A stretch of DNA of 64,000 nt from contig NZ_CP070950.1 of the NCBI RefSeq assembly GCF_017084525.1, positions 434,001 to 498,000 on the forward strand, given 5' to 3'. Positions 1 to 64,000 of the stretch are shown piece by piece (within the stretch, counting starts at the first letter, position 1; each line of letters starts with the position of its first letter). The notes beneath the pieces were generated by a model, which was not told the DNA's origin, made no database searches, and saw only the letters and a program-made list of their open reading frames with translations. The position numbers and the translations under genes are program-made. The DNA is from Conexibacter sp. SYSU D00693. Its GTDB lineage: Bacteria; Actinomycetota; Thermoleophilia; Solirubrobacterales; Solirubrobacteraceae.

Positions 1-1
1 C

Positions 2-271
2 GGCGTCTTCCTGCGCAACCAGAACCGCCGGCCCGTCGCGCAGTTCACCGCGACGCCGTCGGCCAAGGGGATCGTGCTCAACGGCTCGCTGTCGTCGGAC
101 CCCGAGGGCCAGGAGCTGCGCTACCGCTGGTTCGACGGCGCCCAGGAGATCGGGACCGGGGTCGTGCTCACCCACCCGGTGCCCACCGGGAGCGGCCACC
201 AGATCCGCCTCGAGGTCAGCGACCCGGCGGGCCTCACGACGTCGTCCGGCGTGCAGGAGCTCCTCGGATGA
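2..271 (+). CDS. C-terminal end of a PKD-fold protein (partial)
   Basis: This reading frame is open at the left edge of the window, so only the last 89 residues are visible. They contain a PKD-like segment: a RPVAQFTATPS strand, a SSDPEG turn and a closing LEVSDPAG strand, the usual layout of a polycystic-kidney-disease beta sandwich in exported proteins. The stop codon overlaps the ATG of the next gene by four bases, so the two are surely co-transcribed. Sitting directly ahead of a PilX-like minor pilin and a prepilin peptidase, it is probably a pilus-associated or surface-exposed component. The N-terminus, where a prepilin signal would be, lies outside the window. Confidence 0.7.
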   Translation, partial: GVFLRNQNRRPVAQFTATPSAKGIVLNGSLSSDPEGQELRYRWFDGAQEIGTGVVLTHPVPTGSGHQIRLEVSDPAGLTTSSGVQELLG

Positions 272-1491
272 CGCGCCGGCTGCGCCAGGAGGAGGGCGGC
301 TGGGCGCTCGTCACGGCCATCGGCCTGCTGGCCGTGCTCCTGGCCCTCGGGCTCGCGACGTTCTCGCAGGTCGACGCCCAGCAGCAGGCGTCGGGCATGT
401 CGCGCCAGAAGGAGTCGGCCTTCAACGCCGCCGAGGCGGCGCTGAGCGCCCAGATCTTCGCGCTGGCCCAGGACTGGCCGGGGCGGGGGAGGGCGACGGC
501 GCCCTACGTGCCGTGCACGCAGGCGTCGGTCTCGCCGCGCTGCCCGAGCGCAGACTCGATGGCGCCCGCGCTCACGACGCCCGACGCGCGACGCGGCGTG
601 TCGTGGACCACGAGCGTGCGCGACAACGGCACCGGGGCCACGCGCTCGTTCTACGACGACGCACTGACGGCGAGCGCGCCGGGCTACGACGCCGATGGCG
701 ACGGACGGCTCTGGGTGCGCGCGCAGGCACGCGTCGCCGAGCGCACCCGGACCGTGGTGGCGCTCGTGCGCGTCGAGGAGCTCCAGGAGGAGCTGCCCCA
801 GGCGGCGATCATCACCGGCCGCCTCCAGATCTCGAACAACGGCAACAAGGTCATCGTCGACGGCAGCCAGGGGTCGCTGCCCACGCTGTCGGTGCGCTGC
901 ACGCCGCAGGCGCTCGGGGCCGTGCCGTGCCTCGGCCACGGGATCTCCAACGGGCTGTTCAGCACGCTCGCCGGGGTGCTGGCCAAGCTCGACCAGCAGC
1001 TCGCGCCCAACGTCACGGCCACGGGGTACGACGGGGGGCCGGCGCTCGAGGAGGACGCGCACGAGCGCCTAAAGCGCACCGCCATCGCCGACGGCGCGTA
1101 CTTCGCCACCTGCCCGTCGACCCCGCCGTCCGGGCGGATCGTCTGGATCGCCGCGGGGACCTGCACGTGGACGGGCAACCAGGTCGTCAACTCGGCGGCC
1201 GCGCCGGGGCTGCTGGTGCTCGAGCAGGCCACGCTCTACCTCGGCGGCACCGTCGACCTGCACGCGATCGTCTACGCGCCCAACCCCTCGGGGCGCACCG
1301 ACGCGCTCGTGCAGGTCCAGGGCAACGCGCGGGTCATCGGCGGCGTGCTCATCGACGGGCCGGGGACGCTCGTCGCCGGCTCGAGCAAGCTCAACGTGCA
1401 GCTCTCCAAGGCCGCCTACGACCAGGTCCGCAGCTACGCGTCGGCGGGCATGATCCAGAACACCTGGCGCGAGATCGTCCCCGCGTCGTAG
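268..1491 (+). CDS. PilX-like minor pilin / pilus assembly protein
   Basis: The 407-residue protein begins with a short basic stretch and then GGWALVTAIGLLAVLLALGL, which resembles the PilX_N transmembrane helix of type IV pilus minor pilins. This is followed by an Ala/Glu-rich helix (FNAAEAALSAQ) in the position of the pilin N-terminal helix. The large C-terminal part (from about residue 80) is beta-rich with several cysteines and should be outside the membrane. A repeated Gly/Asn/Val pattern near residues 320-370 suggests a polymer-like beta solenoid. The ATG overlaps the upstream stop (ATGA). The prepilin peptidase follows 41 bp later. The exact role in the pilus cannot be read from sequence. 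Confidence 0.75.
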   Translation: MTRRLRQEEGGWALVTAIGLLAVLLALGLATFSQVDAQQQASGMSRQKESAFNAAEAALSAQIFALAQDWPGRGRATAPYVPCTQASVSPRCPSADSMAPALTTPDARRGVSWTTSVRDNGTGATRSFYDDALTASAPGYDADGDGRLWVRAQARVAERTRTVVALVRVEELQEELPQAAIITGRLQISNNGNKVIVDGSQGSLPTLSVRCTPQALGAVPCLGHGISNGLFSTLAGVLAKLDQQLAPNVTATGYDGGPALEEDAHERLKRTAIADGAYFATCPSTPPSGRIVWIAAGTCTWTGNQVVNSAAAPGLLVLEQATLYLGGTVDLHAIVYAPNPSGRTDALVQVQGNARVIGGVLIDGPGTLVAGSSKLNVQLSKAAYDQVRSYASAGMIQNTWREIVPAS

Positions 1492-1532
1492 CGGTGGTCA
1501 AGGGCCACGGCGCCGCTGCCGATGCCCAGAGC

Positions 1533-2291
1533 ATGACCGCGTCGCTGGCCCCGGCCGCCCTGTTCGGCCTGCTGATCGGCTCCTTCCTCAACGTCGTCGC
1601 CTGGCGCCTGCCGCGCGGCGAGTCGCTCCTGCACCCCGGCTCGCACTGCCCGGGCTGCGACGCGCCCGTGCGCCCGTACGACAACGTCCCGGTCTTCTCG
1701 TGGCTGGTGCTGCGTGGGCGCTGCCGCGGGTGCAAGGAGCCGATCTCGGCGCGCTACCCCGTCGTCGAGGCCGTCACCGCCCTGCTGTGGGCCGCCGTCG
1801 TCGCCGGCCTGTGGGGCGAGGGGGCCGACCGCATCGTCCTGGGCCTCGTCCTCGTGACCTTCCTCGTGCCGATGACGCTCATCGACCTCGAGCACCGCAT
1901 CATCCCGAACAAGCTGACGCTGCCCGCCGCCGTCCTGGCGATCGCGCTCGGCGCCGCGCTGGCGCCCGACCGCCTGCCCGAGCAGCTGGCGTGGGGCGCG
2001 GGCGCGGGCGGCTTCTTCCTGCTCGCCGCGGTCGCCCACCCGAAGGGCATGGGCATGGGCGACGTCAAGCTCGCGGGCGTCCTCGGGCTCTACCTCGGCA
2101 AGGCCGTCGCGCCCGCGCTCATGGTCGCCCTGGTCGCCGGCGTCCTGGTCGGCGCGCTCGTCATCGCCCGGCTCGGCGCGGAGCAGGGCCGGCGCACCCA
2201 GGTGCCGTTCGGGCCGTTCCTCGCGCTGGGCGCCGTCGTCGCGCTGTTCGTGGGCGACGGGCTGATGGACAGCTACCTCGACCGGTTCTAG
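1533..2291 (+). CDS. pilD: Prepilin peptidase (type IV prepilin leader peptidase / N-methyltransferase)
   Basis: This 252-residue integral membrane aspartic protease cleaves the leader of prepilins and is expected to methylate the new N-terminus. Two CxxC pairs (Cys39/Cys42 and Cys64/Cys67) form the cytoplasmic zinc-binding loop of the bifunctional enzymes. The catalytic aspartates are Asp118 in TLIDLEHRIIP and Asp177 in the GMGD motif. Hydrophobic segments account for seven to eight membrane helices. I chose the ATG at 1533. An in-frame GTG at 1494 would add 13 residues before the conserved LIGSFLNVVAWRLPRGE start. Its place between a minor pilin and pilMNO agrees with the assignment. Confidence 0.93.
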   Translation: MTASLAPAALFGLLIGSFLNVVAWRLPRGESLLHPGSHCPGCDAPVRPYDNVPVFSWLVLRGRCRGCKEPISARYPVVEAVTALLWAAVVAGLWGEGADRIVLGLVLVTFLVPMTLIDLEHRIIPNKLTLPAAVLAIALGAALAPDRLPEQLAWGAGAGGFFLLAAVAHPKGMGMGDVKLAGVLGLYLGKAVAPALMVALVAGVLVGALVIARLGAEQGRRTQVPFGPFLALGAVVALFVGDGLMDSYLDRF

Positions 2292-2399
2292 CCGCCCGTC
2301 CTAGTCACTTCCGCGACGGCGGCTGGACGGACGTCCGATCGGACCCTGCCCAGGGTCGAGGTCCCGTCCGGCCACGCCGACCACTGAGGGGAACCACCC

Positions 2400-3491
2400 A
2401 TGGCCAAGCGCTCCCATACCGTCACGGGGCTCGAGATCGAGCCCACCGCCGTGCACGCCGCCAGCGTCAGCGTCAGCGGCACGATCCGCATCGAGCACGC
2501 GGCGATTGCGCCGCTCGACCCGGGCGTCGTGCGCGACGGCGAGGTCCAGGACCCGCTCGCGCTCGCCGAGGCGCTGCGCGAGCTCTTCGCGCAGCACAAG
2601 GAGCTCGACAAGCGCGTGCGCTTCGGCGTCGCCAACGCGAAGATCGTCGTGCGCCTCCTCGAGCTGCCGCCGATCGCCGAGACCAAGGAGCTCGACGCGG
2701 CGGTGCGCTTCCAGGCGCAGGACGCGATCCCGATGCCGATCGAGAGCGCGGTCCTGGACTGGCATCCGCTCGACGTCGTCGAGACCGAGGCCGGGCCGCG
2801 CCAGCGCGTGCTGCTCGTCGCCGCGCGCCGCGACATGGTCGAGAAGGTCCTCATGGCCGCCCAGGGCGCCGGGCTCAAGCCGGAGGGCGTCGACCTCTCC
2901 GCCTTCGCCATGGTCCGCGCGCTGCACCGGGACGAGCCGGCGGTCGACCCCGAGCTGCCCGCGGGCGCCACGTCGGTGCTCTACCTCGCCGTGGGCGGCC
3001 TCACGAACCTCGCCGTGGCGCAGGGCACGACCTGCCTCTTCACCCGCGTGCTGGGCGGCGGCCTCGAGGCCCTGGCCGTCGAGCTGGCCGAGCGCCGCCA
3101 GATCGCGCTGGGCGAGGCCCGCGCCGCGCTGACGCGCGCCGGCCTCGAGGGCGACCTCGACGTCGACGACCCCGACGTCGACCTCCTGCTCGACGCCCGC
3201 GCCGCGCTCGACGACGGCGTCACGCGGATCGCCTCCGACGTCCGCAACACCCTCGACTTCCACGTCATGCAGGACGGCGCCGCCGCCCCGGTCGGCCGCG
3301 TCGTCCTTGCCGGCGAGGCGGCCACGCTGCCCGGCTTCGCCGCCGCTCTGGGCCTCCAGCTCGGCCTGCCGGTCGAGCCCGCCATCGTGGCTGGTGCGCC
3401 GCTGGGCCTGGAGGCGGCGACGCTGGCCATCGCCGCCGGCCTCGGCGTGACGGAGGCTCCCGCCGACGCGCGCAAGGGAGGCGCTCGATGA
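2400..3491 (+). CDS. pilM: PilM, actin-like ATPase of the type IV pilus alignment complex
   Basis: The 363-residue protein has the SHS2/actin-like PilM architecture: an N-terminal TVTGLEIEPTAVHAA strand pair, a central FQAQDAIPMPIESAVLDW block typical of PilM, and a C-terminal actin-like half ending in LAIAAGLG. PilM is cytoplasmic, binds ATP and docks on the N-terminal tail of PilN. The ATG has a good GGGGAA ribosome site eight bases upstream (positions 2389-2394), after a 108-bp gap following pilD, so a promoter of its own is possible. The stop overlaps the pilN start by four bases. Confidence 0.9.
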   Translation: MAKRSHTVTGLEIEPTAVHAASVSVSGTIRIEHAAIAPLDPGVVRDGEVQDPLALAEALRELFAQHKELDKRVRFGVANAKIVVRLLELPPIAETKELDAAVRFQAQDAIPMPIESAVLDWHPLDVVETEAGPRQRVLLVAARRDMVEKVLMAAQGAGLKPEGVDLSAFAMVRALHRDEPAVDPELPAGATSVLYLAVGGLTNLAVAQGTTCLFTRVLGGGLEALAVELAERRQIALGEARAALTRAGLEGDLDVDDPDVDLLLDARAALDDGVTRIASDVRNTLDFHVMQDGAAAPVGRVVLAGEAATLPGFAAALGLQLGLPVEPAIVAGAPLGLEAATLAIAAGLGVTEAPADARKGGAR

Positions 3492-4237
3492 AGGCCGTCA
3501 ACCTCATCCCCGTCGAGGCCCGCCGCGGAGGCGGGTCGGCCGGCGGCCACTCCGGTGGCGCGGTCTACGCGCTGCTCGGGGCGCTCGCCGTGCTGGTCGT
3601 GCTCGCCGGTCTGTGGGTCGCCGCCGGCCGCCAGGCCGATGACCGCCGCGCCGAGCTCGCCGACGTCCGCGCCCAGGCCGACGCGGCCGAGGCGCGCGCC
3701 CAGGCGCTCGCGCCCTTCAGCCGCTTCGCCGCGGTCGCCCAGAGCCGTCTGCAGACCGTGCAGGGCATTGCCGGCTCGCGCTTCGACTGGTCGCACACGC
3801 TGCGTGAGGTCGCGCGCGTGATCCCCGCCGACGTGTCGCTCGAGGGCCTCGACGGCAGCGTGGCCGGCAGCGCCGGGGCCGCCACCGCGGGCACCGCGTC
3901 CGCCTCGGCCGGCGGCCCGACCCTGAAGGTCACCGGCTGCACGACGCGCAACGAGTCCGTGGCGCGCACCATGGCCGTCCTGCGCCAGATCGACGGCGTC
4001 GCCTCCGTCCAGCTCACGCAGTCCGAGAAGCAGGGCGACCGCGGCGGGCCCGCGGGCGCCACCGGCGTGGCCGGTGCCGCCGGCGGCGGGTCGACGACCG
4101 CCAGCTGCCGCGGGGAGGCACCGAAGTTCGAGATGACCCTGAGCTTCAAGCCCGTCCCCGTCGACGAGGACGCCGCCGCGGCCGCCTCGTCGACCACGAC
4201 CGCTGCCGCCATCACGACCGCCGGAGCCACCCCGTGA
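3488..4237 (+). CDS. pilN: PilN, bitopic type IV pilus assembly protein
   Basis: The start MKAVNLIPVEAR carries the conserved (I/V)NLIP tail that binds PilM. One membrane helix (about residues 27-46) and an Ala-rich coiled coil follow, then a ferredoxin-like extracytoplasmic domain. The protein is 249 residues, longer than typical PilN because of Ala/Gly/Thr-rich insertions near residues 120-140, 185-205 and at the C-terminus. Two cysteines, in TGCTTRN and TASCRGE, flank the second insertion and could form a disulfide outside the cell. It overlaps pilM (ATGA) and pilO (GTGA). Confidence 0.88.
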   Translation: MKAVNLIPVEARRGGGSAGGHSGGAVYALLGALAVLVVLAGLWVAAGRQADDRRAELADVRAQADAAEARAQALAPFSRFAAVAQSRLQTVQGIAGSRFDWSHTLREVARVIPADVSLEGLDGSVAGSAGAATAGTASASAGGPTLKVTGCTTRNESVARTMAVLRQIDGVASVQLTQSEKQGDRGGPAGATGVAGAAGGGSTTASCRGEAPKFEMTLSFKPVPVDEDAAAAASSTTTAAAITTAGATP

Positions 4238-5145
4238 CCACCCGCGACCGCCTCGTCGTCCTCGTCGTCGCCGTCCTCGCCCTTGCCGGCGCCGGGTTCT
4301 TCTTCGTCGTCAAGCCGGCGCGCGACGACGCGGCCAAGCTCGCCGACCAGGTGACCCAGGAGCAGGCGCGCCTGCAGACCGCGCAGGGCCAGGTCGAGTC
4401 GGCGCTCCAGGCCAAGCGCCGCTACAAGACCGACTACGCGACCGTCGCGCGGCTCGGCAAGGCGATCCCGCCGGACGACGACGTCGCGTCGCTCGTCTAC
4501 ACGCTGGAGAAGACCGCGGACCGCTTCGGCGTCGACTTCCGCGCCGTGAAGTCGGCGGGCGGCGGCTCGGCCTCGCCGGCCGCGACGACGACGACGACGC
4601 AGAGCGCCGCCGTGGCGCAGGCCTCCGGCTCCGCGTCGGGGGCGTCAACCGCGACCGGCTCCACCAGCGGCGCGGGCGCGGGCAGCTCCGGCTCTGGCTC
4701 GACGGCCGCCGGCTCGGTGCCGGCGACCCAGGCCGCCGCGGCCAGCGCGCCCGCCGGCTCGACCGTCGGCACCGCCGGCCTGCCGACGCTGCCCTTCACC
4801 TTCACCTTCGACGGCTCGTACGCCGCGATGCGCAAGTTCCTCGGCGCCCTGGACGACCTCACCGTGGTCAAGCGCGGCGGCATCGTCGTCCGCGGCCGCC
4901 TGCTGACGATCGACGCCGTGAAGCTCGGGGCGTCGAAGGACGGGTTCCCGCGCGTCGAGGCCTCCGTCGAGGCCACCGCCTACCTGGTGCCCGCCACCGA
5001 GGGCACGACCGCCGGCGCCACGGCGGCCGGCCCGGCCGCGACCGCCACGACGGGCACCGCCACGCCGGCGTCCGCCACCCCGACCGGCTCCACGCCGTCC
5101 AGCGGCGGCTCGGTCGCGCCCCCGACCGCCGCCGCGACCCGCTGA
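4234..5145 (+). CDS. pilO: PilO, bitopic type IV pilus assembly protein
   Basis: The protein has a short cytoplasmic tail, one membrane helix (about residues 7-26), a coiled coil (residues 30-65) and a PilO-type extracytoplasmic domain split by about 70 residues of Ser/Thr/Ala/Gly low complexity (near 110-185). The second half (LPFTFTFDGSYAAMRKFLGAL) has the usual PilO strand-helix pattern. A second Thr/Ala/Pro-rich tail ends the protein. PilO heterodimerises with PilN in known systems. It starts with GTG overlapping the pilN stop. The low-complexity insert makes it 303 residues, clearly longer than the roughly 200 residues of standard PilO. Confidence 0.85.
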   Translation: MTTRDRLVVLVVAVLALAGAGFFFVVKPARDDAAKLADQVTQEQARLQTAQGQVESALQAKRRYKTDYATVARLGKAIPPDDDVASLVYTLEKTADRFGVDFRAVKSAGGGSASPAATTTTTQSAAVAQASGSASGASTATGSTSGAGAGSSGSGSTAAGSVPATQAAAASAPAGSTVGTAGLPTLPFTFTFDGSYAAMRKFLGALDDLTVVKRGGIVVRGRLLTIDAVKLGASKDGFPRVEASVEATAYLVPATEGTTAGATAAGPAATATTGTATPASATPTGSTPSSGGSVAPPTAAATR

Positions 5146-5164
5146 GACCAAGGACCCGACTCCG

Positions 5165-6013
5165 ATGACCGCCCTGCGCAACATCGTCAACGACCTCGTC
5201 GAGAAGAAGCTCTGGCCGATCGCCGTCCTGCTCGTGGTGGCGCTGGTCGCCATGCCCGTGCTCCTGCGGGGCGGCGACGAGCCGACGGCCGCGGTGCCGC
5301 CGCCGGCGGCCGCGACGGTCGACGACGACGCCCTGGCCACGGCGGGCGCCGCCGGCGGCGTCCAGGTGACCCTGGAGGGCGACGCGAAGGTCAAGAGCAC
5401 GCGCAAGGGCAGGCTCCGCGACCCGTTCGTCCAGCAGGGCGGCGACGCCCCGGCCGACGACGCGGCCGGCAGCACCGCCGGGACCGCCGCCGGCGCGGGC
5501 GCCGCGACCGGTGCAGGGGCGGCGGCAGGTGCCGGCGCCACCGCCGGTGCGACGCCGTCCATCCCCGAGCTGCCGTCGAGCGGCGACGGGGCCGGCTCCG
5601 GCGACAGCGGCGCGTCGACGGGCTCGGACAGCGCGCCGTCTCCGCCGTCGACGCCCTCCACGCCGTCGTCCTCCGGCGACGACGAGGACGACCGCGCGGA
5701 CGTCGTCCTGCGCTGGGGCGAGCGCGGCGGCGAGCTCAAGCGCATCGAGGACCCGAGCCGGCTGCGCGCCATCCCGAACTCGGGGTTCCCGCTGGTGGTC
5801 TACGCCGGCAAGCGCAGCGACGGCAAGGCCGTGCGCTTCGTCGTCAACGCCCTGACGCACGTCAGCAACGACGGCCGCTGCCGCCCCGATCGCAGCAACT
5901 GCCGCACGCTCGAGGTGCGCGAGGGCGGGACGGCGATCATCGAGATCGCTCGCAGCTCGACCGAGACCGAGTCCTACCGGCTCGAGGTCGTGCGCATCGG
6001 CAAGTCCGGATAG
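5165..6013 (+). CDS. Membrane-anchored protein in the PilP position
   Basis: This 282-residue protein has a short N-terminal cytoplasmic segment, one membrane helix (about residues 18-36), a linker very rich in Ala/Gly/Ser/Pro/Asp (roughly 100-180) and a compact beta-rich domain from about residue 178 (VVLRWGERGG to the end) containing two cysteines. Its place 19 bp after pilO, and the order membrane anchor, flexible linker, beta domain, recall PilP. No sequence motif confirms homology, so this is a positional inference. It ends the pilus cluster; aroC begins 28 bp later with its own promoter-like hexamer. Confidence 0.7.
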   Translation: MTALRNIVNDLVEKKLWPIAVLLVVALVAMPVLLRGGDEPTAAVPPPAAATVDDDALATAGAAGGVQVTLEGDAKVKSTRKGRLRDPFVQQGGDAPADDAAGSTAGTAAGAGAATGAGAAAGAGATAGATPSIPELPSSGDGAGSGDSGASTGSDSAPSPPSTPSTPSSSGDDEDDRADVVLRWGERGGELKRIEDPSRLRAIPNSGFPLVVYAGKRSDGKAVRFVVNALTHVSNDGRCRPDRSNCRTLEVREGGTAIIEIARSSTETESYRLEVVRIGKSG

Positions 6014-6025
6014 CGGCCCCGACCG

Positions 6026-6031
6026 TAGACT
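6026..6031 (+). promoter_or_regulatory. Candidate -10 element (TAGACT) of aroC
   Basis: TAGACT fits the actinobacterial TAnnnT -10 pattern and ends 10 nt before the aroC ATG, with no ribosome-binding sequence between. This suggests a leaderless or nearly leaderless transcript that starts the shikimate operon apart from the pilus genes. Confidence 0.45.
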
Positions 6032-6041
6032 CCGGCGCCGC

Positions 6042-7217
6042 ATGACGCTGCGCCTGATCACCGCCGGGGAGTCGCACGGGCCGGGCCTGACCTGCGTGGT
6101 CGAGGGCCTGCCCGCGGGGCTCGAGCTCGACCGCGACGCCATGGACCGCGACATGGCGCGCCGGCAGCTCGGCCACGGCCGCGGCGGGCGCATGAAGATC
6201 GAGAAGGACCGCGCCGACGTCACGTCCGGCGTGCGCCACGGCAAGACGATGGGCGGCCCGATCGCGCTCTCCGTCGCCAACCGCGACTACCAGAACTGGG
6301 AGGAGCGGATGAACCCGTGGCCGGTCGAGAAGGAGGTGCCCGAGGTGCACCTCCCGCGGCCCGGCCACGCCGACCTCGTCGGCGTGTGGAAGTACGGGCT
6401 CAGCGACGTGCGCAACGTCCTCGAGCGCGCGAGCGCCCGGGAGACCGCGGCCCGCGTGGCCGGCGGCGCGCTGGCCCGCGCGTTCCTCGCGGCCGTCGGC
6501 GTCGAGGTCCGCTCGCACGTCGTGCAGATCGGCTCGGTCCAGGCGCCAGAGCGTGACCTCGCGCCCTCGTTGAGCGACTTCGACGGCGTCGACGACGACC
6601 CCGTGCGCTGCCTGGACCCCGAGGTCTCGCGCCAGATGGTCGAGCACATCAACGTCCAGCGGAAGGCCAACCAATCGCTGGGCGGCGTCTTCGAGGTCGT
6701 GGCCTACGGCCTCGTGCCCGGCCTGGGCTCCCACATCAGCTGGGAGGAGCGCCTCGACGGCCGCCTGGCCCACGCGATCTGCTCCATCCAGGCCGTCAAG
6801 GGCGTCGCCATCGGGGACGCGTGGGACGTCGCGGGGCGCCCCGGCTCCGAGGCCCACGACGAGATCTTCTACGACGACGAGCGCGGCTACTTCCGCGAGA
6901 CGAACCACGCGGGCGGCCTCGAGGGCGGCATGACGACCGGCGAGCCGCTGCTCGTCCGCGGGGCCATGAAGCCGCTGCCGACGCTGACGCGCCCGCTGCG
7001 CTCCGTCGACATCTCCACGCGCGAGCCGTCGCAGGCGCTGCGGGAGCGCACCGACTCCACGACCGTCCCCGCCGCCGGCGTCGTGGGCGAGGCGATGGTC
7101 GCCTTCGTCCTGGCCGACGCCTACCGGCGCAAGTTCGGCGGCGACCACATCGACGACGTGCGCGCCGCGATCGCCCGCTACCGCGAGCGCATCGGGTGGA
7201 AGCCGCGCCAGGCGTAG
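6042..7217 (+). CDS. aroC: Chorismate synthase
   Basis: This enzyme catalyses the last shikimate-pathway step, converting 5-enolpyruvylshikimate-3-phosphate to chorismate with reduced FMN. The 391 residues show the family signatures in order: GESHGPGL (about 8-15), the LSDVRNVLERASARETAA block (about 122-139), HAGGLEGGMTTGEPL (about 289-303) and the RTDSTTVPAAGVVGEAM block near 334-350. Length and motifs are those of a complete enzyme. It is the first gene of the operon aroC-aroKB-aroQ-peptidase. The next gene probably overlaps its 3' end by 22 bp. Confidence 0.97.
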   Translation: MTLRLITAGESHGPGLTCVVEGLPAGLELDRDAMDRDMARRQLGHGRGGRMKIEKDRADVTSGVRHGKTMGGPIALSVANRDYQNWEERMNPWPVEKEVPEVHLPRPGHADLVGVWKYGLSDVRNVLERASARETAARVAGGALARAFLAAVGVEVRSHVVQIGSVQAPERDLAPSLSDFDGVDDDPVRCLDPEVSRQMVEHINVQRKANQSLGGVFEVVAYGLVPGLGSHISWEERLDGRLAHAICSIQAVKGVAIGDAWDVAGRPGSEAHDEIFYDDERGYFRETNHAGGLEGGMTTGEPLLVRGAMKPLPTLTRPLRSVDISTREPSQALRERTDSTTVPAAGVVGEAMVAFVLADAYRRKFGGDHIDDVRAAIARYRERIGWKPRQA

Positions 7218-8767
7218 ACGCCGGCGCGCCGCCGCTGCGCGACGGCGCGGTGGTGCTCGTCGGCTACATGGGCGCCGGCAAGACGACGCTCGCCGGCCGC
7301 CTGGCCGAGGCGCGCGGCCTGCGCCACCGCGACACGGACACGCTGCTGGCCGAGCGCGCCGGGCGCACGATCCCGCAGCTCTTCGCCGACGAGGGCGAGG
7401 CCGGCTTCCGCGACCGCGAGGAGCGCCTCGTGCTCGAGGTCCTCGCCGGCGCCGGCCCGGGCGACGTCGTCTCGCTCGGCGGCGGCGCGGTGCTGCGCCC
7501 CGCGGTGCAGGAGGCGCTGGACCGTCACGTCGTCGTGCTGGCCGAGGTCGACGCCGACACCGCGTGGAGTCGTTGCGGCGGCGTGGACCGCCCCTTGGCG
7601 ACCGACCCTGCGAGCTTCGCCGCGCGGCTGGCGGACCGCACCCCGACCTACGAGGCGCTGGCCGACGCGTTCGTGCCGGCGACCGCCGACGCGGATGTCC
7701 TGGTGCGCGCGGCCGGGCTGCTCGACGCATTGCGCGAGGCTCCCGGCGGCGCGCGCGGCGTCTGGGCCCGGGCGGGCGCCACCGAGCACCCGGTGCTCGT
7801 CGGCCGCGGCGTCCTGCGCACCCCGCGCGGGGCGCTCGTCGGCGGCCGGTCCTTCGTGGTGACCGACGAGGCGGTGGCCGAGCACCACCTCGGCACGCTG
7901 CCCGACCTCAACGGCGCGGTCGAGATCCCGCCCGGCGAGGAGCACAAGACGCTGGCCACCGCCGAGCGCGTGTGGCGCGCGCTGGCGGCCCAGGGGGTCA
8001 CGCGCACCGACCACGTCGTCGCGCTGGGCGGTGGCGTCGTCGGCGACCTCGCCGGCTTCTGCGCCGCCTGCTACCAGCGCGGCATCCCGGTGGTCCAGTG
8101 CCCGACGACGGTCGTCGCGCAGGTCGACTCGGCCTACGGCGGCAAGACGGGCGTCGACCTCCCCGAGGCCAAGAACTACGTCGGGGCCTACCACCAGCCG
8201 GCGGCCGTCCTCGTCGACCCGGGGACGCTGACGACGCTGCCGGCCGAGGAGCTCGCGGCCGGCTACGCCGAGGTGGTCAAGACCGCGCTCATCGCCGGCG
8301 GGGCGCTGTGGGAGCGCATCGCGTCCGGTGCGCCGGTCGACGACGACGTCGTCCTGGCGTGCGCGCGCACGAAGCTCGCGGTCGTCGCGGCCGACGAGCG
8401 CGACGGCGGGCTGCGCCAGGTCCTGAACCTCGGCCACACCGTCGGCCACGCGCTCGAGACGGTCACGGGCTACGGACGCCTGCGCCACGGCGAGGCCGTC
8501 GGCCTGGGGCTGCTCGCCGCGCTGCGCCTCAGCGGCCAGGACGCGCTGCGCGAGGAGGTCGCCGGGCTGCTCGGCGCGGCCGGCCTGCCGACGTCCTTCG
8601 ACGAGGCCGACCCCGAGGAGGTCGTCCGCGCCACCGCGAAGGACAAGAAGCGCGTGGGGGAGGGGCCGACGCCGTTCGTCCTCGTGCGCGCGCCGGGCGA
8701 CGTCGTCCACGGCCAGGAGGTCCAGGGCGCCGACGTCCTGGCGGCCGTGCGAGAGTTGGCCGGGTGA
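7196..8767 (+). CDS. aroKB: Bifunctional shikimate kinase / 3-dehydroquinate synthase
   Basis: One uninterrupted frame encodes two shikimate enzymes. Residues 19-180 are shikimate kinase, with the P-loop GYMGAGKT (23-30), the DTD substrate-binding aspartates (46-48), GGGA at 95-98 and the RTPTYEALAD lid/adenine segment. From about residue 185 it is a class I dehydroquinate synthase, with the NAD-binding GGGVVGDLAGF block, PTTVVAQVDSAYGGKTGVD, and zinc ligands in AEVVK, LGHTVGHALE and RHGEA. I chose GTG 7196, which leaves 18 residues before the kinase core; GTG 7250 is a shorter alternative. No stop or frameshift separates the domains. The aroQ GTG overlaps its stop. Confidence 0.93.
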   Translation: MEAAPGVDAGAPPLRDGAVVLVGYMGAGKTTLAGRLAEARGLRHRDTDTLLAERAGRTIPQLFADEGEAGFRDREERLVLEVLAGAGPGDVVSLGGGAVLRPAVQEALDRHVVVLAEVDADTAWSRCGGVDRPLATDPASFAARLADRTPTYEALADAFVPATADADVLVRAAGLLDALREAPGGARGVWARAGATEHPVLVGRGVLRTPRGALVGGRSFVVTDEAVAEHHLGTLPDLNGAVEIPPGEEHKTLATAERVWRALAAQGVTRTDHVVALGGGVVGDLAGFCAACYQRGIPVVQCPTTVVAQVDSAYGGKTGVDLPEAKNYVGAYHQPAAVLVDPGTLTTLPAEELAAGYAEVVKTALIAGGALWERIASGAPVDDDVVLACARTKLAVVAADERDGGLRQVLNLGHTVGHALETVTGYGRLRHGEAVGLGLLAALRLSGQDALREEVAGLLGAAGLPTSFDEADPEEVVRATAKDKKRVGEGPTPFVLVRAPGDVVHGQEVQGADVLAAVRELAG

Positions 8768-9219
8768 CCACCGGCCTCGTCGCCAACCGCATCGAGGTGA
8801 TGCACGGCGTCAACCTCGACCAGCTGGGGCGGCGCCCCGCGACCCACTACGGGACGCTGACCTTCGACGAGCTCGAGCAGCGCATCACCGCCGACGCCCG
8901 CGAGCTCGGCCTCGAGGCGCGCTTCTTCCAGACCAACCACGAGGGCGAGTTCGTGGAGCACCTCCACCGCCTCGATGGCCTGGCCGACGGGATCGTCCTC
9001 AACCCCGGGGCCTGGACGCACTACTCGTGGGCGATCCGCGACGCGCTCGAGCTCTGCGGCCTGCCGGCCGTCGAGGTCCACCTGTCCGACGTCGACGCCC
9101 GCGAGGACTTCCGCAAGGTCTCCGTCGTGCGCGACCACTGCATCGCCACCGTCAAGGGCCGCGGGCCCGACGGCTACCGTGACGCGCTCGTGCGTCTCAG
9201 GGAGGAGCTCCAGAAGTGA
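8764..9219 (+). CDS. aroQ: 3-Dehydroquinate dehydratase, type II
   Basis: The enzyme dehydrates 3-dehydroquinate to 3-dehydroshikimate. The 151-residue protein has the type II motifs: MHGVNLDQLGRR followed by HYG (catalytic Arg and Tyr region), FFQTNHEGEF, the LNPGAWTHYSWAIRDAL loop with the substrate-binding Asn and His, and EVHLS with the catalytic His. The following loop reads SDVDARE where most members have SNxHxRE, a mild deviation. The GTG start overlaps the aroKB stop (GTGA), so the two are translationally coupled. Length is normal for the dodecameric family. Confidence 0.94.
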   Translation: MTTGLVANRIEVMHGVNLDQLGRRPATHYGTLTFDELEQRITADARELGLEARFFQTNHEGEFVEHLHRLDGLADGIVLNPGAWTHYSWAIRDALELCGLPAVEVHLSDVDAREDFRKVSVVRDHCIATVKGRGPDGYRDALVRLREELQK

Positions 9220-10298
9220 CCGAGGTCTCCGTCGCGCGCGCCAGGCGCCTGGCCGAGCGCGCCGCGCAGGACGAGCTGGACCTCCTGCTCGTCACGGGCG
9301 CCGTCGACGTCCGCTGGCTCACCGGCTTCACCGGGTCGTCCGGACTCGCCGTGGTCGGCTCGGGCGGCGTGCGGCGCTTCGTGACGGACTTCCGCTACCT
9401 CGTGCAGTCCGCCGAGCAGCTCGGCGACGACTGGGAGCGCGAGATCGCCCAGGAGCTGCTGGCCCACGTCGCCCAGGGGCTGCACGGCCGCGTCGGCTTC
9501 GACGACGGCGACCTGTCGGTCAAGCAGCACGCGGCGCTGGCCGACGCGGTCGGTGACGACGTCGAGCTCGTCCCCGCCGGCGGCCTGGTCGGCGAGCTGC
9601 GCGCCGTCAAGGACGCCGACGAGGTCGCGAGGATCCGCGCCGCCACGCGACTGGCCGACCGGGCGCTGGAGGAGGTCCTCGAGCGCGGTCTCGCGGGGCG
9701 CACCGAGCGCGACGTCGCCCTCGACCTCGAGATGACGATGCGCAGGATGGGCGCCGAGGGCGTCTCGTTCCCGCCCATCGTCGCGGCGGGCGCCCACGGG
9801 GCGCTGCCCCACGCCGAGCCGCGCGACGTCGAGATCCCCCGCGGGACGCTGTGCGTCATCGACTGGGGCGCGCAGCTCGACGGCTACGCGTCGGACTGCA
9901 CGCGCACGTTCGGCACCGGCGGCGAGGTCGACCCGCGCGACGCCGAGGTCTACGAGCTCGTGCGCGTCGCGCAGGAGCAGGCGCTGGCCGCCGTGCGCGC
10001 GGGTGTCGGCGGGCGGGAGGTCGACGCGGTGGCGCGCGACCTCATCGCCGCCGCCGGCCACGGCGAGCACTTCGGCCACGGGCTCGGGCACGGCGTCGGC
10101 GCCGAGGTCCACGAGGGGCCGCGGCTCTCACAGCGCTCCGACAGCGTCCTGGCGGCCGGCAACGTCGTGACGGTCGAGCCGGGCGTCTACGTGCCCGGCG
10201 CCGTGGGCGTGCGGATCGAGGACCTCGCGGTCGTGACCGACGACGGCACCGACGTCCTCACGTCACTGCCCAAGCGCCTGCGCACGATCGACGGCTGA
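9216..10298 (+). CDS. M24 family Xaa-Pro aminopeptidase / dipeptidase
   Basis: This is a pita-bread metallopeptidase cleaving X-Pro bonds in the cytoplasm. The 360 residues comprise a creatinase-type N-terminal domain (1-120) and a catalytic domain with all five metal ligands visible: Asp in VIDWGA, Asp in SDCTRTF, His in GHGLGHG, Glu in VEPGVY and Glu in RIEDLA. The start is a GTG overlapping the aroQ stop, with a strong GGGAGGAG ribosome site at 9200-9207. In many gram-positives this gene is followed by efp; here efp lies 36 kb further on. Aminopeptidase versus dipeptidase specificity cannot be decided. Confidence 0.93.
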   Translation: MTEVSVARARRLAERAAQDELDLLLVTGAVDVRWLTGFTGSSGLAVVGSGGVRRFVTDFRYLVQSAEQLGDDWEREIAQELLAHVAQGLHGRVGFDDGDLSVKQHAALADAVGDDVELVPAGGLVGELRAVKDADEVARIRAATRLADRALEEVLERGLAGRTERDVALDLEMTMRRMGAEGVSFPPIVAAGAHGALPHAEPRDVEIPRGTLCVIDWGAQLDGYASDCTRTFGTGGEVDPRDAEVYELVRVAQEQALAAVRAGVGGREVDAVARDLIAAAGHGEHFGHGLGHGVGAEVHEGPRLSQRSDSVLAAGNVVTVEPGVYVPGAVGVRIEDLAVVTDDGTDVLTSLPKRLRTIDG

Positions 10299-11425
10299 AC
10301 GCCGAGCAGCCGGCCGCCCATCCAGGCGGTGAGGCCGCCGGCGAGCAGCAGGTAGGTGAGGTAGGCGAGGGTCGGTGCCTGATCGGCCACGGAGAAGCGG
10401 ACGTGCAGCTCCGTGCCGAGCCCGAGGGCGAGGGCGAGCACCGGCAGGCGGCCGCGGTGCGCCTCCCAGGCGGTGAGGGCGATCGCGGCTGGGGCGGCGT
10501 AGTACGTCGTGTTCCACGGGTCGACGAGGCAGCGCAGCATCAGCGCCAGGGCGAGCAGCAGGAGCGCGTCGTCGGCGACGCGGTCGGGGCGGCGGGCCCA
10601 GGCGATGGCGAGCGGGACGGGGAGGAGGATCGCCAGGAGCTTGGGCACGTAGACCAGCTCGTCAGGCGTCGTGCGACCCAGGGGCCACGTGGCGCTGGGC
10701 TCGCCCAGCGGCCAGAAGACCTGCCACGGGTGGAAGTTGCCGGCCGAGCTGAGTCCGACGGCGGCGCGGTGCAGCGTGTGGCTGTCGATGAGCGCGAGGC
10801 CGCCGACGCCCGCGAGGACGGGACCGAGGGCGCCGAGCGCCACCAGCCCACGGCGGTGGGGAGCGGCGACGACGACGGGCGCGACCGCGACGAGCGCCAC
10901 CGGCTTGGCGGCGATCGCCGCGGCGAGGAGGAGGCCGGCCAGCAGCGGCAGACGGCCGCTGCGCGCGAGCAGCACGGCGAGGACCATGAGCGCGGCGGCG
11001 AGGAGCTCCTCCGGGTGGCCGTACTCCAGCGCGGTGTAGCTCAGCGGCGCGGCGACCGTGGCGGCGAGGACGGCGAGCGCGCCGCGCTGGTGCAGGCCGC
11101 GCGCGCGGGCGGTGTGCACCAGCAGGAGCCCGAGGCCGAGCAGGAGCGCGAAGGGCAGGACGAGCCCGCCGCGGAAGACGGCGACCTCGCCGTCGCCGAG
11201 CTGGGCGCCGAGCCAGGCGAACGGCGCGCGCAGCACGAGCGCGCCGCCGTACGCGGGGGCGTCGTCGACGAACGTCCGCAGGTCGCCCTCGACCAGGGCG
11301 CGCTCGGCCTCCATCGCCTCGGCGCCGTAGTCGCTCCAGTAGACGTCGCCCGAGCTCGCGACGCCGACGACGAGCGCGAGGACGAGCCCGAGCAGCGCTG
11401 GCAGGGCGAGGGGACGCAGGCGCAC
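10187..11425 (-). CDS. Polytopic membrane protein, GT-C glycosyltransferase-like
   Basis: The 412-residue product has about ten hydrophobic helices starting at LALPALLGLVLALVVGVASS. An acidic first extracytoplasmic loop (DVYWSDYGAEAMEAERALVEG) has the layout of GT-C and DUF2029-like mannosyltransferases that use polyprenyl-phosphate sugars. I recognise the fold type but not the family. I chose GTG 11425 because GGAGG lies 11-15 nt upstream; a longer start at 11503 would run past the divergent start at 11487. The last 112 bp run antisense into the peptidase gene, and the tail after GGRLLGVQPS looks like passive read-through. Confidence 0.65.
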   Translation of the reverse strand: MRLRPLALPALLGLVLALVVGVASSGDVYWSDYGAEAMEAERALVEGDLRTFVDDAPAYGGALVLRAPFAWLGAQLGDGEVAVFRGGLVLPFALLLGLGLLLVHTARARGLHQRGALAVLAATVAAPLSYTALEYGHPEELLAAALMVLAVLLARSGRLPLLAGLLLAAAIAAKPVALVAVAPVVVAAPHRRGLVALGALGPVLAGVGGLALIDSHTLHRAAVGLSSAGNFHPWQVFWPLGEPSATWPLGRTTPDELVYVPKLLAILLPVPLAIAWARRPDRVADDALLLLALALMLRCLVDPWNTTYYAAPAAIALTAWEAHRGRLPVLALALGLGTELHVRFSVADQAPTLAYLTYLLLAGGLTAWMGGRLLGVQPSIVRRRLGSDVRTSVPSSVTTARSSIRTPTAPGT

Positions 11426-11486
11426 CTCCGAGCATCGTCCTCCCGCGGCTCGGGCTTGAGTGCGCCCGAGGGTGGGCAGACGGCCG

Positions 11487-11933
11487 ATGATGAGCCAGGA
11501 CAAGGACCCGCTGGACGTCGAGGAGGCGGTCCGCCGCCTCGAGCACGCGCTGCCGCTGCAGCTGCGCTCGGTGGTCGCCTACGGCATCGCCTCCGGCTCG
11601 CTCGTGGGCTTCCAGTACGTCGGGCTGGGCGAGCTGTTCTGGCGCTTCGCGCAGGCCGACCTCGACGACGTGCGCCGCCTCACCGAGAAGCTGGTCACGC
11701 TCGGCGGACAGCCGCCCACGGAGGTGCCTGACGCGGAGCTCGGGACGATCCCGGAGCGGATGGTCGAGCGGCTCATCGAGCTCGAGCGCGAGGTGATCGA
11801 GGCGCTGCAGGACGTCATCCCCACCACCGGTCACACCGGCGACTCGGAGGCGCTCGAGCACCGCCTCGAGCACCTGATCATGCGCAAGCAGGAGCAGGTC
11901 GACGCGCTGCTGCGCGCGCTGCGCCAGCCGTGA
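11487..11933 (+). CDS. Ferritin-like four-helix protein lacking diiron ligands
   Basis: The 148-residue protein is wholly helical and matches the bacterioferritin/Dps-like helix pattern: a first long helix (AVRRLEHALPLQLRSVVAYG), a second with FWRFAQADLDDVRRLTEKL followed by VTLGGQPP, a typical ferritin-like turn, then two charged helices. The metal-binding ExxH of the second helix reads DDVRR, so iron binding seems unlikely. Tandem ATGs (11487 and 11490) make the exact start uncertain by one residue. It is divergent from the membrane protein upstream and overlaps the next gene by four bases. Confidence 0.65.
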   Translation: MMSQDKDPLDVEEAVRRLEHALPLQLRSVVAYGIASGSLVGFQYVGLGELFWRFAQADLDDVRRLTEKLVTLGGQPPTEVPDAELGTIPERMVERLIELEREVIEALQDVIPTTGHTGDSEALEHRLEHLIMRKQEQVDALLRALRQP

Positions 11934-12355
11934 TCCGCGGGGCGCCGCGCGAGCGCTCGCACCTGCTCAAGGTCGTGGGCCACGGCCGCGGCCCCGCCCC
12001 CGACCGCTGGCTGGAGGAGGGCTGGGAGCGCGTCCTGCGCCGCTCGGGCTTCCCCCGCCGCCCGCGGGTCGTGCCGGGCGACCGCCTCGTCCTCTACGCC
12101 GCCGTCTGGCAGCGGCTCTTCGGCGTCGTCGAGGTCGTCGGCGAGCCCGAGCTCGACGACGGCGGCGCCGACCCGGTGCGCTGGCCGTGGTCGGTCCCGG
12201 TCGAGCCGCTGCTCGTCGTGCCCGTGCTCGACGCCGCCCCGCCGCTGCAGGCCTGCGGGGTCGCGCCGCGCTCCATGTCCCAGCAGTCCCACGTGCGGAT
12301 CACGGCCGAGCAGTACGAGCGTGCCGTCGATGCGTTGAGCTCGGTGGCGCGGTGA
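11930..12355 (+). CDS. EVE/PUA-like small domain protein
   Basis: This 141-residue protein has an N-terminal HLLKVVGHGRG strand, then VVPGDRLVLYAAVWQRLFGVVEVVGEPE, resembling the GD-x-hydrophobic core and Gly-hydrophobic-Val strands of EVE (PUA-like) domains that bind modified bases in nucleic acids. The match is to the overall pattern, not a diagnostic motif. The GTG start overlaps the ferritin-like gene (GTGA), implying translational coupling. No neighbour clarifies its substrate. Confidence 0.5.
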   Translation: MIRGAPRERSHLLKVVGHGRGPAPDRWLEEGWERVLRRSGFPRRPRVVPGDRLVLYAAVWQRLFGVVEVVGEPELDDGGADPVRWPWSVPVEPLLVVPVLDAAPPLQACGVAPRSMSQQSHVRITAEQYERAVDALSSVAR

Positions 12356-12387
12356 CCGGTGCACCCGCCATCATCTGAGCGAGCGTC

Positions 12388-12810
12388 ATGACGCGGTTCG
12401 TCTACGGAGCCGGCGGGTCCAGCCGCGAGCACGTGGCGGTGGTGACGGCCATCTACGCCGCCTTCGCGCGGCGCGACCTCGAGGGGGCGCTCGAGCACCT
12501 CGCCGAGGACGTGGTGCTGTGGCCGGCCGGGACCGCGCAGCGCCTCGGGCGCGAGGAGCCCTACCGGGGCCACGACGGCGTGCGGCGCTACTTCGCCGAC
12601 GCCGAGGAGGCGTGGGACGAGCTCGTGGTCCACGCCCGCGACGTGCGGGCCGCGGGGGCCGGCGTGGTCGTCTTCGGGCATGTCGACCTGCGCCTGGGCG
12701 AGCGGCGCGTCGTCCAGCCGGTGGTGTGGGTGTGGCAGCTGCGCGGCGACAAGGCGGTGTCCATGCGCGTCACGGACCTCGGCGACCCCGAGGAGCGCGG
12801 CGCCGCCTAG
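12388..12810 (+). CDS. SnoaL-like / NTF2-fold protein
   Basis: The 140-residue product follows the cone-shaped NTF2/SnoaL pattern: a helix REHVAVVTAIYAAFARRDLEGALEHLAEDVVLWP, a loop PYRGHDGVRRYFADAEEAWDEL, then four strands ending with VWVWQLRGDKAVSMRVTDL. Members include ketosteroid-isomerase-like enzymes and ligand-binding proteins, so no specific reaction can be assigned. The ATG lies 32 bp after the previous stop. Its own TAG stop forms part of the -10 hexamer proposed for the next gene. Confidence 0.75.
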   Translation: MTRFVYGAGGSSREHVAVVTAIYAAFARRDLEGALEHLAEDVVLWPAGTAQRLGREEPYRGHDGVRRYFADAEEAWDELVVHARDVRAAGAGVVVFGHVDLRLGERRVVQPVVWVWQLRGDKAVSMRVTDLGDPEERGAA

Positions 12811-12813
12811 GCT
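12808..12813 (+). promoter_or_regulatory. Candidate -10 element (TAGGCT) of the GFA gene
   Basis: TAGGCT ends exactly 6 nt before the ATG at 12820, the spacing expected for transcription starting on the A of ATG. Its first three bases are also the stop codon of the upstream gene. Confidence 0.4.
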
Positions 12814-12819
12814 GGCGCC

Positions 12820-13230
12820 ATGTCTCCCGAGCCCGTCCTGCGCGGCGGCTGCCTGTGCGGCGGCGTGCGCTACGAGGTCGACGCGCCGCTGGGCCAGGCG
12901 CGCTACTGCCACTGCACCCGCTGCCAGCGGCGCACGGGCACCGCGGCGTCGGCGAGCGCCGTGGTGCCGGAGGGCGCGCTGCGCGTCGTGGCGGGCGAGG
13001 AGCTCCTGCAGGGCTGGCAGCCGCCCGACGGCGCCGAGAAGGTCTTCTGCCGCGTCTGCGGCTCCGGGATCTACAGCCGGTCGCAGGACGGGACGCTCGG
13101 CGTGCGCCTCGGCACGGTCGACGGCGACCCGGGCGTGCGACCGGCGCTGCGCCAGTACGTCGCGAACGCCGCGGTGTGGGAGCCGCTGCCCGACGACGGC
13201 CTCCCGCGTCTGCCGGGTCCGCACGCCTAG
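12820..13230 (+). CDS. GFA/CENP-V family zinc-binding protein
   Basis: This 136-residue protein carries the cysteine set of the GFA (glutathione-dependent formaldehyde-activating enzyme-like) fold: CLCGGVRYEV near residue 11, CHCTRCQRRTG near residue 31 and CRVCGSG near residue 75. These bind one structural and one catalytic-type zinc. Many members have no proven link to formaldehyde or glutathione, so the name describes the fold only. It lies 9 bp after the SnoaL-like gene and 11 bp before plsC, each start being preceded by a TAnnnT hexamer. Confidence 0.85.
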   Translation: MSPEPVLRGGCLCGGVRYEVDAPLGQARYCHCTRCQRRTGTAASASAVVPEGALRVVAGEELLQGWQPPDGAEKVFCRVCGSGIYSRSQDGTLGVRLGTVDGDPGVRPALRQYVANAAVWEPLPDDGLPRLPGPHA

Positions 13231-13233
13231 GAT
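13228..13233 (+). promoter_or_regulatory. Candidate -10 element (TAGGAT) of the acyltransferase gene
   Basis: TAGGAT ends 8 nt before the ATG at 13242 and again reuses the TAG stop of the preceding gene as its first three bases. Confidence 0.4.
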
Positions 13234-13241
13234 CCCGGCGG

Positions 13242-13913
13242 ATGAGCAGCCAGCGCGTCGAGCACGTCTCCGGCATGTACCGCTTCGCCCTCGGCCTGTG
13301 CACGCCGACGGTGCGCTGGTGGGGGCGCCTGGAGGTGACGGGGCTCGAGGCCCTCCCGCTCGAGGGGCCGGTGCTCCTCGCCGGCAACCACGACTCCTAC
13401 TGGGACCCGGTGACGATCGGCATCGCCGGCATGCCGCGCCGGCAGATCAAGGCGCTGGCGAAGGCGTCGATGTGGAAGGTCAAGGGCCTGGACAAGGTCC
13501 TGGACGGCATGGGCCAGATCCCGATCGACCGCGGCAAGGGCGACCAGGGTGCGCTGGAGCGCGCCATCGCCGAGCTGCGCGCCGGCGCGTGCATCGGCGT
13601 CTTCCCAGAGGGCACGCGGTCGCTGGGCCGCGAGCTGCGGGCGCGCAGCGGCTTCGGTCGCCTGGCCCAGGCGGTGCCCGAGGCGACGGTCGTCTGCTGC
13701 ACGGTCACCGGCACCACGGACATCACCGCCTTCCCCAAGCGCCCCAAGCTGCGCGTGCACTTCTTCCCACCGGCGGGCGGCGGACTGCAGCACGGCGAGG
13801 AGGCCGCGGCGCTCGCCGTCCGGCTGCTCGAGGAGATCCGCGGGCAGGCGCCGATCTCGATCGCCGGGCGCAAGCGGCGCAAGGCCGCGGCGCGCGGCCA
13901 GGTCCCGGCCTAG
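13242..13913 (+). CDS. plsC: 1-Acyl-sn-glycerol-3-phosphate acyltransferase (PlsC family)
   Basis: The enzyme acylates lysophosphatidic acid in phospholipid synthesis. The 223 residues show the acyltransferase blocks in order: NHDSYWDP (block I, His-x4-Asp catalytic pair, about 48-55), GQIPIDRG (block II), FPEGTRS (block III, about 120-126) and a block IV-like VVCCTVTGT. The start context is an ATG eight bases after a TAGGAT hexamer with no clear Shine-Dalgarno. The gene converges with and overlaps the next one by four bases. A paralogous acyltransferase with another substrate cannot be excluded. Confidence 0.88.
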   Translation: MSSQRVEHVSGMYRFALGLCTPTVRWWGRLEVTGLEALPLEGPVLLAGNHDSYWDPVTIGIAGMPRRQIKALAKASMWKVKGLDKVLDGMGQIPIDRGKGDQGALERAIAELRAGACIGVFPEGTRSLGRELRARSGFGRLAQAVPEATVVCCTVTGTTDITAFPKRPKLRVHFFPPAGGGLQHGEEAAALAVRLLEEIRGQAPISIAGRKRRKAAARGQVPA

Positions 13914-15502
13914 AGCCGGCCCTGCGCGGCGAGCTTCGCCAGCCGCGCGGGCGCGGCGTGCACCAGCGCGGCGCGCGCGGCGATGGCTCCGGGCGCGCCG
14001 TGCACGCCGCCCGACGGGTGCGCCGAGGCCGACGCGAGGAACAGCCGGCCGATGGTCGTCTCCGGCCGGCCCGCCTGCGCGGGGATCGGGCGGAACATCG
14101 CGAGCTGGTGCAGGTGGGCGGTGCCGCCGTTGAGCGCGCCGCCCGCGAGGTTGGCGTCCTGCTCGGCCAGCTGCTCGGGGCCGGTGACGACGCGGCGGCG
14201 CACGAGGCCGCCGAAGCCCGGCGCGGCCTGCTCGACGCGCGCCTGCATGCGGTCGGCCAGGCGCTCGAGCTCGTCGCGCGACCAGCGTCCCGACAGCTCG
14301 CCCGCCGCGTCCTCGCGGACGTCCTGCGGGACGTGCGTGTACGCCCAGGCGGTGTCCTTGCCGACCGGCTGGCGCATCGGGTCGGCGACGGCGTACTGGC
14401 CCATCACGAGGAACGGCGTGTCCGGGATGCGGCGCGTGGCCATCTGGGCCATCGTCGTGGTGAGCTCGTCGACGCCGTCGGTCACGTGCAGGCAGGCGGC
14501 GCGGCGCGCGTGCTCGGAGGCCCACGGGATCGGCCCGTCCAGCGACCAGTCGACCTTCACCGTGCTCGAGTCGAGCTGGAAGCGCTCGAGGTCGGCCAGG
14601 ACGCGTCGGGAGAGGAGCTCGGGCCCGACGAGGCGCAGGTAGAGGGCCCGGGCCTCCACGTCGGCGACGACGGCGTGGCGGGCCGGGACCTCGTCGCCGT
14701 GGGCGGTGCGCACCGCGCGGGCGCGGCCGTCGCGGACGACGACGCGCTCGACGGGCACCTCGCAGCGCAGGCGACCACCGCGGGCCTCCAGGCGGGCCAC
14801 CAGCGCGCGGGTCAGGGCGCTCGAGCCGCCCTCGGGGACCGGGAAGCCGTGGCGCTGGCCCAGCCCGCACATGATCCAGCCGAAGGCGCCGCTGCCCACC
14901 GCCTCGGGGGCGAGGTCGGCGTGCAGCGCCGTGCCGGCCAGCAGCTCGCGCGCGTCGCGGCCGCGGAAGTGCTCCTCGCCCATCCGCCGCACCTCGAGGG
15001 CGAGGAAGCGCGCGAGGCGCAGGAGGTCGCGCGGGCGGGTGCGCGCGGCGATGCCCGCCGGGCCGGCCAGGGGTGGGAAGGGCGAGAAGAACGCGCGGGC
15101 GAACGGCCGCTCGAGCCGCCGCCAGCGCGCCATGAGCAGCTCCCACGGGCGGCCGTCGGCCGGGTCGTCGAGCAGCGCCGTCGTCTCGTCCAGCGCGCCG
15201 CCGAGGAGCGCCGCGGTCCCGTCGCCCGGCCGCACGCTGGCCAGGACGTGCGGGGACCGGCGCCAGCGCAGCCCGTGCTCCTCGAGCCCCAGGCGGGGGA
15301 TCGGGCCCGGCATCTGGGCGAAGGGGTAGAAGCTCGAGAAGCGGTCGTGCACGAAGCCCGGCTCGCAGACCTCGCCGCTGCGCACCGCGCCGCCCGGTTC
15401 GGGCTGGGCCTCGAGGACCTCGACCGACCACCCGGCGTCGGCCAGGAGGTTGGCGGCCACGAGCCCGTTGGGGCCCGCGCCGATGACGACGGCGTCGGCC
15501 AT
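13910..15502 (-). CDS. NAD(P)/FAD-dependent oxidoreductase of the phytoene desaturase-like family
   Basis: The 530-residue protein begins with a dinucleotide-binding fold, VVIGAGPNGLVAANLLADAG, then EAQPEPGGAVRS, the two-part FAD signature of carotenoid-desaturase-like and PYROXD2-like oxidoreductases. A FAD-binding C-terminal motif (LFLASASAHPSGGVHGAPGA) closes the fold. No carotenoid genes neighbour it, so the substrate is unknown. I chose ATG 15502 because the motif follows directly; an upstream GTG or ATG would extend into the divergent gene's promoter. An 18-bp perfect palindrome lies 12 bp upstream of its start. Confidence 0.85.
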   Translation of the reverse strand: MADAVVIGAGPNGLVAANLLADAGWSVEVLEAQPEPGGAVRSGEVCEPGFVHDRFSSFYPFAQMPGPIPRLGLEEHGLRWRRSPHVLASVRPGDGTAALLGGALDETTALLDDPADGRPWELLMARWRRLERPFARAFFSPFPPLAGPAGIAARTRPRDLLRLARFLALEVRRMGEEHFRGRDARELLAGTALHADLAPEAVGSGAFGWIMCGLGQRHGFPVPEGGSSALTRALVARLEARGGRLRCEVPVERVVVRDGRARAVRTAHGDEVPARHAVVADVEARALYLRLVGPELLSRRVLADLERFQLDSSTVKVDWSLDGPIPWASEHARRAACLHVTDGVDELTTTMAQMATRRIPDTPFLVMGQYAVADPMRQPVGKDTAWAYTHVPQDVREDAAGELSGRWSRDELERLADRMQARVEQAAPGFGGLVRRRVVTGPEQLAEQDANLAGGALNGGTAHLHQLAMFRPIPAQAGRPETTIGRLFLASASAHPSGGVHGAPGAIAARAALVHAAPARLAKLAAQGRL

Positions 15503-15513
15503 CCGTGAGCGGG

Positions 15514-15531
15514 CTACCCCGCGCGGGGTAG
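15514..15531. promoter_or_regulatory. Perfect 18-bp palindrome between divergent genes (candidate operator)
   Basis: CTACCCCGCGCGGGGTAG reads the same on both strands and occupies half of the 38-bp gap between the start codons of the flavin oxidoreductase (minus) and the Rieske fusion (plus). It ends in TAG on both strands, so it may overlap both promoters. Confidence 0.5.
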
Positions 15532-15540
15532 TGCGTCGCC

Positions 15541-16398
15541 ATGCACGTCCGGTCACCCGCCGCCCACGCCGCCGCCGAGCGCCTCGGGGAGGTCGAGGCG
15601 CTCAGCGCCGACCCCGTCGCCTCGGCGGTCCGCAACGTCCTCGGCACGGGCGCCGTCAAGGACGCCCTGAGCGGCGTCCCGAGCGGCCACCCGATCCACC
15701 CGGCGCTCACCGACCTCGCCATCGGCAGCTGGACGAGCGCCACGATCCTCGACCTCGTCGGGGGCGAGGGCAGCCAGCAGGCGGCCGACAAGCTCGTGGC
15801 CGTCGGGCTGCTGTCGACGGTGCCGGTGATCGCGACCGGGATGTCGGACTGGGCGGACACGATCGGGCCCGAGCGGCGCATCGGCACCGCGCACGCCCTG
15901 ACGAACGCCGCGGCGACCGCCTGCTACGCCGCCTCGCTGGCCGCGCGGCGCAGCGGCCGGCGCGGCACCGGCGTGCTGCTCGGCCTGGCGGGGGCCTCGA
16001 TCGCCGGTGCCGGCGCGTGGCTCGGCGGTCACCTGGCGTTCTCGCGCGGGGTCGGGGTCGACGAGACGACCTTCGAGCGCCCGCCCGAGGACTGGACAGC
16101 GGTCGCCCGCGCCGAGGAGCTGGTCGAGGGCCGGCCCAAGGCCGTGCGCGCCGGCGGCGTGGAGGCCGTCCTCGTGCGCCGCGGTGGCCGCGTGCACGCC
16201 CTCGCCGACCGCTGCAACCACCGCGGCGGCTCGCTCGCCGACGGGGAGCTGCAGGGCGACTGCCTGGTCTGCCCGCTGCACGGCTCCGTCTTCGCCCTCG
16301 AGGACGGGTCGGTGGAGCGCGGCCCGGCCACCGCGCCGCAGCCCGTCTACGAGGTCCGCGAGCGCGACGGCACCGTGGAGCTCCGCGCAGCCGGGTGA
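15541..16398 (+). CDS. DUF2231 membrane domain fused to a Rieske [2Fe-2S] domain
   Basis: Residues 40-175 form a DUF2231-like membrane domain with HPIHPALTDLAIGSW and several hydrophobic helices. Residues 185-285 are a small Rieske ferredoxin domain with the cluster ligands CNH (C-x-H) and CPLH (C-x2-H) separated by 16 residues. The short insert makes it a soluble ferredoxin type rather than a bc1-type Rieske. The fusion suggests electron transfer to or from a membrane redox partner. It is divergent from a flavin oxidoreductase with only a palindrome between, so the two could share control. Its TGA stop lies inside the palindromic element 16396-16457. Confidence 0.85.
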   Translation: MHVRSPAAHAAAERLGEVEALSADPVASAVRNVLGTGAVKDALSGVPSGHPIHPALTDLAIGSWTSATILDLVGGEGSQQAADKLVAVGLLSTVPVIATGMSDWADTIGPERRIGTAHALTNAAATACYAASLAARRSGRRGTGVLLGLAGASIAGAGAWLGGHLAFSRGVGVDETTFERPPEDWTAVARAEELVEGRPKAVRAGGVEAVLVRRGGRVHALADRCNHRGGSLADGELQGDCLVCPLHGSVFALEDGSVERGPATAPQPVYEVRERDGTVELRAAG

Positions 16399-16457
16399 AA
16401 GGTGCCTGGCACCCGTTCAAGTTCGATCGAGCTTGAACCGGTGCCTGGCACCTTTCA
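16396..16457. repeat. 62-bp REPIN-like palindrome at a convergent gene junction
   Basis: Two near-palindromic GGTGCCTGGCACC units (16401-16413 and 16440-16452) face each other around GTTCAAG / CTTGAAC arms. The whole element is close to a perfect inverted repeat, with outer ends TGAAAGG and CCTTTCA. The TGA at the left end is the stop of the Rieske gene. The TCA at the right end is the stop, read on the minus strand, of the next gene. It could act as a bidirectional terminator. Confidence 0.8.
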
Positions 16458-17123
16458 GGCGGTCGACCCGAAGTCCTCGTGACCGGCGGGGCTCTCGACG
16501 AAGTCGCGCAGGACCGCCTTGCCCCCGGAGGCGATGGGGTCGCCGTGGGCGGGCAGCAGCGCGTCGAACTCCCGGGTCAGCAGGCCGCGCAGCCGGTCCT
16601 TCAGCCCGGCCTTGACCCTATCGGGATGGGCGCCGAGGAGGTCGTCGGGCCAGAAGCCCGGCGTGCCGCCGTAGGTCGTGAACGCGTCGGCGATGCACAG
16701 CGCGCCGGCGCCGACCGCCACGTGCAGGGCCGTCTCGTCGTCGGAGAGCACGCCGAGGACGATGGCGGTGATGCCGGGCGCGACCTCGTCGCCGTCCTCG
16801 AAGACGCGGACCTCGAAGGCGTCGCCGATGCGCTCGGCGGCCGGGCGCGTCGCGCGGATGGGGACGTCGAAGGCCTCGGCGACGCGCTGCGCGTCGCGCG
16901 CGTGGTTGCCGCTGGTCAGCACGACCTGCTGCGGGCGCCCGTGGGCGCTGAGCGCCTCCAGGCCGTCGTCGGGGACCATCGGGTCGACGACGACGCCCGC
17001 CGACGGGATGGCGTACGAGCTCACGCGCGCGTCGAGCTTGGGGTGGACCGCCGACCAGTGCAGGACCCCGGGGAGGACCTCCTGGGGAGCGCCGCGGTGG
17101 GTGGTTCGGGCATCGCTGGCCAT
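16455..17123 (-). CDS. Metallo-beta-lactamase-fold protein with degenerate metal site
   Basis: This 222-residue product resembles a small MBL-fold hydrolase: PGVLHWSAVHPKLDARVSSYAI, a strand VVVDPMVPDDGLEAL, and a late LLPAHGDPIASGG motif retaining the usual His. The hallmark HxHxDH reads NHARDA here, and the expected Asp of the third motif sits in CIADAF. Metal binding and catalysis are therefore doubtful, although whole clades with this variation exist. The ATG at 17123 follows no strong ribosome site. The stop is provided by the right end of the 62-bp palindrome. Confidence 0.75.
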   Translation of the reverse strand: MASDARTTHRGAPQEVLPGVLHWSAVHPKLDARVSSYAIPSAGVVVDPMVPDDGLEALSAHGRPQQVVLTSGNHARDAQRVAEAFDVPIRATRPAAERIGDAFEVRVFEDGDEVAPGITAIVLGVLSDDETALHVAVGAGALCIADAFTTYGGTPGFWPDDLLGAHPDRVKAGLKDRLRGLLTREFDALLPAHGDPIASGGKAVLRDFVESPAGHEDFGSTA

Positions 17124-17249
17124 GTCCCCGGGGTGCCCGGACCGCTCAGCCCGACGCGCGATCCGCCAGGTGAACGCCGTGTGAGCGCCGCGTAAGGGGT
17201 CCGTGAGAGCGGGTGGCGCCGGACGACGCGACCAGGTACAGCTGGGAGG

Positions 17250-18821
17250 GTGCGCCGTGCCCTCCTCCTCGCCACCGCCCTGCTCGCCGGGGCGGCACCG
17301 TCCGCTGCGTCCGCAGAGACCCCGCTGCCCATGGAGCTCCCGCCCGCGAGCGGCGCGACCGCCCGCGCCGCGAGCGCCGGCGCCGAGTGGCTGCTCGGCG
17401 TGCGTGGTGCGCGCGGGATGGCGGCCGCCCGGGCCGCCGGCGCCCGGCCCGTCGGCGTGCCCGGCGCCGTGCGCCTGCCGGCCGCGAAGGCCCGTGCCGC
17501 CGCGCAGCGCCTCCGGCGCGCCGGCCTGCTGACCTGGGCCCAGAGCAGCACGACCCTCCGGCGCCAGTCGAGCTTCGACGGCGCGACCGACCGCTGGGCG
17601 CGCGCCGCCGTCGTCACGCCGGCGCTCCAGGTCCCCGCGCCCGGCCCGGCCATCGGCATCGTCGACGACCGCATCGACCCGTCGGCGCCCGACGTGGGCC
17701 CGAGCACCCGCTACGTCAACGACGGCCCCGTCGGCGGACCGCACGGCACGGAGACCTCGTCGGTCGCCGCCGGTCTGGCCAACGGCCAGGGCGTCACCGG
17801 CGTCTTCCCCGGCGCGCCCCTCATCTCCTATGGCACAGACCTCAGCTGCCCGGACGTCGCGCGCGGCATCGAGGCGGTCCGGGCCGCCGGCGCACGCGTC
17901 ATCAACCTCAGCCTCGGCGGGCCGCGGGAGTGCGTGCCGGTCTCGATCGCCGTGCAGCGCGCCTTCGCGGCCGGCGTGGTCGTCGTCGCCTCGACGGGCA
18001 ACGAGTTCGCGGCCGGCAACCCCGTGATCTACCCGGCCGCCTCGCCCCACGTGCTCAGCGTCTCGGCCGTGGACATGCAGCTGCGCCCGACCGAGTTCTC
18101 CACCGCCAACGCCGCCGTCGACGTCGCGGCGCCCGGCGTCGCGGTGCCCGTCGCGGTCCCGCGGGCGTTCGACGACGACGGCACCGTCGACGGTCTCTCG
18201 CTGGCCGACGGCACGAGCTTCAGCGCCCCGATGGTCAGCGGCGCCGTCGCGTGGATGATGGCCTCGCGCCCCGGGCTGGACGCCGGCCAGTACGGCGACC
18301 TCATCCGCGAGGGCGCCGTCGACCTCGCGCCCCAGGGCTACGACGCCGACACGGGCTACGGCCTGCTCTCGGTCGATCGGTCGCTGACCGCGCCGATCCC
18401 GGCCTCGGACCGCCGCGAGCCCAACGACGGCATCACGTTCGTCAACGGCACGCTGTTTGGCAGGACGGCCAGCGCCATCTGGACCGGCCGCTCGCGCCAG
18501 CGCTTCACGGCGACGACCGACCGCGTCGAGGACCCGTCCGACGTCTATCGGATCCGCGTCCCGGCGCGCAGCGCCGTCGCCATCGCGGTGCGCCAGCGCG
18601 CCGGCGACGCCGACCTCGCGCTGTACTCCTCCAGCGCCCGCACGCTGTCCAGCCGGCCGATCGACACGTCGGTCCGCACGGGCACGCGCACGGAGACCAT
18701 CCGCTACCGCAACCGGGGCCGCCGGGCCGTCACGCGCTACGTCGCCGTCGCCGCCAGCGCGCGCGGCACCGTGCTCAACGCCCGCTACGAGCTCGACGTC
18801 CGTCGCGCGCGCTTCCGCTAG
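17250..18821 (+). CDS. Secreted subtilisin-like serine protease (S8 family)
   Basis: The 523-residue preprotein starts with a Sec-type signal peptide (RRALLLATALLAGAAPSAASA). An Ala/Arg-rich propeptide-like stretch follows to about residue 110. The S8 catalytic triad is visible as Asp in GIVDDRIDP, His in GPHGTETSS and Ser in DGTSFSAPMVSG, with the oxyanion Asn in STGNEF. The last 130 residues form a beta-rich pre-peptidase C-terminal-like domain. GTG 17250 is preceded immediately by GGGAGG, an unusually short spacing. It converges with pcm by a four-base overlap. Confidence 0.92.
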   Translation: MRRALLLATALLAGAAPSAASAETPLPMELPPASGATARAASAGAEWLLGVRGARGMAAARAAGARPVGVPGAVRLPAAKARAAAQRLRRAGLLTWAQSSTTLRRQSSFDGATDRWARAAVVTPALQVPAPGPAIGIVDDRIDPSAPDVGPSTRYVNDGPVGGPHGTETSSVAAGLANGQGVTGVFPGAPLISYGTDLSCPDVARGIEAVRAAGARVINLSLGGPRECVPVSIAVQRAFAAGVVVVASTGNEFAAGNPVIYPAASPHVLSVSAVDMQLRPTEFSTANAAVDVAAPGVAVPVAVPRAFDDDGTVDGLSLADGTSFSAPMVSGAVAWMMASRPGLDAGQYGDLIREGAVDLAPQGYDADTGYGLLSVDRSLTAPIPASDRREPNDGITFVNGTLFGRTASAIWTGRSRQRFTATTDRVEDPSDVYRIRVPARSAVAIAVRQRAGDADLALYSSSARTLSSRPIDTSVRTGTRTETIRYRNRGRRAVTRYVAVAASARGTVLNARYELDVRRARFR

Positions 18822-19453
18822 GCCCGTCCGGGCACGAGCGGGACGAAGCGCACGGGATCGAGCACCTCGCGCTCCAGCGTCCCGTCGAGGTGGCGCTGGA
18901 CCCGGACGAGGACCTGCGCGTCGTCGCCCGCGCGCCGGGCCACGGGCGCCACGAGCCGGCCGCCCGGCGCGAGCTGCTCCTCCAGCGCCCGCGGGACCGC
19001 CCCGGGACAGGCCGCACCGACCGTGACGGCGTCGTAGGGCGCGCGCGGCGGCCAGCCCGCGAAGCCGTCGCCGACCACGAGCTCGACGCGGCGCGCCCCC
19101 GCGCGCTCGAGCGCGCGCCGGGCGTCGGCGGACAGGCCGGCGAGTCGCTCGACGCTGACGACGTGCGCGGCGAGGTGGCCGAGCACCGCGGCCCCGTAGC
19201 CCGAGCCGGTGCCGACGTCGAGCACCCGCTCGTCGCCCGCGAGCTCCAGCAGGGCGCACATCCGCGCCACCACGAGCGGCTGGGAGATCGTCTGGCCCTC
19301 GCCGATCGGCAGCGCGCGGTCCTCCCACGCGACCGCCCGCAGCGACCGCGGGACGAAGGCCTCGCGCGGGACGGCGGCGAGCGCCGCGAGGACGCGCTCG
19401 TCGCCCACCTGCTGCGCGAGCCCGTCGAGCAGCCGCCGGCGCGCCCCGGGCAT
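18818..19453 (-). CDS. pcm: Protein-L-isoaspartate O-methyltransferase
   Basis: This SAM-dependent enzyme repairs isoaspartyl residues in aged proteins. The 211 residues contain the Pcm-specific segment REAFVPRSLRAVAWEDRALPIGEGQTISQP in full, followed by the SAM-binding VLDVGTGSGYGAAVL motif and a post-II LVVGDG strand. The family-typical ISQP active-site segment is intact. The gene follows the alpha/beta hydrolase on the same strand with 46 bp between, so they are probably co-transcribed. No plus-strand gene overlaps it apart from the four-base convergence. Confidence 0.93.
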   Translation of the reverse strand: MPGARRRLLDGLAQQVGDERVLAALAAVPREAFVPRSLRAVAWEDRALPIGEGQTISQPLVVARMCALLELAGDERVLDVGTGSGYGAAVLGHLAAHVVSVERLAGLSADARRALERAGARRVELVVGDGFAGWPPRAPYDAVTVGAACPGAVPRALEEQLAPGGRLVAPVARRAGDDAQVLVRVQRHLDGTLEREVLDPVRFVPLVPGRA

Positions 19454-19499
19454 GGGGGAGGTGTGCCACGGCAGCGCGCGGCCGAACCCCGATGCCGCG

Positions 19500-21344
19500 C
19501 TACGGCGCGGGCAGCCGCAACGCCACGCCGCCGACCCGGCCGCGCAGCGCTCCCGACCGCGAGGCGGTCAGCGTCCCTGCCACGCGGCCGGCGAGCCGGA
19601 CGGTGCCGACCATGCGCGACGACAGCCGTCCGCTGATCCGGACGCCCGGCACGTACTCGTAGTCCTCGAGGCGCACGCCCTGGCGCGTGACGACCGCCCG
19701 GCCGCCACGGAGGCCGCCGAAGGAGACTCGGCCGTCGAGCGCCTCGGCGAGGCTCGTGCCGAGGAGCTGGTGGGCGGCGTCGAGCAGGGTGAGCTGGGCG
19801 GCGAGACCGGCGCGCGACGCCGTCGCCGGCAGCCGCTTGGCGGCCGGCAGCTCGGACAGCAGCGGCGGGACCGGCGCCACGGGGACCTCGCGCTCGGCGC
19901 CGGCGTCGGCCGAGCAGCGGGTGGCCGTGCCGGTCGTCAGGAACGCGGTCAGCGCCTTGGCCGCGCAGCCCGTCTCGTCGGTGCTCAGCGCCGTGTGACC
20001 GGCACCGGGGACCGCGACGAGCTGGCCCTGCGGGAACTGGGCGGCCGTGCGCCGCGCGTCCTCCACCGGGGTGCGCAGGTCCTCACGGCCGACGAGCACG
20101 AGCGCCGGGACCTCGGGCGCGCGTGCGGCCGCCGGCGGGAACGGCGGGCGCTCGGTGGCCGGCCACCCGGCGCACTCGTCGGCGAGGCCCATCGTCGCGA
20201 GGTCCGGGGCCAGTGGCGCGTAGCGCCCGGCGTTGGCGGCGAGCCACGCGCGCAGCAGCTCCGGACGCGTCGCGGGCTCGGAGGTCGGCTCCCACGGCAG
20301 GTCGCCCTCGGTGCACGCGGTGGCCAGGAGCCGGACCTCGTTGAACGCGCTGCGCTCCTCCTGCCCGGCGTCGGACGCCTCGGCGCCACGCACCAGCATC
20401 CGCAGCAACGGCGCGGCGTCGCCCCGGCGCGCGGCGACCAGGGCGGCCGGCATCGATGCGCGGACCATCGGGTCGAAGTCGCCCTCCGCGAAGAGCCCGA
20501 GGACGTCCTTGACGCGGACGGTCGCGGAACGCTCGCGACCGGCCTTCGTCACCGCGGTCCCGCGCAGCGGGGAGCGGCGTAGGCGTGTCAGCAGCTGCGC
20601 CATCGCGGTCTCCGGCGCCGTGATGCACCCGGGCGGGAAGCAGACCTCGCGCAGCACGCGCGCGGCGGCGCGGGAGGGGAGGAGGTTCATCGCGTCGAGC
20701 CCCTCGATCGGCGACGGCGAGTCGAGCACGACGGCCTGGGTGCGCGCGGGGAAGCGCCGCGCGTACTCGCCGGCCACCTGGGCGCCGTAGGAGCCGCCGG
20801 TGATGACGATCCGCTCGTCGCCCAGGGCGGCGCGCAGGGCCTCCACGTCGAGCGTCTCCTGGTAGGTCGTGAAGGCGGCGCGCCGGCGGCCGAGGTCCTC
20901 GCCACAGCGGTTGGTCCGGGCCGCCGTCTCGGCGACGCTGTCACCGGGCTGCCCGAAGACGCCCTTCGGTGCGGTGCTGCACAGCAGCGGCGACGAGGCG
21001 CCCGTGCCGCGCGGGTCGTAGAAGACCAGGTCGAAGCCCTCGCGCAGCGGCGCGAACGGCGCTCCCTTGCCGACGGCCAGCAACGCATCGGGGATGCCGC
21101 GGGCACCGGGGCCACCGGGGACCGAGACGATGGTGCCGCGCTTGGTTCCGGTCGCGGGCAGGCGGACGTAGTGCACGGTGAGCGTCCCGGGCAGCGCGCC
21201 ACCGTGGTCCACCGGGACGTCGAGCGTGCCGCGCTGCGTGCCCGGCGGCAGGACGTCCTCGATCCCCTGCGCTCCGGCCGTCGCTCCCGGCAGTCCGAGG
21301 ACCGCGAGGACGACGGCGACCGCACCCACCCCAAGGCGACCCAT
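19500..21344 (-). CDS. Secreted alpha/beta hydrolase, tripeptidyl aminopeptidase-like
   Basis: The 614-residue protein has a signal peptide (GAVAVVLAVLGLPGATAGAQG), an alpha/beta hydrolase core with the oxyanion VPGGPGARG loop, the FYDPRGTG motif, nucleophile Ser in GGSYGAQ, acid Asp in GREDLRTP and His in GAGHTAL. The order and the C-terminal Cys-containing TAP-like region match secreted prolyl/tripeptidyl aminopeptidases of actinomycetes. An extra beta-rich C-terminal domain of about 130 residues is unusual. I chose ATG 21344 because it starts the signal peptide; a start at 21419 would add 25 residues before it. Confidence 0.87.
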   Translation of the reverse strand: MGRLGVGAVAVVLAVLGLPGATAGAQGIEDVLPPGTQRGTLDVPVDHGGALPGTLTVHYVRLPATGTKRGTIVSVPGGPGARGIPDALLAVGKGAPFAPLREGFDLVFYDPRGTGASSPLLCSTAPKGVFGQPGDSVAETAARTNRCGEDLGRRRAAFTTYQETLDVEALRAALGDERIVITGGSYGAQVAGEYARRFPARTQAVVLDSPSPIEGLDAMNLLPSRAAARVLREVCFPPGCITAPETAMAQLLTRLRRSPLRGTAVTKAGRERSATVRVKDVLGLFAEGDFDPMVRASMPAALVAARRGDAAPLLRMLVRGAEASDAGQEERSAFNEVRLLATACTEGDLPWEPTSEPATRPELLRAWLAANAGRYAPLAPDLATMGLADECAGWPATERPPFPPAAARAPEVPALVLVGREDLRTPVEDARRTAAQFPQGQLVAVPGAGHTALSTDETGCAAKALTAFLTTGTATRCSADAGAEREVPVAPVPPLLSELPAAKRLPATASRAGLAAQLTLLDAAHQLLGTSLAEALDGRVSFGGLRGGRAVVTRQGVRLEDYEYVPGVRISGRLSSRMVGTVRLAGRVAGTLTASRSGALRGRVGGVALRLPAP

Positions 21345-21451
21345 GGAGCGGGCCGGTACCCGCGCGACGCGGTGTCGCACTCCTTCGCCGGTCAAGACTC
21401 CCCGACCGGGTGGGCGCATGCCGTCCGCTCGGGCTGGGAAGCCGCCGGGAC

Positions 21452-22254
21452 ATGGGCTCTGACGCAGACCGCCAGCTCGCCGTCGTCACCGGCGCCTCCA
21501 GCGGCATCGGCTTCCACCTGGCTCGGGAGTTCGCCGAGCACGGCTTCGACCTCGTGGTCGCCGCCGAGGACGCCGAGCTGTCCCAGGCGCGCGCCGACCT
21601 CGAGCACCTGGGCGCCCACGTCGAGGCGGTGCAGGTCGACCTCAGCACCCGGGAGGGCGTCGAGGAGCTCGCCTCGCGCGTCGGCGACCGGCCCGTCGCG
21701 GCGCTCGCGCTCAACGCGGGCATCGGCATGGGCGGCGACTTCGTCCGTGACACCGACCTCGAGCAGGAGCTGCGGATGGTCGACCTCAACTGCCGCTCGA
21801 CGGTCCACCTCGCCAAGCGGCTGCTGCCCGGCATGGTGGAGCGCGGGGCGGGTCGCGTGCTCGTCACGTCGTCGGTCGCCTCGACGATGCCGGGGCCCTA
21901 CCAGGCGGTCTACAACGCGACGAAGTCCTTCACCCAGTCCTTCGCCGAGGCGATCCGCGAGGAGCTCAAGGACACCGGCGTCACGGTCACGTCGCTCATG
22001 CCCGGCCCGACCGAGACCGAGTTCTTCGACCGCGCCGACATGCGCGACACGAAGATCGGCTCGCCGGAGGGCAACGACGACCCGGCCGACGTCGCCAAGG
22101 ACGGCTTCGAGGCGCTCATGGCCGGCAAGCAGCAGGTCGTGGCCGGCGCGAAGGCCAACTCGCTGCAGGCCCGCGCCGGCCGGCTCGTCCCCGATGCGCT
22201 CAAGGCCAAGGGCCACGCCGCGATGGCGAAGCCCGGCTCGGCCTCCGACGACGA

Positions 22255-22258
<4 letters not shown>
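21452..22258 (+). CDS. Short-chain dehydrogenase/reductase
   Basis: This classical SDR of 268 residues carries the NAD(P)-binding TGASSGIG motif (about 14-21), the LNAGIG strand, catalytic Ser in VLVTSSVAS and the YNATK (Tyr-x3-Lys) pair near residue 152. A GPTETEF segment follows. The substrate cannot be predicted. The ATG at 21452 has a GGGA ribosome-like site four bases upstream. It diverges from the secreted hydrolase and converges with the acyl-CoA ligase with a four-base overlap. Confidence 0.88.
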
Positions 22259-23889
<1,631 letters not shown>

Positions 23890-23932
23890 CGGTGGTCCTC
23901 CGGAAGTCGGCGGCGGGGTGCCGCCGACCCTC

Positions 23933-24277
23933 TCAGAACCGCCGCGGGCCGTCGAGTGCCAGGTGCTCGAGCACGCCGGTGAAGGACAGCAGCTCGGCTG
24001 CCGTACCCGTCCCGGGCGCGACCTCGAAGTGCCAGCCCTGCGCCTCGGCGGCGCGGGTCCAGCGCAGGACGAGGTTGACGGCGGTGGAGTCGGCGAACGA
24101 CAGGCCGCCGAGGTCCAGCACCAGGTCGACGAACCCGACCTCGCGCAGCTCGTCGAGCTGGCGCTCGACGACCGGCTCGGTCTCGATGTCCAGCTCACCG
24201 GCGAGCACGACGCGCACGCGCTGGCGCTCGGGCTGCACCGTGCAGGTGAACGTCGGAGGGATGAGGTCGGCGGGCAT
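23933..24277 (-). CDS. STAS-domain protein (anti-sigma factor antagonist-like)
   Basis: The 114 residues cover one STAS domain: a strand RVRVVLAGELDIETEPVVE, a helix, the core strand LVLDLGGLSF and the phosphorylation loop ADSTAVN with a Ser at the SpoIIAA phospho-site. In SpoIIAA-type antagonists a kinase/anti-sigma factor phosphorylates this Ser. No such kinase or sigma factor is adjacent, so the partner must be elsewhere. I chose ATG 24277; an upstream GTG near 24310 would add about eleven residues. It lies 43 bp upstream of the acyl-CoA ligase on the same strand and could be co-transcribed. Confidence 0.8.
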   Translation of the reverse strand: MPADLIPPTFTCTVQPERQRVRVVLAGELDIETEPVVERQLDELREVGFVDLVLDLGGLSFADSTAVNLVLRWTRAAEAQGWHFEVAPGTGTAAELLSFTGVLEHLALDGPRRF

Positions 24278-24511
24278 GGGCCCGCCTTGGATGGGCGCTG
24301 CAGGGGGCACGGAAGCTCCTCGAGTCGAAGGTCGAGGCCCGGGGCTGCGACGCTGTGCCGGCCCTGTGCCTCGTTGTGTGAGCTGCCTGCCGGTCCCTCG
24401 CGCTGCGGTGGACCGTGCCTGCTGTCGTTCGACTGTAGCCCTCGGGACGCCCCAGCGCTCCGGTGGGTTGTGATGCAACGGAGGGCGGCTCCGGCGGGTA
24501 GAGGTGGCGCC

Positions 24512-26194
24512 GTGGCCGCGACCGCCGTCGACGCCTGGGCGCCCCTGCGGCGTCCCGTCTTCCGGACGCTCTACGTCGCGCAGTTCGCTTCCAACCTCGG
24601 CACCTGGATGCAGACGGTGGGCGCGCAGTGGCTCATGGGCGACCTCGGCGGCGGCCCCTTGGCGGTCGCCCTCGTCCAGACCGCGCTGACGCTCCCCGTC
24701 TTCCTGACCGTCGTGCCGGCGGGCGTGCTGGGGGACCTGCTCGACCGCCGCCGCCTGCTGATGGCGGCCCAGAGCGGGATGCTGCTCGTCGCCGCCGCGC
24801 TGGCGGTGCTGACCTTCGCCGACGTCACGACGCAGGCGCTCCTGCTGGGCCTGACCTTCTGCCTCGGCCTGGGCCAGGCGCTGGTGATGCCGTCGTGGCA
24901 GGCGATCCAGCCCGAGCTCGTCGGCCGCGGCGAGGTCCCGCAGGCCGCGACGCTCAACGGCGTCAACGTCAACGTGGCGAGGGCCGTGGGGCCCGCGGTC
25001 GGGGGCGTGCTCGTGGCGGCGGCGGGGCCGGGGGTCGTCTTCGCCGTCAACGCCGTCTCGTTCCTGGCCACCGTGGGAGCCCTGTCGCGGTGGGCGCGCC
25101 CGGTGGAGGAGCGCACGCTGGGGACCGAGCCGTTCGGCGACGCGATCCTCGCGGGTGCGCGCTTCGTGCGCAGCGCGCCGGCGCTGCGCCGGCTGCTCGT
25201 GCGCACCGCGCTGTTCATCGTCCCCGCCAGCGCGCTGTGGGCGCTGCTGCCGGTCGTGGCGCGTGACCGGCTCGAGCTCGAGTCCGGCGGCTACGGGCTG
25301 CTGCTCGGCGCGGTCGGTGTCGGTGCGGTGTCGGGCGCGTTCGTCCTGCCGCGGCTGCGCGCACGCCTGTCGCTCAACGCGCTCGTGGCGGCGGCCTCGG
25401 TGGTCTACGCGCTCGGCCTGGCGCTGCTCGCGGTGGCCGACGCCGTCGCCCTGGCGGTCCTCGCGCTCCCGCCCCTCGGGCTTGCGTGGATCACGGTGAT
25501 GTCGTCGATGAACGCCGGGGCGCAGTCCATGCTGCCCGCGTGGGCCCGGGCGCGCGGCCTGGCCTTCTACCAGCTGGTGTTCATGGGCGGGCAGGCGCTC
25601 GGCGCGGCGTCGTGGGGCGTCGTCGCCCAGCACACGAGCCTGGCGACGACGTTCGGCGCGACCGCCGTCGCACTGCTGGCGGGCGGCGTCCTGGCGCGGG
25701 GCTCGGCCCTGCGCGCGCTCGACGTCGACCTGTCGCCGTCGCACCACTGGCCCGAGCCGCACCTGGCCGTCGAGCCGGCGCTCACTGCCGGGCCCGTGCT
25801 CGTGACGATCGAGTACGACGTGCCCGAGGATCGTGCGGAGGCGTTCCGCGCGGCGATGGAGCCCGTGGGGCGCAGCCGCCGGCGCACGGGGGCGACGCGC
25901 TGGGCGCTCTTCCAGGACGCCGGCGAGCCGCGGCGCTTCGTGGAGGCGTGGCTGACGAGCACGTGGGGCGAGCACCTGCGCCAGCACGCCGAGCGGGTGA
26001 CGGTGCGCGACCAGGAGTTCGAGGCCAAGGCGCGGTCGCTGCTGGCGGAGGGCTCGCAGCCGCGCGTCTCGCACCTCGTGGCGGGCGGCCCGCACCGGGC
26101 CGCCCACGACGACGGACCTACTCCGGGGCGCTCTGGGGCACCAGCCCACCCAGCGGGGACGCCGGACGAGCCGGCGTCGACCGGGTCGGGCTGA
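24512..26194 (+). CDS. MFS exporter with C-terminal ABM-like domain
   Basis: Residues 1-400 form a twelve-helix major facilitator of the EntS/DUF894 type, with the motif-A loop GVLGDLLDRRRLL between helices 2 and 3. Residues 430-525 are a soluble dimeric alpha/beta domain (VLVTIEYDVPEDRAEAFRAA onward) resembling antibiotic biosynthesis monooxygenases. Similar MFS-ABM fusions occur in this transporter group. I chose GTG 24512 because GAGG lies nine bases upstream; ATG 24473 would add 13 residues. The last 77 bp overlap the opposing YeeE-type gene. The exported compound is unknown. Confidence 0.85.
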   Translation: MAATAVDAWAPLRRPVFRTLYVAQFASNLGTWMQTVGAQWLMGDLGGGPLAVALVQTALTLPVFLTVVPAGVLGDLLDRRRLLMAAQSGMLLVAAALAVLTFADVTTQALLLGLTFCLGLGQALVMPSWQAIQPELVGRGEVPQAATLNGVNVNVARAVGPAVGGVLVAAAGPGVVFAVNAVSFLATVGALSRWARPVEERTLGTEPFGDAILAGARFVRSAPALRRLLVRTALFIVPASALWALLPVVARDRLELESGGYGLLLGAVGVGAVSGAFVLPRLRARLSLNALVAAASVVYALGLALLAVADAVALAVLALPPLGLAWITVMSSMNAGAQSMLPAWARARGLAFYQLVFMGGQALGAASWGVVAQHTSLATTFGATAVALLAGGVLARGSALRALDVDLSPSHHWPEPHLAVEPALTAGPVLVTIEYDVPEDRAEAFRAAMEPVGRSRRRTGATRWALFQDAGEPRRFVEAWLTSTWGEHLRQHAERVTVRDQEFEAKARSLLAEGSQPRVSHLVAGGPHRAAHDDGPTPGRSGAPAHPAGTPDEPASTGSG

Positions 26195-26630
26195 CGGCCT
26201 GGGCGGCGGGCGCGGTGGCCGCCAGGCGGGCGCGGCGCAGCGCGAGGCTCACGCCGAGCACGACGCCGGCCCCGGTGGCCAGCGCCCACGTCTCGCCCTG
26301 GCCGAGCTGCGCGGTGATCGGGCCGGGGCACGACTCGGTGATCGCCCAGCCGAGGCCGAAGAGCGCCGAGCCCCAGACGTGGCGCGCCTCGGGCTTCTGG
26401 ATCGACCACGAGATCGGCTCGCGGGTGAGGACGGCGCGCTGCAGGTGGCGGCGCGCGAGGCGCACCCCGACGAAGCCCACGGCCACCGAGCTGCCCATCA
26501 TGAGGAACAGGTAGCTGTCCTCGAGCTGCAGCATCGCGTGGATCGTCGCCGGGTCGGTCATCGTCGCCCACGAGATCAGGAAGCCGAACGCGACCCCGAA
26601 GAGGGTGCAGGCGACGCGCACGCGGGTCAC
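26118..26630 (-). CDS. YeeE/YedE (TsuA-like) transporter, second subunit
   Basis: The 170-residue membrane protein has about four helices and an ESCPGP motif in a conserved loop, as in the C-terminal half of YeeE/YedE thiosulfate or sulfur-compound transporters. Its GTG start overlaps the stop of the first subunit by four bases, so the two halves are coupled. The last 40 residues are Ala/Pro/Arg-rich and run antisense under the MFS gene end, and they may be dispensable. The substrate, thiosulfate or another sulfur anion, is inference from family. Confidence 0.82.
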   Translation of the reverse strand: MTRVRVACTLFGVAFGFLISWATMTDPATIHAMLQLEDSYLFLMMGSSVAVGFVGVRLARRHLQRAVLTREPISWSIQKPEARHVWGSALFGLGWAITESCPGPITAQLGQGETWALATGAGVVLGVSLALRRARLAATAPAAQAVSPTRSTPARPASPLGGLVPQSAPE

Positions 26631-27100
26631 GAGATCGCCTCCAGCAGGAAGCTCGCGACGATGGCGGTGCCCATGAACGTCGCCATCGCGACCATGCCGC
26701 CCGGCGAGCCGAACGACGCGCCGCTCAGGCCGTTGCCCGACGTGCAGCCGCCCGCAGACTTCGCGCCGAAGCCGACGAGCGCACCCGCGCCGACCAGGAC
26801 GGCGGCGACCACGAGCGTCCCGTCGTCGCCGAAGGCGCGGCCCGCCCAGCCGGTGCCCTCACCGGTGGTGGAGACGCCGGCCAGCAGGCGGAACAGCAGG
26901 CCGCCGAGGACGATGCCGAGGACGAACCAGCCCTTCCAGCCCAGGGCGGGGGTGCGCCCGGAGGCGCGCTCGATGACGTCCGACCAGCCGCCGAGCACGC
27001 CCATGCGGACGTTCACGAAGGCGAGCAGGCCGACGAGGACGAGGCCGACGAGCGGCCCGAGGACGTACCACGCGGGCGGGTCCTGCAGCAGGTCGTGCAT
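26627..27100 (-). CDS. YeeE/YedE (TsuA-like) transporter, first subunit
   Basis: This 157-residue protein has about four membrane helices and the hallmark GCTSGNGLSG motif with the conserved Cys that contacts thiosulfate in TsuA-type transporters. The family exists either as one long protein or as two half-size genes; this pair is the split form. It follows a terminator-like hairpin and is the first gene of a two-gene unit. No sulfur-metabolism gene such as tusA or rhodanese adjoins it. Confidence 0.85.
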   Translation of the reverse strand: MHDLLQDPPAWYVLGPLVGLVLVGLLAFVNVRMGVLGGWSDVIERASGRTPALGWKGWFVLGIVLGGLLFRLLAGVSTTGEGTGWAGRAFGDDGTLVVAAVLVGAGALVGFGAKSAGGCTSGNGLSGASFGSPGGMVAMATFMGTAIVASFLLEAIS

Positions 27101-27115
27101 GACCTAGAACCTAGC

Positions 27116-27144
27116 CAAACCGCACCGCTGCGGTCGGGTTTGGG
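27116..27144 (-). terminator. Hairpin between the Rho-N-like gene and the YeeE pair
   Basis: CCAAACC (27116-27122) pairs with GGTTTGG (27138-27144), and ACCGC pairs with GCGGT inside, with a 2x2 internal loop. It lies just after the stop of the minus-strand gene ending at 27147, fitting a factor-independent terminator without a T-run. Confidence 0.6.
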
Positions 27145-27146
27145 CG

Positions 27147-27407
27147 TCAGCTGTTGCGCAAGGCGGAGACGAGCTCCTGCTTGTCCATCTTCGAGCGGCC
27201 CTCGATGCCCACCTCGCGGGCCTTCTTGAGCAGCTGGTCCTTCGTCTGGTCCTCGTAGCTGGAGGCCTTGCCGCCCTTCTTGGACGGGTTGCCGCCGCCG
27301 GCCTTCGCGTTGGCGATGCGCGCTGCCTTCTGCTTGCTCGCGCCGCTCTTGCGCAGGCCCTCGTAGGTCTTGTCGTCCTTCACCTGGGAGCCGTGGTCCT
27401 TCGCCAT
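27147..27407 (-). CDS. Small Rho-N-like (SAP-type) basic protein
   Basis: The 86-residue protein has a Lys/Gly-rich N-terminal half (KSGASKQKAARIANAKAGG) and a C-terminal helix-extended-helix, YEDQTKDQLLKKAREVGI then SKMDKQELVSALR, matching the Rho N-terminal or HeH/SAP-like fold that binds nucleic acid. Similar small proteins are common in actinomycetes and of unknown role. It sits alone between the DEAD-box helicase gene, nine bases upstream on the same strand, and a hairpin terminator. It may be co-transcribed with the helicase. Confidence 0.8.
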   Translation of the reverse strand: MAKDHGSQVKDDKTYEGLRKSGASKQKAARIANAKAGGGNPSKKGGKASSYEDQTKDQLLKKAREVGIEGRSKMDKQELVSALRNS

Positions 27408-27416
27408 GCCCGAGGG

Positions 27417-29216
27417 CTACCCGGTCGGCGGCCGGTCCGTGCGCCGCCCCTTTGCCCGGGGCGGCGGCGCCTCCTCGCGGTCGCGGCGGATCGTCGGCTT
27501 CTGGCCCTTGATCTTCGTCTGGCGCAGCGCGCGCACGACGAAGTCCGCGGCCGGCTCGGGCACCTCGACGAGGGCGAAGCGCTCGGCGATGTGGATCGCG
27601 CCGATGTCGCTGCCCTGCAGGCGCGTCTCGCCGGTGATCGCGCCGACGAGGTCCTGCGGGCGCACGCCGGCTGCGCGGCCGGCGCCGATGAAGATGCGCG
27701 CCGTCGGGCCGGCCGGACCGCGGTCGCCGCCGCCCCGATCGCCGTCGCCGCGCCGCTCGGCGCTGCGCCGGTCGTCGCCCCGGGGCCCGCCGGGACCCCG
27801 CTCGCGGCGCTCCTTGCGCGCCGGGACGTCGGGGATCTCCTCGGGCTCGTCCTCGACGCCGGCGCCCGTGGCCTCGTGCGCGAGGCGGATGGCGGCGAGG
27901 GCGACGTCGACGAGGTCGTGCTCGGCCACGAGCGCGTCGAGGACCGCGCGGTAGGGCTCGAGCTCGCCGTCGGCCAGCGCCTCCTCGACGCCCGAGCGCG
28001 TGAGCTCCATGCGCCGGGCGCGGAGGTCGGCGACGGTCGGCAGGCGCTCGACGGGGATGCGGCGGCGCGTGACGCGCTCGATCGCCTTGAGCAGCCGGTG
28101 CTCGCGCGGCTCGGCGAGCGTGATCGCCGCGCCCTCGCGCCCGGCCCGCCCGACGCGGCCGATGCGATGGACGTAGGCCTCGGGCGAGGCCGGGACGTCG
28201 TAGTTGACGACGTGGGTGAGCTGCTCGACGTCGAGGCCGCGAGCGGCGACGTCGGTCGCGACGAGGAGGTCGGCCGCGCCGGCGCGCAGCCGGCCCATGA
28301 CGCGGTCGCGCTGCTCCTGGCTCAGCCCGCCGTGCAGTGCCTCGGCGCGGTGACCGCGGCCGTTGAGCGACTCCGTGAGCTGGTCGACCTCGTCGCGGGT
28401 GCGGCAGAAGACCAGCGCGGCGGTCGGCGCCTCGACGTCGAGGACGCGGCCGAGCGCGGCGGGCTTGTGCGCGCGGGCGACCATGTGCGCCGTCTCGCGC
28501 ACGAGCGGCGCCTCGCCCGGCGCGGGCGCCTCGCGGCCGACGGTCAGGCGGACGGGGTCGCGCAGCTGGCCCTGGGCGATGCGCTCGAGGCGCGGCGGCA
28601 TCGTCGCGGAGAACAGGACGGTCTGGCGGCGCTCGGGCGCGGCGGCCAGCAGCGCCTCGAGGTCCTCGGCGAAGCCCATGTCGAGCATCTCGTCGGCCTC
28701 GTCGAGCACGACGACCTCGACGGCGTCGAGCACGAGCGTGCGGCGCTTGACGTGGTCCAGCGCGCGGCCCGGCGTGGCCACGACGACGTCGACGCCGTCC
28801 TGCAGCTCGCGCAGCTGGCGGCGCATGGGCTGGCCGCCGTAGATCGGGACGACCCGCGCGGCCAGGCCGCGGCCGTACTTGTGGGCGGCCTCCGACACCT
28901 GGACCGCCAGCTCGCGCGTGGGGACGAGGACGAGGCCCATCGGCCGCCGGTCCTCACGACCGCGCTCGAGGCGCTGGAGCATCGGCAGCGCGAACGCAGC
29001 GGTCTTGCCGGTGCCGGTCGCCGCCTGGCCCAGCAGGTCGCGGCCCGCCGCCAGCGGTTCGATCGCCTCGCGCTGGATCGGCGTGGGCTCCTCGTAGCCG
29101 AGTGCGGTGACGGCGGCGATGAGCTCGTCGCGCAGGCCGAGGTCGGCGAAGGTCGTGGGGGAGGTGGGGTCCGCGGCCTGCGAGGTGGAGGCGGCGGGTT
29201 CGGCGTCGGCGGTCAT
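27417..29216 (-). CDS. DEAD-box RNA helicase with DbpA-type RNA-binding domain
   Basis: The 599-residue helicase shows every core motif: the Q motif (FADLGL to PTPIQ), ATGTGKT (I), PTRELA (Ia), GG and TPGR (Ib), DEAD in VLDEADEMLD (II), SAT (III), VFCRTRDEVDQL (IV), ATDVAARGLD (V) and HRIGRVGRAGR (VI). An Arg/Gly/Asp-rich linker (about 470-510) leads to a DbpA-like RNA-binding domain (RIFIGAGRAAGVRPQDLVGAI in two parts) and a basic tail. This layout matches CsdA/DeaD proteins for ribosome assembly and cold growth. I chose ATG 29216, which has GAAGGA twelve to seven bases upstream. Confidence 0.95.
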   Translation of the reverse strand: MTADAEPAASTSQAADPTSPTTFADLGLRDELIAAVTALGYEEPTPIQREAIEPLAAGRDLLGQAATGTGKTAAFALPMLQRLERGREDRRPMGLVLVPTRELAVQVSEAAHKYGRGLAARVVPIYGGQPMRRQLRELQDGVDVVVATPGRALDHVKRRTLVLDAVEVVVLDEADEMLDMGFAEDLEALLAAAPERRQTVLFSATMPPRLERIAQGQLRDPVRLTVGREAPAPGEAPLVRETAHMVARAHKPAALGRVLDVEAPTAALVFCRTRDEVDQLTESLNGRGHRAEALHGGLSQEQRDRVMGRLRAGAADLLVATDVAARGLDVEQLTHVVNYDVPASPEAYVHRIGRVGRAGREGAAITLAEPREHRLLKAIERVTRRRIPVERLPTVADLRARRMELTRSGVEEALADGELEPYRAVLDALVAEHDLVDVALAAIRLAHEATGAGVEDEPEEIPDVPARKERRERGPGGPRGDDRRSAERRGDGDRGGGDRGPAGPTARIFIGAGRAAGVRPQDLVGAITGETRLQGSDIGAIHIAERFALVEVPEPAADFVVRALRQTKIKGQKPTIRRDREEAPPPRAKGRRTDRPPTG

Positions 29217-29306
29217 GCGGGGTCCTTCGTCCATCGGCGAGGCGGGGGTCGGCGGGCCAGGGTGACACCCCGGCCCGCCTGCCCGCAGTCCGGCGGACCC
29301 TCGCGG

Positions 29307-30068
29307 CTAGCGCGCCTGGGCCTTGCGGTACTTCGCGACGGCCAGCGGCGCGAAGATCGCGGTGATGGCGACCGACCAGGCGATGGCGCCCAGGACGCTG
29401 CCGCCGTCGGCGCCGACCCACAGGGTCCGCATCGCGTCGACGACGACCGTGAACGGGTTGATCTCCGCGAACCACTCGAGCCCGGCGGGCATCGAGTCGA
29501 CCGGCACGAAGGCCGACGAGATGAACGTCAGCGGGAAGATCGCCATGAACCCGAAGGAGTTGGCCGCCTCCGGCGTGTTCACGACCAGGCCGATGTACGC
29601 GAAGACCCACGAGAACGCGTAGCCGAACAGCAGCAGCAGGCCGATGCCGCCGACGACCTCCACGACGTTCGCGTCGAACGAGAACCCGATGATGAGCGCC
29701 GTGGCCAGCAGGATCACGATCCCGACGAGGTTCGTGACGACGTCGGCGATCGTGCGCCCGGCGAGCACCGCCCAGCGCGACATCGGCAGCGACCGGAAGC
29801 GGTCGATGAGGCCGCGGTTCATGTCCTCGACCAGGCCGATCGCGGTCACGAAGCCGCCGAACGAGATGTTCTGGACGATGATCCCCGGGATCAGGAAGTC
29901 GACGTAGTCGAAGCCCGGCGTGTTGATCGCCCCGCCGAAGACGTAGACGAACAGCAGCACGAACATGATCGGCTGCAGCGTGAAGGCGACCAGCAGGTCG
30001 GGCGCGCGCGGCAGGCGCAGCAGGTTGCGCTCGGTCAGCACGAGCGTGTCGGACACCACGCGGCTCAT
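29307..30068 (-). CDS. ABC-2 type permease, daunorubicin-resistance (DrrB) family
   Basis: This 253-residue permease has six membrane helices. It includes the DrrB/ABC-2 signature FRSLPMSRWAVLAGRT after a conserved LVEDMNRGLIDR segment, and an INPFTVVVDAMR motif before the last helix. It forms the membrane part of a two-gene exporter with the upstream ATPase gene, whose stop overlaps its ATG. Drug or lipid export is the usual role in this family; the compound is unknown. The gene is followed by a 70-bp gap before the helicase gene. Confidence 0.92.
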   Translation of the reverse strand: MSRVVSDTLVLTERNLLRLPRAPDLLVAFTLQPIMFVLLFVYVFGGAINTPGFDYVDFLIPGIIVQNISFGGFVTAIGLVEDMNRGLIDRFRSLPMSRWAVLAGRTIADVVTNLVGIVILLATALIIGFSFDANVVEVVGGIGLLLLFGYAFSWVFAYIGLVVNTPEAANSFGFMAIFPLTFISSAFVPVDSMPAGLEWFAEINPFTVVVDAMRTLWVGADGGSVLGAIAWSVAITAIFAPLAVAKYRKAQAR

Positions 30069-31075
30069 GCGGCCACCTCCTCCCGGTCCTTGCCGGGTTC
30101 GCCGTCTCCGTCGCCATCGCCCTGCGGGTCGGCCGCGTGGCCGGTGAGGGCCAGGAACACGTCGTCCAGCGTGGGCCGGCGGACCGCGAGGTCCTCGACC
30201 TCCACGCCTGCCTCCTCGAGGCGGCGCACCGCCTGCACGATCGCGCCGGAGCGCTGGCGCACCGCCACGCTCACCGTCGCGCCGCTCACCGCCGGGCGCT
30301 CGTCGGACATCGCCTCGAGCGCCGCGGCGGCCCGCTCGCCGTCGGCCTGGTCGGCCAGCGTCACGTCGACGCGCTCGCCGCCGACGCGGTCCTTGAGCTC
30401 GTCGGCGGTGCCGTCGGCGATGACCTGACCTCGGTCGATCACCGCGATGCGGTCGGCCAGGCGGTCGGCCTCGTCCAGGTACTGGGTCGTGAGGAGGACC
30501 GTCGTGCCCGCGTCCACGAGCTCCTCGATGGTCTCCCACAGGTCGATGCGGCTGCGCGGGTCGAGCCCCGTCGTCGGCTCGTCCATGAACAGCACCGGCG
30601 GCTTGGCCACGAGCGCCGCGGCGAGGTCGAGCCGGCGGCGCATGCCGCCCGAGTACGTCTTCGACGGCCGCTTGGCCGCCTCGGTGAGCGAGAAGCGCTC
30701 GAGCAGCTGTGCGGCCCGCGCCTTGGCCGCCCTGCGGCTCTCGCCGTAGAGCCGGCCGACCATCACGAGGTTCTCCTCGCCGGTCAGCAGCTCGTCGACC
30801 GCGGCGTACTGCCCGGCCAGGCCGATCTTGGCCCGCAGCGCGGCCGCGTCCTTCACCGCGTCGAGCCCCGCGACCCGGACGCTCCCGGCGTCCGGTCGCA
30901 GCAGCGTGGTCATGACGCGCACCGCCGTCGTCTTGCCGGCGCCGTTGGGTCCCAGCAGGCCGAGCACGGTGCCCGGCGCGACCTCGAGGTCGACCCCCTG
31001 CAGCGCGTGGACGTCCCCGAAGGACTTGCGCAGCCCCTGCACCTGGATGGCAGGCTCGCTCCCGGTCATCTCCAT
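30065..31075 (-). CDS. ABC transporter ATP-binding protein, DrrA family
   Basis: The 336-residue ATPase shows Walker A GPNGAGKTT, a Q-loop near GLAGQYAAVDELLTG, the signature YSGGMRRRLDLAAAL, Walker B VLFMDEPTTGLDP and the H-loop as TTQYLDEAD with Gln at the switch position, which is typical of DrrA. The C-terminal 80 residues are the DrrA-specific regulatory domain ending in RRPTLDDVFLALTG. It is the first gene of the exporter operon and faces a WYL regulator across a 65-bp region holding a palindrome and a TAnnnT hexamer. Confidence 0.93.
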   Translation of the reverse strand: MEMTGSEPAIQVQGLRKSFGDVHALQGVDLEVAPGTVLGLLGPNGAGKTTAVRVMTTLLRPDAGSVRVAGLDAVKDAAALRAKIGLAGQYAAVDELLTGEENLVMVGRLYGESRRAAKARAAQLLERFSLTEAAKRPSKTYSGGMRRRLDLAAALVAKPPVLFMDEPTTGLDPRSRIDLWETIEELVDAGTTVLLTTQYLDEADRLADRIAVIDRGQVIADGTADELKDRVGGERVDVTLADQADGERAAAALEAMSDERPAVSGATVSVAVRQRSGAIVQAVRRLEEAGVEVEDLAVRRPTLDDVFLALTGHAADPQGDGDGDGEPGKDREEVAA

Positions 31076-31083
31076 GGCGCGGC

Positions 31084-31100
31084 ACGCTAGATCGGATCTA
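31084..31100 (-). promoter_or_regulatory. -10 (TAGCGT) of the ABC exporter with overlapping palindrome
   Basis: On the minus strand TAGCGT (31089-31084) ends 8 nt before the ATPase start. It overlaps TAGATC-G-GATCTA (31088-31100), a perfect 13-bp palindrome. The site lies between the exporter and the divergent WYL regulator, so repression by that regulator is a reasonable guess. Confidence 0.45.
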
Positions 31101-31140
31101 GGACAGGATCTGGCCGGGACATGCGAGAGTGTCCGCGACC

Positions 31141-32103
31141 ATGACCGCGACCTCCGGTCGGCTGCTCCAGCTCCTCTCGCTCCTGCAGGCGCGACGGGAC
31201 TGGCCGGGCCACGAGCTCGCCGAGCGCCTCGAGGTGTCGGGGCGCACGGTCCGCCGCGACGTCGAGCGCCTGCGCGAGCTCGGCTACCCGGTCGAGTCGC
31301 TCACCGGCCCTGCGGGCGGCTACCGCCTGCGCGCGGGGACGGCGATGCCGCCGCTCCTGCTCGACGACGACGAGGCGATCGCCATCGCCGTGGGCCTGCG
31401 CACGGCGGCCTCGACCGCCGTGGCCGGGATCGAGGAGACGGCCGTCCGCGCGCTCGTGAAGCTCGAGCAGGTGCTGCCCGGCCACCTGCGCCGCCGGGTG
31501 CAGGCGCTGCAGGTCGCCACGGCGACGCTCGCGCCGCCCGGCCCGACCGTCGACCCGGAGTGCCTGACGGTGCTCGCCGCGGGCTGCCGGGACGCCGAGC
31601 GCGTGCGCTTCGGCTACCGCGGACGCGACGGCGTCGACACCCGCCGCGACGTCGAGCCCCACGCGCTGGTCCACCTCGGCTCGCGCTGGTACCTCGTCGC
31701 CTGGTGCCTCGCGCGCGCGGACTGGCGGACCTTCCGGCTGGACCGGATCACCCGGCCCGCCTCGACCGGCGTGCGCTTCGCGCCGCGCAAGCTGCCCGAC
31801 GACGACCCGGCGGCCTACGTCGCCCGGACGCTGTCGACCGCGAACTACCGCTACGAGGCGCGGGTGACGCTCTTCGCCCCCGCCGACGAGGTGACGGCGC
31901 GGATGCCGCACCTCTGGGGGCGCGTGGAGCCGCGCGACGAGACCAGCTGCACCTACCGCACCGGCGACGACTCGCTGGACTGGCTCGCGCTGCGCATCGC
32001 GATGCTCGGCGTCGACTTCGAGGTCGAGGGCTCGCCCGAGCTCTCGGCCCACCTGCGGACGCTGGCCGGGCGCTTCAGCCGCGCCGCGGCCGCGGTGGCC
32101 TGA
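31141..32103 (+). CDS. HTH-WYL domain transcriptional regulator
   Basis: The N-terminal 60 residues form a DeoR-like winged helix (LLSLLQARRDWPGHELAERL, then VSGRTVRRDVERLRELGYPV). From about residue 140 there is a WYL domain, here with RFGYRGRDG, SRWYLVAWCL and WRTFRLDRI. The C-terminal WCX-like extension follows. WYL domains bind small ligands, often nucleotides. The gene is divergent from the ABC exporter and is the likely local regulator. I chose ATG 31141; a GTG at 31129 in frame would add four residues. It meets the next gene stop to stop with no gap. Confidence 0.9.
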   Translation: MTATSGRLLQLLSLLQARRDWPGHELAERLEVSGRTVRRDVERLRELGYPVESLTGPAGGYRLRAGTAMPPLLLDDDEAIAIAVGLRTAASTAVAGIEETAVRALVKLEQVLPGHLRRRVQALQVATATLAPPGPTVDPECLTVLAAGCRDAERVRFGYRGRDGVDTRRDVEPHALVHLGSRWYLVAWCLARADWRTFRLDRITRPASTGVRFAPRKLPDDDPAAYVARTLSTANYRYEARVTLFAPADEVTARMPHLWGRVEPRDETSCTYRTGDDSLDWLALRIAMLGVDFEVEGSPELSAHLRTLAGRFSRAAAAVA

Positions 32104-32790
32104 TCAGCAGCCGTCGACGCCGCAGCTGTCGCCCTCGCCGACGACGGTGACCTGCGGGCGCTCGGCCCAGGCCTTCTCGAGCAGCTGCGTGAGGAGCTCG
32201 GCGGGCTGCGCGCCCGAGGTGCCGTAGGCGCGGTCGACGACGAAGAACGGGACCGCGCTGATGCCCAGTCCGGCAGCGGTGCGCTCGTCGTCGCGGACCT
32301 CGTCGGCGAAGCGGTTCGAGGCCAGCGCGTCGGCCACCTCGTCGGCGGGGAGGCCCACCTCCTCGCCCAGGCGCTGGAGCGTCGCGTGGTCGGAGACGAG
32401 CTCGCGCTCGGCCAGGTAGGCGGCGAACAGCCGCTCCTCCATGGCGTCCTGCCTGCCGTGCTGGGCGGCGAGGTGCACGAGGCGGTGGGCGTCGAACGTG
32501 CTGCCGCCGCGGGCGTGCTCGAGGTCGTAGTCCAGGCCGTCGCCGGCGGCGACGTCGCTCAGCCGCTGCTGCATCGCCAGCGCCTCGTCGCGCGTGACCC
32601 CGTACTTCTCGGCCAAGTGCGTCGCGCCGTCGACCCCGCGCTCGACCGGCGCGTGGGGGTCGAGCTCGAACGAGCGCCAGGTGACGGTGACGGCGTCGCG
32701 GTGCTCGAACGCCGCCAGCGCCGCCTCGAAGCGGCGCTTGCCGACGTAGCACCAGGGGCAGGCGATGTCCGACCAGATCTCGACGTGCAC
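32104..32790 (-). CDS. DsbA-family oxidoreductase, FrnE-like
   Basis: This 228-residue cytoplasmic thioredoxin-fold protein has the CPWC redox motif near residue 11 (SDIACPWCYVGK), a long helical insertion (about 55-165) and the cis-Pro segment GISAVPFFVVD. That layout is typical of FrnE and 2-hydroxychromene-2-carboxylate isomerase-like proteins. The C-terminus ends in SCGVDGC, a second Cys pair not required by the fold. FrnE proteins act in disulfide exchange during oxidative stress in other species. It lies five bases after the hydrolase gene on the same strand and is probably co-transcribed with it. Confidence 0.9.
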   Translation of the reverse strand: MHVEIWSDIACPWCYVGKRRFEAALAAFEHRDAVTVTWRSFELDPHAPVERGVDGATHLAEKYGVTRDEALAMQQRLSDVAAGDGLDYDLEHARGGSTFDAHRLVHLAAQHGRQDAMEERLFAAYLAERELVSDHATLQRLGEEVGLPADEVADALASNRFADEVRDDERTAAGLGISAVPFFVVDRAYGTSGAQPAELLTQLLEKAWAERPQVTVVGEGDSCGVDGC

Positions 32791-32795
32791 GAGGC

Positions 32796-33434
32796 TCAGG
32801 GTAGGAGCCGTTGCAGCCAGCCCCCGAGGGCGTCCTGCAACCGCGCGCGATCGGCCTTGAGGGCGTGGTCGCCCTTGAGCACGACGACCTCCCGCGCGGG
32901 CGGCGCCGCGGGCGGGATGCCGAACCGGTCGCGCTCGCCCTGGACGACGAGCACGGGCACGGCCACGGCCTCGAGCTCGGGCAGGCGGGACCTGCGCTCG
33001 GCGCCGGGCTTGCGCGTCGGAGGCTCGAGCGGGAAGGCGAGGGCCAGGACGCCGGCGGCCCCGGTCGCCGTGGCGGTGCGGCAGGCGACGCGGGCGCCGG
33101 ACGAGCGTCCGCCCTGGAGGAGGACCGGCAGGTCCGCGAGGGGGCCCGTGCGCAGGTGGGCGACGACCGCCTCCCAGGCGGCGTCGAGCTGGTGGGTGGG
33201 CGCAACCGATCGCCGTCCCGCGACGCGGTAGGGCTGCTCCACCAGGCCGACGAGGACGCCCCGCTGCAGGGCCGTCTCGGTCGCCGCCAGCAGGTCGGGC
33301 GCCGCGACGCCGCCGCCCGCGCCGTGGCCGAGCAGCAGCGCCGCCCGCGGCGAGGCCTCGGGCGCGTGGAGGTGGACCCGTGCAGGTCCGTGGGGCGTCT
33401 CGGGCTCGACGACGGTCGGCGCGGCGGCGGGCAC
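32796..33434 (-). CDS. Alpha/beta hydrolase of the KANL3/Tex30-like (dienelactone) type
   Basis: The 212-residue protein has the strand ALLLGHGAGGGV (oxyanion loop), a GGRSSGARVACRTA nucleophile elbow with Ser in GRSSGA, an acid in QGERDRFG and His in GDHALK near the C-terminus. These match the KANL3/Tex30-like bacterial hydrolases. The function is unknown. I chose GTG 33434 since the first conserved strand starts about 25 residues later; a longer start would overlap the divergent S4 gene. It is upstream of the FrnE-like gene. Confidence 0.78.
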   Translation of the reverse strand: MPAAAPTVVEPETPHGPARVHLHAPEASPRAALLLGHGAGGGVAAPDLLAATETALQRGVLVGLVEQPYRVAGRRSVAPTHQLDAAWEAVVAHLRTGPLADLPVLLQGGRSSGARVACRTATATGAAGVLALAFPLEPPTRKPGAERRSRLPELEAVAVPVLVVQGERDRFGIPPAAPPAREVVVLKGDHALKADRARLQDALGGWLQRLLP

Positions 33435-33461
33435 CGGCCCGATGCTGCCAGCATCAGGGCC

Positions 33462-33851
33462 ATGGACGGGTCGTCGGCGCCGGTGCGCCTCGACAAGTGG
33501 CTGTGGGCGGCGCGCTTCGCCAAGACGCGCGCGCTCGCGGCCGACGCGGTCAAGGGCGGCCGGGTGCACCTCAACGGCCAGGCGACCAAGCCGTCCAAGG
33601 AGGTCCGGCCCGGGGACGAGCTCGAGATCACGGTCGGCCAGGTCCGCCGGACGGTGGTGGTGCGCGCCACGTCCGAGCGCCGCGGCCCGGCCGGTGAGGC
33701 CCAGCGGCTCTACGAGGAGACGCCCGACAGCGTCGAGGCGCGTGAGCGCGCGGCGCTCGTGCGGCGGCTGGCGGCGATGGCGGTGCCCGAGCACGGTGGT
33801 CGGCCGACCAAGCGCGACCGGCGGCGCTTCGACCGCGACCGCAGGCGCTGA
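33462..33851 (+). CDS. S4-domain RNA-binding protein, Hsp15-like
   Basis: The 129-residue protein opens with an S4 domain (VRLDKWLWAARFAKTRALAADAVKGG, read in two parts, then VHLNGQATKPSKEVRPGDEL), the signature of Hsp15-type ribosome-associated proteins. Hsp15 binds stalled 50S-nascent chain complexes in E. coli. The remaining half is basic and ends in a DRRRFDRDRRR tail. The ATG at 33462 is divergent from the hydrolase with 27 bp between their start codons. It converges on the Sui1-like gene. Confidence 0.9.
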   Translation: MDGSSAPVRLDKWLWAARFAKTRALAADAVKGGRVHLNGQATKPSKEVRPGDELEITVGQVRRTVVVRATSERRGPAGEAQRLYEETPDSVEARERAALVRRLAAMAVPEHGGRPTKRDRRRFDRDRRR

Positions 33852-33861
33852 CGCCGAGGGT

Positions 33862-34200
33862 CTAGCCGCCGGCGAGCACGACGTCGTGCCCCTCGGCGCG
33901 CAGGAGCTCGACAACCACGTCGCGGTGGTCGCCCTGCAGCTCGATCACGCCGTCCTTGATGGCTCCGCCGACGCCGCAGCGCTTCTTCAGGCGGCCGGCC
34001 AGCTCCTTGAGGGCGGCGTCGTCCACCGGCACGCCGCTGACCGTGGTGACCGCCTTGCCGCGCCGCCCGCTGGTCTCGCGGCGCACGCGCACGCGGCCGT
34101 CGCCCTGCATCCGGGCCTTGAGGGCGGGGTCGCGCGCCTTGCGCAGGTCGCCGTCGCTCGAGGACCACACGACGCGGTCGCGGGAGGAGCGCTTGGCCAT
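33862..34200 (-). CDS. Sui1/YciH-like translation initiation factor
   Basis: The 112-residue protein matches the bacterial Sui1 (eIF1-like) family: a basic N-terminus, VRRETSGRRGKAVTTVSG for the first strands, then LKKRCGVGGAIKDG with the conserved Cys-Gly-x-Gly-Gly and IELQGDHRDVVVELL at the end. The role of bacterial YciH/Sui1 is limited, with reported effects on initiation fidelity. The ATG at 34200 follows a TACCGT hexamer by seven bases, again suggesting a leaderless message. Confidence 0.93.
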   Translation of the reverse strand: MAKRSSRDRVVWSSSDGDLRKARDPALKARMQGDGRVRVRRETSGRRGKAVTTVSGVPVDDAALKELAGRLKKRCGVGGAIKDGVIELQGDHRDVVVELLRAEGHDVVLAGG

Positions 34201-34207
34201 GGCCGCG

Positions 34208-34213
34208 ACGGTA
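34208..34213 (-). promoter_or_regulatory. Candidate -10 element (TACCGT) of the Sui1-like gene
   Basis: Read on the minus strand, TACCGT ends 7 nt before the ATG at 34200, at the spacing expected for a leaderless transcript. Confidence 0.4.
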
Positions 34214-34444
34214 GCGGTGACGCTCTCCGACGGCCCTCCAGGGCGAACGCCGGCATCTGCCGGTGGGCGAGGTATCTTCCCGCCCCGAGGTGCCGCGCCG
34301 GTTCGTCCGGGCGTGCATCGCACTCAGGACAACGAGGTCGGCCTGGCGTCTCCGGAGCAGGGGAGGCCGCGTCGCTCGAAGGTCGGACCCACTTCGAGGA
34401 GCCCTGTTGCCCGCGCACATCGCCAGCACCGCACCGCAGGACCC

Positions 34445-34891
34445 GTGGACCCCGCGCACGATCCGGTGACGGCCACCCACGAGGCGACGGCGGGCGACCG
34501 CGACCGCTCGGTCCTGCTCGAGATCTCCAACGAGATGGTGCGGCTCTACAAGGAGCAGTTCGGCCGCGGGCCGACGGCCGCGCGCACCGCGTGGGCCGGC
34601 CGTGACGTGCTCGTCGTCGTGCTCGAGGACACGCTGACCCCGGCGGAGCGCAGCCTGGTGCGCATCGGCGAGCACCAGCGCCTGCGCGAGACGCGGATGG
34701 TCTTCCAGCACGCGAGCCTGCGGGAGTTCTGCGAGCCGGTCGAGCGGCTCACCGGTCGTCGGGTGCGTGCGTTCACCAGCGCGACGGACACGCTCGTCGA
34801 CGGCCTGTCGGTCGAGACGTTCGTCCTGCACCCCGAGGGCTCGGACGCGCCCTCGCGGATCGAGCTCGGCGACCGCGACGAGCTCGACTGA
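34445..34891 (+). CDS. DUF2294 family protein
   Basis: The 148-residue protein contains the DUF2294 core EISNEMVRLYKEQFGRGPT, then VLVVVLEDTLTPAERSLV and a C-terminal ATDTLVDGLSVETFVL strand pair. The family is described in relation to Na+-translocating decarboxylases, but no biochemical role is established, so I give none. GTG 34445 is preferred because GCAGGA lies just upstream; GTG 34466 would remove seven residues. The preceding 240 bp, shared with the divergent Sui1-like gene, holds no other supported gene. Confidence 0.78.
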   Translation: MDPAHDPVTATHEATAGDRDRSVLLEISNEMVRLYKEQFGRGPTAARTAWAGRDVLVVVLEDTLTPAERSLVRIGEHQRLRETRMVFQHASLREFCEPVERLTGRRVRAFTSATDTLVDGLSVETFVLHPEGSDAPSRIELGDRDELD

Positions 34892-34900
34892 CGTCGGGGG

Positions 34901-35098
34901 TCAGCCCGCGGCGTGGTCCGGGTTCACGCCCGGCGGCCGCGGGTCCTCGCGCGGCGGCTCGTCGCCTCCGCGCTCCTCGTAGCCGCGCGGCCGGACCGGC
35001 TCGGGCAGCCCGGGGACCTTGAGCTTCACCTTCTGGCCGTCCGCGGTGGTCAGCTCGAGCGGCGTGGGGGCGTGGCCCTTGCCGGGGATGGGGCTCAT
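34901..35098 (-). CDS. Small proline-rich hypothetical protein
   Basis: This 65-residue product is hydrophilic with many Pro, Gly, Glu and Arg (EERGGDEPPREDPRPPG). One short segment, LELTTADGQKVKLKVPGLP, could form a beta hairpin. I recognise no family. The start is supported by a TAGAGT hexamer six bases upstream on the minus strand. It lies between two plus-strand genes and ends 9 bp beyond the DUF2294 stop. Confidence 0.5.
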   Translation of the reverse strand: MSPIPGKGHAPTPLELTTADGQKVKLKVPGLPEPVRPRGYEERGGDEPPREDPRPPGVNPDHAAG

Positions 35099-35104
35099 GG
35101 GGCG

Positions 35105-35110
35105 ACTCTA
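35105..35110 (-). promoter_or_regulatory. Candidate -10 element (TAGAGT) of the small proline-rich gene
   Basis: On the minus strand TAGAGT ends 6 nt before the ATG at 35098, the ideal leaderless spacing. It strengthens an otherwise weak small gene call. Confidence 0.38.
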
Positions 35111-35180
35111 CGCCGATCCGCCGCAGTGCTGCGCGCCTCGCGTGTGGTCCCGTGCCGTGCCCGGCGGGACGCTGGCGCGC

Positions 35181-35573
35181 ATGCTGCTCAGCACCAAGGT
35201 CAAGGGGAAGACGCACCAGGGCCACGCGCCCGAGGGGGGTCCGCTGCTCGCGCTCGTCGGCGAGCCCGTCGTCGGGGACTTCATGTGGATGTACGACGTG
35301 CTGTGCGTGGACGGGCTGCGCATCCAGGCCTACAAGCACTGCGAGACGCGCGCCTACCTGCACCTCGCCGAGGACGGCCGGGCGTTCGTGTACGTGGGCG
35401 GGGGCGTGGGCGACGACGACCTCGCCGACTACCAGGAGGCCGTCCCCAGCCGGGTGCTCGACGCGGTCCTCAGCCCGCTGTGGAAGGTGCCGCTGGCCGC
35501 GCAGCCCGGGCAGGTGCGCGCGTCGCGCGCGGCCCTGCGCCGGGTCCGCGCGCGCGAGCGCGAGGTCGCCTAG
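35181..35573 (+). CDS. Conserved-looking hypothetical protein
   Basis: The 130-residue protein has strands LLALVGEPVVGDFMWMYDVLC and GLRIQAYKHCETRAYLHL followed by a basic tail rich in Arg and Ala. I recognise no domain. The ATG at 35181 was chosen because the codon pattern upstream lacks support; an in-frame start at 35019 would overlap the divergent small gene. It converges with the nitrate transporter gene, sharing four bases. Confidence 0.6.
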   Translation: MLLSTKVKGKTHQGHAPEGGPLLALVGEPVVGDFMWMYDVLCVDGLRIQAYKHCETRAYLHLAEDGRAFVYVGGGVGDDDLADYQEAVPSRVLDAVLSPLWKVPLAAQPGQVRASRAALRRVRAREREVA

Positions 35574-37075
35574 ACCGGGCGGCCGTCGGGGCCGGCGATG
35601 CCGCTGGGCGTCCGGCGCAGGTACACCGCCCAGGTGATGACGGCGAAGATCGCGTAGGCGCCGAGGAAGACGTATAGGGCGCCGAGGGACCAGTCCGCCT
35701 CGGCGGCGGCGACCGCGACCTTCTCGGCCGGGCTCGTCGCGGCCTTGACGGCGGCCGCGACGTCGAGCGAGGCCTGGCGGAAGACGAGCTGGATGAGGAA
35801 GCCGCCGAAGGCGCCGATCGCGCCGGCGATGCCGATGACGGCCGCGGCACGGCGCTTGAAGTCGACGGGATCGCCACCCTCCCGCCGCCCGAGCGCGGCG
35901 AAGATCGACGGGATCATCCGGTACGTCGAGCCGTTGCCGGCGCCCGACAGGACGAAGATGAGCATGTAGGCGACGAAGAACGTCGCGAACGAGCGCTGGT
36001 TGACGCCGACGATGGCCAGGACGGTGAAGGCCGCCATGCCGACGAAGCACGCGAGCGTGACCTTGGCGCCGCCGAGCCGGTCGGCGAGCCAGCCGCCGGC
36101 GGGCCGCGCGATGGAGCCGAGCAGCGCCCCGACGAACCCCAGGCCGGCGAGGTAGGTCGCGATGAAGGTGTGCTGGGCCAGGAACTCCGGGAAGGTGTTC
36201 TTGATCACCAGCGGCAGGGCGAACGAGTAGCCGATGAAGCTGCCGAACGTGCCGATGTAGAGCACCGACATGATCCAGGTGTGCCGACTGCTCAGGGCCC
36301 GCTTGTAGGAGACCTTGTCGGCCTTGGCCTGGGTCAGCGAGTCCATGTACCACCAGGCGCAGAACGCGGCGGCGACCACGAACGGCAGCCAGACCAGGCC
36401 GGCGTAGGCCATGTGGACCTCGTGGACCGGCAGCTTCACGGCGGCCGCCGGGACCCCGATGATGAGCACGAGCGGCACGAGCAGCTGGGACATGGCGACG
36501 CCGAGGTTGCCGCCGGCGGCGTTCAGGCCGAGGGCCAGGCCCTTCTTGCCCTCCGGGTAGAAGAAGGAGATGTTGGCCATCGAGGAGGAGAAGTTGCCTC
36601 CGCCGAAGCCCGCCGTCGCCGCGCAGAGCAGGAGGACCAGCAGCTGCGTGTCGTGGGACTGGTCGGCCAGCCACCCCGACGGCACGACGATCGCCAGCAG
36701 CAGACACGGGATGAACAGCAGCGACGCGGAGATCGTCGTCCACAGCCGTCCGCCGAAGCGCGGGACCGCGAAGGTGTAGGGGATCCGCAGGAACGACCCG
36801 ACCAGGTTCGGGACGGCCGTGAGGATGAAGAGCTCGTCGACGCTGAGGGCGATCCCGATGTTCGCGAGGTTCAGGACGACGATGCCCCAGATCACCCAGA
36901 TCGAGAACCCGAGGTTCTCGGCGAAGATCGAGAAGACGAGGTTCTTGCGCGCGATGGACCTGCCGCGCGTCTCCCAGAAGGTCTCGTCCTCGGGCTCCCA
37001 GTGGTCGATCCACCGTCCCCTCGGCGACGCGACGGTGGGAGCGGCGACGCCGGGGGCGGCGATGGTCGGTGTCAT
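35570..37075 (-). CDS. narK: Nitrate/nitrite transporter, NarK-like MFS
   Basis: The 501-residue transporter has twelve hydrophobic helices and both nitrate-signature motifs of the NNP family: GGGNFSSSMANISFFYP with the following GLNAAGGNLG in helix 5, and LSGAGNGSTYRMIPSIF in helix 11. It moves nitrate or nitrite across the membrane. No nitrate or nitrite reductase gene is nearby. The ATG at 37075 lacks a ribosome site; starts further upstream would add a non-conserved tail. An extra loop near residue 435 (VKAATSPAEKVAVAA) lies between late helices. Confidence 0.92.
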   Translation of the reverse strand: MTPTIAAPGVAAPTVASPRGRWIDHWEPEDETFWETRGRSIARKNLVFSIFAENLGFSIWVIWGIVVLNLANIGIALSVDELFILTAVPNLVGSFLRIPYTFAVPRFGGRLWTTISASLLFIPCLLLAIVVPSGWLADQSHDTQLLVLLLCAATAGFGGGNFSSSMANISFFYPEGKKGLALGLNAAGGNLGVAMSQLLVPLVLIIGVPAAAVKLPVHEVHMAYAGLVWLPFVVAAAFCAWWYMDSLTQAKADKVSYKRALSSRHTWIMSVLYIGTFGSFIGYSFALPLVIKNTFPEFLAQHTFIATYLAGLGFVGALLGSIARPAGGWLADRLGGAKVTLACFVGMAAFTVLAIVGVNQRSFATFFVAYMLIFVLSGAGNGSTYRMIPSIFAALGRREGGDPVDFKRRAAAVIGIAGAIGAFGGFLIQLVFRQASLDVAAAVKAATSPAEKVAVAAAEADWSLGALYVFLGAYAIFAVITWAVYLRRTPSGIAGPDGRPV

Positions 37076-37142
37076 GGCGCGGCAGTCTGCGGACGCTTTG
37101 TGAACAGCGTGCATCGTGCTCGTGACGAAGTGGGCGACGGGC

Positions 37143-37160
37143 GCGAAACGGTGGCGAAAC
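37143..37160. promoter_or_regulatory. Direct repeat GCGAAAC at 11-bp spacing upstream of narK
   Basis: GCGAAAC occurs at 37143-37149 and 37154-37160, one helical turn apart, in the 143-bp region between narK and a divergent small gene. Direct repeats at this spacing are typical of response-regulator sites; no regulator is adjacent. Confidence 0.3.
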
Positions 37161-37218
37161 ACGGCTGTAACGGGCAGCGACGCCCGGCCGAAACCGACCG
37201 CCGCTTGGATCCGCGCCC

Positions 37219-37476
37219 ATGTCGACCGTCGCCCCGTCCCGCGCGCTGTCCACCGACGTCCTGGAGGCCCACGTGCCCGCGGCGTCGAGCCCTGCGGTGC
37301 CGCTCCGTCCCGCCGAGCCCCCGTGGGCCCGCCTCGCCGCGACGCTCGTGGCGATGGTGGTCGCGATCGTCGTCTGGGCGCTCGCCTTCGCCCCCGAGGG
37401 CGAGATGCCGCCCGCCGGCGGGCAGCCGGCCGCCGGAGCCGCTGCGCCGGCGTCCCCCGCGGCGCCCAGCCGCTGA
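37219..37476 (+). CDS. Small single-pass membrane protein
   Basis: The 85-residue protein has a 37-residue Ala/Pro/Ser-rich N-terminus, one membrane helix (LAATLVAMVVAIVVWALAFA) and an Ala/Pro/Gly-rich tail. Nothing identifies a family. It is divergent from narK, and the shared 143-bp intergenic region could control both. The length and composition are typical of small actinobacterial membrane proteins of unknown role. Confidence 0.5.
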   Translation: MSTVAPSRALSTDVLEAHVPAASSPAVPLRPAEPPWARLAATLVAMVVAIVVWALAFAPEGEMPPAGGQPAAGAAAPASPAAPSR

Positions 37477-37536
37477 GGGGCACCTGATCGCTGGCATCGC
37501 CGGTCGGCATGGCGGCCGGCGAGCGCTTCGGGCAGG

Positions 37537-38055
37537 GTGCAGGACGTGCACGGCGTCGTCCTGCGCCCACTCGGCCAGCCCGGCGACCTCGGGTGGGTCG
37601 TCCAGGCCCACGGCGAGCTCTACGCCCGCGAGTTCGGCTGGGACGCGACCTTCGAGCGCTCGGCCGCCGAGGTGCTGCTCGGCTTCCTGCGCGACCACGA
37701 CCCGGCCCGGGAGGCCGGCTGGATCGCCGAGGTCGACGGTGCGCGCGCCGGCTCGATCGTCTGCGTGCGGACCGGCGACGAGGCGGTCGCCAAGCTCCGC
37801 GTCCTGCTCGTCCACCCCGACGCCCGCGGTCGCGGCGTCGGTCGGGTCCTCGTCGACACGTGCATCGCCTTCGCGCGCGATGCCGGCTACCAGCACCTCG
37901 AGCTCTGGACCGTCGACGTGCTCGTGAGCGCCCGCCGGATCTACGACGCGGCGGGCTTCCGGCTCGTCGACGAGGAGCCGCGCCGCGAGCTCTTCGGCGC
38001 GCAGCTCGTGGGCCAGACGCTGGCGCTGGACCTCACCGCGCCAACTGCGCACTGA
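37537..38055 (+). CDS. GNAT family N-acetyltransferase
   Basis: The 172-residue protein has the GNAT fold: a strand VVLRPLGQPGDLGWVV, the GWIAEVDGARAGSIVCV strand pair, the acetyl-CoA binding LRVLLVHPDARGRGVGRVLVD (motif A, R-G-x-G-x-G/V) and YQHLELWTV followed by RRIYDAAGFRLV (motif B). The combination resembles the acetyltransferase half of MarR-GNAT proteins. The acceptor is unknown. The GTG start at 37537 is one of two closely spaced GTGs, so the exact N-terminus may differ by three residues. Confidence 0.85.
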   Translation: MQDVHGVVLRPLGQPGDLGWVVQAHGELYAREFGWDATFERSAAEVLLGFLRDHDPAREAGWIAEVDGARAGSIVCVRTGDEAVAKLRVLLVHPDARGRGVGRVLVDTCIAFARDAGYQHLELWTVDVLVSARRIYDAAGFRLVDEEPRRELFGAQLVGQTLALDLTAPTAH

Positions 38056-38087
38056 AGCGCAGATCCGCCGGGCCGACCACTACGGTC

Positions 38088-38348
38088 ATGGCCGTGGGGG
38101 TGACCATCGAGGTCGTCCGGCGCGTGGGGGCGCCGCTCGACGCCGGACGCGTGCCCGCCTGGGCGCGCCTCCGGCGCCACGCCGCCAACGGCCGGCTCGA
38201 GGTCGCCTGCCGCGCCCCGGGCGCCGATCACCTCTTCTGGCTGGCCGAGCGCGAGCTGTCGTGGAGCTGCTGCCCGCACTGCGCGGGCTGGTTCGCGCGC
38301 GACCCGGTGGTGGACGCCGAGCCGCTCGGGGTGCCGGTGGCGGCCTGA
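38088..38348 (+). CDS. Small hypothetical protein with CCPHC motif
   Basis: This 86-residue product has a basic N-terminal half and SWSCCPHCAGWFARD near residue 62, in which the CCPHC cluster could bind a metal or be redox-active. A lone Cys lies at residue 41. I recognise no family. The ATG at 38088 gives the shortest reasonable product and lies 32 bp after the acetyltransferase stop. A 19-bp-stem hairpin follows eight bases after the stop. Confidence 0.5.
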   Translation: MAVGVTIEVVRRVGAPLDAGRVPAWARLRRHAANGRLEVACRAPGADHLFWLAERELSWSCCPHCAGWFARDPVVDAEPLGVPVAA

Positions 38349-38356
38349 GCACACCC

Positions 38357-38399
38357 GGGTGACGCCTCGTGCATGCCTGACATGCACGAGGCGTCACCC
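38357..38399. repeat. Perfect 19-bp inverted repeat with 5-nt loop
   Basis: The arms 38357-38375 and 38381-38399 (starting GGGTGACGCC and ending GGCGTCACCC) match without a single mismatch around the loop CCTGA. It lies eight bases after the CCPHC gene stop and 45 bases before the next start. It could terminate transcription, though no T-run follows. Its length also fits a REP-type element. Confidence 0.75.
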
Positions 38400-38443
38400 A
38401 GGACCGATGAGTTCTCGCCGCGGCCCCGGTCTTGACCGACACG

Positions 38444-39793
38444 ATGACCGCGACGACGACCCAGCCGGCCACCACGAGCGCCTCCGCCGCCCGCGCGGCA
38501 GGTCAGATCCGCCGCCATGCCCGCGGCCGGGTCGCGCTCCCGAGTGACGACGCCTACACGGCCCTGTGCACGACCTGGACCGGGGCCAGCGACCAGCGGC
38601 CCGCGCTGGTGGTCGAGGCGATGTGCGCCGCTGACGTCCAGACCGCGGTGCGCGCCGCGCGCGAGCACGGGCTGCGGCTCGTCACGCAGGCCACCGGCCA
38701 CGGGACGCACGCGCGGGTCGAGGGCGCGCTGCTCCTGCGCACGACCGCGATGCGCGAGGTCCTCGTCGATCCGGACCGGCGGACCGCGCGCGTCGGGCCT
38801 GGCGCGACGTGGGGTGACGTCCTGACCGCCGCGGCGCCGCTCGGCCTCGCGCCGGTCTCCGGCACGCACGCGAGCGTCGGCGTGGGCGGCTACACGCTGC
38901 ACGGCGGCGTCGGGCAGCTCGCGCGGCGCTTCGGGCTCGGGGCCGACAACCTGCTGCGCGCCGACGTGGTCACCGCCGACGGGGCGCTCGTCAGCGCCGG
39001 GCCCGGCGAGCACGCCCACCTGCACTGGGCGCTGCGTGGCGGCGGCGGGAGCTTCGGCGTCGTCACCGGGCTCGAGGTCCGCCTGCACCGCGTCTCGCGC
39101 GTCGTCGCCGGCACCGCGTACTTCCCGATCGCCCATGCCGCCGACCTGCTGCTGCGCTTCCGCGACTGGATCGAGGACGCCGGCGACGAGCTGAGCGCGA
39201 CGGTCGTCCTGCACCGCTCGTCGCCGGACCCGCGGATCGACGGCCCGGTCGTCGCCGTGCGCGGCCTGCACCTCGGCACGCCGGCCCGCGCGCGGCGCGC
39301 GCTGACGCCGCTGTGGCAGACCGGGGGCGGCGCGCCGCTCGTCGACGGCTGGCGCCCGGTGCCCTACGCGCGGGCCGCGATGCAGAGCGGGGTGTCGCCC
39401 CGGCAGTTCGAGCTCGTCCGCGACCTGCCCCACGGCCTCGTCGCGGCGCTCGTCGACGCCATCGCCGCGCCGGACGGTCCCGGGAACGCCATCGAGGTCC
39501 GTCACTGGGGCGGCGCGATGGGCCATGCCGGCGGGCCGACCGGCCACCGCGACGTCCCGTTCTCGCTGACCGTCGACGCCGACCCGGGCAGCACCCCGGC
39601 CCTCGCCGCCTACGCCACCGGCGGCGCCTTCCGCAACTTCCTCAGCGACACCACCCGGACCGCCGACGCCTACACGCCCGCCGACTTCCGCCGCCTGCGC
39701 GAGGTCAAGCGCACCTACGACCCCGACTGCGTCTTCGACACGGGCCACGACCTCCGGCCGGCGGCCCAGGCGCCCCGACGGCTCGCCGCCTAG
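38444..39793 (+). CDS. FAD-dependent oxidase of the berberine-bridge (BBE) family
   Basis: The 449-residue protein has a PCMH-type FAD-binding domain (ALVVEAMCAADVQTAVRAAR, then ATGHGTH with the covalent-type His, and GPGATWGDVL). A GGGVGQLARRFGLGADNL-like segment reads YTLHGGVGQLARRFGLGADN, and the C-terminus has the BBE motif YDPDCVFDTG. The second (Cys) flavin linkage of plant enzymes is absent. The substrate may be an alcohol, sugar or phenol. I chose ATG 38444; a TTG at 38432 in frame would add four residues. It converges on the DUF1963 gene with a four-base overlap. Confidence 0.88.
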   Translation: MTATTTQPATTSASAARAAGQIRRHARGRVALPSDDAYTALCTTWTGASDQRPALVVEAMCAADVQTAVRAAREHGLRLVTQATGHGTHARVEGALLLRTTAMREVLVDPDRRTARVGPGATWGDVLTAAAPLGLAPVSGTHASVGVGGYTLHGGVGQLARRFGLGADNLLRADVVTADGALVSAGPGEHAHLHWALRGGGGSFGVVTGLEVRLHRVSRVVAGTAYFPIAHAADLLLRFRDWIEDAGDELSATVVLHRSSPDPRIDGPVVAVRGLHLGTPARARRALTPLWQTGGGAPLVDGWRPVPYARAAMQSGVSPRQFELVRDLPHGLVAALVDAIAAPDGPGNAIEVRHWGGAMGHAGGPTGHRDVPFSLTVDADPGSTPALAAYATGGAFRNFLSDTTRTADAYTPADFRRLREVKRTYDPDCVFDTGHDLRPAAQAPRRLAA

Positions 39794-40644
39794 CCCTGCT
39801 CGAGGCTCGAGCACAGCCGGTCGAACCGGCCGGCGCGCAGGTCGGACTCGCGGACGTGGACGAACAGGACGCCGCCGTCGCCCACCATGAAGCCGAGCGG
39901 CTCGTCCCACTCGACCTGGAGCAGCAGGCGCCACTTGGTGACGGGCACGGACCTGGAGCACTCCCACCGGCGCGGGTCGAGCTGTCCGAAGTCGGCATAG
40001 CCGCCGAGGTGGTGCAACGGCTCCCGTGTCCCGCGGAGGTCCTCGCGGAAGCGGAACCACGGCTCGAAGTCGGAGATCGCAATGTGCTGAAGCGGCGCAG
40101 CGACCCGCGTGTCCTCGGAGGCCGGGAGGCTGGCGTGCCCACGGAGCCTCACGCGCGCCGAGCGGAGTACCAGCGGCCGCTGGCGCCGGGGAGTCGCGCG
40201 GCGCTCGAGCCGGCCACGACCCAGGGGAAGGCGCATGACGGTCGAGCAGCGGCCGCCCGTGAGCCACGACCCGGGATCCTCGCCTTCGACGTCCGTGAAG
40301 AAGGACAGCAGCCCCGCGCGGGGCAGCTCCGGGAGGTAGCCACGAGGCAGCTCCGCGAGGCGGACCTGGCCGAGGAAGGCCATCGGGCGGCCCTGGCAGA
40401 CCGGCCAGGGCGTGGTCGGCGGCAGATCGGGACGGCCGCCGAGCCGCGACGTCCCGCGGCGAGCCGGCGCCCGCCGCACGATGGTCCGCTCCATCGTCAC
40501 CCCGGGTAGGGCCGCCGCCGCGATCGCGTCGGCCTGCGGCCCGAAGCCAGCGCCACCCGCGGCGTCGGCGATGGCCGTCCGGTCGAGTCCGGGAGGGCCG
40601 GGAGCGGCAAGCGCGGCAGCGACCGCGAGGACGACGGAGAGCAT
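39790..40644 (-). CDS. DUF1963 (YwqG-like) protein
   Basis: The 284-residue product has a short hydrophobic N-terminus (LSVVLAVAAALAAPGP) followed by the DUF1963 features SRLGGRPDLPPTTPWP, FLGQVRLAELP and GLLSFFTD. The C-terminal half continues the family pattern with WRLLLQVEWDEPLGFMVGDGG and VLFVHVRESDLR. DUF1963 proteins have no established biochemical function. The start may carry a signal or be a cytoplasmic helix. The promoter region upstream holds two palindromic REP-like repeats. Confidence 0.82.
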   Translation of the reverse strand: MLSVVLAVAAALAAPGPPGLDRTAIADAAGGAGFGPQADAIAAAALPGVTMERTIVRRAPARRGTSRLGGRPDLPPTTPWPVCQGRPMAFLGQVRLAELPRGYLPELPRAGLLSFFTDVEGEDPGSWLTGGRCSTVMRLPLGRGRLERRATPRRQRPLVLRSARVRLRGHASLPASEDTRVAAPLQHIAISDFEPWFRFREDLRGTREPLHHLGGYADFGQLDPRRWECSRSVPVTKWRLLLQVEWDEPLGFMVGDGGVLFVHVRESDLRAGRFDRLCSSLEQG

Positions 40645-40802
40645 GGGCCAAGCGTCGCACGCCGCACCGATCCGGACGCCGACCGGGGGTCAGTCCTGCC
40701 CCCGCCGCCGCGGACGCCCGCGCCCGAGCTGCAGCGTGGTGCGTGTTGGGCGGGCGTGCAGGGCCGACCACCTCGTAGGCCGCTCGAGGACGGCGCCGCA
40801 CC

Positions 40803-40838
40803 GCGTGAGAAGCAGGGGTCTGACCCATTCTTCTCACC
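40803..40838. repeat. REP-like palindrome, copy 1 of a pair
   Basis: GTGAGAAG (40805-40812) pairs with CTTCTCAC (40830-40837) around an inner GGGTC-T-GACCC. Aligned to the copy at 40902-40937 it differs at only a few positions. A third, degenerate hairpin (GGGGG to CCCCC) lies at 40685-40703. The 295-bp gap 40645-40939 holds no other feature I can support. Confidence 0.75.
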
Positions 40839-40901
40839 CGCGCGCCGAGGACGCCACGCGCCGACCCCACGAGACTCCCGTGTTCATCGGCGATCGTGGG
40901 T

Positions 40902-40937
40902 GCGTGAGAAGAAGGGGACTGTCCCCTTCTTCGCAGA
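40902..40937. repeat. REP-like palindrome, copy 2 of a pair
   Basis: GAAGAAGGGGAC (40908-40919) and GTCCCCTTCTTC (40921-40932) form a perfect 12-bp stem around a single T. The copy begins with the same GCGTGAGAAG as the first and lies 99 bp downstream in direct orientation. It ends three bases before the stop codon of the minus-strand hydrolase, where it could act as its terminator. Confidence 0.8.
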
Positions 40938-40939
40938 GG

Positions 40940-41878
40940 TCAGGGCGGAGGGCGCCGTCGCGGCCGGCCCACGCCCACGAGCTGGAGGGTGTTGCGCGCC
41001 GCGCCGGCGTGCAGGGCGAAGGGGCGCGTCAGGCGCTCGACGACGACGTCGCGCCGGTCCGCCGCGGGGGGCACGCGCGTGGCGTGGCGGGCGAAGAAGT
41101 CGAGCATGAGGTCGACGGTCTCGTCGGGGCGCTCGAAGACGACGGCGTGCCCCGCGCCCGGGACGACGTGGAGCTCGGCGTCGGGCAGCGCACGGGCCAT
41201 GACCTTCGCGTTGCGCGGCGGGACCATGACGTCCGCGCCACCGTGGAGCAGGAGGGTCGGGGCGGAGACGTCGCCCAACGACGCGGCGCGGCTGAAGCAC
41301 GACGCCGCGAGCGTCTGCCAGCCGATCGCCCACGGCGGCGGGCGGTGGCGGATGAAGGGCTCGGTGAGCTCCTTGACGCGCTCCGGATGCTCGCGCCGGA
41401 ACTCGTCCGAGAACAGCAGGGCGGCGGGCCACAGGCCCAGGCGCCGCAGCGAGTCGCGCCCCAGCGCCGCCAGCGCGCGTCCCGCCGGTCCCGGCCCAGG
41501 CAGCGTCATCGACGGCCCGCCCGCGGTCCCGCCGACCAGGCACAGCGACCGCACGCGCGCGGGCATCCGCACCGCGAGCTCGAGGGCGATGGCGGCGCCG
41601 AGCGAGAGGCCCACGACGTGCGCCGACTCCACCTCGCGCTCGTCGAGCACCCGCGCGGCGTCGGCGGCCAGCGACGCGATGGAGACCGGACCGAGCCACG
41701 ACGCCGACCGTCCCGTCCCGCGGTGGTCGTAGGCGATGACCCGCACGCCGGCGTCGACGAGCCGCTCGCCGAGCTCGTCGAAGATCGCCGACGAGATCGT
41801 CCAGCCCGTGACGACGAGGACGGGCTCGCCGTCGCCGGCGTCGGTGACGTAGAGGCGCGGGTGGCTACGCGTGCGCAT
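40940..41878 (-). CDS. Alpha/beta hydrolase
   Basis: The 312-residue protein has the classical alpha/beta hydrolase elements: the oxyanion strand VLVVTGWTISSAIFDELGE, DHRGTGRS, nucleophile Ser in VVGLSLGAAIALEL, acid Asp in LLLHGGADVMVPP and His in VPGAGHAVVF. The cap domain lies between. The start at 41878 overlaps the previous gene by 14 bp; ATG 41896 would add six residues. It is the third hydrolase in a row with the PHA synthase, and co-transcription is probable, although polyester turnover is only an inference. Confidence 0.85.
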   Translation of the reverse strand: MRTRSHPRLYVTDAGDGEPVLVVTGWTISSAIFDELGERLVDAGVRVIAYDHRGTGRSASWLGPVSIASLAADAARVLDEREVESAHVVGLSLGAAIALELAVRMPARVRSLCLVGGTAGGPSMTLPGPGPAGRALAALGRDSLRRLGLWPAALLFSDEFRREHPERVKELTEPFIRHRPPPWAIGWQTLAASCFSRAASLGDVSAPTLLLHGGADVMVPPRNAKVMARALPDAELHVVPGAGHAVVFERPDETVDLMLDFFARHATRVPPAADRRDVVVERLTRPFALHAGAARNTLQLVGVGRPRRRPPP

Positions 41879-42677
41879 CGACCGGGTCGCCCTCACCCGC
41901 CAGCTCCGGCTCGGCGAGCGCCGCCGCGATCGCCCGGTAGGCCTTGCGGTTGGCCATGAGGCCGATGTGGCTGCCGGTGACCTCGACGCAGGTCGCCTCC
42001 TCGACCACCGCGCGCTCCCACCGCACCACGCCGTCGCCCTTGGAGTAGATCGACGTCAGGCGCACCCGGTCGACCGGGAACGGCCGCCGGTAGTCCTCCA
42101 TGAAGCGACACGCGCACCGCGAGCGGAAGCACGCGGGGTCACGCGAGCGCCGCGCGAGGTGCAGGCCCCGCCGCGCCACACCGACCGCCATCTTCGTCGG
42201 CGTGCTGATCCCGAACAGGCCCTGGAGGTCGGCGCCCATCGAGATGGCGTGGGAGACGAGGTCGGGCCGGCGCGCGCTCACCGCACGGGCGAAGTGCCCG
42301 CCACGGCTGTGCCCGATCACCGCGGCGCGACGGCCGGACTCCGCGTGCAGCGCCTCGAGGACCTGCTCGACGCGTTCGACCGCCCGGTCCGAGCAGTCGA
42401 CGTTCATCGTGAAGCCGACCGTCTGCGGCCGGTGGCCGACCAGGCGCAGCCAGCGACGCAGGAGCAGCAGCGAGTCGTCGCCGGCGAGGAACCCCGGCAG
42501 GACGACGACCGCCCGGCCGTCGCCACGCGGCACGCCGAGCCCGTAGGCGACGGGGTCGACCAGGAGCCGTCCCGCCTCGAGGGCCCAGCGGGTCTCGGCC
42601 AGCGGCCGGCCGAGCCAGCCGCCCGGCACCGGGGACAGCGGGCGCCGCGGCGGCGCGGCGGGCTGCGCCTCGCTCAC
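41865..42677 (-). CDS. Alpha/beta hydrolase / lipase-like, next to PHA synthase
   Basis: This 270-residue protein has AVVVLPGFLAGDDSLLLLRRWL as the oxyanion strand, a lipase-like nucleophile elbow VIGHSRGGHFARAV, and a late STGDGVV-type acid segment seen as IYSKGDGVVRW with His in TGSHIGLM. These resemble lipase-class triacylglycerol hydrolases. Its GTG start overlaps the PHA synthase stop by four bases, so it is translationally coupled and may act on acyl esters made or released in the same pathway. Direct evidence is absent. Confidence 0.78.
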   Translation of the reverse strand: MSEAQPAAPPRRPLSPVPGGWLGRPLAETRWALEAGRLLVDPVAYGLGVPRGDGRAVVVLPGFLAGDDSLLLLRRWLRLVGHRPQTVGFTMNVDCSDRAVERVEQVLEALHAESGRRAAVIGHSRGGHFARAVSARRPDLVSHAISMGADLQGLFGISTPTKMAVGVARRGLHLARRSRDPACFRSRCACRFMEDYRRPFPVDRVRLTSIYSKGDGVVRWERAVVEEATCVEVTGSHIGLMANRKAYRAIAAALAEPELAGEGDPVDAHA

Positions 42678-44371
42678 GCGGCGTGGACGTAGCTGCCCGG
42701 CGCCGCGGCCGTCGGCTTGAACCCCGCGCCGCCCAGGCGCTTGGGCGCCGGCTTGCGCTCGCCCGCCCGGGCCGACAGCCACCCGACGTGGTCCGGCCAC
42801 CAGCTGCCCGACACGGTCGGGATGTCGTGCAGGTACTGCTCGTGGTCCTCGGGCAGCTCCTCCGACACGCGGTAGGACGACTTGCTCTTGGGCCCCGGCG
42901 GGTTGATGAGCGCCTGGATGTGACCGCTGGTCGACAGGACGAACCGGGTCGTGCCGCCGAACACCCGCGCGCCGCGGTACGCGTTCTCCCACGGGACGAT
43001 GTGGTCGTTGATCCCCGCCACGGCGTAGACGTCGAGGTCGACCTCGCCGAGGTCGATCGGCGTGCCCAGGACCTCCGTCGCCTCGGCCTCCACGAGCGTG
43101 TTGTCCAGGGCGATGCGCACGAAGTCGTGGTGCAGGCCCGCAGCGAGCCGGACCGCGTCCTGGTTCCAGTAGAGGATGTCGAAGGCCGGCGGCGCCTTGC
43201 CCATCAGGTAGTTGTTGACGACGTAGCCCCAGACCAGGTCGTTGGGGCGCAGCCACGCGAAGACGTTGTTGAGGGCCTTGCCCTCCACGTAGCCGCGACG
43301 CGCGGACTCCGCGACCGCGACCGCCGCGACCTCGCGGCGGGCCAGCGCGCTCACCGTGCCCGCCCGGGCGTTGTCCAGCGCGCAGACCAGCAGCGTGAGC
43401 GAGTTGACCTGGTCGTGCAGCGCACCGTCACGCGCGAGGTGGCCGAGCAGCCCCGCGGTCAGCAGCCCCCCGGAGCACGCGGCCATGAGGTTGACCTTCG
43501 CCTGCTTGGTGATCTTGGCGACGGCGTCGCGGGCCTCGAGGATCGCCGACGCGTAGGTGTCGAAGTCGAAGTGCCCCTGCTCCTGGCCGGGGTTGCGCCA
43601 GGAGACCATGAAGACCTGGTGGCCCTCGCCCACGAGGTGCTCGACCATCGAGCGGCCCGGCGCCAGGTCGAGGACGTAGTACTTGTTGATCGTCGGGGGG
43701 ACGACGACCAGCGGCACCTCGTGGACGGTGTCCGTCACCGGCGTGTACTGCAGGAGCTCGAACACCTCCGTGCGCAGGACGACCGAGCCCTTGGTGGTCG
43801 CGAGGTTCCCGCCGACCTCGAAGCGCGACGTGTCGACCATCGCCGGCAGCCGCCGGGCCATCGCGTCGCGCCCGGCGCGCCGCAGGCCCACGACGAGGTT
43901 CGCGCCGCCCTGGTCGAGCGTCTCCTTGAGCACTGCCGGGTTGCTCCACGGGAAGTTCGTCGGCGCCAGCAGGTCGTGGGCGTTCTCGACGACGAAGCGC
44001 GCCGCCGTCTCGGTCTGCCAGTCCAACCGCGCGTCCTCCACGACCTGGGACGCGGCCGCGCCCGCGGCCAGGTAGCTCTGCAGCAGCCGCCGGAAGAACC
44101 AGTTCTTCTCCCAGGCGGGGTCGGCGAAGCGGCGGTCGGCGCGCCGTGGGGCGACCTCGGAGCTGCCGCGCGCGATGCGGCCGAGCTCAGCCGCGAACCC
44201 GGCGCCGCGCCGGGCCAGGCGGTCGGGCCGGGCAGCGACCTTCGCGACCGCGCGGGCGGCGAAGAGCGGCTGACGGGCCGCCCGCATCGCCGGGTTGCCC
44301 ACGGCCGCGTCGGTCAGCAGGACGTCCAGCGCGGCGCGTGCCGGCCGCGTGCCGTTCTCGGACTCGGACAC
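42674..44371 (-). CDS. phaC: Polyhydroxyalkanoate synthase (PhaC)
   Basis: The 565-residue enzyme polymerises (R)-3-hydroxyacyl-CoA into storage polyester. The N-terminal domain includes TNFPWSNPAVLKETLDQGG, typical of class I/II PhaC. The active-site Cys is in LMAACSGGLLTAG, the lipase-like box being ACSGG in place of the common YCxGG. The catalytic Asp is in VAGINDHIVPW and the His in STSGHIQAL. The GTG start at 44371 lies inside a 19-bp inverted repeat (44366-44384). No phaA or phaB gene follows; two hydrolases do. Confidence 0.93.
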   Translation of the reverse strand: MSESENGTRPARAALDVLLTDAAVGNPAMRAARQPLFAARAVAKVAARPDRLARRGAGFAAELGRIARGSSEVAPRRADRRFADPAWEKNWFFRRLLQSYLAAGAAASQVVEDARLDWQTETAARFVVENAHDLLAPTNFPWSNPAVLKETLDQGGANLVVGLRRAGRDAMARRLPAMVDTSRFEVGGNLATTKGSVVLRTEVFELLQYTPVTDTVHEVPLVVVPPTINKYYVLDLAPGRSMVEHLVGEGHQVFMVSWRNPGQEQGHFDFDTYASAILEARDAVAKITKQAKVNLMAACSGGLLTAGLLGHLARDGALHDQVNSLTLLVCALDNARAGTVSALARREVAAVAVAESARRGYVEGKALNNVFAWLRPNDLVWGYVVNNYLMGKAPPAFDILYWNQDAVRLAAGLHHDFVRIALDNTLVEAEATEVLGTPIDLGEVDLDVYAVAGINDHIVPWENAYRGARVFGGTTRFVLSTSGHIQALINPPGPKSKSSYRVSEELPEDHEQYLHDIPTVSGSWWPDHVGWLSARAGERKPAPKRLGGAGFKPTAAAPGSYVHAA

Positions 44372-44384
44372 GGGCTGAGTGTCC
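44366..44384. promoter_or_regulatory. Inverted repeat over the phaC start codon
   Basis: GGACAC (44366-44371) and GTGTCC (44379-44384) are separated by seven bases and include the phaC start. On the minus strand GACACT ends six bases before the GTG and resembles a weak -10 (TACACT-like), so a repressor here could block initiation. Confidence 0.35.
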
Positions 44385-44507
44385 CGATGAGGCTGTCCGG
44401 TCGACCACTGCGCCGCTCACGAAGATGGCGCTCGCGTCTGTGCCCATCCACAGGATCCGGCGGGGATCGGCGGCGCTGGTCGCAGCGGTGGTGAGCAGAA
44501 TGCGGGG

Positions 44508-45299
44508 GTGGTGGTGCCATCCGACCACGCCGGGCTGACGGCGCTCCTGGCCTCCGAGGGCTTCGTCGCCGCCGACGAGGAGGCCGCGGAGCTGCTGGCC
44601 TGCGCCGCCGGTGCCCAGGAGCGCCTCGAGGACCTCGTGGCGCGTCGCCGCACGGGCGAGCCGCTGGCCTGGATCACCGGCGGCGTCGTCTTCTGCGGCG
44701 TCGAGGTGCGGATCGACCCGGGCGTCTACGTCCCGCGGTGGCAGACCGAGCACCTCGCCGAGCGGGCGGCGCAGCTGCTGCCGGAGGACGGCGTGGCCAT
44801 CGACGTCTGCACCGGCTCGGGCGCGATCGCGAAGGTCCTCCAGGACCGCCGGCCGCGCGCCCGGGTGCTGGCCACGGAGCTCCACGAGGCGGCCGTCGCC
44901 TGCGCGCGCGAGAACGGGGTGGAGGTCGTCGCGGGCGAGCTCCTGGAGCCGCTGCCGGCTGACCTGCGGGGCGCGGTCGACGTCGTCGTGGCGGTCGTCC
45001 CGTACGTCCCGACGCCCGACCTCCCGCTGCTGCAGCGCGACACCTTCGCGTTCGAGACGCCGCTGGCCTACGACGGCGGCGCTGACGGCACGGACCTGCT
45101 GCGGCGGGTCGTCGTCGCCGCCCCGCGGTTCCTGCGCCGCGGGGGCGCCCTGCTGCTCGAGCTCGGCGCCGGGCAGCCCGCGTTGCTGGCCGGCGACCTC
45201 GCCCGAGCAGGCTTCGCCGAGGTGCGGGTGCTGCGCGACGAGGACGGCGACGTGCGGGGCGTCGAAGCGCGGCTGGCCCGGACGGCGATGGAGGAGTAG
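44508..45299 (+). CDS. PrmC-related methyltransferase with altered catalytic motif
   Basis: The 263-residue protein matches the actinobacterial PrmC-like family (putative protein-(glutamine-N5) methyltransferase). A helical N-terminus ends in RTGEPLAWITGGVVFCG, then VYVPRWQTEHLAE and the SAM-binding VAIDVCTGSGAIAKVL. The catalytic N-P-P-Y motif of true PrmC reads VVPYVPT here; the relatives I know keep the Asn (NAPYVP), so activity is doubtful. Three GTG codons in a row (44508-44516) make the exact start uncertain. The substrate is unknown, and no release factor gene is nearby. Confidence 0.8.
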   Translation: MVVPSDHAGLTALLASEGFVAADEEAAELLACAAGAQERLEDLVARRRTGEPLAWITGGVVFCGVEVRIDPGVYVPRWQTEHLAERAAQLLPEDGVAIDVCTGSGAIAKVLQDRRPRARVLATELHEAAVACARENGVEVVAGELLEPLPADLRGAVDVVVAVVPYVPTPDLPLLQRDTFAFETPLAYDGGADGTDLLRRVVVAAPRFLRRGGALLLELGAGQPALLAGDLARAGFAEVRVLRDEDGDVRGVEARLARTAMEE

Positions 45300-45302
45300 C
45301 CT
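45297..45302 (+). promoter_or_regulatory. Candidate -10 element (TAGCCT) upstream of the coiled-coil gene
   Basis: TAGCCT includes the TAG stop of the methyltransferase gene and ends 11 nt before the GTG at 45314. Confidence 0.33.
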
Positions 45303-45313
45303 CACCGCCAGGC

Positions 45314-45697
45314 GTGGCCGAGCAGCCCGAGCGACCATCCAGCCCCGACCGGCCGGCGGCCGAGGACGATCCGGCCGACCGCAGCGCGCACCTCGACGAG
45401 CGCGCCGAGGCCCTCGACCGCCGGGACCACGTCGCCGACCAGCGCGATGCGGTGGCCGACCGCCGTGACCGCGACGCCGACGAGCGCGAACGCCTCGCCG
45501 ACGAGCGCGAACGCCTCGCCGACGAGCGCGAGGGCACGGCCGAGCGCCGCGAGCGCGAGCGCCTCGACCGGCAGCGCGACCGCGACGCCCGCGACTGGGC
45601 GGCACAGCGGCGCGAGCAGGCCGCGATCGACCGCGAGACGGCCGCGGCGCGCCGAGAGGCCGCGGAACGCGACGACGGCGCCGACGACGCCGACTGA
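45314..45697 (+). CDS. Highly charged coiled-coil protein with internal repeat
   Basis: The 127-residue product is mostly Asp, Glu, Arg and Ala, with no aromatic core and no membrane segment. Residues 25-80 repeat a D-x-R-x-A/R-L-A pattern of seven residues (ADERERL in perfect tandem) that would form a long charged coiled coil or single alpha helix. No family is recognised. Codon use is normal for the window. Alternative reading of the same region in other frames gives longer but Arg/Ser-rich products and is not supported. It is located between the methyltransferase and the reductase-like gene. Confidence 0.6.
   Translation: MAEQPERPSSPDRPAAEDDPADRSAHLDERAEALDRRDHVADQRDAVADRRDRDADERERLADERERLADEREGTAERRERERLDRQRDRDARDWAAQRREQAAIDRETAAARREAAERDDGADDAD
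45476..45531 (+). repeat. 21-bp in-frame tandem repeat
   Basis: Two perfect copies of a 21-bp unit (45476-45496 and 45497-45517, each coding ADERERL) are followed by 14 matching bases of a third. The identity at silent positions points to recent slippage or duplication. Confidence 0.85.
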
Positions 45698-45700
45698 CCG

Positions 45701-46249
45701 CTAGACCCGCCGGTAGCGCTCGAGCACCACGCCCGAGCTGAACGGGCGCACGTCGACCACCTCGAGCGCGACGTCGCGCCTGACCGGCGGCAGGTACGGC
45801 GTCCCACCGCCGACGACGACCGGATGGCGGAAGATCCGCAGCTCGTCGACGAGCCCGGCCTCGACCGCCTGCCCGGCCAGGGCCGCGCCGCCGATGGAGA
45901 CCGGGCGGTCGGTCGCGGCCAGCGCGGCGGCGACCTCCTGCTCCACCGTCCCCTCGGCGAGCCGGGCGTTGCCCTCGACGCGCGCGAGGGTCTGGCTGAA
46001 GACGACCTTCGGCAGGGCGCACCACACGTCGGCGAACCGGCTGCGCAGCTCGTCCGTGCGCATCGCCGGCTCGGTCTCCCAGACGCGCATCGCCTCGTAG
46101 AGGCGGCGTCCCAGCAGGTAGGCCCCGAGGCCGCCGACCTCCTCGAGGTGGCAGGCGAAGACCTCGTCGGTGGGCGCCGTCCAGGCGAAGTCGCCGTGGC
46201 GGTCGGCGACGAAGCCGTCGACCGAGACGCCCATGGAGAAGATCAGCAC
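45701..46249 (-). CDS. RibD-C / dihydrofolate reductase-like protein
   Basis: The 182-residue protein has the RibD C-terminal (DHFR-like) fold: an N-terminal [18 protein letters not shown] strand-loop, the [14 protein letters not shown] helix and a late [21 protein letters not shown] nucleotide-binding segment. Such stand-alone proteins are common in actinomycetes and are reductases of unknown substrate. The GTG start at 46249 follows a TACGAT hexamer by eight bases on the minus strand. It diverges from efp, sharing the 68-bp promoter gap. Confidence 0.85.
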
Positions 46250-46257
46250 GGCGCGCG

Positions 46258-46263
46258 ATCGTA
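46258..46263 (-). promoter_or_regulatory. Candidate -10 element (TACGAT) of the RibD-C-like gene
   Basis: On the minus strand TACGAT ends 8 nt before the GTG start at 46249, inside the divergent promoter region shared with efp. Confidence 0.38.
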
Positions 46264-46301
46264 GGGCGAGCGCCGGCGTGCCGCCGCCGATCCGGGCCCT
46301 C

Positions 46302-46307
46302 TACGCT
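46302..46307 (+). promoter_or_regulatory. Candidate -10 element (TACGCT) of the efp operon
   Basis: TACGCT ends 10 nt before the GTG start of efp and has no Shine-Dalgarno sequence after it. This is a likely promoter of the efp-nusB-xseB-ispA-dxs operon. Confidence 0.42.
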
Positions 46308-46317
46308 CTGTCCTGAC

Positions 46318-46878
46318 GTGATCAGCACGAACCAGCTCAAGAACGGCAACCACATCGAGGTCGACGGGACCGTCTTCAAGGTCCTGGAGTTCCAGCACGT
46401 CAAGCCCGGCAAGGGCGGCGCGTTCGTGCGGACGAAGCTGCGCCGGGCCAGCGACGGCAACGTGATCGACAAGACCTTCCGCGCCGGCGAGAAGTTCCGG
46501 GCCGTGCGCACCGAGGCGCGCAAGATGCAGTTCCTCTACGCCGACGGGACCGACGCGCACTTCATGGACGCCGAGACCTTCGAGCAGCTGGCCGTGCCGG
46601 AGACCGCGGTCGCCGACGCCCTGAAGTGGACCAAGCCCAACGACGAGGTCGACGTGCTCTTCATCGACGAGGCGCCGACGTCGGTGCAGCTGCCGGCCTC
46701 CGTCGAGCTCGAGGTCACCGAGACCGAGCCCGGGCTGCGCGGCGACACGGCCTCAGGTGGCGGCAACAAGCCCGCCACGGTCGAGACCGGCGCCGTCGTC
46801 CAGGTGCCGCTCTTCGTGAACATCGGCGACCGGATCAAGGTGCAGACCGAGACCGGCGCCTACATGTCGCGCGCCTAG
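46318..46878 (+). CDS. efp: Translation elongation factor P
   Basis: EF-P relieves ribosome stalling at polyproline. The 186-residue protein has the three-domain layout and standard length, with VKPGKGGAF placing Lys32 at the tip of the domain I loop, the usual modification site. The following [15 protein letters not shown] is also canonical. No EpmA, EpmB or EarP modifier is in the window. The GTG start is preceded by a TACGCT hexamer. It heads an operon with nusB, xseB, ispA and dxs, but here it is separated from the peptidase gene with which it is usually linked. Confidence 0.97.
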
Positions 46879-46894
46879 CGCGGGCGCGTGGCGG

Positions 46895-47305
46895 GTGTCC
46901 CGACGCACTGACCAGCGCCGCGCGGCCGTCTTCGCGGTCTACCAGCACGACGTGACCGGGCGGGGGATCGACGAGGTCCTGGACCGCGGCGCGTCGGCGT
47001 TCACCAAGGCCCTGGCGCACGCGACGCAGGACCGCGCCGAGGAGCTCGACGCGGTGATCGCCCGCCACGCCAAGGGCTGGACGCTGGACCGCATCGCGCC
47101 GCTGGAGAAGGCGATCATGCGCGTCGCGCTGCTCGAGCTGCAGGACCCCGAGATCGCGCCCGGCGACACGCCGATCCCCCCTGAGGGCGCGATCGACGAG
47201 GCGGTCGAGACCGCCAAGACCTTCTGCGGCGCCGATGCGCCCGGCTTCGTCAACGGCATCCTGGCGGCGGCGCTGCGCGAGGTGCGCGAGGATGCGCGGC
47301 GATGA
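46895..47305 (+). CDS. nusB: Transcription antitermination protein NusB
   Basis: The all-helical 136-residue protein matches NusB: RTDQRRAAVFAVYQHDV at the N-terminus, the LDRIAPLEKAIMRVALLEL helix, IPPEGAIDEAVETAKTFCG and GFVNGILAAALREVREDA at the end. NusB joins NusE in the rRNA antitermination complex. The GTG at 46895 is chosen from the VSRRTDQRRAAV match; the gap from efp is 16 bp. Its stop overlaps the xseB ATG. Confidence 0.95.
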   Translation: MSRRTDQRRAAVFAVYQHDVTGRGIDEVLDRGASAFTKALAHATQDRAEELDAVIARHAKGWTLDRIAPLEKAIMRVALLELQDPEIAPGDTPIPPEGAIDEAVETAKTFCGADAPGFVNGILAAALREVREDARR

Positions 47306-47505
47306 GCGAGCAGCGGCCCACCGAGCTGGACGGCCTCGTCGAGCGCCTCGAGCGGGCCGCTGAGCAGCTGCGCACCGGCGACCTCAGCGCCGACGCCGCC
47401 GCGGCCCTCGTCGAGCAGTGCGCGGTCCTCGCCTCCGAGGCCTCCGCGGAGCTGGAGCGCCTGGCCCGCGGCGCCGCCGCGCCCGGCCAGGACACGCTGC
47501 TCTAG
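47302..47505 (+). CDS. xseB: Exodeoxyribonuclease VII small subunit
   Basis: The 67-residue helical protein matches XseB: LDGLVERLERAAEQLRTGDLS is close to the family's LExLVxxLExGxLxLEE pattern, followed by a second charged helix. It would form with XseA the nuclease degrading single-stranded DNA. The usual partner gene xseA is not next to it, so it must lie elsewhere. The ATG overlaps the nusB stop, and its own TAG overlaps the next gene's GTG by one base. Confidence 0.8.
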   Translation: MSEQRPTELDGLVERLERAAEQLRTGDLSADAAAALVEQCAVLASEASAELERLARGAAAPGQDTLL

Positions 47506-48386
47506 TGCCCTACCCCGACGCGCTGCGCGAGGAGGTCGACCGCTACCTCGAGGGGCTGCGGTTCCCGTCGGTCGCGCCACGGACCGACGGCCTCGAGGAG
47601 GCGATGCGCTACAGCCTCCTGGCGGGCGGCAAGCGCATCCGGCCGGTCCTCGCGCTCGCCACCGCACGGGCGGTCGGGCTCGAGCCACGGGGCGTCCTGC
47701 CGCTGGCCGCCGCGATCGAGCTCATCCACACCTACTCGCTCATCCACGACGACCTGCCGGCGATGGACGACGACGACCTGCGCCGCGGCCGCCCCACCTG
47801 CCACGTCGTCTTCGGCGAGGACGTCGCGATCCTCGCGGGCGACGCGCTGTACGCGGAGGCCTTCCGCCACCTGCTCACCGCCCAGGACGGCGCGCCGGAC
47901 CGGGTCCTGGCCGCCGCCCGCGAGCTCGCGGCCGCCACCGGCGTCGACGGGATGGTCGGCGGCCAGTACCTCGACGTGCAGGGCGTCGCCGAGACGCCGG
48001 AGGACCTGCGCCGCCTGCACGAGCTCAAGACCGGCCGGCTCATCGGCGCGTCGGTGGCGTGCGTACTCCTCCTGGCCGCCATGCCCGACGACGTCGCCCA
48101 GCAGCTGCGCCGCTACGCCGCCGAGCTCGGTGTCCTCTTCCAGATCGTGGACGACATCCTCGACGTCACCGGGACCGACGACGCCCTCGGCAAGCCCCAG
48201 GGCTCCGACGAGCGTCACGGCAAGCGCACGTACGTGTCCGAGTTCGGTCTCGCCGGCGCTCGTAGACTGGCGGGGGAGTGCCACGCTGCCGCCCGGCAGG
48301 CGCTGACGCAGGCGACCGACGGTCGCGACGGTGCCGCCGCCGAGCTCGAGCAGATCACGGACTTCATCTTCACCCGCACCTCATGA
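47505..48386 (+). CDS. ispA: Polyprenyl diphosphate synthase (farnesyl/geranylgeranyl type)
   Basis: The 293-residue prenyltransferase condenses IPP with allylic diphosphates. It has GGKRIRPVLAL, the first aspartate-rich motif LIHDDLPAMDDDDLRRG, the KTGRLIG segment, and the second motif FQIVDDILDVTG. The two residues between the Asp pairs of the first motif (DDLPAMDDD) indicate the insert-containing bacterial farnesyl-type class. Product length cannot be fixed from the sequence. The GTG start overlaps the xseB stop by one base, and the stop overlaps the dxs ATG. Confidence 0.93.
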   Translation: MPYPDALREEVDRYLEGLRFPSVAPRTDGLEEAMRYSLLAGGKRIRPVLALATARAVGLEPRGVLPLAAAIELIHTYSLIHDDLPAMDDDDLRRGRPTCHVVFGEDVAILAGDALYAEAFRHLLTAQDGAPDRVLAAARELAAATGVDGMVGGQYLDVQGVAETPEDLRRLHELKTGRLIGASVACVLLLAAMPDDVAQQLRRYAAELGVLFQIVDDILDVTGTDDALGKPQGSDERHGKRTYVSEFGLAGARRLAGECHAAARQALTQATDGRDGAAAELEQITDFIFTRTS

Positions 48387-50338
48387 CGCCCCTCCTGCCT
48401 CGCATCGACCGCCCCCAGGACCTCCACGGCCTGGACGAGGACCAGCTCCAGCAGGTCGCGCAGGAGGTCCGCGAGCACATCATCGACACGGTGGGGGAGA
48501 TCGGCGGGCACTTCGGGGCCAACCTCGGCACGTGCGAGATCGCCGTGGCGCTGCACTCGCTGCTGGACTCGCCGCGCGACAAGATCCTCTGGGACGTCGG
48601 CCACCAGGCCTACCCGCACAAGGTCCTGACGGGCCGCCGCGACCAGCTGCCGACGATCCGCCAGTACGAGGGCCTCGCGCCGTTCTGCGCGATCCACGAG
48701 TCCGAGCACGACGTCATGGGCGCGGGCCACGCCTCGACCTCGATCGGCTACGCCGTCGGGCTCAAGGAGGGCATGCGCCTGAAGGGCGACGTCGACGCGG
48801 GCAAGGTCGTCGCGGTCATCGGCGACGGCGCCATGACGGGCGGCGTCGCGTTCGAGGCGATCTCCCAGGCCGGCGGTCTCGGGACGCCGTTCGTCGTCGT
48901 CCTCAACGACAACGGCATGTCGATCTCGCCGAACGTCGGCGCGCTGTCGCGCTCGTTCGACCGGGTCCGCCTCAACCCGAAGCTCTGGCACGCCCGCGAG
49001 GGCGTCGAGCACCGCCTCACCGAGCTCCCGGGCGGCATCGGCGCGGCGATCGAGCGCCTCGGGCCGCAGCTCAAGGAGTCGATCAAGTCCTTCTGGGCCC
49101 CCGGGCTCTTCTGGGAGGAGCTCGACTGGGCCTACACCGGCGTCATCGACGGCCACGACGTCCGGGCGCTGCGCCGCGCGCTGCGCGCCGCGCTCGACGC
49201 GCGGCGGCCGGTGGTGGTGCACGTCGCGACGGTGAAGGGCAAGGGCTTCGCGGCCGCCGAGGAGGGCGGCCTCGAGGGCATGGAGAAGTGGCACGCGGCC
49301 AAGCCCGGCTCCATCGCCAACCGCGTCCCCACCAAGGCCAAGCCCGCGTCCCCGGACGCGCCGCCCAAGCCGCCGCAGTACACGCAGGTCTTCGGCGACG
49401 CGATGGTCCGCGAGGTGCGCCGTGACCGGCGCGTCGTCGGCATCACCGCGGCGATGAACTCCGGCACGGGCCTGAACATCCTCCAGAAGGCCGAGCCCGA
49501 GCACTACTTCGACGTCGGCATCGCCGAGCAGCAGGCCGTGCTGTTCGCCTCGGGCCTGGCGCTCGAGGGGCTCAAGCCGGTCTGCGCGATCTACTCGACG
49601 TTCCTGCAGCGCGGCTTCGACCAGATCGTCCACGACGTCTGCCTGCAGGAGCTCGACGTCCTCTTCGCGATGGACCGCGCCGGCCTCGTGGGCGACGACG
49701 GCCCGACGCACCACGGCGTCTTCGACATCGCCTACCTGCGGCCGCTGCCGAACATCGTCCTGGCCGCCCCGCGCGACGAGGCGATGCTCGAGCACCTCCT
49801 GCGCACCGGCCTCGAGCACGCCGGCCCGTTCGCGCTGCGCTACCCGCGCGGCGAGGCGCTCGGGACGCCGCTGCCCTCGGCCGACGGCAGCGGCGTGCGC
49901 ACGATCGAGGTCGGGACCGGGGAGGTGCTGCGCACGGGCTCGCGCGTCGCGCTCGTGGGCTACGGCAGCGGCGTGGCCAAGGCGCTCGAGGCCGCCGACC
50001 TGCTCGCCGAGCACGGCATCGAGGCGACGGTCGCCGACGCCCGCTTCGCCAAGCCGCTGGACCTCCCGCTGCTGCAGATGCTGGCGGCCGACCACGAGCT
50101 GCTGGTGACCGTGGAGGAGGGCGTCCTGCCGGGCGGCTTCGGCTCGGGCGTGCTCGAGGAGCTCCACGGGTCGGGCGCGAACGTCGGCGGGCTGCTGCGC
50201 GTCGGCCTCCCGGACCGGTTCGTCACCCACGGCAAGCCCGCGCTGCTGCACGCCGAGGTCGGCTTCACCGGCCGGGCGATCGCCCAGCGCGTCGAGGCGG
50301 CGCTGACCGCCGGCCGCGGCGCCCTGGCCGGCGCCTAG
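48383..50338 (+). CDS. dxs: 1-Deoxy-D-xylulose-5-phosphate synthase
   Basis: This enzyme starts the MEP isoprenoid pathway from pyruvate and glyceraldehyde-3-phosphate. The 651 residues carry the TPP motif GDGAMTGGVAFEAISQAG with the following DNGMSIS, HxGHAS in MGAGHASTSIGYAVG, the catalytic EQQAV Glu, DRAGLVGDDGPTHHG and a transketolase C-terminal domain. The start ATG overlaps the ispA stop. Dxs and the prenyl synthase form a natural isoprenoid pair; the final MEP genes are not in the window. Confidence 0.97.
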   Translation: MTPLLPRIDRPQDLHGLDEDQLQQVAQEVREHIIDTVGEIGGHFGANLGTCEIAVALHSLLDSPRDKILWDVGHQAYPHKVLTGRRDQLPTIRQYEGLAPFCAIHESEHDVMGAGHASTSIGYAVGLKEGMRLKGDVDAGKVVAVIGDGAMTGGVAFEAISQAGGLGTPFVVVLNDNGMSISPNVGALSRSFDRVRLNPKLWHAREGVEHRLTELPGGIGAAIERLGPQLKESIKSFWAPGLFWEELDWAYTGVIDGHDVRALRRALRAALDARRPVVVHVATVKGKGFAAAEEGGLEGMEKWHAAKPGSIANRVPTKAKPASPDAPPKPPQYTQVFGDAMVREVRRDRRVVGITAAMNSGTGLNILQKAEPEHYFDVGIAEQQAVLFASGLALEGLKPVCAIYSTFLQRGFDQIVHDVCLQELDVLFAMDRAGLVGDDGPTHHGVFDIAYLRPLPNIVLAAPRDEAMLEHLLRTGLEHAGPFALRYPRGEALGTPLPSADGSGVRTIEVGTGEVLRTGSRVALVGYGSGVAKALEAADLLAEHGIEATVADARFAKPLDLPLLQMLAADHELLVTVEEGVLPGGFGSGVLEELHGSGANVGGLLRVGLPDRFVTHGKPALLHAEVGFTGRAIAQRVEAALTAGRGALAGA

Positions 50339-50348
50339 GCCGCCGCGC

Positions 50349-51302
50349 GTGGCGGCGCAGCTGCACCCGCAGGTCCAGGCGCTCGTCGACACCGACCCGG
50401 TCCTCGGCGACGGCTCCGAGCCGGGGCCGGCCGAGCTCGAGGCGCTGCGGGCCGGCTACCTGCAGGTGGCGCTCGAACGCGGAGGAGCGGTCGAGCCGGT
50501 GGCGCGGGTGGAGGACCTCGTCGTGCCGCGCCCGGACGGGGCCGCGAGCGTGCCGGCGCGCGCGTACTGGCCGGCGGTGCCGGCGCCCGGCGAGCCGGGC
50601 GCGATCGTCTGGCTGCACGGCGGCGGGTGGTGCATCGGCGACCTCGAGGGCGTCGACCGGGTGTGCCGGACGATCGCCAACGCGGCGGGCCACGTCGTGC
50701 TGAGCGTCGACTACCGGCTGGCGCCCGAGGCGCCGTTCCCGGCGGCGATCGAGGACGCCGACGCGGCGCTGCGCTGGGCGCGGACGCCGGGGGGCGCGCG
50801 GCAGCTCGGCGTCGAGCCGGAGCGCGTCGTGGTCGGCGGGGACAGCGCGGGCGGCAACCTCGCGGCGGTTGCGGCGCTGCACGCGCGCTCCGACGGCCTG
50901 CCGGCGGTCCGGGCGCAGCTGCTCGTCTACCCCGCGGTGGACCCGGAGATGGGCAGCGACGCCTACCGCGAGTTCGCCGAGGGCCCGCTGCTGACCGCCG
51001 CGGAGATGCGCACCTGCTGGCGCACGTACCTCGGCGGGCGGCCGGCCGACGACCCGGACGTCGCGCCCCTGCGCGCGGACGTCGCGGGGGCAGCGCCGGC
51101 CTTCGTCGCGGTCGCGGGGGTCGATCCCCTGCGCGACGACGGCCTGCGCTACGCCGAGCACCTCCGCGCGGCCGGCGTCGCCGTGCAGCTCAACGTCTTC
51201 GACGACATGGCCCACGGCTTCCTGCGCTGGGCCGGTGTCGTCGACCGCGCCCGCGAGCTCATGGGCTGGTTGGGCGAGCACGCCCGCGCGTCCCTGGCCT
51301 AG
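50349..51302 (+). CDS. Alpha/beta hydrolase of the HSL (hormone-sensitive lipase) family
   Basis: The 317-residue esterase has the HSL-family motifs HGGGW (oxyanion, WLHGGGWCIG), SVDYRLAPEAPFPAAIED, the nucleophile elbow VVGGDSAGGNLAA, the acid Asp in AGVDPLRDDG and His in DMAHGFLRW. Its substrate is presumably a short or medium acyl ester. The GTG start is 11 bp after dxs; it may be part of that operon or have its own promoter. It is the first gene of the accessory block between dxs and tlyA. Confidence 0.9.
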   Translation: MAAQLHPQVQALVDTDPVLGDGSEPGPAELEALRAGYLQVALERGGAVEPVARVEDLVVPRPDGAASVPARAYWPAVPAPGEPGAIVWLHGGGWCIGDLEGVDRVCRTIANAAGHVVLSVDYRLAPEAPFPAAIEDADAALRWARTPGGARQLGVEPERVVVGGDSAGGNLAAVAALHARSDGLPAVRAQLLVYPAVDPEMGSDAYREFAEGPLLTAAEMRTCWRTYLGGRPADDPDVAPLRADVAGAAPAFVAVAGVDPLRDDGLRYAEHLRAAGVAVQLNVFDDMAHGFLRWAGVVDRARELMGWLGEHARASLA

Positions 51303-51359
51303 CCGGCCGGCCCGGCAGGTCTCAGACGCTTGCCGGGGTGGCGGGGTGCGGGGCGGCGC

Positions 51360-51365
51360 TAGCCT
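51360..51365 (+). promoter_or_regulatory. Candidate -10 element (TAGCCT) of the murein endopeptidase gene
   Basis: TAGCCT ends 11 nt before the GTG at 51377 within a 74-bp gap. It supports an independent promoter and the chosen start. Confidence 0.38.
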
Positions 51366-51376
51366 GCGTCGCCGTC

Positions 51377-52183
51377 GTGCGCGTCTCCGCCGCATGCCTC
51401 GCCCTCGCGGTGCTGCCGCTCGCCGGCTGTGCCCAGGAGGCCGCGCCCGCAGCCGTCGGGCCGGAGCGTGCCGCGGCCGCGGTCCCGCCGTCCTCGGCCG
51501 ACCGCCCGCTGCCTGCGCTGCTCGCCGCGATGTCGTCGGCGACGGCCCAGGCCACGCCCCTGCCCGCGCAGGTCGTCAGGCCCCGCGCCCTGACGCCGCG
51601 CACGAAGGCGCCCGCGCCCGCACCCGCGCCGCCCGCCGTGCCGGGCGCGCCGGCGGGTTGGCAGTGGCGCTCGGTGTCGCTGGGCAAGCCGAACCGGGGC
51701 CGGCTGCGCCTGGGCGTCGAGCTGCCCGCCAGCGGCCCGCACCACCTCACCTGGGACGCGCCGCTGCAGCGCTCACCCAGCCGGCCGTGGCGGCGCTGGG
51801 GGACCGACCGGCTCGTCTGGACGGTCCAGGCCGTCGCCGCGTCCTACCGCGCCGCGCACCCCGAGGCGCCGCCGCTGCTCGTGGGCGACCTGAGCCGCCC
51901 GACCGGCGGCGTGTTCGACCGGCGCTACGGCGGCCTCGGCCACGCCTCGCACCAGAACGGCCGCGACGTCGACGTCTTCTACCCGCGCAAGGACCGGCTG
52001 CCGATCGCGCCGCAGCGACCTGCGGACGTCGACCGGCGGCTCGCCCAGGACCTCGTCGACCGGTTCGTCGCCGCCGGTGCGCAGTTCGTCTTCGTCGGCC
52101 CGCGACTCGACCTGAAGGGGCCCGAGGGCGTGGTGCAGGAGCTCGTCCACCACGACGACCACCTGCACGTCCGCCTCAGGTAG
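51377..52183 (+). CDS. Lipoprotein murein endopeptidase, MepA (M74)-like
   Basis: The 268-residue product starts with a lipoprotein signal, ACLALAVLPLAGC, whose Cys is the likely lipidation site. An Ala/Pro-rich linker leads to a LAS-type peptidase domain with GHASHQNGRDVDVFY (His-x2-Gly-x3-Asp zinc ligands) and HHDDHLHV near the C-terminus. These match penicillin-insensitive D,D-endopeptidase MepA, which cuts peptidoglycan crosslinks. It converges with the MFS gene, overlapping by eight bases. Being a lipoprotein in a gram-positive wall would place it at the outer face of the membrane. Confidence 0.85.
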   Translation: MRVSAACLALAVLPLAGCAQEAAPAAVGPERAAAAVPPSSADRPLPALLAAMSSATAQATPLPAQVVRPRALTPRTKAPAPAPAPPAVPGAPAGWQWRSVSLGKPNRGRLRLGVELPASGPHHLTWDAPLQRSPSRPWRRWGTDRLVWTVQAVAASYRAAHPEAPPLLVGDLSRPTGGVFDRRYGGLGHASHQNGRDVDVFYPRKDRLPIAPQRPADVDRRLAQDLVDRFVAAGAQFVFVGPRLDLKGPEGVVQELVHHDDHLHVRLR

Positions 52184-53423
52184 CCAGGGCCAGGCGGCGG
52201 CGCCGCTCGGCGATCGCCCCGGCGTAGGCGGCGACGCCCGGCACGAGGATCACCGCGCTGTAGACCACCGCGACGGTGTGCAGCCCCGCCGTGCTGACCG
52301 CCAGCCCGGCGGCGACCGCCGGGACGCTGAAGGCGAGGTAGGAGATGACGAAGGCCAGCGCGTAGACCTCGCCGCGCTCGGCCGGCGTCGCCAGCCGGGC
52401 CAGCGACCCGAAGCCCGCCAGGGCCGAGGCGCCGAAGCCGATGCCCGACACGAGCGTCCCGGCGCCGGCCACCACCGCGCTCGAGGCCTCGAGGCCGACG
52501 ATCGTGATCGCGACGCCGGCGGTCAGGAAGGTGGCGGCCAGGCCGAGGACGTCGCGCGGGTCGCGGCCACGCAGGGCGAAGGCGACGACGCCGCCGGTCG
52601 CGCAGAGCAACGCCACGACCACGCCGCCGGTGAGCCGGCTGTGGAGCCCGAGCTCGGCGGCGGCGACCGACGGCCCGAGCGACATGTAGAGCCCGCCGAG
52701 CGCCCACGAGGCGACGAGGCCGGGCGTCAGCGCGAGCATGTCGCCGCGCAGGTGGGCGGGCAGGCCGACCCGGGGACGCAGCGACGCGCGGGCGCCGGCG
52801 CGCTGCGGCGAGGTCTCCGGGGTCGCGAGGACGAGCACGAACGACACGACCATCAGCCCGACGAGGACGAGCCACACGAGCGTCGTGGGCGCGGGCGCCC
52901 ACTCGACCAGCAGCCCGCAGCCCAGCGCGCCGGACGACAGGCCGGCCATGGGCGCCACGCCGTTGACGACGCCGCCGCGTCCGGGCGCGTGCTTGGGCTG
53001 GAGGTCGATGAGCATCGCGCTGAGGGTGCTGAGCGCGGCGCCGGTGGCCAGGCCCTGGACGATCCGTGCGAGGAACAGCGCGCCGACGCCGTCGGCGACC
53101 GCGAAGAGCACGAGGGAGACGACCTCCAGCGCGATCGCCCCCAGGAGCACCGGACGGCGGCCGACGTGGTCGGACAGCGCGCCGACCGTCAGCAGGGAGG
53201 CGAGCAGCGCGAGCGCGTAGACGGCGAAGACGTCGGTCAGGACGCTCGAGGAGAAGCCCCACTGCGCCTGGTAGACGGCGTAGAGCGGCGACGGTGCGGC
53301 CGAGGCGGCCGGGAAGGTGACGGCGGTCACCGCGGTCGCCCAGAACGCCGGGCCGTGCGGCATCCGGCGGAGGGTCGGCACGGTGCGCAGGCGCGGGGCG
53401 ACGGTGGGGGAGGTGGCGCTCAT
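52176..53423 (-). CDS. MFS transporter
   Basis: The 415-residue protein has twelve hydrophobic helices, with a motif A loop GALSDHVGRRPVLLGAIAL between helices 2 and 3 and the GIVQGLATGAAL-like segment ARIVQGLATGAALSTLSA in helix 5. It resembles DHA-type drug exporters. The ATG at 53423 faces a TetR-type gene across two palindromic sequences, so it is probably regulated by that repressor. The transported compound is unknown. It overlaps the MepA-like gene by eight bases. Confidence 0.88.
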   Translation of the reverse strand: MSATSPTVAPRLRTVPTLRRMPHGPAFWATAVTAVTFPAASAAPSPLYAVYQAQWGFSSSVLTDVFAVYALALLASLLTVGALSDHVGRRPVLLGAIALEVVSLVLFAVADGVGALFLARIVQGLATGAALSTLSAMLIDLQPKHAPGRGGVVNGVAPMAGLSSGALGCGLLVEWAPAPTTLVWLVLVGLMVVSFVLVLATPETSPQRAGARASLRPRVGLPAHLRGDMLALTPGLVASWALGGLYMSLGPSVAAAELGLHSRLTGGVVVALLCATGGVVAFALRGRDPRDVLGLAATFLTAGVAITIVGLEASSAVVAGAGTLVSGIGFGASALAGFGSLARLATPAERGEVYALAFVISYLAFSVPAVAAGLAVSTAGLHTVAVVYSAVILVPGVAAYAGAIAERRRRLALAT

Positions 53424-53446
53424 CGGTCCGGTCGTTGAGGGGACTA

Positions 53447-53466
53447 AACGCAACGTGGATTGCGTT
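53447..53466. promoter_or_regulatory. Candidate TetR operator, perfect AACGCAA-N6-TTGCGTT
   Basis: The seven-base arms match perfectly around six bases, 24 bp upstream of the MFS start. A second, related palindrome follows near the TetR gene. Confidence 0.6.
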
Positions 53467-53486
53467 CTGCTGCACCGTAGCAGCCC

Positions 53487-53508
53487 TAACGCAACCGCCT
53501 TGGCGTTA
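53487..53508. promoter_or_regulatory. Second candidate TetR operator, TAACGC-N10-GCGTTA
   Basis: Arms TAACGC (53487-53492) and GCGTTA (53503-53508) share the AACGC core with the first site. The right arm overlaps the TACGAT hexamer (53507-53512) proposed as the -10 of the tetR gene, which would allow autorepression. Confidence 0.55.
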
Positions 53509-53512
53509 CGAT
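53507..53512 (+). promoter_or_regulatory. Candidate -10 element (TACGAT) of the TetR gene
   Basis: TACGAT ends 8 nt before the ATG at 53521 and overlaps the second operator by two bases. Confidence 0.42.
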
Positions 53513-53520
53513 GGGCAGCG

Positions 53521-54099
53521 ATGTCCTCCACCCTCGGCAGCGAGCCCGTCCGCGCCACCCGTCCCGGCGGGCGCTCGGCGCGCGTGCGCGCCGCGGTCCA
53601 CCGCGCGGTGCAGGAGCTCCTCGCGGAGGGCGGCGTCGAGGCCGCGACCGTCCCGGCGGTCGCCGCCCGCGCGGGCGTCGCGCCCACCACCGTCTACCGC
53701 CGCTGGCGCAGCGCCCCCGAGCTGCTGGCCGACGTCGCCGTCAGCCGGCTCACCGGCGGGCTCGTCGTCCCCGACACCGGCAGCCTGGCCGAGGACCTGC
53801 GCCGCTGGGCCCACGCGGTGCGCACCGACCTCAGCGACCCGGACTCCCTGACGCTCCTGCGCACCCTGCTGGGATCGGCCGCCCTCGGCTCGCCGGCATG
53901 CACCGCCTGCCTCGAGGACCGCCGCACGCAGCTCGCGGCGATGGTCGAGCGCGAGCGCGAGCGCGGGGGCGAGGCCCCGGACGCGGAGGTCCTGCTCGAG
54001 ACCCTCCTCGGGCCCGTCTACTTCCGCGCGCTCTTCGACGAGGGCCCGATGGACCCGCAGCACCTCGACGCGCTCGTCGACCGCGTCCTGCGGACCTGA
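53521..54099 (+). CDS. TetR/AcrR family transcriptional repressor
   Basis: The 192-residue protein has a TetR DNA-binding domain: RVRAAVHRAVQELLAEGGV, TVPAVAARAGVAPTTVYRRW (helix-turn-helix with the recognition helix APTTVYRRW) and a C-terminal ligand-binding domain with TLLGPVYFRALF. It is divergent from an MFS pump across two inverted repeats, the standard arrangement of a ligand-sensing repressor for that pump. The ATG at 53521 is eight bases after a TACGAT hexamer. The inducer is unknown. Confidence 0.9.
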   Translation: MSSTLGSEPVRATRPGGRSARVRAAVHRAVQELLAEGGVEAATVPAVAARAGVAPTTVYRRWRSAPELLADVAVSRLTGGLVVPDTGSLAEDLRRWAHAVRTDLSDPDSLTLLRTLLGSAALGSPACTACLEDRRTQLAAMVERERERGGEAPDAEVLLETLLGPVYFRALFDEGPMDPQHLDALVDRVLRT

Positions 54100-54113
54100 C
54101 CCGGCCCAGGAAG

Positions 54114-54146
54114 TGAGAAGGCCCGCCTTGTGGGCGGGCCGTCTCA
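54114..54146 (+). terminator. Rho-independent-like terminator after the TetR gene
   Basis: TGAGA and TCTCA flank GGCCCGCC-TTGTG-GGCGGGCC, giving an eight-base perfect GC stem plus a further five pairs with one mismatch. It begins 15 bp after the TetR stop. No T-run follows, as is common in actinomycetes. Confidence 0.75.
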
Positions 54147-54179
54147 GGGGAGGAGAGGTACTGCTATGTGATGTATGTC

Positions 54180-54194
54180 CCGGCCAGAGGCCGG
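54180..54194 (-). terminator. Short hairpin downstream of the SPW-like gene
   Basis: CCGGCC-AGA-GGCCGG lies 22 bp beyond the stop of the minus-strand gene. Stem length is only six bases, so this is a weaker call than the neighbouring hairpin. Confidence 0.5.
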
Positions 54195-54216
54195 TGATCG
54201 CTGAGGGAAGTCTTGG

Positions 54217-54594
54217 CTAGGCGCGCAGGCTGTAGCGCGTCGTGAGGTTGAGCGAGAGCTGGACCAGCGCGAGGAGCGTCATGGTCAGCGCCGCGTTGGC
54301 GTCGCCGTCCAGGCCGACCACGATGGCTGCGCCGAGCAGACCGACCGTGAGGCCGTAGTCGAAGGCGTGGTGCGTCGCGACGGGCAGGGTGCCGCGCGCA
54401 CCGGCCGGCTCCGCGGACGCCGCCGCGAGGGCCAGGCCGACCGTCATCGCCCCGACGAGCACGGCGATCACGGTGGCCGGCGCCTCGAACCCGAAGAGGA
54501 ACGGCGCAGCCATCGTGAACAGGCCCATCAGCAGCTCCAGCGCCCCGTGGACGGGGAGCGGGATGAGGCGGAAGGCGGTCATGACGCGGCCCAT
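54217..54594 (-). CDS. Small four-helix membrane protein, SPW-repeat-like
   Basis: The 125-residue protein has four hydrophobic helices (LLMGLFTMAAPFLFGF, TVIAVLVGAMTVGLALAAA, YGLTVGLLGAAIVVGL and TMTLLALVQLSLNLTT). The spacing is like SPW-repeat membrane proteins, but the short SPW motif itself is not clearly present. The function is unknown. ATG 54594 is used; an ATG at 54582 would remove four residues. A consensus CRP-type site lies 26 bp upstream of the start, so cAMP-related control is possible. Confidence 0.65.
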   Translation of the reverse strand: MGRVMTAFRLIPLPVHGALELLMGLFTMAAPFLFGFEAPATVIAVLVGAMTVGLALAAASAEPAGARGTLPVATHHAFDYGLTVGLLGAAIVVGLDGDANAALTMTLLALVQLSLNLTTRYSLRA

Positions 54595-54619
54595 GGTCGC
54601 CCCGAACCTGCGTTCGCTC

Positions 54620-54635
54620 TGTGAGCGTGGTCACA
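54620..54635. promoter_or_regulatory. Consensus CRP/GlxR-type binding site
   Basis: TGTGA-GCGTGG-TCACA is an exact match to the TGTGA-N6-TCACA consensus of CRP-family regulators. It lies in the 217-bp divergent region between the small membrane protein gene (54594) and the STAS gene (54812), closer to the former. Confidence 0.6.
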
Positions 54636-54811
54636 CGCAACGCGCTGCCGCACATCACGCGCTGGTTGCGGCCGTCGGCCAGACCCGGTATCCATGGTGG
54701 GGAGAGCGACCTCCGTGTCAGACGGCGCGGGGTGCGGGCTTGCAGAGCAGAGCGGCATCGGTGCGGCCCGTGAGGGGGACCGACACGGCGCCCTCGACCG
54801 CCGAACCCGCC

Positions 54812-55177
54812 ATGACTGCTCCCCCTGGTCCTCATCCCTTCAGCAGCTCCGCGTCCGCGCAGGACGGCGCCCCGCAGCTGCGCTTCGCCGGCGAGTTCGA
54901 CCTCGCCGCGCTCGACGACGCGCGAGCGGCGCTGCAGGCCGCGATCCGCGAGGCCGACCGCCGCGAGGTCCTCCTGGACCTCGACGAGGTCACGTTCCTC
55001 GACTCGTGCGGCCTCTCGCTGCTCATCCGCGCACGGGCGGACGCCCTGCGCCGCGGTGGCGGCCTGCGCGTCGTGGCGCTCAGCGAGCCCGTCCGCCAGC
55101 TCCTGGAGCTGACGGGGACGCTCGAGCTCCTCGCGGGCGAGGCGGGCAGCGCCGACGGCGTGACGCTCGCCCGGTAG
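54812..55177 (+). CDS. STAS-domain protein (anti-sigma factor antagonist-like)
   Basis: The 121-residue protein is one STAS domain: LRFAGEFDLAALDDARAALQ, VLLDLDEVTFLDSCGLSLLI with the phospho-Ser loop DSCG, and the VVALSEPVRQLLELTGTLELL helix. It is better matched to SpoIIAA-type antagonists than the other STAS protein in this window because the D-S-x-G motif is complete. No kinase or sigma factor gene adjoins it. The ATG at 54812 was chosen over upstream starts that lack coding support. Confidence 0.85.
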   Translation: MTAPPGPHPFSSSASAQDGAPQLRFAGEFDLAALDDARAALQAAIREADRREVLLDLDEVTFLDSCGLSLLIRARADALRRGGGLRVVALSEPVRQLLELTGTLELLAGEAGSADGVTLAR

Positions 55178-55180
55178 CCT
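55175..55180 (+). promoter_or_regulatory. Candidate -10 element (TAGCCT) of tlyA
   Basis: TAGCCT overlaps the STAS-gene TAG stop and ends 11 nt before the tlyA ATG. It marks a possible promoter for the tlyA-nadK-recN group. Confidence 0.38.
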
Positions 55181-55191
55181 CGCCGCCCGCG

Positions 55192-56016
55192 ATGGCGGGC
55201 AAGGTGCGCCTGGACGCGCTGCTGGCCCAGCGCGGGCTGTTCGAGTCGCGCTCGCGCGCGGCGGCGGCGGTGATGGCGGGCGACGTGCTCGTCGGTCCCG
55301 GTCGCGCGCGCGCCGAGAAGGCCGGCCAGCTGGTGGCCGAGGACGTCGAGCTGGCGGTCGCCGAGCGGGTGGCCTACGTCTCGCGCGGGGGCGTCAAGCT
55401 CGCCAACGCGCTCGACGCGCTGGGCGTGGAGGTGGCGGGCCGGCGCTGCCTGGACGTCGGCGCGTCGACGGGCGGCTTCACCGACTGCCTGCTGCAGCGC
55501 GGGGCCGGGCACGTGGTCGCCCTCGACGTGGCCTACGGCGAGCTGCACTGGTCGCTGCGCACCGACGACCGGGTCACCGTCGTCGAGCGCCACAACGCCC
55601 GGGCGCTGACCGCGGGCGACCTGCCCTACGCGCCCTCGCTCGTGGTGATGGACGTCTCGTTCATCTCCCTGGCCAAGGTCCTGCCCGCGGTGCTCGGCGT
55701 GGTCGCGCCCGAGGGGTTCGACGTCCTGGCCATGGTCAAGCCGCAGTTCGAGGTCGGCCGCGAGCGGGTGGGGCGCGGCGGCGTCGTGCGCGATCCGGCC
55801 CTGCGGCGCGAGGCGGTCCTCGCGGTGGGGGCCGCCGCGCGGGAGGCGGGGGCGGCCGTCCTCGGCCTGGCGCCGTCCGGGCTGCCCGGGCCCAAGGGCA
55901 ACCGGGAGACCTTCCTGTGGCTCGGCGAGGACGGCCGCCCCGGCGCGCTGGACGCCGGCGCGCTCGCGGACGTCGCCCTGGCCGCGGACCCGGATGCGGC
56001 CCCCTCCGACGGGTAG
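55192..56016 (+). CDS. tlyA: TlyA family rRNA (cytidine-2'-O)-methyltransferase
   Basis: The 274-residue enzyme combines an N-terminal S4 RNA-binding domain (VRLDALLAQRGLFESRSRAAAAVMAG) and an FtsJ-like methyltransferase domain with SRGGVKLANALDAL, CLDVGASTGGFTDCLL (SAM site) and MDVSFISLAKVLP. TlyA homologues methylate 16S and 23S rRNA and affect capreomycin sensitivity in mycobacteria. It leads the conserved tlyA-nadK-recN order; the next gene starts 11 bp after its stop. Length and both domains are complete. Confidence 0.95.
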   Translation: MAGKVRLDALLAQRGLFESRSRAAAAVMAGDVLVGPGRARAEKAGQLVAEDVELAVAERVAYVSRGGVKLANALDALGVEVAGRRCLDVGASTGGFTDCLLQRGAGHVVALDVAYGELHWSLRTDDRVTVVERHNARALTAGDLPYAPSLVVMDVSFISLAKVLPAVLGVVAPEGFDVLAMVKPQFEVGRERVGRGGVVRDPALRREAVLAVGAAAREAGAAVLGLAPSGLPGPKGNRETFLWLGEDGRPGALDAGALADVALAADPDAAPSDG

Positions 56017-56019
56017 GGT
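56014..56019 (+). promoter_or_regulatory. Candidate -10 element (TAGGGT) of nadK
   Basis: TAGGGT includes the tlyA stop and ends 8 nt before the nadK GTG at 56028. Confidence 0.33.
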
Positions 56020-56027
56020 CGCGCCCA

Positions 56028-56873
56028 GTGCGTTCGGCCACCGTCCTGACCCACCAGCGCCCGGAGCAGGTCGCCGGCGTGCTCGGCGACCTCTGCCGCG
56101 CGGCGGTCCGCAGCCAGGTCCGGCTGCGCTTCGACGAGGAGGAGGCGGCCAAGCACGACCTCTCCGCCTACGAGGGCTTCGAGGTCGGGCCGATGCGCGA
56201 CGACGTCGACCTCTGCCTCGTCCTCGGGGGCGACGGGACGATCCTGCGCGCGCTGCGGCGCTACGCGGGGACGGGCGTCCCGGTCTTCGGCGTGAACTTC
56301 GGCGAGGTCGGGTTCCTGGCGACGATCGACCCCGACGGCGTGCAGGAGGACCTCGAGCGCGCGCTCGAGGGCGACTTCGAGGTCCTGACGCTGCCGGCGC
56401 TGGCGGTCGAGACGGGCGACGGGCGTGAGCTGGCGGCGATCAACGACATCTCCCTGCACCGGCGCGTGGGCGAGCGGGTGGCGCAGCTGGCCTACGGGGT
56501 GGGGGACGAGGAGGTCGGCAGCGTGCGCTGCGACGGGCTCGTGGTCTCCACGCCGGCGGGGTCGACGGGCTACAACCTCGCCAACGGCGGCCCGGTCATG
56601 GCGTGGGGCGTGGAGGGCTACGCGGTGTCGTTCATCGCGCCGCACTCCCTGACGGCGCGGGCGCTCGTGGTGGCGCCGGACGACGAGCTGACGATCTTCA
56701 ACCGCGGACGCGAGGAGGTCGACGTGACGGTCGACGGGCGCCCGGCGGGGACGATCGGCCCGGACGGGTCGATCACGGTGCGCTTCGTGCGCGAGGCGGC
56801 GGACCTGGCGCAGGTGCCGGGGTCGTCGTTCTACCGGCGACTGCGCCAGAAGTTCGGCCGCCTCGCGGCCTAG
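56028..56873 (+). CDS. nadK: NAD kinase
   Basis: This ATP- or polyphosphate-dependent enzyme makes NADP from NAD. The 281 residues have VLGGDGTILRALR (the GGDG active-site motif), GVNFGEVGFLA, NDISLHRR in place of the common NE-A-x-H, and STPAGSTGYNLANGGPV near the C-terminal half. A GTG start is chosen because the fold starts at once (RSATVLTH); an earlier start would overlap tlyA. It is followed by 90 bp that contain the recN control region. Confidence 0.95.
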   Translation: MRSATVLTHQRPEQVAGVLGDLCRAAVRSQVRLRFDEEEAAKHDLSAYEGFEVGPMRDDVDLCLVLGGDGTILRALRRYAGTGVPVFGVNFGEVGFLATIDPDGVQEDLERALEGDFEVLTLPALAVETGDGRELAAINDISLHRRVGERVAQLAYGVGDEEVGSVRCDGLVVSTPAGSTGYNLANGGPVMAWGVEGYAVSFIAPHSLTARALVVAPDDELTIFNRGREEVDVTVDGRPAGTIGPDGSITVRFVREAADLAQVPGSSFYRRLRQKFGRLAA

Positions 56874-56893
56874 ACGGGCGCGTGTGCGCCATC

Positions 56894-56926
56894 TCGTGCA
56901 CGACTTCGTGCACGAACACGCGTTCG
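56894..56926. promoter_or_regulatory. SOS box with two adjacent TCGTGCACGA palindromes upstream of recN
   Basis: CGAACACGCGTTCG (56913-56926) matches the LexA/DinR box CGAACRNRYGTTCG of gram-positive bacteria at every fixed and degenerate position. It lies 37 bp upstream of the recN start. Two copies of the palindrome TCGTGCACGA (56894-56903, 56906-56915) sit 12 bp apart, the second overlapping the box. A TTGCAT sequence (56951-56956), seven bases before the GTG, may be the -10. Confidence 0.75.
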
Positions 56927-56963
56927 CGCCGTTCCGTCCGCGGCGCCTGGTTGCATCGCTCGC

Positions 56964-58706
56964 GTGCTGCACGAGCTGCGCGTCGAGAACCTCCTCCTGA
57001 TCGAGCGGGCCGAGCTGCGGCTGGCGCCCGGGCTGAACGTGCTGACGGGCGAGACGGGTGCGGGCAAGACCGTGCTGGCCCACGCGCTCGACCTCCTGCT
57101 GGGCGGCAAGGCCAAGACGGGCGTCGTGCGCCCGGGCGCGGCGGAGGCCTACGTCGAGGGCGTCTTCGAGCTCACCGAGGCGCTGCGCGAGCTGCTGGGC
57201 GACCGGGTGGCCCCGGACGCGGAGGAGCTCGTCCTCGCGCGCCGCGTCTCGGCCGAAGGGCGCACACGCGCGTACCTCAACGGCCGTTCGGCGCCGGTGG
57301 CCGACCTGCGCGAGGCGGCCGAGGGGCTTCTGAGCTTCTACGGCCAGCACGAGCACCGGCGGCTCACCCTGGCCTCCTCGCAGCTCGAGCTGCTGGACGG
57401 GTTCGCGGGGCCGGCCCAGGCGGCGCGGCGCGCGGCGTGCGCGGCGGCCCATGCGACGGCCCGGCGCCTCGAGGGCTCGCTCGACGAGCTGCGCGAGCGG
57501 GCGGGGGCGCGCGAGCGGGAGCTCGACCTGCTCGAGTTCGAGCTGCGCGAGATCGAGGACGCGGGCCTGACGGAGGGCGAGGAGGCCGAGCTGCAGGCGC
57601 GCCGGTCGCGCCTGCGCCACGTCGAGGCGCTGCGGGCCGCGGCGCTGGGGGCGGCCGAGGCGATCGGGGCCGAGGACGGCGGGGCGGTCGTGGCGCTGGC
57701 GGGCGGCGGCGCGCTGCTCGACGGCGTCGACGGCGTGGACCCGGCGCTCGACGCGCTCGCCGTGCGCTGGCGCGCGCTGGCCATCGAGGCCGACGACCTG
57801 GCCGGCGAGCTGCGCCGGCTGGGGGAGGACCTCGTGGACGGCGAGCCCGGTGAGCTCGACCGGGTCGAGGACCGCCTCGGGCTCTACGACCGCCTGTGTC
57901 GCAAGCACGGCGGGAGCGTCGCCGCGGTCCTCGCGCACGCCGACGCGTGCCGTCTGCGCCGGGACGAGCTCGACCGGGCCGAGGTCGCGCTCGAGGAGGC
58001 GACGGCCGCCCTCGACGCCGCCCGCGCCGAGCACGCCCGCGTGGCGGCCGAGCTCCACGAGGCGCGCGCCGCGGCCGCCGGTCCGCTCGCCGAGGCCGTG
58101 CGCGAGCGTCTGGCCGAGCTGGCCATGGATGGCGCCTCCTTCGAGATCGCCCTCGGCGCCCGCGAGCCCGGCCCCACCGGCACCGACGCCGTCGAGTTCC
58201 TCATCGCGCCGAACCCCGGCGTCCCGCCGGCGCCGCTGCGCGAGACCGCCTCGGGCGGCGAGCTGTCGCGGGTCATGCTGGCGCTCACCGCGACGGCCGC
58301 GCAGTCCGCGGCGGCCGCCGCCGCGAAGGGCGGCACGGGGGCGAAGGGGGCCGCCAAGGCCGGCACCGCCACCGGCACCCCGGTGACCACCGCGGGCGGC
58401 GCGACGCTGGTCTTCGACGAGATCGACGCCGGCATCGGCGGTCACACCGCCCGCGCGGTCGGCGAGCAGCTCCGCGCGCTCGGCGAGGGCCGCCAGGTCC
58501 TGGCCATCACCCACCTCCCGCAGGTCGCCTCGCTCGCCGCCCGCCACTTCTCCATCGAGAAGGACACCTCCGTCGAGCCCGCGCGCACCACGGTTCGCAC
58601 CCTCGCCTCCAAGGAGGTCGTCGGCGAGCTCGTCCGGATGCTCGGTGCCGACGAGACGGACATGGCCGCGCGGCGGCACGCCAAGGACCTGCTGCGAGCG
58701 GCGTAG
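56964..58706 (+). CDS. recN: DNA repair protein RecN
   Basis: RecN is an SMC-like ATPase acting in double-strand break repair. The 580-residue protein has Walker A GETGAGKT at residues 29-36, a pair of long coiled-coil arms, the signature [13 protein letters not shown] and Walker [14 protein letters not shown]. Between the signature and Walker B is an extra Ala/Gly/Thr-rich stretch of about 35 residues absent from the E. coli or B. subtilis proteins I know. The GTG start is supported by the early N-terminal [15 protein letters not shown] consensus SOS box precedes it. Confidence 0.96.
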
Positions 58707-58730
58707 GCGCCGCACGGGTGGCCTCATCGC

Positions 58731-58773
58731 GACCCTGAGGTTGACCGCCACAGACGCGGTCAAGCCCAGGGTC
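58731..58773. repeat. Palindrome A with GACCCTG / CAGGGTC ends
   Basis: GACCCTG (58731-58737) pairs with CAGGGTC (58767-58773), and TTGACCGC (58741-58748) pairs with GCGGTCAA (58756-58763), with three-base bulges between and a seven-base loop. It starts 25 bp after the recN stop, so it may also serve as its terminator. Confidence 0.8.
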
Positions 58774-58782
58774 ACGGGCGCC

Positions 58783-58895
58783 GGGGTGGCGTTCCGTGCG
58801 GGGCGGGGGTGATGGTCGGGGCGTGGGCTGGTTCGGCAGTGAGGGAGGGGAGGGTTCGGGCGGGGGTGGCGTTCCGTTCCGGGCGGGGGTGGTGG
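58783..58895 (+). repeat. Direct repeat of a 33-bp GGCGTTCCG block
   Basis: Copies at 58783-58815 and 58863-58895, 80 bp apart, share GGGGTGGCGTTCCGT and a downstream GGGCGGGGGTG. The GGCGTTCC core reappears in reverse complement inside the tandem units at 59152-59317. Confidence 0.7.
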
Positions 58896-58934
58896 GCGGT
58901 CGGTGGCCATCGAGCCCACACCGATCGCCACGAG

Positions 58935-58971
58935 CCTGAAGTTGAGGTCCGCCCAGGACCCGAACTTCAGG
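58935..58971. repeat. Palindrome B with CCTGAAGTT / AACTTCAGG arms
   Basis: CCTGAAGTT (58935-58943) pairs perfectly with AACTTCAGG (58963-58971), and GGTCC (58946-58950) pairs with GGACC (58956-58960). The right flank continues to GTC, so that its reverse complement, GACCCTGAAGTT, resembles the left arm of palindrome A. Confidence 0.8.
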
Positions 58972-59029
58972 GTCATCGACGCGCGGGGCCCCAAGTCCGA
59001 ACCGGCCCGCACTTCGGCCCGGATCGACC

Positions 59030-59076
59030 GTGACCCTGTCTTTCCCGGTCTCCCACGCCGGAGATGACAGGGTCAC
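59030..59076. repeat. Palindrome C with perfect 11-bp GTGACCCTGTC arms
   Basis: GTGACCCTGTC (59030-59040) matches GACAGGGTCAC (59066-59076) exactly, with an inner TCTCC/GGAGA pair. The GACCCTG core is shared with palindrome A. Confidence 0.8.
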
Positions 59077-59151
59077 GGATGCGGGGTCCGGATCGACCGC
59101 CCGCCGCCGCGTCCGAAGGACCGCCCACTGCCGTCGGCGTTCCGGGCGCGC

Positions 59152-59382
59152 CCCGAGGGGAACGCCTGCGCGGTTCGCCCGGTCTGCCTCGGTGCCGGTC
59201 AGCGCCCGCTGCGCCAGCCATTCCACGCCCGAGGGGAACGCCTCCCCGGCTCGCCTCCTCTGCCTCGGTGCCGATCAGCGCCCGCCGCGCCAGCCACCCA
59301 CGCCCGAGGGGAACGCCACCGCCGCCGGCGCCTTCCCTCCTTCCGTGCCGATCAGCGCCCGCCGCGCCGACCCCCGAACGCC
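59152..59382 (+). repeat. Three tandem units of about 75 bp
   Basis: CCCGAGGGGAACGCC starts at 59152, 59228 and 59303, so the period is 76 and 75 bp. Each unit continues with TCTGCCTCGGTGCCG- or TTCCGTGCCG-like and ATCAGCGCCCG-like segments. The units diverge between these blocks, so the array is not a recent simple duplication. Confidence 0.75.
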
Positions 59383-59443
59383 GGAGCGGCGCGCCGACAA
59401 CGCCCGCGCAGCACCCCGCCCCGCCGCGCCAGCCACGAGCCGC

Positions 59444-61258
59444 TCACCCCACGTCCAGCACGTTCGCCTGCCCCGCCCGCCACCGCTGACGGTCCAGCGC
59501 CTTCAGCCCCGCGAACTCCGGCGGGTCGAGCAGCCGGAACTTCTTCGCCGGCCTGGCCTTGGACCCCGAGGCGTCGAGGATCGCGTTCGCCGCCTCGCGA
59601 CCGGACTCGTTGGCGCCCTCCATCGTCGCCAGGTCGATGTCCGTCTGGACGTAGTCGCCCGCGAGCAGGAGGTTCGGGATGGGGGTCCGGGCCGTCGGGC
59701 GCTTGTCCCACGAGTCGACGGTGTTGATGAGCAGCGGGTCGTCGTTGCGGTGCTCGCCGCGGCGCTTGACCCACGCGATGCCCGGGTCGAGGAACCACGA
59801 GTGCAGGGCGCTGTCGGGCAGGACGGTCCGGCCGTCGTCGTTGAGGTGGGCCTGCATCTGGGCCCAGACCTCGCGGGCGACCTCCTCCTTCGTGCACCGC
59901 CGCGCGGGCTTGCCGAAGAGGATCCCGTCCGTGCCCCAGTCGCTGACGTCGACCGAGAGGCAGTCGACGACGGTGCCGTCGCCGTAGTCGCGCGTGAACC
60001 GGCGCTCGCCCCAGAACTGGCCCTGCGTGAGGCAGGTCAGCGCCCACGGCGCGTCGACGAACGTCACGTGGCCCCGGATGAGGTGGACCGGCTCCTTGAG
60101 GAAGAACTGGATGCCGTTCATCCAGTCGACCACGAGGTCGTCCATCGCCTCGAGGTGCGGTGCGGCGCGCAGGACGTCGGGCGACCAGAGCTTGCGCGCG
60201 CGTTCGGCCGGCAGGGCGCAGACGTACCAGTCGGCCTCGACCGTCCGGCGCACGCCCTTGGCGTCGCGGACCCGCACGCCGGTGATGCGCCCGTCACGGA
60301 CGTCGAGGCGCTCGACGGTGTGGCCGACCGCGAAGCGCACGCCGTGCTTGCCCGCCAGGAGGTCGATCCAGGGGTCGATCCACGCCTCGTTCGTCGGTGC
60401 GTCCAGCACGCGGTCGGGCGCCCCGTCGGCGCCGCGGCCCATGAAGTTCAGGACGAACGCCTCGGCCATGTTGCCGATCGTCCGGGTGCTGGCGATGCGC
60501 TCCTTCGCCGCGACGAGCGCGCGCGTGAGCCCGGTGGCGACGACCTTCTGGTACTCCGCCGACCGGCCGTCGGCGTTGACGAACTCCCACCACGAGGTGC
60601 GCTCCCACTGGCCGAACCGGCGCTCGTCGCAGCTCGTGACGAAGACCAGGAGCCGCTCGACGAAGTACAGGAGCTCGTGCGGCGGGACCGCCTGCTGCTT
60701 GAGCAGCTCCTCGACCAGCACGCGCCGCAGCCCCTCGACCGTCAGCGCCTGGCCCGGGTCGGGCAGCAGGCCGAAGAGCGTCGCCTCGGCGCGGCCGCCC
60801 GCGCGCGTCGACCGCGTCTCCATCGCCGGCACGAGGTTGTCCCACACGCCGTTGGCGTTCCCGTCGACCGGGATGCGCCGCATCGTGTCCGGGACGTGGT
60901 GGTAGAAGCCGGGGAAGAAGCGGAAGCCGTGCTCGCCGGGCAGGTCGCGGCGCCCGCCGGTGCCCGTGCCGGGGACCGGGATCGACCGCGCCTTGCCGCC
61001 CAGCGCCTTGCGCTCGACCACCAGGACCTCGAAGCCGCGCTCGGCCAGCTCGTGCGCGGCCGCCAGGCCGGCCATGCCGCCGCCGAGCACGGCGACGCGC
61101 TTGCCGCCCGCCTGCCGCGCCCGGGCCCTCGACCGCCGCGAGCGCGACCGCGCCAGCGCCTCCGCGGGCAGCACGCCGCCCGCCGCCACCGTCGCCCCGG
61201 CTGCCGCCGCGCCGCGAAGCACCTCGCGGCGGGACAGCCCCTGCTGCTGCTCGTCCAC
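59444..61258 (-). CDS. Tat-exported FAD-dependent amine-oxidase-like oxidoreductase
   Basis: The 604-residue protein has a twin-arginine signal (SRREVLRGAAAAGATVAAGG, Arg10-Arg11), so it should be exported folded with its flavin. The FAD fold follows: VAVLGGGMAGLAAAHELAERG, then LGGKARSIP. The C-terminal FAD-binding segment has LLLAGDYVQTDIDLATMEGA. These match phytoene-desaturase-like, hydroxysqualene-dehydroxylase-like and amine-oxidase-like flavoproteins. The substrate is unknown. A GTG start is preceded six bases upstream by TAGCGT. It lies in the opposite direction to recN and steA, breaking their usual adjacency. Confidence 0.88.
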   Translation of the reverse strand: MDEQQQGLSRREVLRGAAAAGATVAAGGVLPAEALARSRSRRSRARARQAGGKRVAVLGGGMAGLAAAHELAERGFEVLVVERKALGGKARSIPVPGTGTGGRRDLPGEHGFRFFPGFYHHVPDTMRRIPVDGNANGVWDNLVPAMETRSTRAGGRAEATLFGLLPDPGQALTVEGLRRVLVEELLKQQAVPPHELLYFVERLLVFVTSCDERRFGQWERTSWWEFVNADGRSAEYQKVVATGLTRALVAAKERIASTRTIGNMAEAFVLNFMGRGADGAPDRVLDAPTNEAWIDPWIDLLAGKHGVRFAVGHTVERLDVRDGRITGVRVRDAKGVRRTVEADWYVCALPAERARKLWSPDVLRAAPHLEAMDDLVVDWMNGIQFFLKEPVHLIRGHVTFVDAPWALTCLTQGQFWGERRFTRDYGDGTVVDCLSVDVSDWGTDGILFGKPARRCTKEEVAREVWAQMQAHLNDDGRTVLPDSALHSWFLDPGIAWVKRRGEHRNDDPLLINTVDSWDKRPTARTPIPNLLLAGDYVQTDIDLATMEGANESGREAANAILDASGSKARPAKKFRLLDPPEFAGLKALDRQRWRAGQANVLDVG

Positions 61259-61264
61259 CGCCCG

Positions 61265-61270
61265 ACGCTA
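61265..61270 (-). promoter_or_regulatory. Candidate -10 element (TAGCGT) of the Tat-exported flavoprotein gene
   Basis: On the minus strand TAGCGT ends 6 nt before the GTG at 61258, the ideal spacing for a leaderless transcript. Confidence 0.4.
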
Positions 61271-61343
61271 GTGCCGACGCGCCAGCCCGGGCAAGCTCGC
61301 CGCGCCACACCGGGCCTGCCCGTCGCACGAGCCGGGCCACACC

Positions 61344-61349
61344 TACACT
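61344..61349 (+). promoter_or_regulatory. Candidate -10 element (TACACT) of steA-steB
   Basis: TACACT ends 9 nt before the steA ATG at 61359, inside the 100-bp divergent region shared with the Tat-exported flavoprotein gene. Confidence 0.42.
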
Positions 61350-61358
61350 CGCGCGCCG

Positions 61359-62492
61359 ATGGCCGTCACGGTCCACGGCCCCGCTCGCCTCGGGCGCCGG
61401 ACGAAGCTCCTCGTCAAGACGCTCAAGCCCGGCGACGTCGCGGTGCTCGACCACCTCGACCTCGACCGCGTGTCCGCCGAGGACCTCGTCGAGCGCGGGG
61501 TCGCGGCCGTCCTCAACTGCAGGGCCTCCTCGAGCGGCACGTACCCCAACATGGGCCCGCTGCTGCTCGTCCAGGCCGGCGTGCACCTCGTGGACCTCCC
61601 CGACGACGCCGTCTTCTCCCGGCTGCACGAGGGCGAGCCGATCACGATCGAGGGCGGGGAGGTCCGCAACGCCAAGGGGGCGACGGTCGCCACCGGCACC
61701 GTCCAGGACCCCGCCGCGGTCGAGGCCGCCACCGACGCGCGCCGCCGCGAGATCGGCGAGGCGCTCGCCGCCTTCGCGCAGAACACCGTCGAGCACGTGC
61801 TCGAGGAGCAGGAGCTCCTGTCGGGCAAGCTCGACCTCCCGCGCTTCGACACCGACTTCCGCGACCGGCCCGCGCTCGTCGTCGTCCGCGGCGTCGACCA
61901 CGTCGAGGACCTCAACGCGCTGCGCCCCTACGTCCGCGACGTCAAGCCCGTCCTGGTCGGCGTGGACGGCGGCGCCAACGCGATCCTCGAGGCGGGCTTC
62001 CGCCCCGACATGGTCGTCGGGGACATGGACTCGGTCTCCGACGCGACGCTGCGCTGCGGCGCCGAGGTCGTCGTCCACGCCTACCGCGACGGCCGCGCTC
62101 CGGGCAGCGAGCGCCTCGAGCGCCTCGGCATCCCGCACAAGGTCCTGCCCGCGCCGGGCACCAGCCAGGACGTCGCGATGCTCATCGCCTACGAGAAGGG
62201 CGCCGAGCTCATCGTCTCGGTCGGCTCGCAGTCCAACCTCGTCGAGTTCCTCGACAAGGCCCGGCGCGGCATGTCCTCGACCTTCCTCACGCGCCTGCGC
62301 ATCGGGGAGGTGCTCGTGGACGCCAAGGGCGTGTCGCGGCTGTACCGTCCGCGCCCCGGCCTGGGACCGCTGCTGGTGGTCGCCGCCGCGGGCCTGCTCG
62401 TCCTGGTGCTCGTGATCGCGCTCACGCCGGGCCTCAGCGACGTCGCCGACCTGCTGTGGCTCAAGCTCGAGGTCCTGCTCGGGATCGACTAG
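61359..62492 (+). CDS. steA: SteA-like membrane protein (thiamin pyrophosphokinase-like fold)
   Basis: The 377-residue protein matches the actinobacterial SteA family: LGRRTKLLVKTLKPGDVAVLDHLDLD at the start (in two parts), a central thiamin-pyrophosphokinase-like domain with VLVGVDGGANAIL and DMVVGDMDSVSD, and one or two C-terminal membrane helices (LLVVAAAGLLVLVLVIAL). In Corynebacterium SteA and SteB act together in cell division and wall integrity. Catalytic activity as a kinase is not expected. The steB GTG follows two bases after its stop, so the genes form a tight pair. Confidence 0.9.
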   Translation: MAVTVHGPARLGRRTKLLVKTLKPGDVAVLDHLDLDRVSAEDLVERGVAAVLNCRASSSGTYPNMGPLLLVQAGVHLVDLPDDAVFSRLHEGEPITIEGGEVRNAKGATVATGTVQDPAAVEAATDARRREIGEALAAFAQNTVEHVLEEQELLSGKLDLPRFDTDFRDRPALVVVRGVDHVEDLNALRPYVRDVKPVLVGVDGGANAILEAGFRPDMVVGDMDSVSDATLRCGAEVVVHAYRDGRAPGSERLERLGIPHKVLPAPGTSQDVAMLIAYEKGAELIVSVGSQSNLVEFLDKARRGMSSTFLTRLRIGEVLVDAKGVSRLYRPRPGLGPLLVVAAAGLLVLVLVIALTPGLSDVADLLWLKLEVLLGID

Positions 62493-62494
62493 CC

Positions 62495-63346
62495 GTGTTC
62501 GACTTCCGCTACCACGCCGCCTCGCTGGCGGCCGTCTTCCTCGCCCTGGCCGTCGGCCTCCTGCTCGGCATCGCCGTGGGTGACCGCGAGCTCGTGTCCT
62601 CGGCGCGTGAGGAGCTCGAGCAGTCGCTCGAGGGCGACGTCCGCGAGCAGCGGGCGCAGTCCGCGCGGCTGCGCGACGAGCTGCGCCGCCAGGACCGCTT
62701 CGCCGGCGCGGTGATCCCGCTGCTCGTGCGCGACGAGCTCGACGGCCGCCGGATCGGGCTCGTCTTCCTCGGCGAGGCGCAGGAGCGCGTCGCCGACCTG
62801 GTGCGCGACGGGCTGGAGGACACCGGCGCCGAGCTGGCCTTCGCCGGCGCCCTGCGGCTGCCGCCGGACCGCGCGCAGATCGCCGCGCTGGCACGCGGCA
62901 CCCGCTACGCCGCCCTGGCCACCGAGGACGACCTCCTCGAGCCCTTCGCCTTCCGCATGGGGGTGCAGCTCGGGCTCGGGGGCCGGCTCGTCGAGCGGGT
63001 CCGCCCGGCCCTGCTGCAGTCGTTCTCGGGCAGCCTGCGCCGCATCGACGGCCTGGTCGTCGTCCGCGGCGAGCCCGAGGAGGGCGACGACGCCTCGGCT
63101 GCCGCGCGCGCCATCGCGGAGGGGGCGGCGGCCAGCGGCGTGCCGGCCGTGGGCGTCGAGCTCGCGGGCACGCAGCCGTCGAACGTCGACTGGTACCGCG
63201 ACCGGGGCCTCAGCTCGGTCGACAGCCTCGACCAGGTGGCGGGCCGCGCCGCGCTGGTCTTCGCGCTGCAGGGCGCGGAGGGCGCCTTCGGCTTCAAGCC
63301 CTCCGCGCAGGCGCTGCTGCCGCCGCTGGCCTCCCGGGACCCCTAG
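62495..63346 (+). CDS. steB: SteB/MctB-like copper-transport or division protein
   Basis: The 283-residue protein has FDFRYHAASLAAVFLALAVGLLLGIAVGD, one N-terminal membrane helix in the family pattern, a coiled coil (about 33-66) and a Rossmann-like extracytoplasmic domain. It is homologous to MctB of mycobacteria, described as a copper transport protein, and to SteB of Corynebacterium, which binds SteA. The neighbour steA favours the second role. It converges with msrB and shares four bases with it. Confidence 0.87.
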   Translation: MFDFRYHAASLAAVFLALAVGLLLGIAVGDRELVSSAREELEQSLEGDVREQRAQSARLRDELRRQDRFAGAVIPLLVRDELDGRRIGLVFLGEAQERVADLVRDGLEDTGAELAFAGALRLPPDRAQIAALARGTRYAALATEDDLLEPFAFRMGVQLGLGGRLVERVRPALLQSFSGSLRRIDGLVVVRGEPEEGDDASAAARAIAEGAAASGVPAVGVELAGTQPSNVDWYRDRGLSSVDSLDQVAGRAALVFALQGAEGAFGFKPSAQALLPPLASRDP

Positions 63347-63744
63347 GAGCCCGAGGGCTCGAGGTCCAGCGCGCAGCTGTTGATGCAGTAGCGCATCCCG
63401 CCGCGGTCACGCGGGCCGTCGTCGAAGACGTGGCCGAGGTGCCCGCCGCACGCGGCGCAGACGACCTCCGTGCGCACCATCCCGTGCGAGGTGTCCTGGC
63501 GCAGCTCGACGACGTCGGCCAGTGCCGGGTCGGTGAAGCTCGGCCAGCCCGAGCCCGAGTCGAACTTGTCGTCGGAGCGGAACAGCTCGGTCCCGCACCC
63601 GGCGCACCGGTAGACGCCGGGCTCCTTCGTGTCGACGTAGCGGCCGGTGAACGGCGGCTCGGTCGCCTGCCGGCGCAGGACCGCGTACTGCTCGGGCGAG
63701 AGCTCCTCCCGCCACTGCTCGTCGGACTTGAGGATCTTCTCCAT
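63343..63744 (-). CDS. msrB: Peptide methionine (R)-S-oxide reductase
   Basis: MsrB repairs oxidised methionine in proteins. The 133 residues show both zinc CxxC pairs (CAGCGTELF and CAACGGHLGHVF), GWPSFTDPA and the RYCINSCAL active site with the catalytic Cys. The family normally has RYCINSA or RYCINSL; here SCAL carries an additional Cys adjacent to the catalytic one. The ATG at 63744 follows a CACACT sequence by six bases. The gene lies opposite to steB and is transcribed alone. Confidence 0.96.
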   Translation of the reverse strand: MEKILKSDEQWREELSPEQYAVLRRQATEPPFTGRYVDTKEPGVYRCAGCGTELFRSDDKFDSGSGWPSFTDPALADVVELRQDTSHGMVRTEVVCAACGGHLGHVFDDGPRDRGGMRYCINSCALDLEPSGS

Positions 63745-63806
63745 GGCGACAGTGTGCCGCGCGTCGCGCGCAGGACCCCGGCGGGTGTCGCGTCCGGGAC
63801 CCCGGC

Positions 63807-63812
63807 TACCTT
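63807..63812 (+). promoter_or_regulatory. Candidate -10 element (TACCTT) of the last gene
   Basis: TACCTT ends 6 nt before the GTG at 63819 and supports that start codon. Confidence 0.38.
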
Positions 63813-63818
63813 GCCCCG

Positions 63819-64000
63819 GTGCGCGTGGTGCCCCTGATCGCCGGCCTGGTGGCCACCGCGGCACTCGCACCCGCCCTGCTCAAGGGGCTCGAGGCCGGCC
63901 GCCACCTGCGCACGAACTTCCGCGGCGCGGCGCTTCCGTGCCCCTTCGGCCTCGTGATCGTGCTCGGCCTCCTGGGCGGCGCGGCGCTCACGTCGCTCGT
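63819..64000 (+). CDS. N-terminus of a membrane protein, MraY-like glycosyltransferase possible (partial)
   Basis: The visible 60 residues contain a hydrophobic first helix (VPLIAGLVATAALAPALL), a short basic loop with RTNFRGAALPCPFG, and the beginning of a second helix (LVIVLGLLGGAALTSL). The loop N-[FY]-R-G-x-x-x-P is like the first loop of MraY/WecA-type phosphoglycosyltransferases, which is why I suggest that family, but too little is visible to be sure. The gene runs off the right edge. It follows the steA-steB-msrB group and starts six bases after TACCTT. Confidence 0.5.
   Translation, partial: MRVVPLIAGLVATAALAPALLKGLEAGRHLRTNFRGAALPCPFGLVIVLGLLGGAALTSL

What the first reader, a model, noticed from the sequence alone, without database searches (positions are those of the whole stretch)
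58707..59443. Repeat-filled gap at the recN-steA junction with three related palindromes and a 75-bp tandem array
Seen: palindromes A (58731-58773), B (58935-58971) and C (59030-59076) have GACCCTG/CAGGGTC-type elements; a GGCGTTCCG block is duplicated; three units of about 75 bp follow, and the GGCGTTCC core recurs reversed in those units. This is by far the most repeat-dense region of the window, and no gene is supported in it. Inference: it may be a family of intergenic mobile repeats, a structured non-coding RNA locus or a DNA-protein site array.
Basis: seen in the sequence. Interest (0 to 1): 0.68.

Follow-up and report, generated by a model that had tools for sequence, protein, structure and literature searches.

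The report
Nuclease genes with dispersed palindromes
The repeats in this gap are copies of short palindromes that also bracket genes for an unstudied DNA-cutting enzyme, and the same pairing of enzyme gene and scattered palindromes recurs in related bacteria, which suggests a little-known kind of mobile DNA.

Summary
The repeats are real. The three palindromes are each 43 bp and belong to a genome-wide family of 66 sites that is nearly absent from 150 relatives. Two pairs of them, each exactly 946 bp apart, bracket single genes for an AbiEi-DUF559 protein: an antitoxin-like winged helix fused to a Vsr/EDxHD-type nuclease. Six of the genome's nine DUF559 genes carry their own palindrome pair. 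The pattern recurs across Actinomycetota: 22 of 63 testable DUF559 loci have matching ends, against 0 of 225 control genes. In 15 of 18 chosen genomes the local palindrome also has solo copies. In two genomes where solo copies were aligned, similarity stops at the palindrome edges. Best reading: tiny mobile repeats whose complete form is palindrome, nuclease gene, palindrome; a REP/RAYT-like design with an unrelated enzyme. Movement by the nuclease is inferred: no empty site, no target duplication and no activity was seen. The 76-bp tandem and GGCGTTCC blocks belong to a separate, unexplained arm module found in many of these gaps.

The parts
58731..58773 (.). palindrome A, beta-type 43-mer (84% identical to the 3' palindrome of the DUF559 gene at G000:513828-514661)
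58932..58974 (.). palindrome B, gamma variant of the 43-mer (77% identical to the beta unit palindrome); no nuclease gene with this variant was seen
59032..59074 (.). palindrome C, alpha-type 43-mer (86% identical to the 3' palindrome of the DUF559 gene at G000:839146-840102)
58788..58800 (+). arm module X, GGCGTTCC block (a second GGCGTTCC begins at 58868)
58836..58851 (+). arm module Y (GCAGTGAGGGAGGGGA)
59136..59166 (.). X and inverted X close together (GGCGTTCC ... GGGGAACGCC)
59152..59368 (-). 76-bp tandem array, 2.9 copies: reiterated inverted Y-X arm module
56964..58706 (+). recN, left convergent neighbour
59444..61258 (-). flavin amine oxidoreductase, right convergent neighbour
38360..38396 (.). 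solo copy of another palindrome family (T, 37 bp, 95% identical to the palindrome that ends the DUF559 gene at G000:962621-963493)

Best explanation
The palindromes are solo copies of very small mobile repeats. The complete form is a unit of about 0.9-1.1 kb: palindrome, gene for an AbiEi-DUF559 protein, palindrome. In the typical unit the start codon lies inside the 5' palindrome and the stop codon abuts or overlaps the 3' palindrome. I infer that the protein binds its own palindrome through the AbiEi-type winged helix, cuts it or the target with the Vsr/EDxHD-type domain, and that break repair or strand transfer then places new palindrome copies at other sites, as RAYTs are thought to do for REPs. 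In this genome copies are found mainly between convergent genes. Shown here: the paired anatomy, the family-specific dispersal, the sharp edges in two relatives, and the fold with its conserved residues. Inferred: binding, cleavage and the transfer step.
For: 66 sites of the 43-mer in G000 (recounted). Pairs 946 bp apart at 513707/514653 and 839098/840044 each bracket one DUF559 gene. PF04480 has 9 hits in G000; 8 have a palindrome near one or both ends and 6 have a matching pair. Paired-flank test: 14 of 37 loci (9 own, 28 of relatives) score 43-96 against a cross-locus maximum of 37; 8 of 26 testable loci of the phylum sample score 43-103 against a cross-locus maximum of 36; 0 of 225 control genes of the own genome reach 43, maximum 41. 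Dispersal: 10 of 10 genomes and 5 of 8 hold further copies of their own palindrome; one separate weak cross-hit (G023, E 0.007) was listed. Sharp edges: in 10-base bins information falls from 1.3-1.8 bits inside to 0.3-0.7 just outside the palindrome in G027 and G104. An in-frame start lies inside the 5' palindrome in 12 of 17 loci with a listed 5' dyad, 9 of them with ATG. Fold: AbiEi 6y8q Z 13.2, I-Bth0305I 3r3p Z 12.1, Vsr 1cw0 Z 10.7. D252, E263, D265 and D279 are invariant and H270 nearly so in 32 proteins. Paralogues differ most at third codon positions. Stems keep pairing through double changes.
Against: No empty versus filled orthologous site was seen, so movement itself is not demonstrated. 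No target duplication: exact flanking repeats of 4 or more bases in 1 of 19 (G027), 0 of 20 (G104), 0 of 21 (G038) and 1 of 66 (G000) copies, not above shuffles. 41 of 63 testable DUF559 loci lack a matching pair by this test. G188, G287 and G182 hold only the unit's own two copies. Pair orientation is mixed: 10 of 14 inverted, 4 direct, and both kinds again among the 8. A hairpin at the 3' end alone is not significantly enriched over other gene ends (13 of 38 against 8 of 43 at score 12; p = 0.084). The convergent-gap bias of G000 is not general: G038 copies are divergent 8, tandem 6, convergent 5, unplaced 4. In G000 and G038 part of the immediate flank is also conserved. No gene was seen with the gamma palindrome (B).
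Confidence: 0.66

Rival explanations
1. Operator and terminator: the AbiEi-type winged helix autoregulates its gene at the 5' palindrome, the 3' palindrome is a terminator, and dispersed copies form a regulon or nucleoid-site set.
For: AbiEi-type fold; the palindrome often covers the start codon; ordinary gene ends also often carry hairpins.
Against: The two ends match each other in sequence, which autoregulation plus a terminator does not require. Copies in G000 sit in 2 of 63 divergent gaps against 28 of 43 convergent ones, not where promoters lie; in G038, however, 8 of 23 are divergent. Copies in two relatives have unrelated flanks and sharp edges. Each family is nearly confined to its own genome.
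Confidence: 0.13
2. Homing endonuclease model: the solo palindrome is the target, the nuclease gene spreads by inserting beside or between palindromes, and the palindromes multiply by another route such as break-induced gene conversion.
For: The nuclease domain is closest to the EDxHD homing endonuclease I-Bth0305I and to NGO0050; pair orientation is mixed; no target duplication.
Against: A homing gene interrupts its target, but here a complete palindrome stands on each side. Solo copies outnumber genes in most of the genomes tested and have sharp edges at unrelated sites in two.
Confidence: 0.13
3. Ordinary REP/BIME elements mobilised by the RAYT-type (Y1) transposases of this genome.
For: Three PF01797 hits in G000; size and intergenic placement resemble REPs.
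Against: The Y1 gene in L025 has a different hairpin (AAGGGGACTGTCCCCTT type) on both sides and L024 holds yet another; none of the 66 sites lies in the three Y1 loci. The 43-mers bracket DUF559 genes instead.
Confidence: 0.04
4. Transcription terminators or structured RNAs without mobility.
For: Convergent-gap bias in G000 and compensatory changes in stems.
Against: Shared primary sequence across 66 sites; 0 of 66 copies have 5 T in 8 nt within 15 nt downstream on either strand; no Rfam family near threshold; sharp edges in relatives.
Confidence: 0.04

Closest known systems
REP elements with REP-associated tyrosine transposases (RAYT, REPtrons, TIRtrons)
   Same: Gene bounded by palindromes or inverted repeats that can also be dispersed; repeats may overlap the gene ends; distribution typical of mobile DNA (PMC3733652, passages).
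   Different: The enzyme is an AbiEi-DUF559 nuclease; no Y1 domain was found in the Pfam scans of six proteins. The window family reads GACCCTG...CAGGGTC, without GTAG or CGTC at its end.
CGTC-tagged REPs, described as lacking a dedicated transposase (PMC3733652, abstract and passages)
   Same: Dispersed palindromes without a Y1 mobiliser.
   Different: The 43-mers end in GGTC. Whether CGTC REPs pair with DUF559 genes was not tested.
EDxHD homing endonucleases (I-Bth0305I)
   Same: Fold (Z 12.1) and profile match (3r3p, E 5.4e-5). One paper assigns a DUF559 gene to this family (PMC9403480, one passage).
   Different: Gene between complete palindromes, fused to an AbiEi-type domain.
Vsr endonuclease and Vsr-like DUF559 proteins such as Caulobacter VsrA (PMC12907096, passages)
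   Same: Same nuclease superfamily.
   Different: Predicted there to act in mismatch repair; the main text has no occurrence of 'palindrom'.
AbiE type IV toxin-antitoxin, AbiEi antitoxin
   Same: N-terminal 200 residues (6y8q Z 13.2; PADLOC AbiEi).
   Different: A nuclease domain is fused to it; an AbiEii partner was not looked for.
BIMEs and MITEs (definitions recalled)
   Same: Mosaic gaps with several palindromes and inverted arm modules; non-autonomous copies.
   Different: No target duplication; the putative full-length form carries an unusual nuclease, not a transposase.

Membership tests
REP/RAYT (REPtron) | cognate Y1 HUH transposase flanked by the palindromes | tested here: not met
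   no site lies in Y1 loci L024-L026, which show other hairpins or none; 43-mers flank DUF559 genes
REP/RAYT (REPtron) | GTAG or CGTC at one end of the repeat | tested here: not met
   43-mers read GACCCTG...CAGGGTC (A1); definition from the abstract of PMC3733652
REP/RAYT (REPtron) | dispersed intergenic palindromes, species-specific | tested here: met
   66 sites, nearly absent in 150 relatives
EDxHD homing endonuclease | fold of the catalytic domain | tested here: met
   3r3p Z 12.1, rmsd 2.2 over 92 residues
EDxHD homing endonuclease | catalytic residues | tested here: inconclusive
   D252, E263, D265, D279 invariant, H270 nearly invariant, but residues were not superposed on 3r3p
EDxHD homing endonuclease | site-specific cleavage and insertion into the empty allele | not testable with these tools
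   needs cleavage assays or strain comparison
AbiE toxin-antitoxin | AbiEi antitoxin fold | tested here: met
   6y8q Z 13.2; PADLOC AbiEi best E 1e-25 to 9.6e-33 in six of six proteins
AbiE toxin-antitoxin | adjacent AbiEii toxin gene | not tested
   neighbours of the units were not annotated
MITE | terminal inverted repeats shared with an autonomous transposon | tested here: inconclusive
   palindromes are shared with the DUF559 unit, but pair orientation is mixed
MITE | target site duplication | tested here: not met
   no excess of exact flanking repeats in 19, 20, 21 and 66 copies; imperfect duplications not tested
Structured RNA family | match to an Rfam family at gathering score | tested here: not met
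   best match 22 bits against a gathering score of 95

The most novel reading that the evidence does not exclude
AbiEi-DUF559 proteins are the mobilising enzymes of a class of palindromic mobile element in Actinomycetota that I found nowhere in the papers searched: a Vsr/homing-endonuclease-type nuclease, not a transposase, spreads its own short terminal palindromes (about 34-55 bp), with the start codon built into one palindrome and the stop codon against the other.
Probability: 0.52. Interest if true: 0.9.

Novelty: new variant of a known kind. Interest (0 to 1): 0.8.

Why it matters
Short dispersed palindromes are common in bacterial genomes, and some families are described as lacking a dedicated transposase (CGTC REPs, PMC3733652). 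The same genome-level signature with an unrelated nuclease would offer a candidate enzyme for orphan palindrome families and a function for a domain still named 'unknown function'. It is directly testable: each nuclease comes with its own predicted DNA partner, and the 16 relative loci with matching ends supply matched and mismatched pairs as controls.

Tried and rejected
RNA reading: Rfam search of 58400-59700 gave 3 matches, all far below gathering scores.

Giant hairpin: left and right arms of one gap are no more complementary than arms of different gaps (44 scored gaps of 47; mean rank fraction 0.53; the own pair was never the best). Only the arms outside the outermost palindromes were compared.

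RAYT as mobiliser: rejected on location and hairpin mismatch.

'Russian doll' insertion of palindromes into the centres of older palindromes, to explain the X and Y arms: of the four X pairs within 25 bp found only the one in the window is an X pair (the other three are S palindromes), and no Y pair closer than 150 bp was found. Left open, not claimed.

3' hairpin enrichment alone: not significant (p = 0.084). The claim rests on the matching of both ends.

Short, unfused DUF559 proteins of the phylum sample (such as L365, L367, L368, L371) score 17, but the test region 780-1150 bp upstream of the stop does not suit genes of that length, so they are no control.

Target duplications and T runs: tested, none above shuffles and 0 of 66.

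Plasmids and phages: (two query proteins) one plasmid record each, the same Tsukamurella plasmid, covers 80% or more of the query; a third query found nothing in phages. The flanks of the plasmid gene were not read.

Literature: nine searches. None of the listed papers shows, by title or start of abstract, DUF559 genes flanked by palindromes; one search listed 20 of 964. The library is open-licence PMC only. Passages of three papers were read, no whole text.

Rows dropped: of 39 DUF559 loci (L236-L274) 37 entered the paired test (L259 and L267 left out for coordinates) and 32 proteins entered A3 (L236, L244, L251, L254, L255 and L259 gave no protein; L274 was dropped because its N-terminal part looked out of frame). 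Of 29 phylum loci 26 were testable (L366, L379, L392 too short). The 225 control genes come from own-genome stretches chosen around repeats and include one DUF559 gene without a pair. The 17 loci with a 5' dyad were picked by me. Start codons are my choices. Gene calls are from a codon-usage caller written here, not an annotation.

Full report
Observation. The gap between recN (56964-58706, plus) and a convergent flavin amine oxidoreductase (59444-61258, minus; PF01593) holds three 43-bp palindromes at 58731-58773, 58932-58974 and 59032-59074, GGCGTTCC blocks, and a 76-bp tandem array at 59152-59368. steA is the next gene along. GACCCTG-N12-42-CAGGGTC occurs at 32 sites in the 4.43 Mb genome, against 2 for the reversed control.

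A dispersed, species-specific family. A covariance model built from 24 copies (R1) finds 128 strand matches at E 0.01, which I merged to 66 sites. The same model over 150 relatives, with stricter filters, gives one or two weak hits (27-30 bits) in each of 8 genomes; of the six same-genus genomes five have none and one has one. A recN scan places the organism in Solirubrobacteraceae; the highest best-segment identity listed is 71%, and records of the genome itself may be left out there. In the fetched stretches, gaps of 60 bp or more that hold a 43-mer are 28 of 43 convergent, 18 of 102 tandem and 2 of 63 divergent (odds ratio 13.5 for convergent against the rest, p = 1e-11). The stretches were chosen around copies, so the fractions are inflated, but the contrast between gap types stands. 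In 24 aligned copies the inner stem varies with compensation: 60 cells changed on both sides against a shuffled mean of 24, and 90% of cells paired.

The carrier genes. Two palindrome pairs are exactly 946 bp apart (513707/514653 and 839098/840044), and each brackets one open reading frame. Both frames match PF04480 (DUF559), which has nine hits in the genome. Eight of the nine have a palindrome near one or both ends; six have a matching pair (L237, L238, L239, L240, L241, L243), L236 and L242 have one palindrome, and L244 has only a terminator-like hairpin. The pairs differ in sequence from gene to gene, and several are the other palindromes seen in the repeat-filled gaps (the output was cut). 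Counted only in the fetched stretches, so as lower bounds, these palindromes have 25 (alpha), 23 (beta), 10 (S), 8 (T), 14 (Q), 4 (U), 1 (T') and 1 (L242) copies. The window itself holds a solo T copy at 38360-38396.

Test of the link. PF04480 rings in 71 of 101 genomes of the relatives search. For each DUF559 locus I compared the region 780-1100 bp upstream of the stop with the region around the stop. Of 37 loci (9 of G000, 28 of relatives) 14 score 43-96; pairing one locus's 5' end with another's 3' end never exceeds 37. Of 225 control genes of 600-1300 bp in own-genome stretches none reaches 43 (maximum 41); one of the 225 is itself a DUF559 gene without a pair. In a sample of 149 genomes across the phylum, 57 have DUF559 matches; of 26 testable new loci 8 score 43-103, against a cross-locus maximum of 36 (region widened to 1150 bp). 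A 3' hairpin alone is not significantly enriched (13 of 38 against 8 of 43; p = 0.084).

Dispersal in other genomes. Ten palindromes from ten relatives were joined into one query: in the listed rows (the list was cut) every genome was hit only by its own palindrome, with further copies in all ten, from at least one or two (G113, G005, G002) to more than twenty (G104, G038). The first look scored at most 40 candidates per genome, so counts are lower bounds. Of eight further genomes, five (G166, G277, G023, G243, G237) have copies beyond the unit and three (G188, G287, G182) have only the unit's own two; one separate weak cross-hit (G023, E 0.007) appeared, and some G277 rows run into the neighbouring segment of the joined query. 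These 18 genomes are the 16 relatives with a matching pair plus two with a single or sub-threshold one, so they are not a random sample. In G027 (21 copies) and G104 (22 copies), the unit's own two included, similarity stops at the palindrome edges; in G038 (23 copies) and in G000 (66 copies) some immediate flank is shared. Gene context in relatives is mixed: G027 convergent 7, tandem 8, divergent 3, inside a, unplaced 1; G104 7, 5, 1, 0 and 9; G038 5, 6, 8, 0 and 4. No exact target duplications stand out. G027 copies keep pairing through double changes (20 cells against a shuffled mean of 9.7).

Anatomy of the unit. In one search the 3' palindrome overlaps or abuts the stop in 10 of 14 pairs, and the 5' copy lies about 815-1060 bp upstream of the stop over. 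In 12 of 17 loci with a listed 5' dyad an in-frame start lies inside it, 9 of them with ATG, often in the loop. In the alpha and beta units the chosen start is 9 nt before the palindrome and the frame runs through it. This would explain why many solo copies carry TATG in the loop. Pairs are inverted in 10 and direct in 4 of the 14.

The protein. The 33 proteins have 272-334 residues. In six scanned, the first 200 residues are AbiEi-like (PADLOC; 6y8q Z 13.2) and the last 100 match DUF559 above its cut-off; REase_MTES_1575 also matches, mostly below its cut-off. A model from 32 sequences has mean pLDDT 92. Its nuclease domain matches the EDxHD homing endonuclease I-Bth0305I (Z 12.1), NGO0050 (Z 11.9), Vsr (Z 10.7) and, at a level that may mean only a common fold, TnsA (Z 7.8). 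The profile also finds 3hrl (1.2e-14) and 3r3p (5.4e-5) by sequence. D252, E263, D265, D279, G290 and R295 are invariant and H270 nearly so. Paralogues differ 1.4-2.1 times more often at third than at first or second codon positions, which fits a working protein.

Interpretation. The simplest reading is a family of mobile repeats whose complete form is palindrome, AbiEi-DUF559 gene, palindrome, and whose solo copies collect in intergenic gaps. The design is that of REP and RAYT, but the Y1 genes of this genome carry other hairpins and the enzyme is unrelated. That the nuclease does the moving is an inference from pairing, specificity and fold; no movement was observed. Homing and autoregulation are live rivals.

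What stays unexplained. The X and Y arms beside many of the palindromes (Y model R2, 73 matches in this genome and one marginal match in the six same-genus genomes) mostly point towards the centre of the gap, but arms of one gap are not matched to each other. The 76-bp tandem of the window is a reiteration of this arm module.

Noticed in passing
window 40908-40932: A hairpin GAAGAAGGGGACTGTCCCCTTCTTC, the same type that flanks the Y1 transposase gene in L025, so RAYT-type repeats coexist with the 43-mer family in this genome.
   Followed up: partly
window 38360-38396: Solo 37-bp T palindrome, 95% identical to the palindrome that ends the DUF559 gene at G000:962621-963493.
   Followed up: yes
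L153 (G000 1149279-1150003), L168, L155, L141: Tandem duplications of roughly 170-340 bp that include a 43-mer and its surroundings.
   Followed up: no
G277, contigs C7 and C4: Palindrome or half-palindrome hits spaced 62 bp apart in short arrays, as if the palindrome also amplifies in tandem.
   Followed up: no
gaps of L137-L186 and L218-L234: Mostly inward-pointing arm modules X and Y of unknown origin beside many palindromes; nearly absent from the six same-genus genomes.
   Followed up: partly
window 45415-45577: Tandem repeats of 21 and 42 bp, the next highest TRF scores in the window (132 and 114).
   Followed up: no
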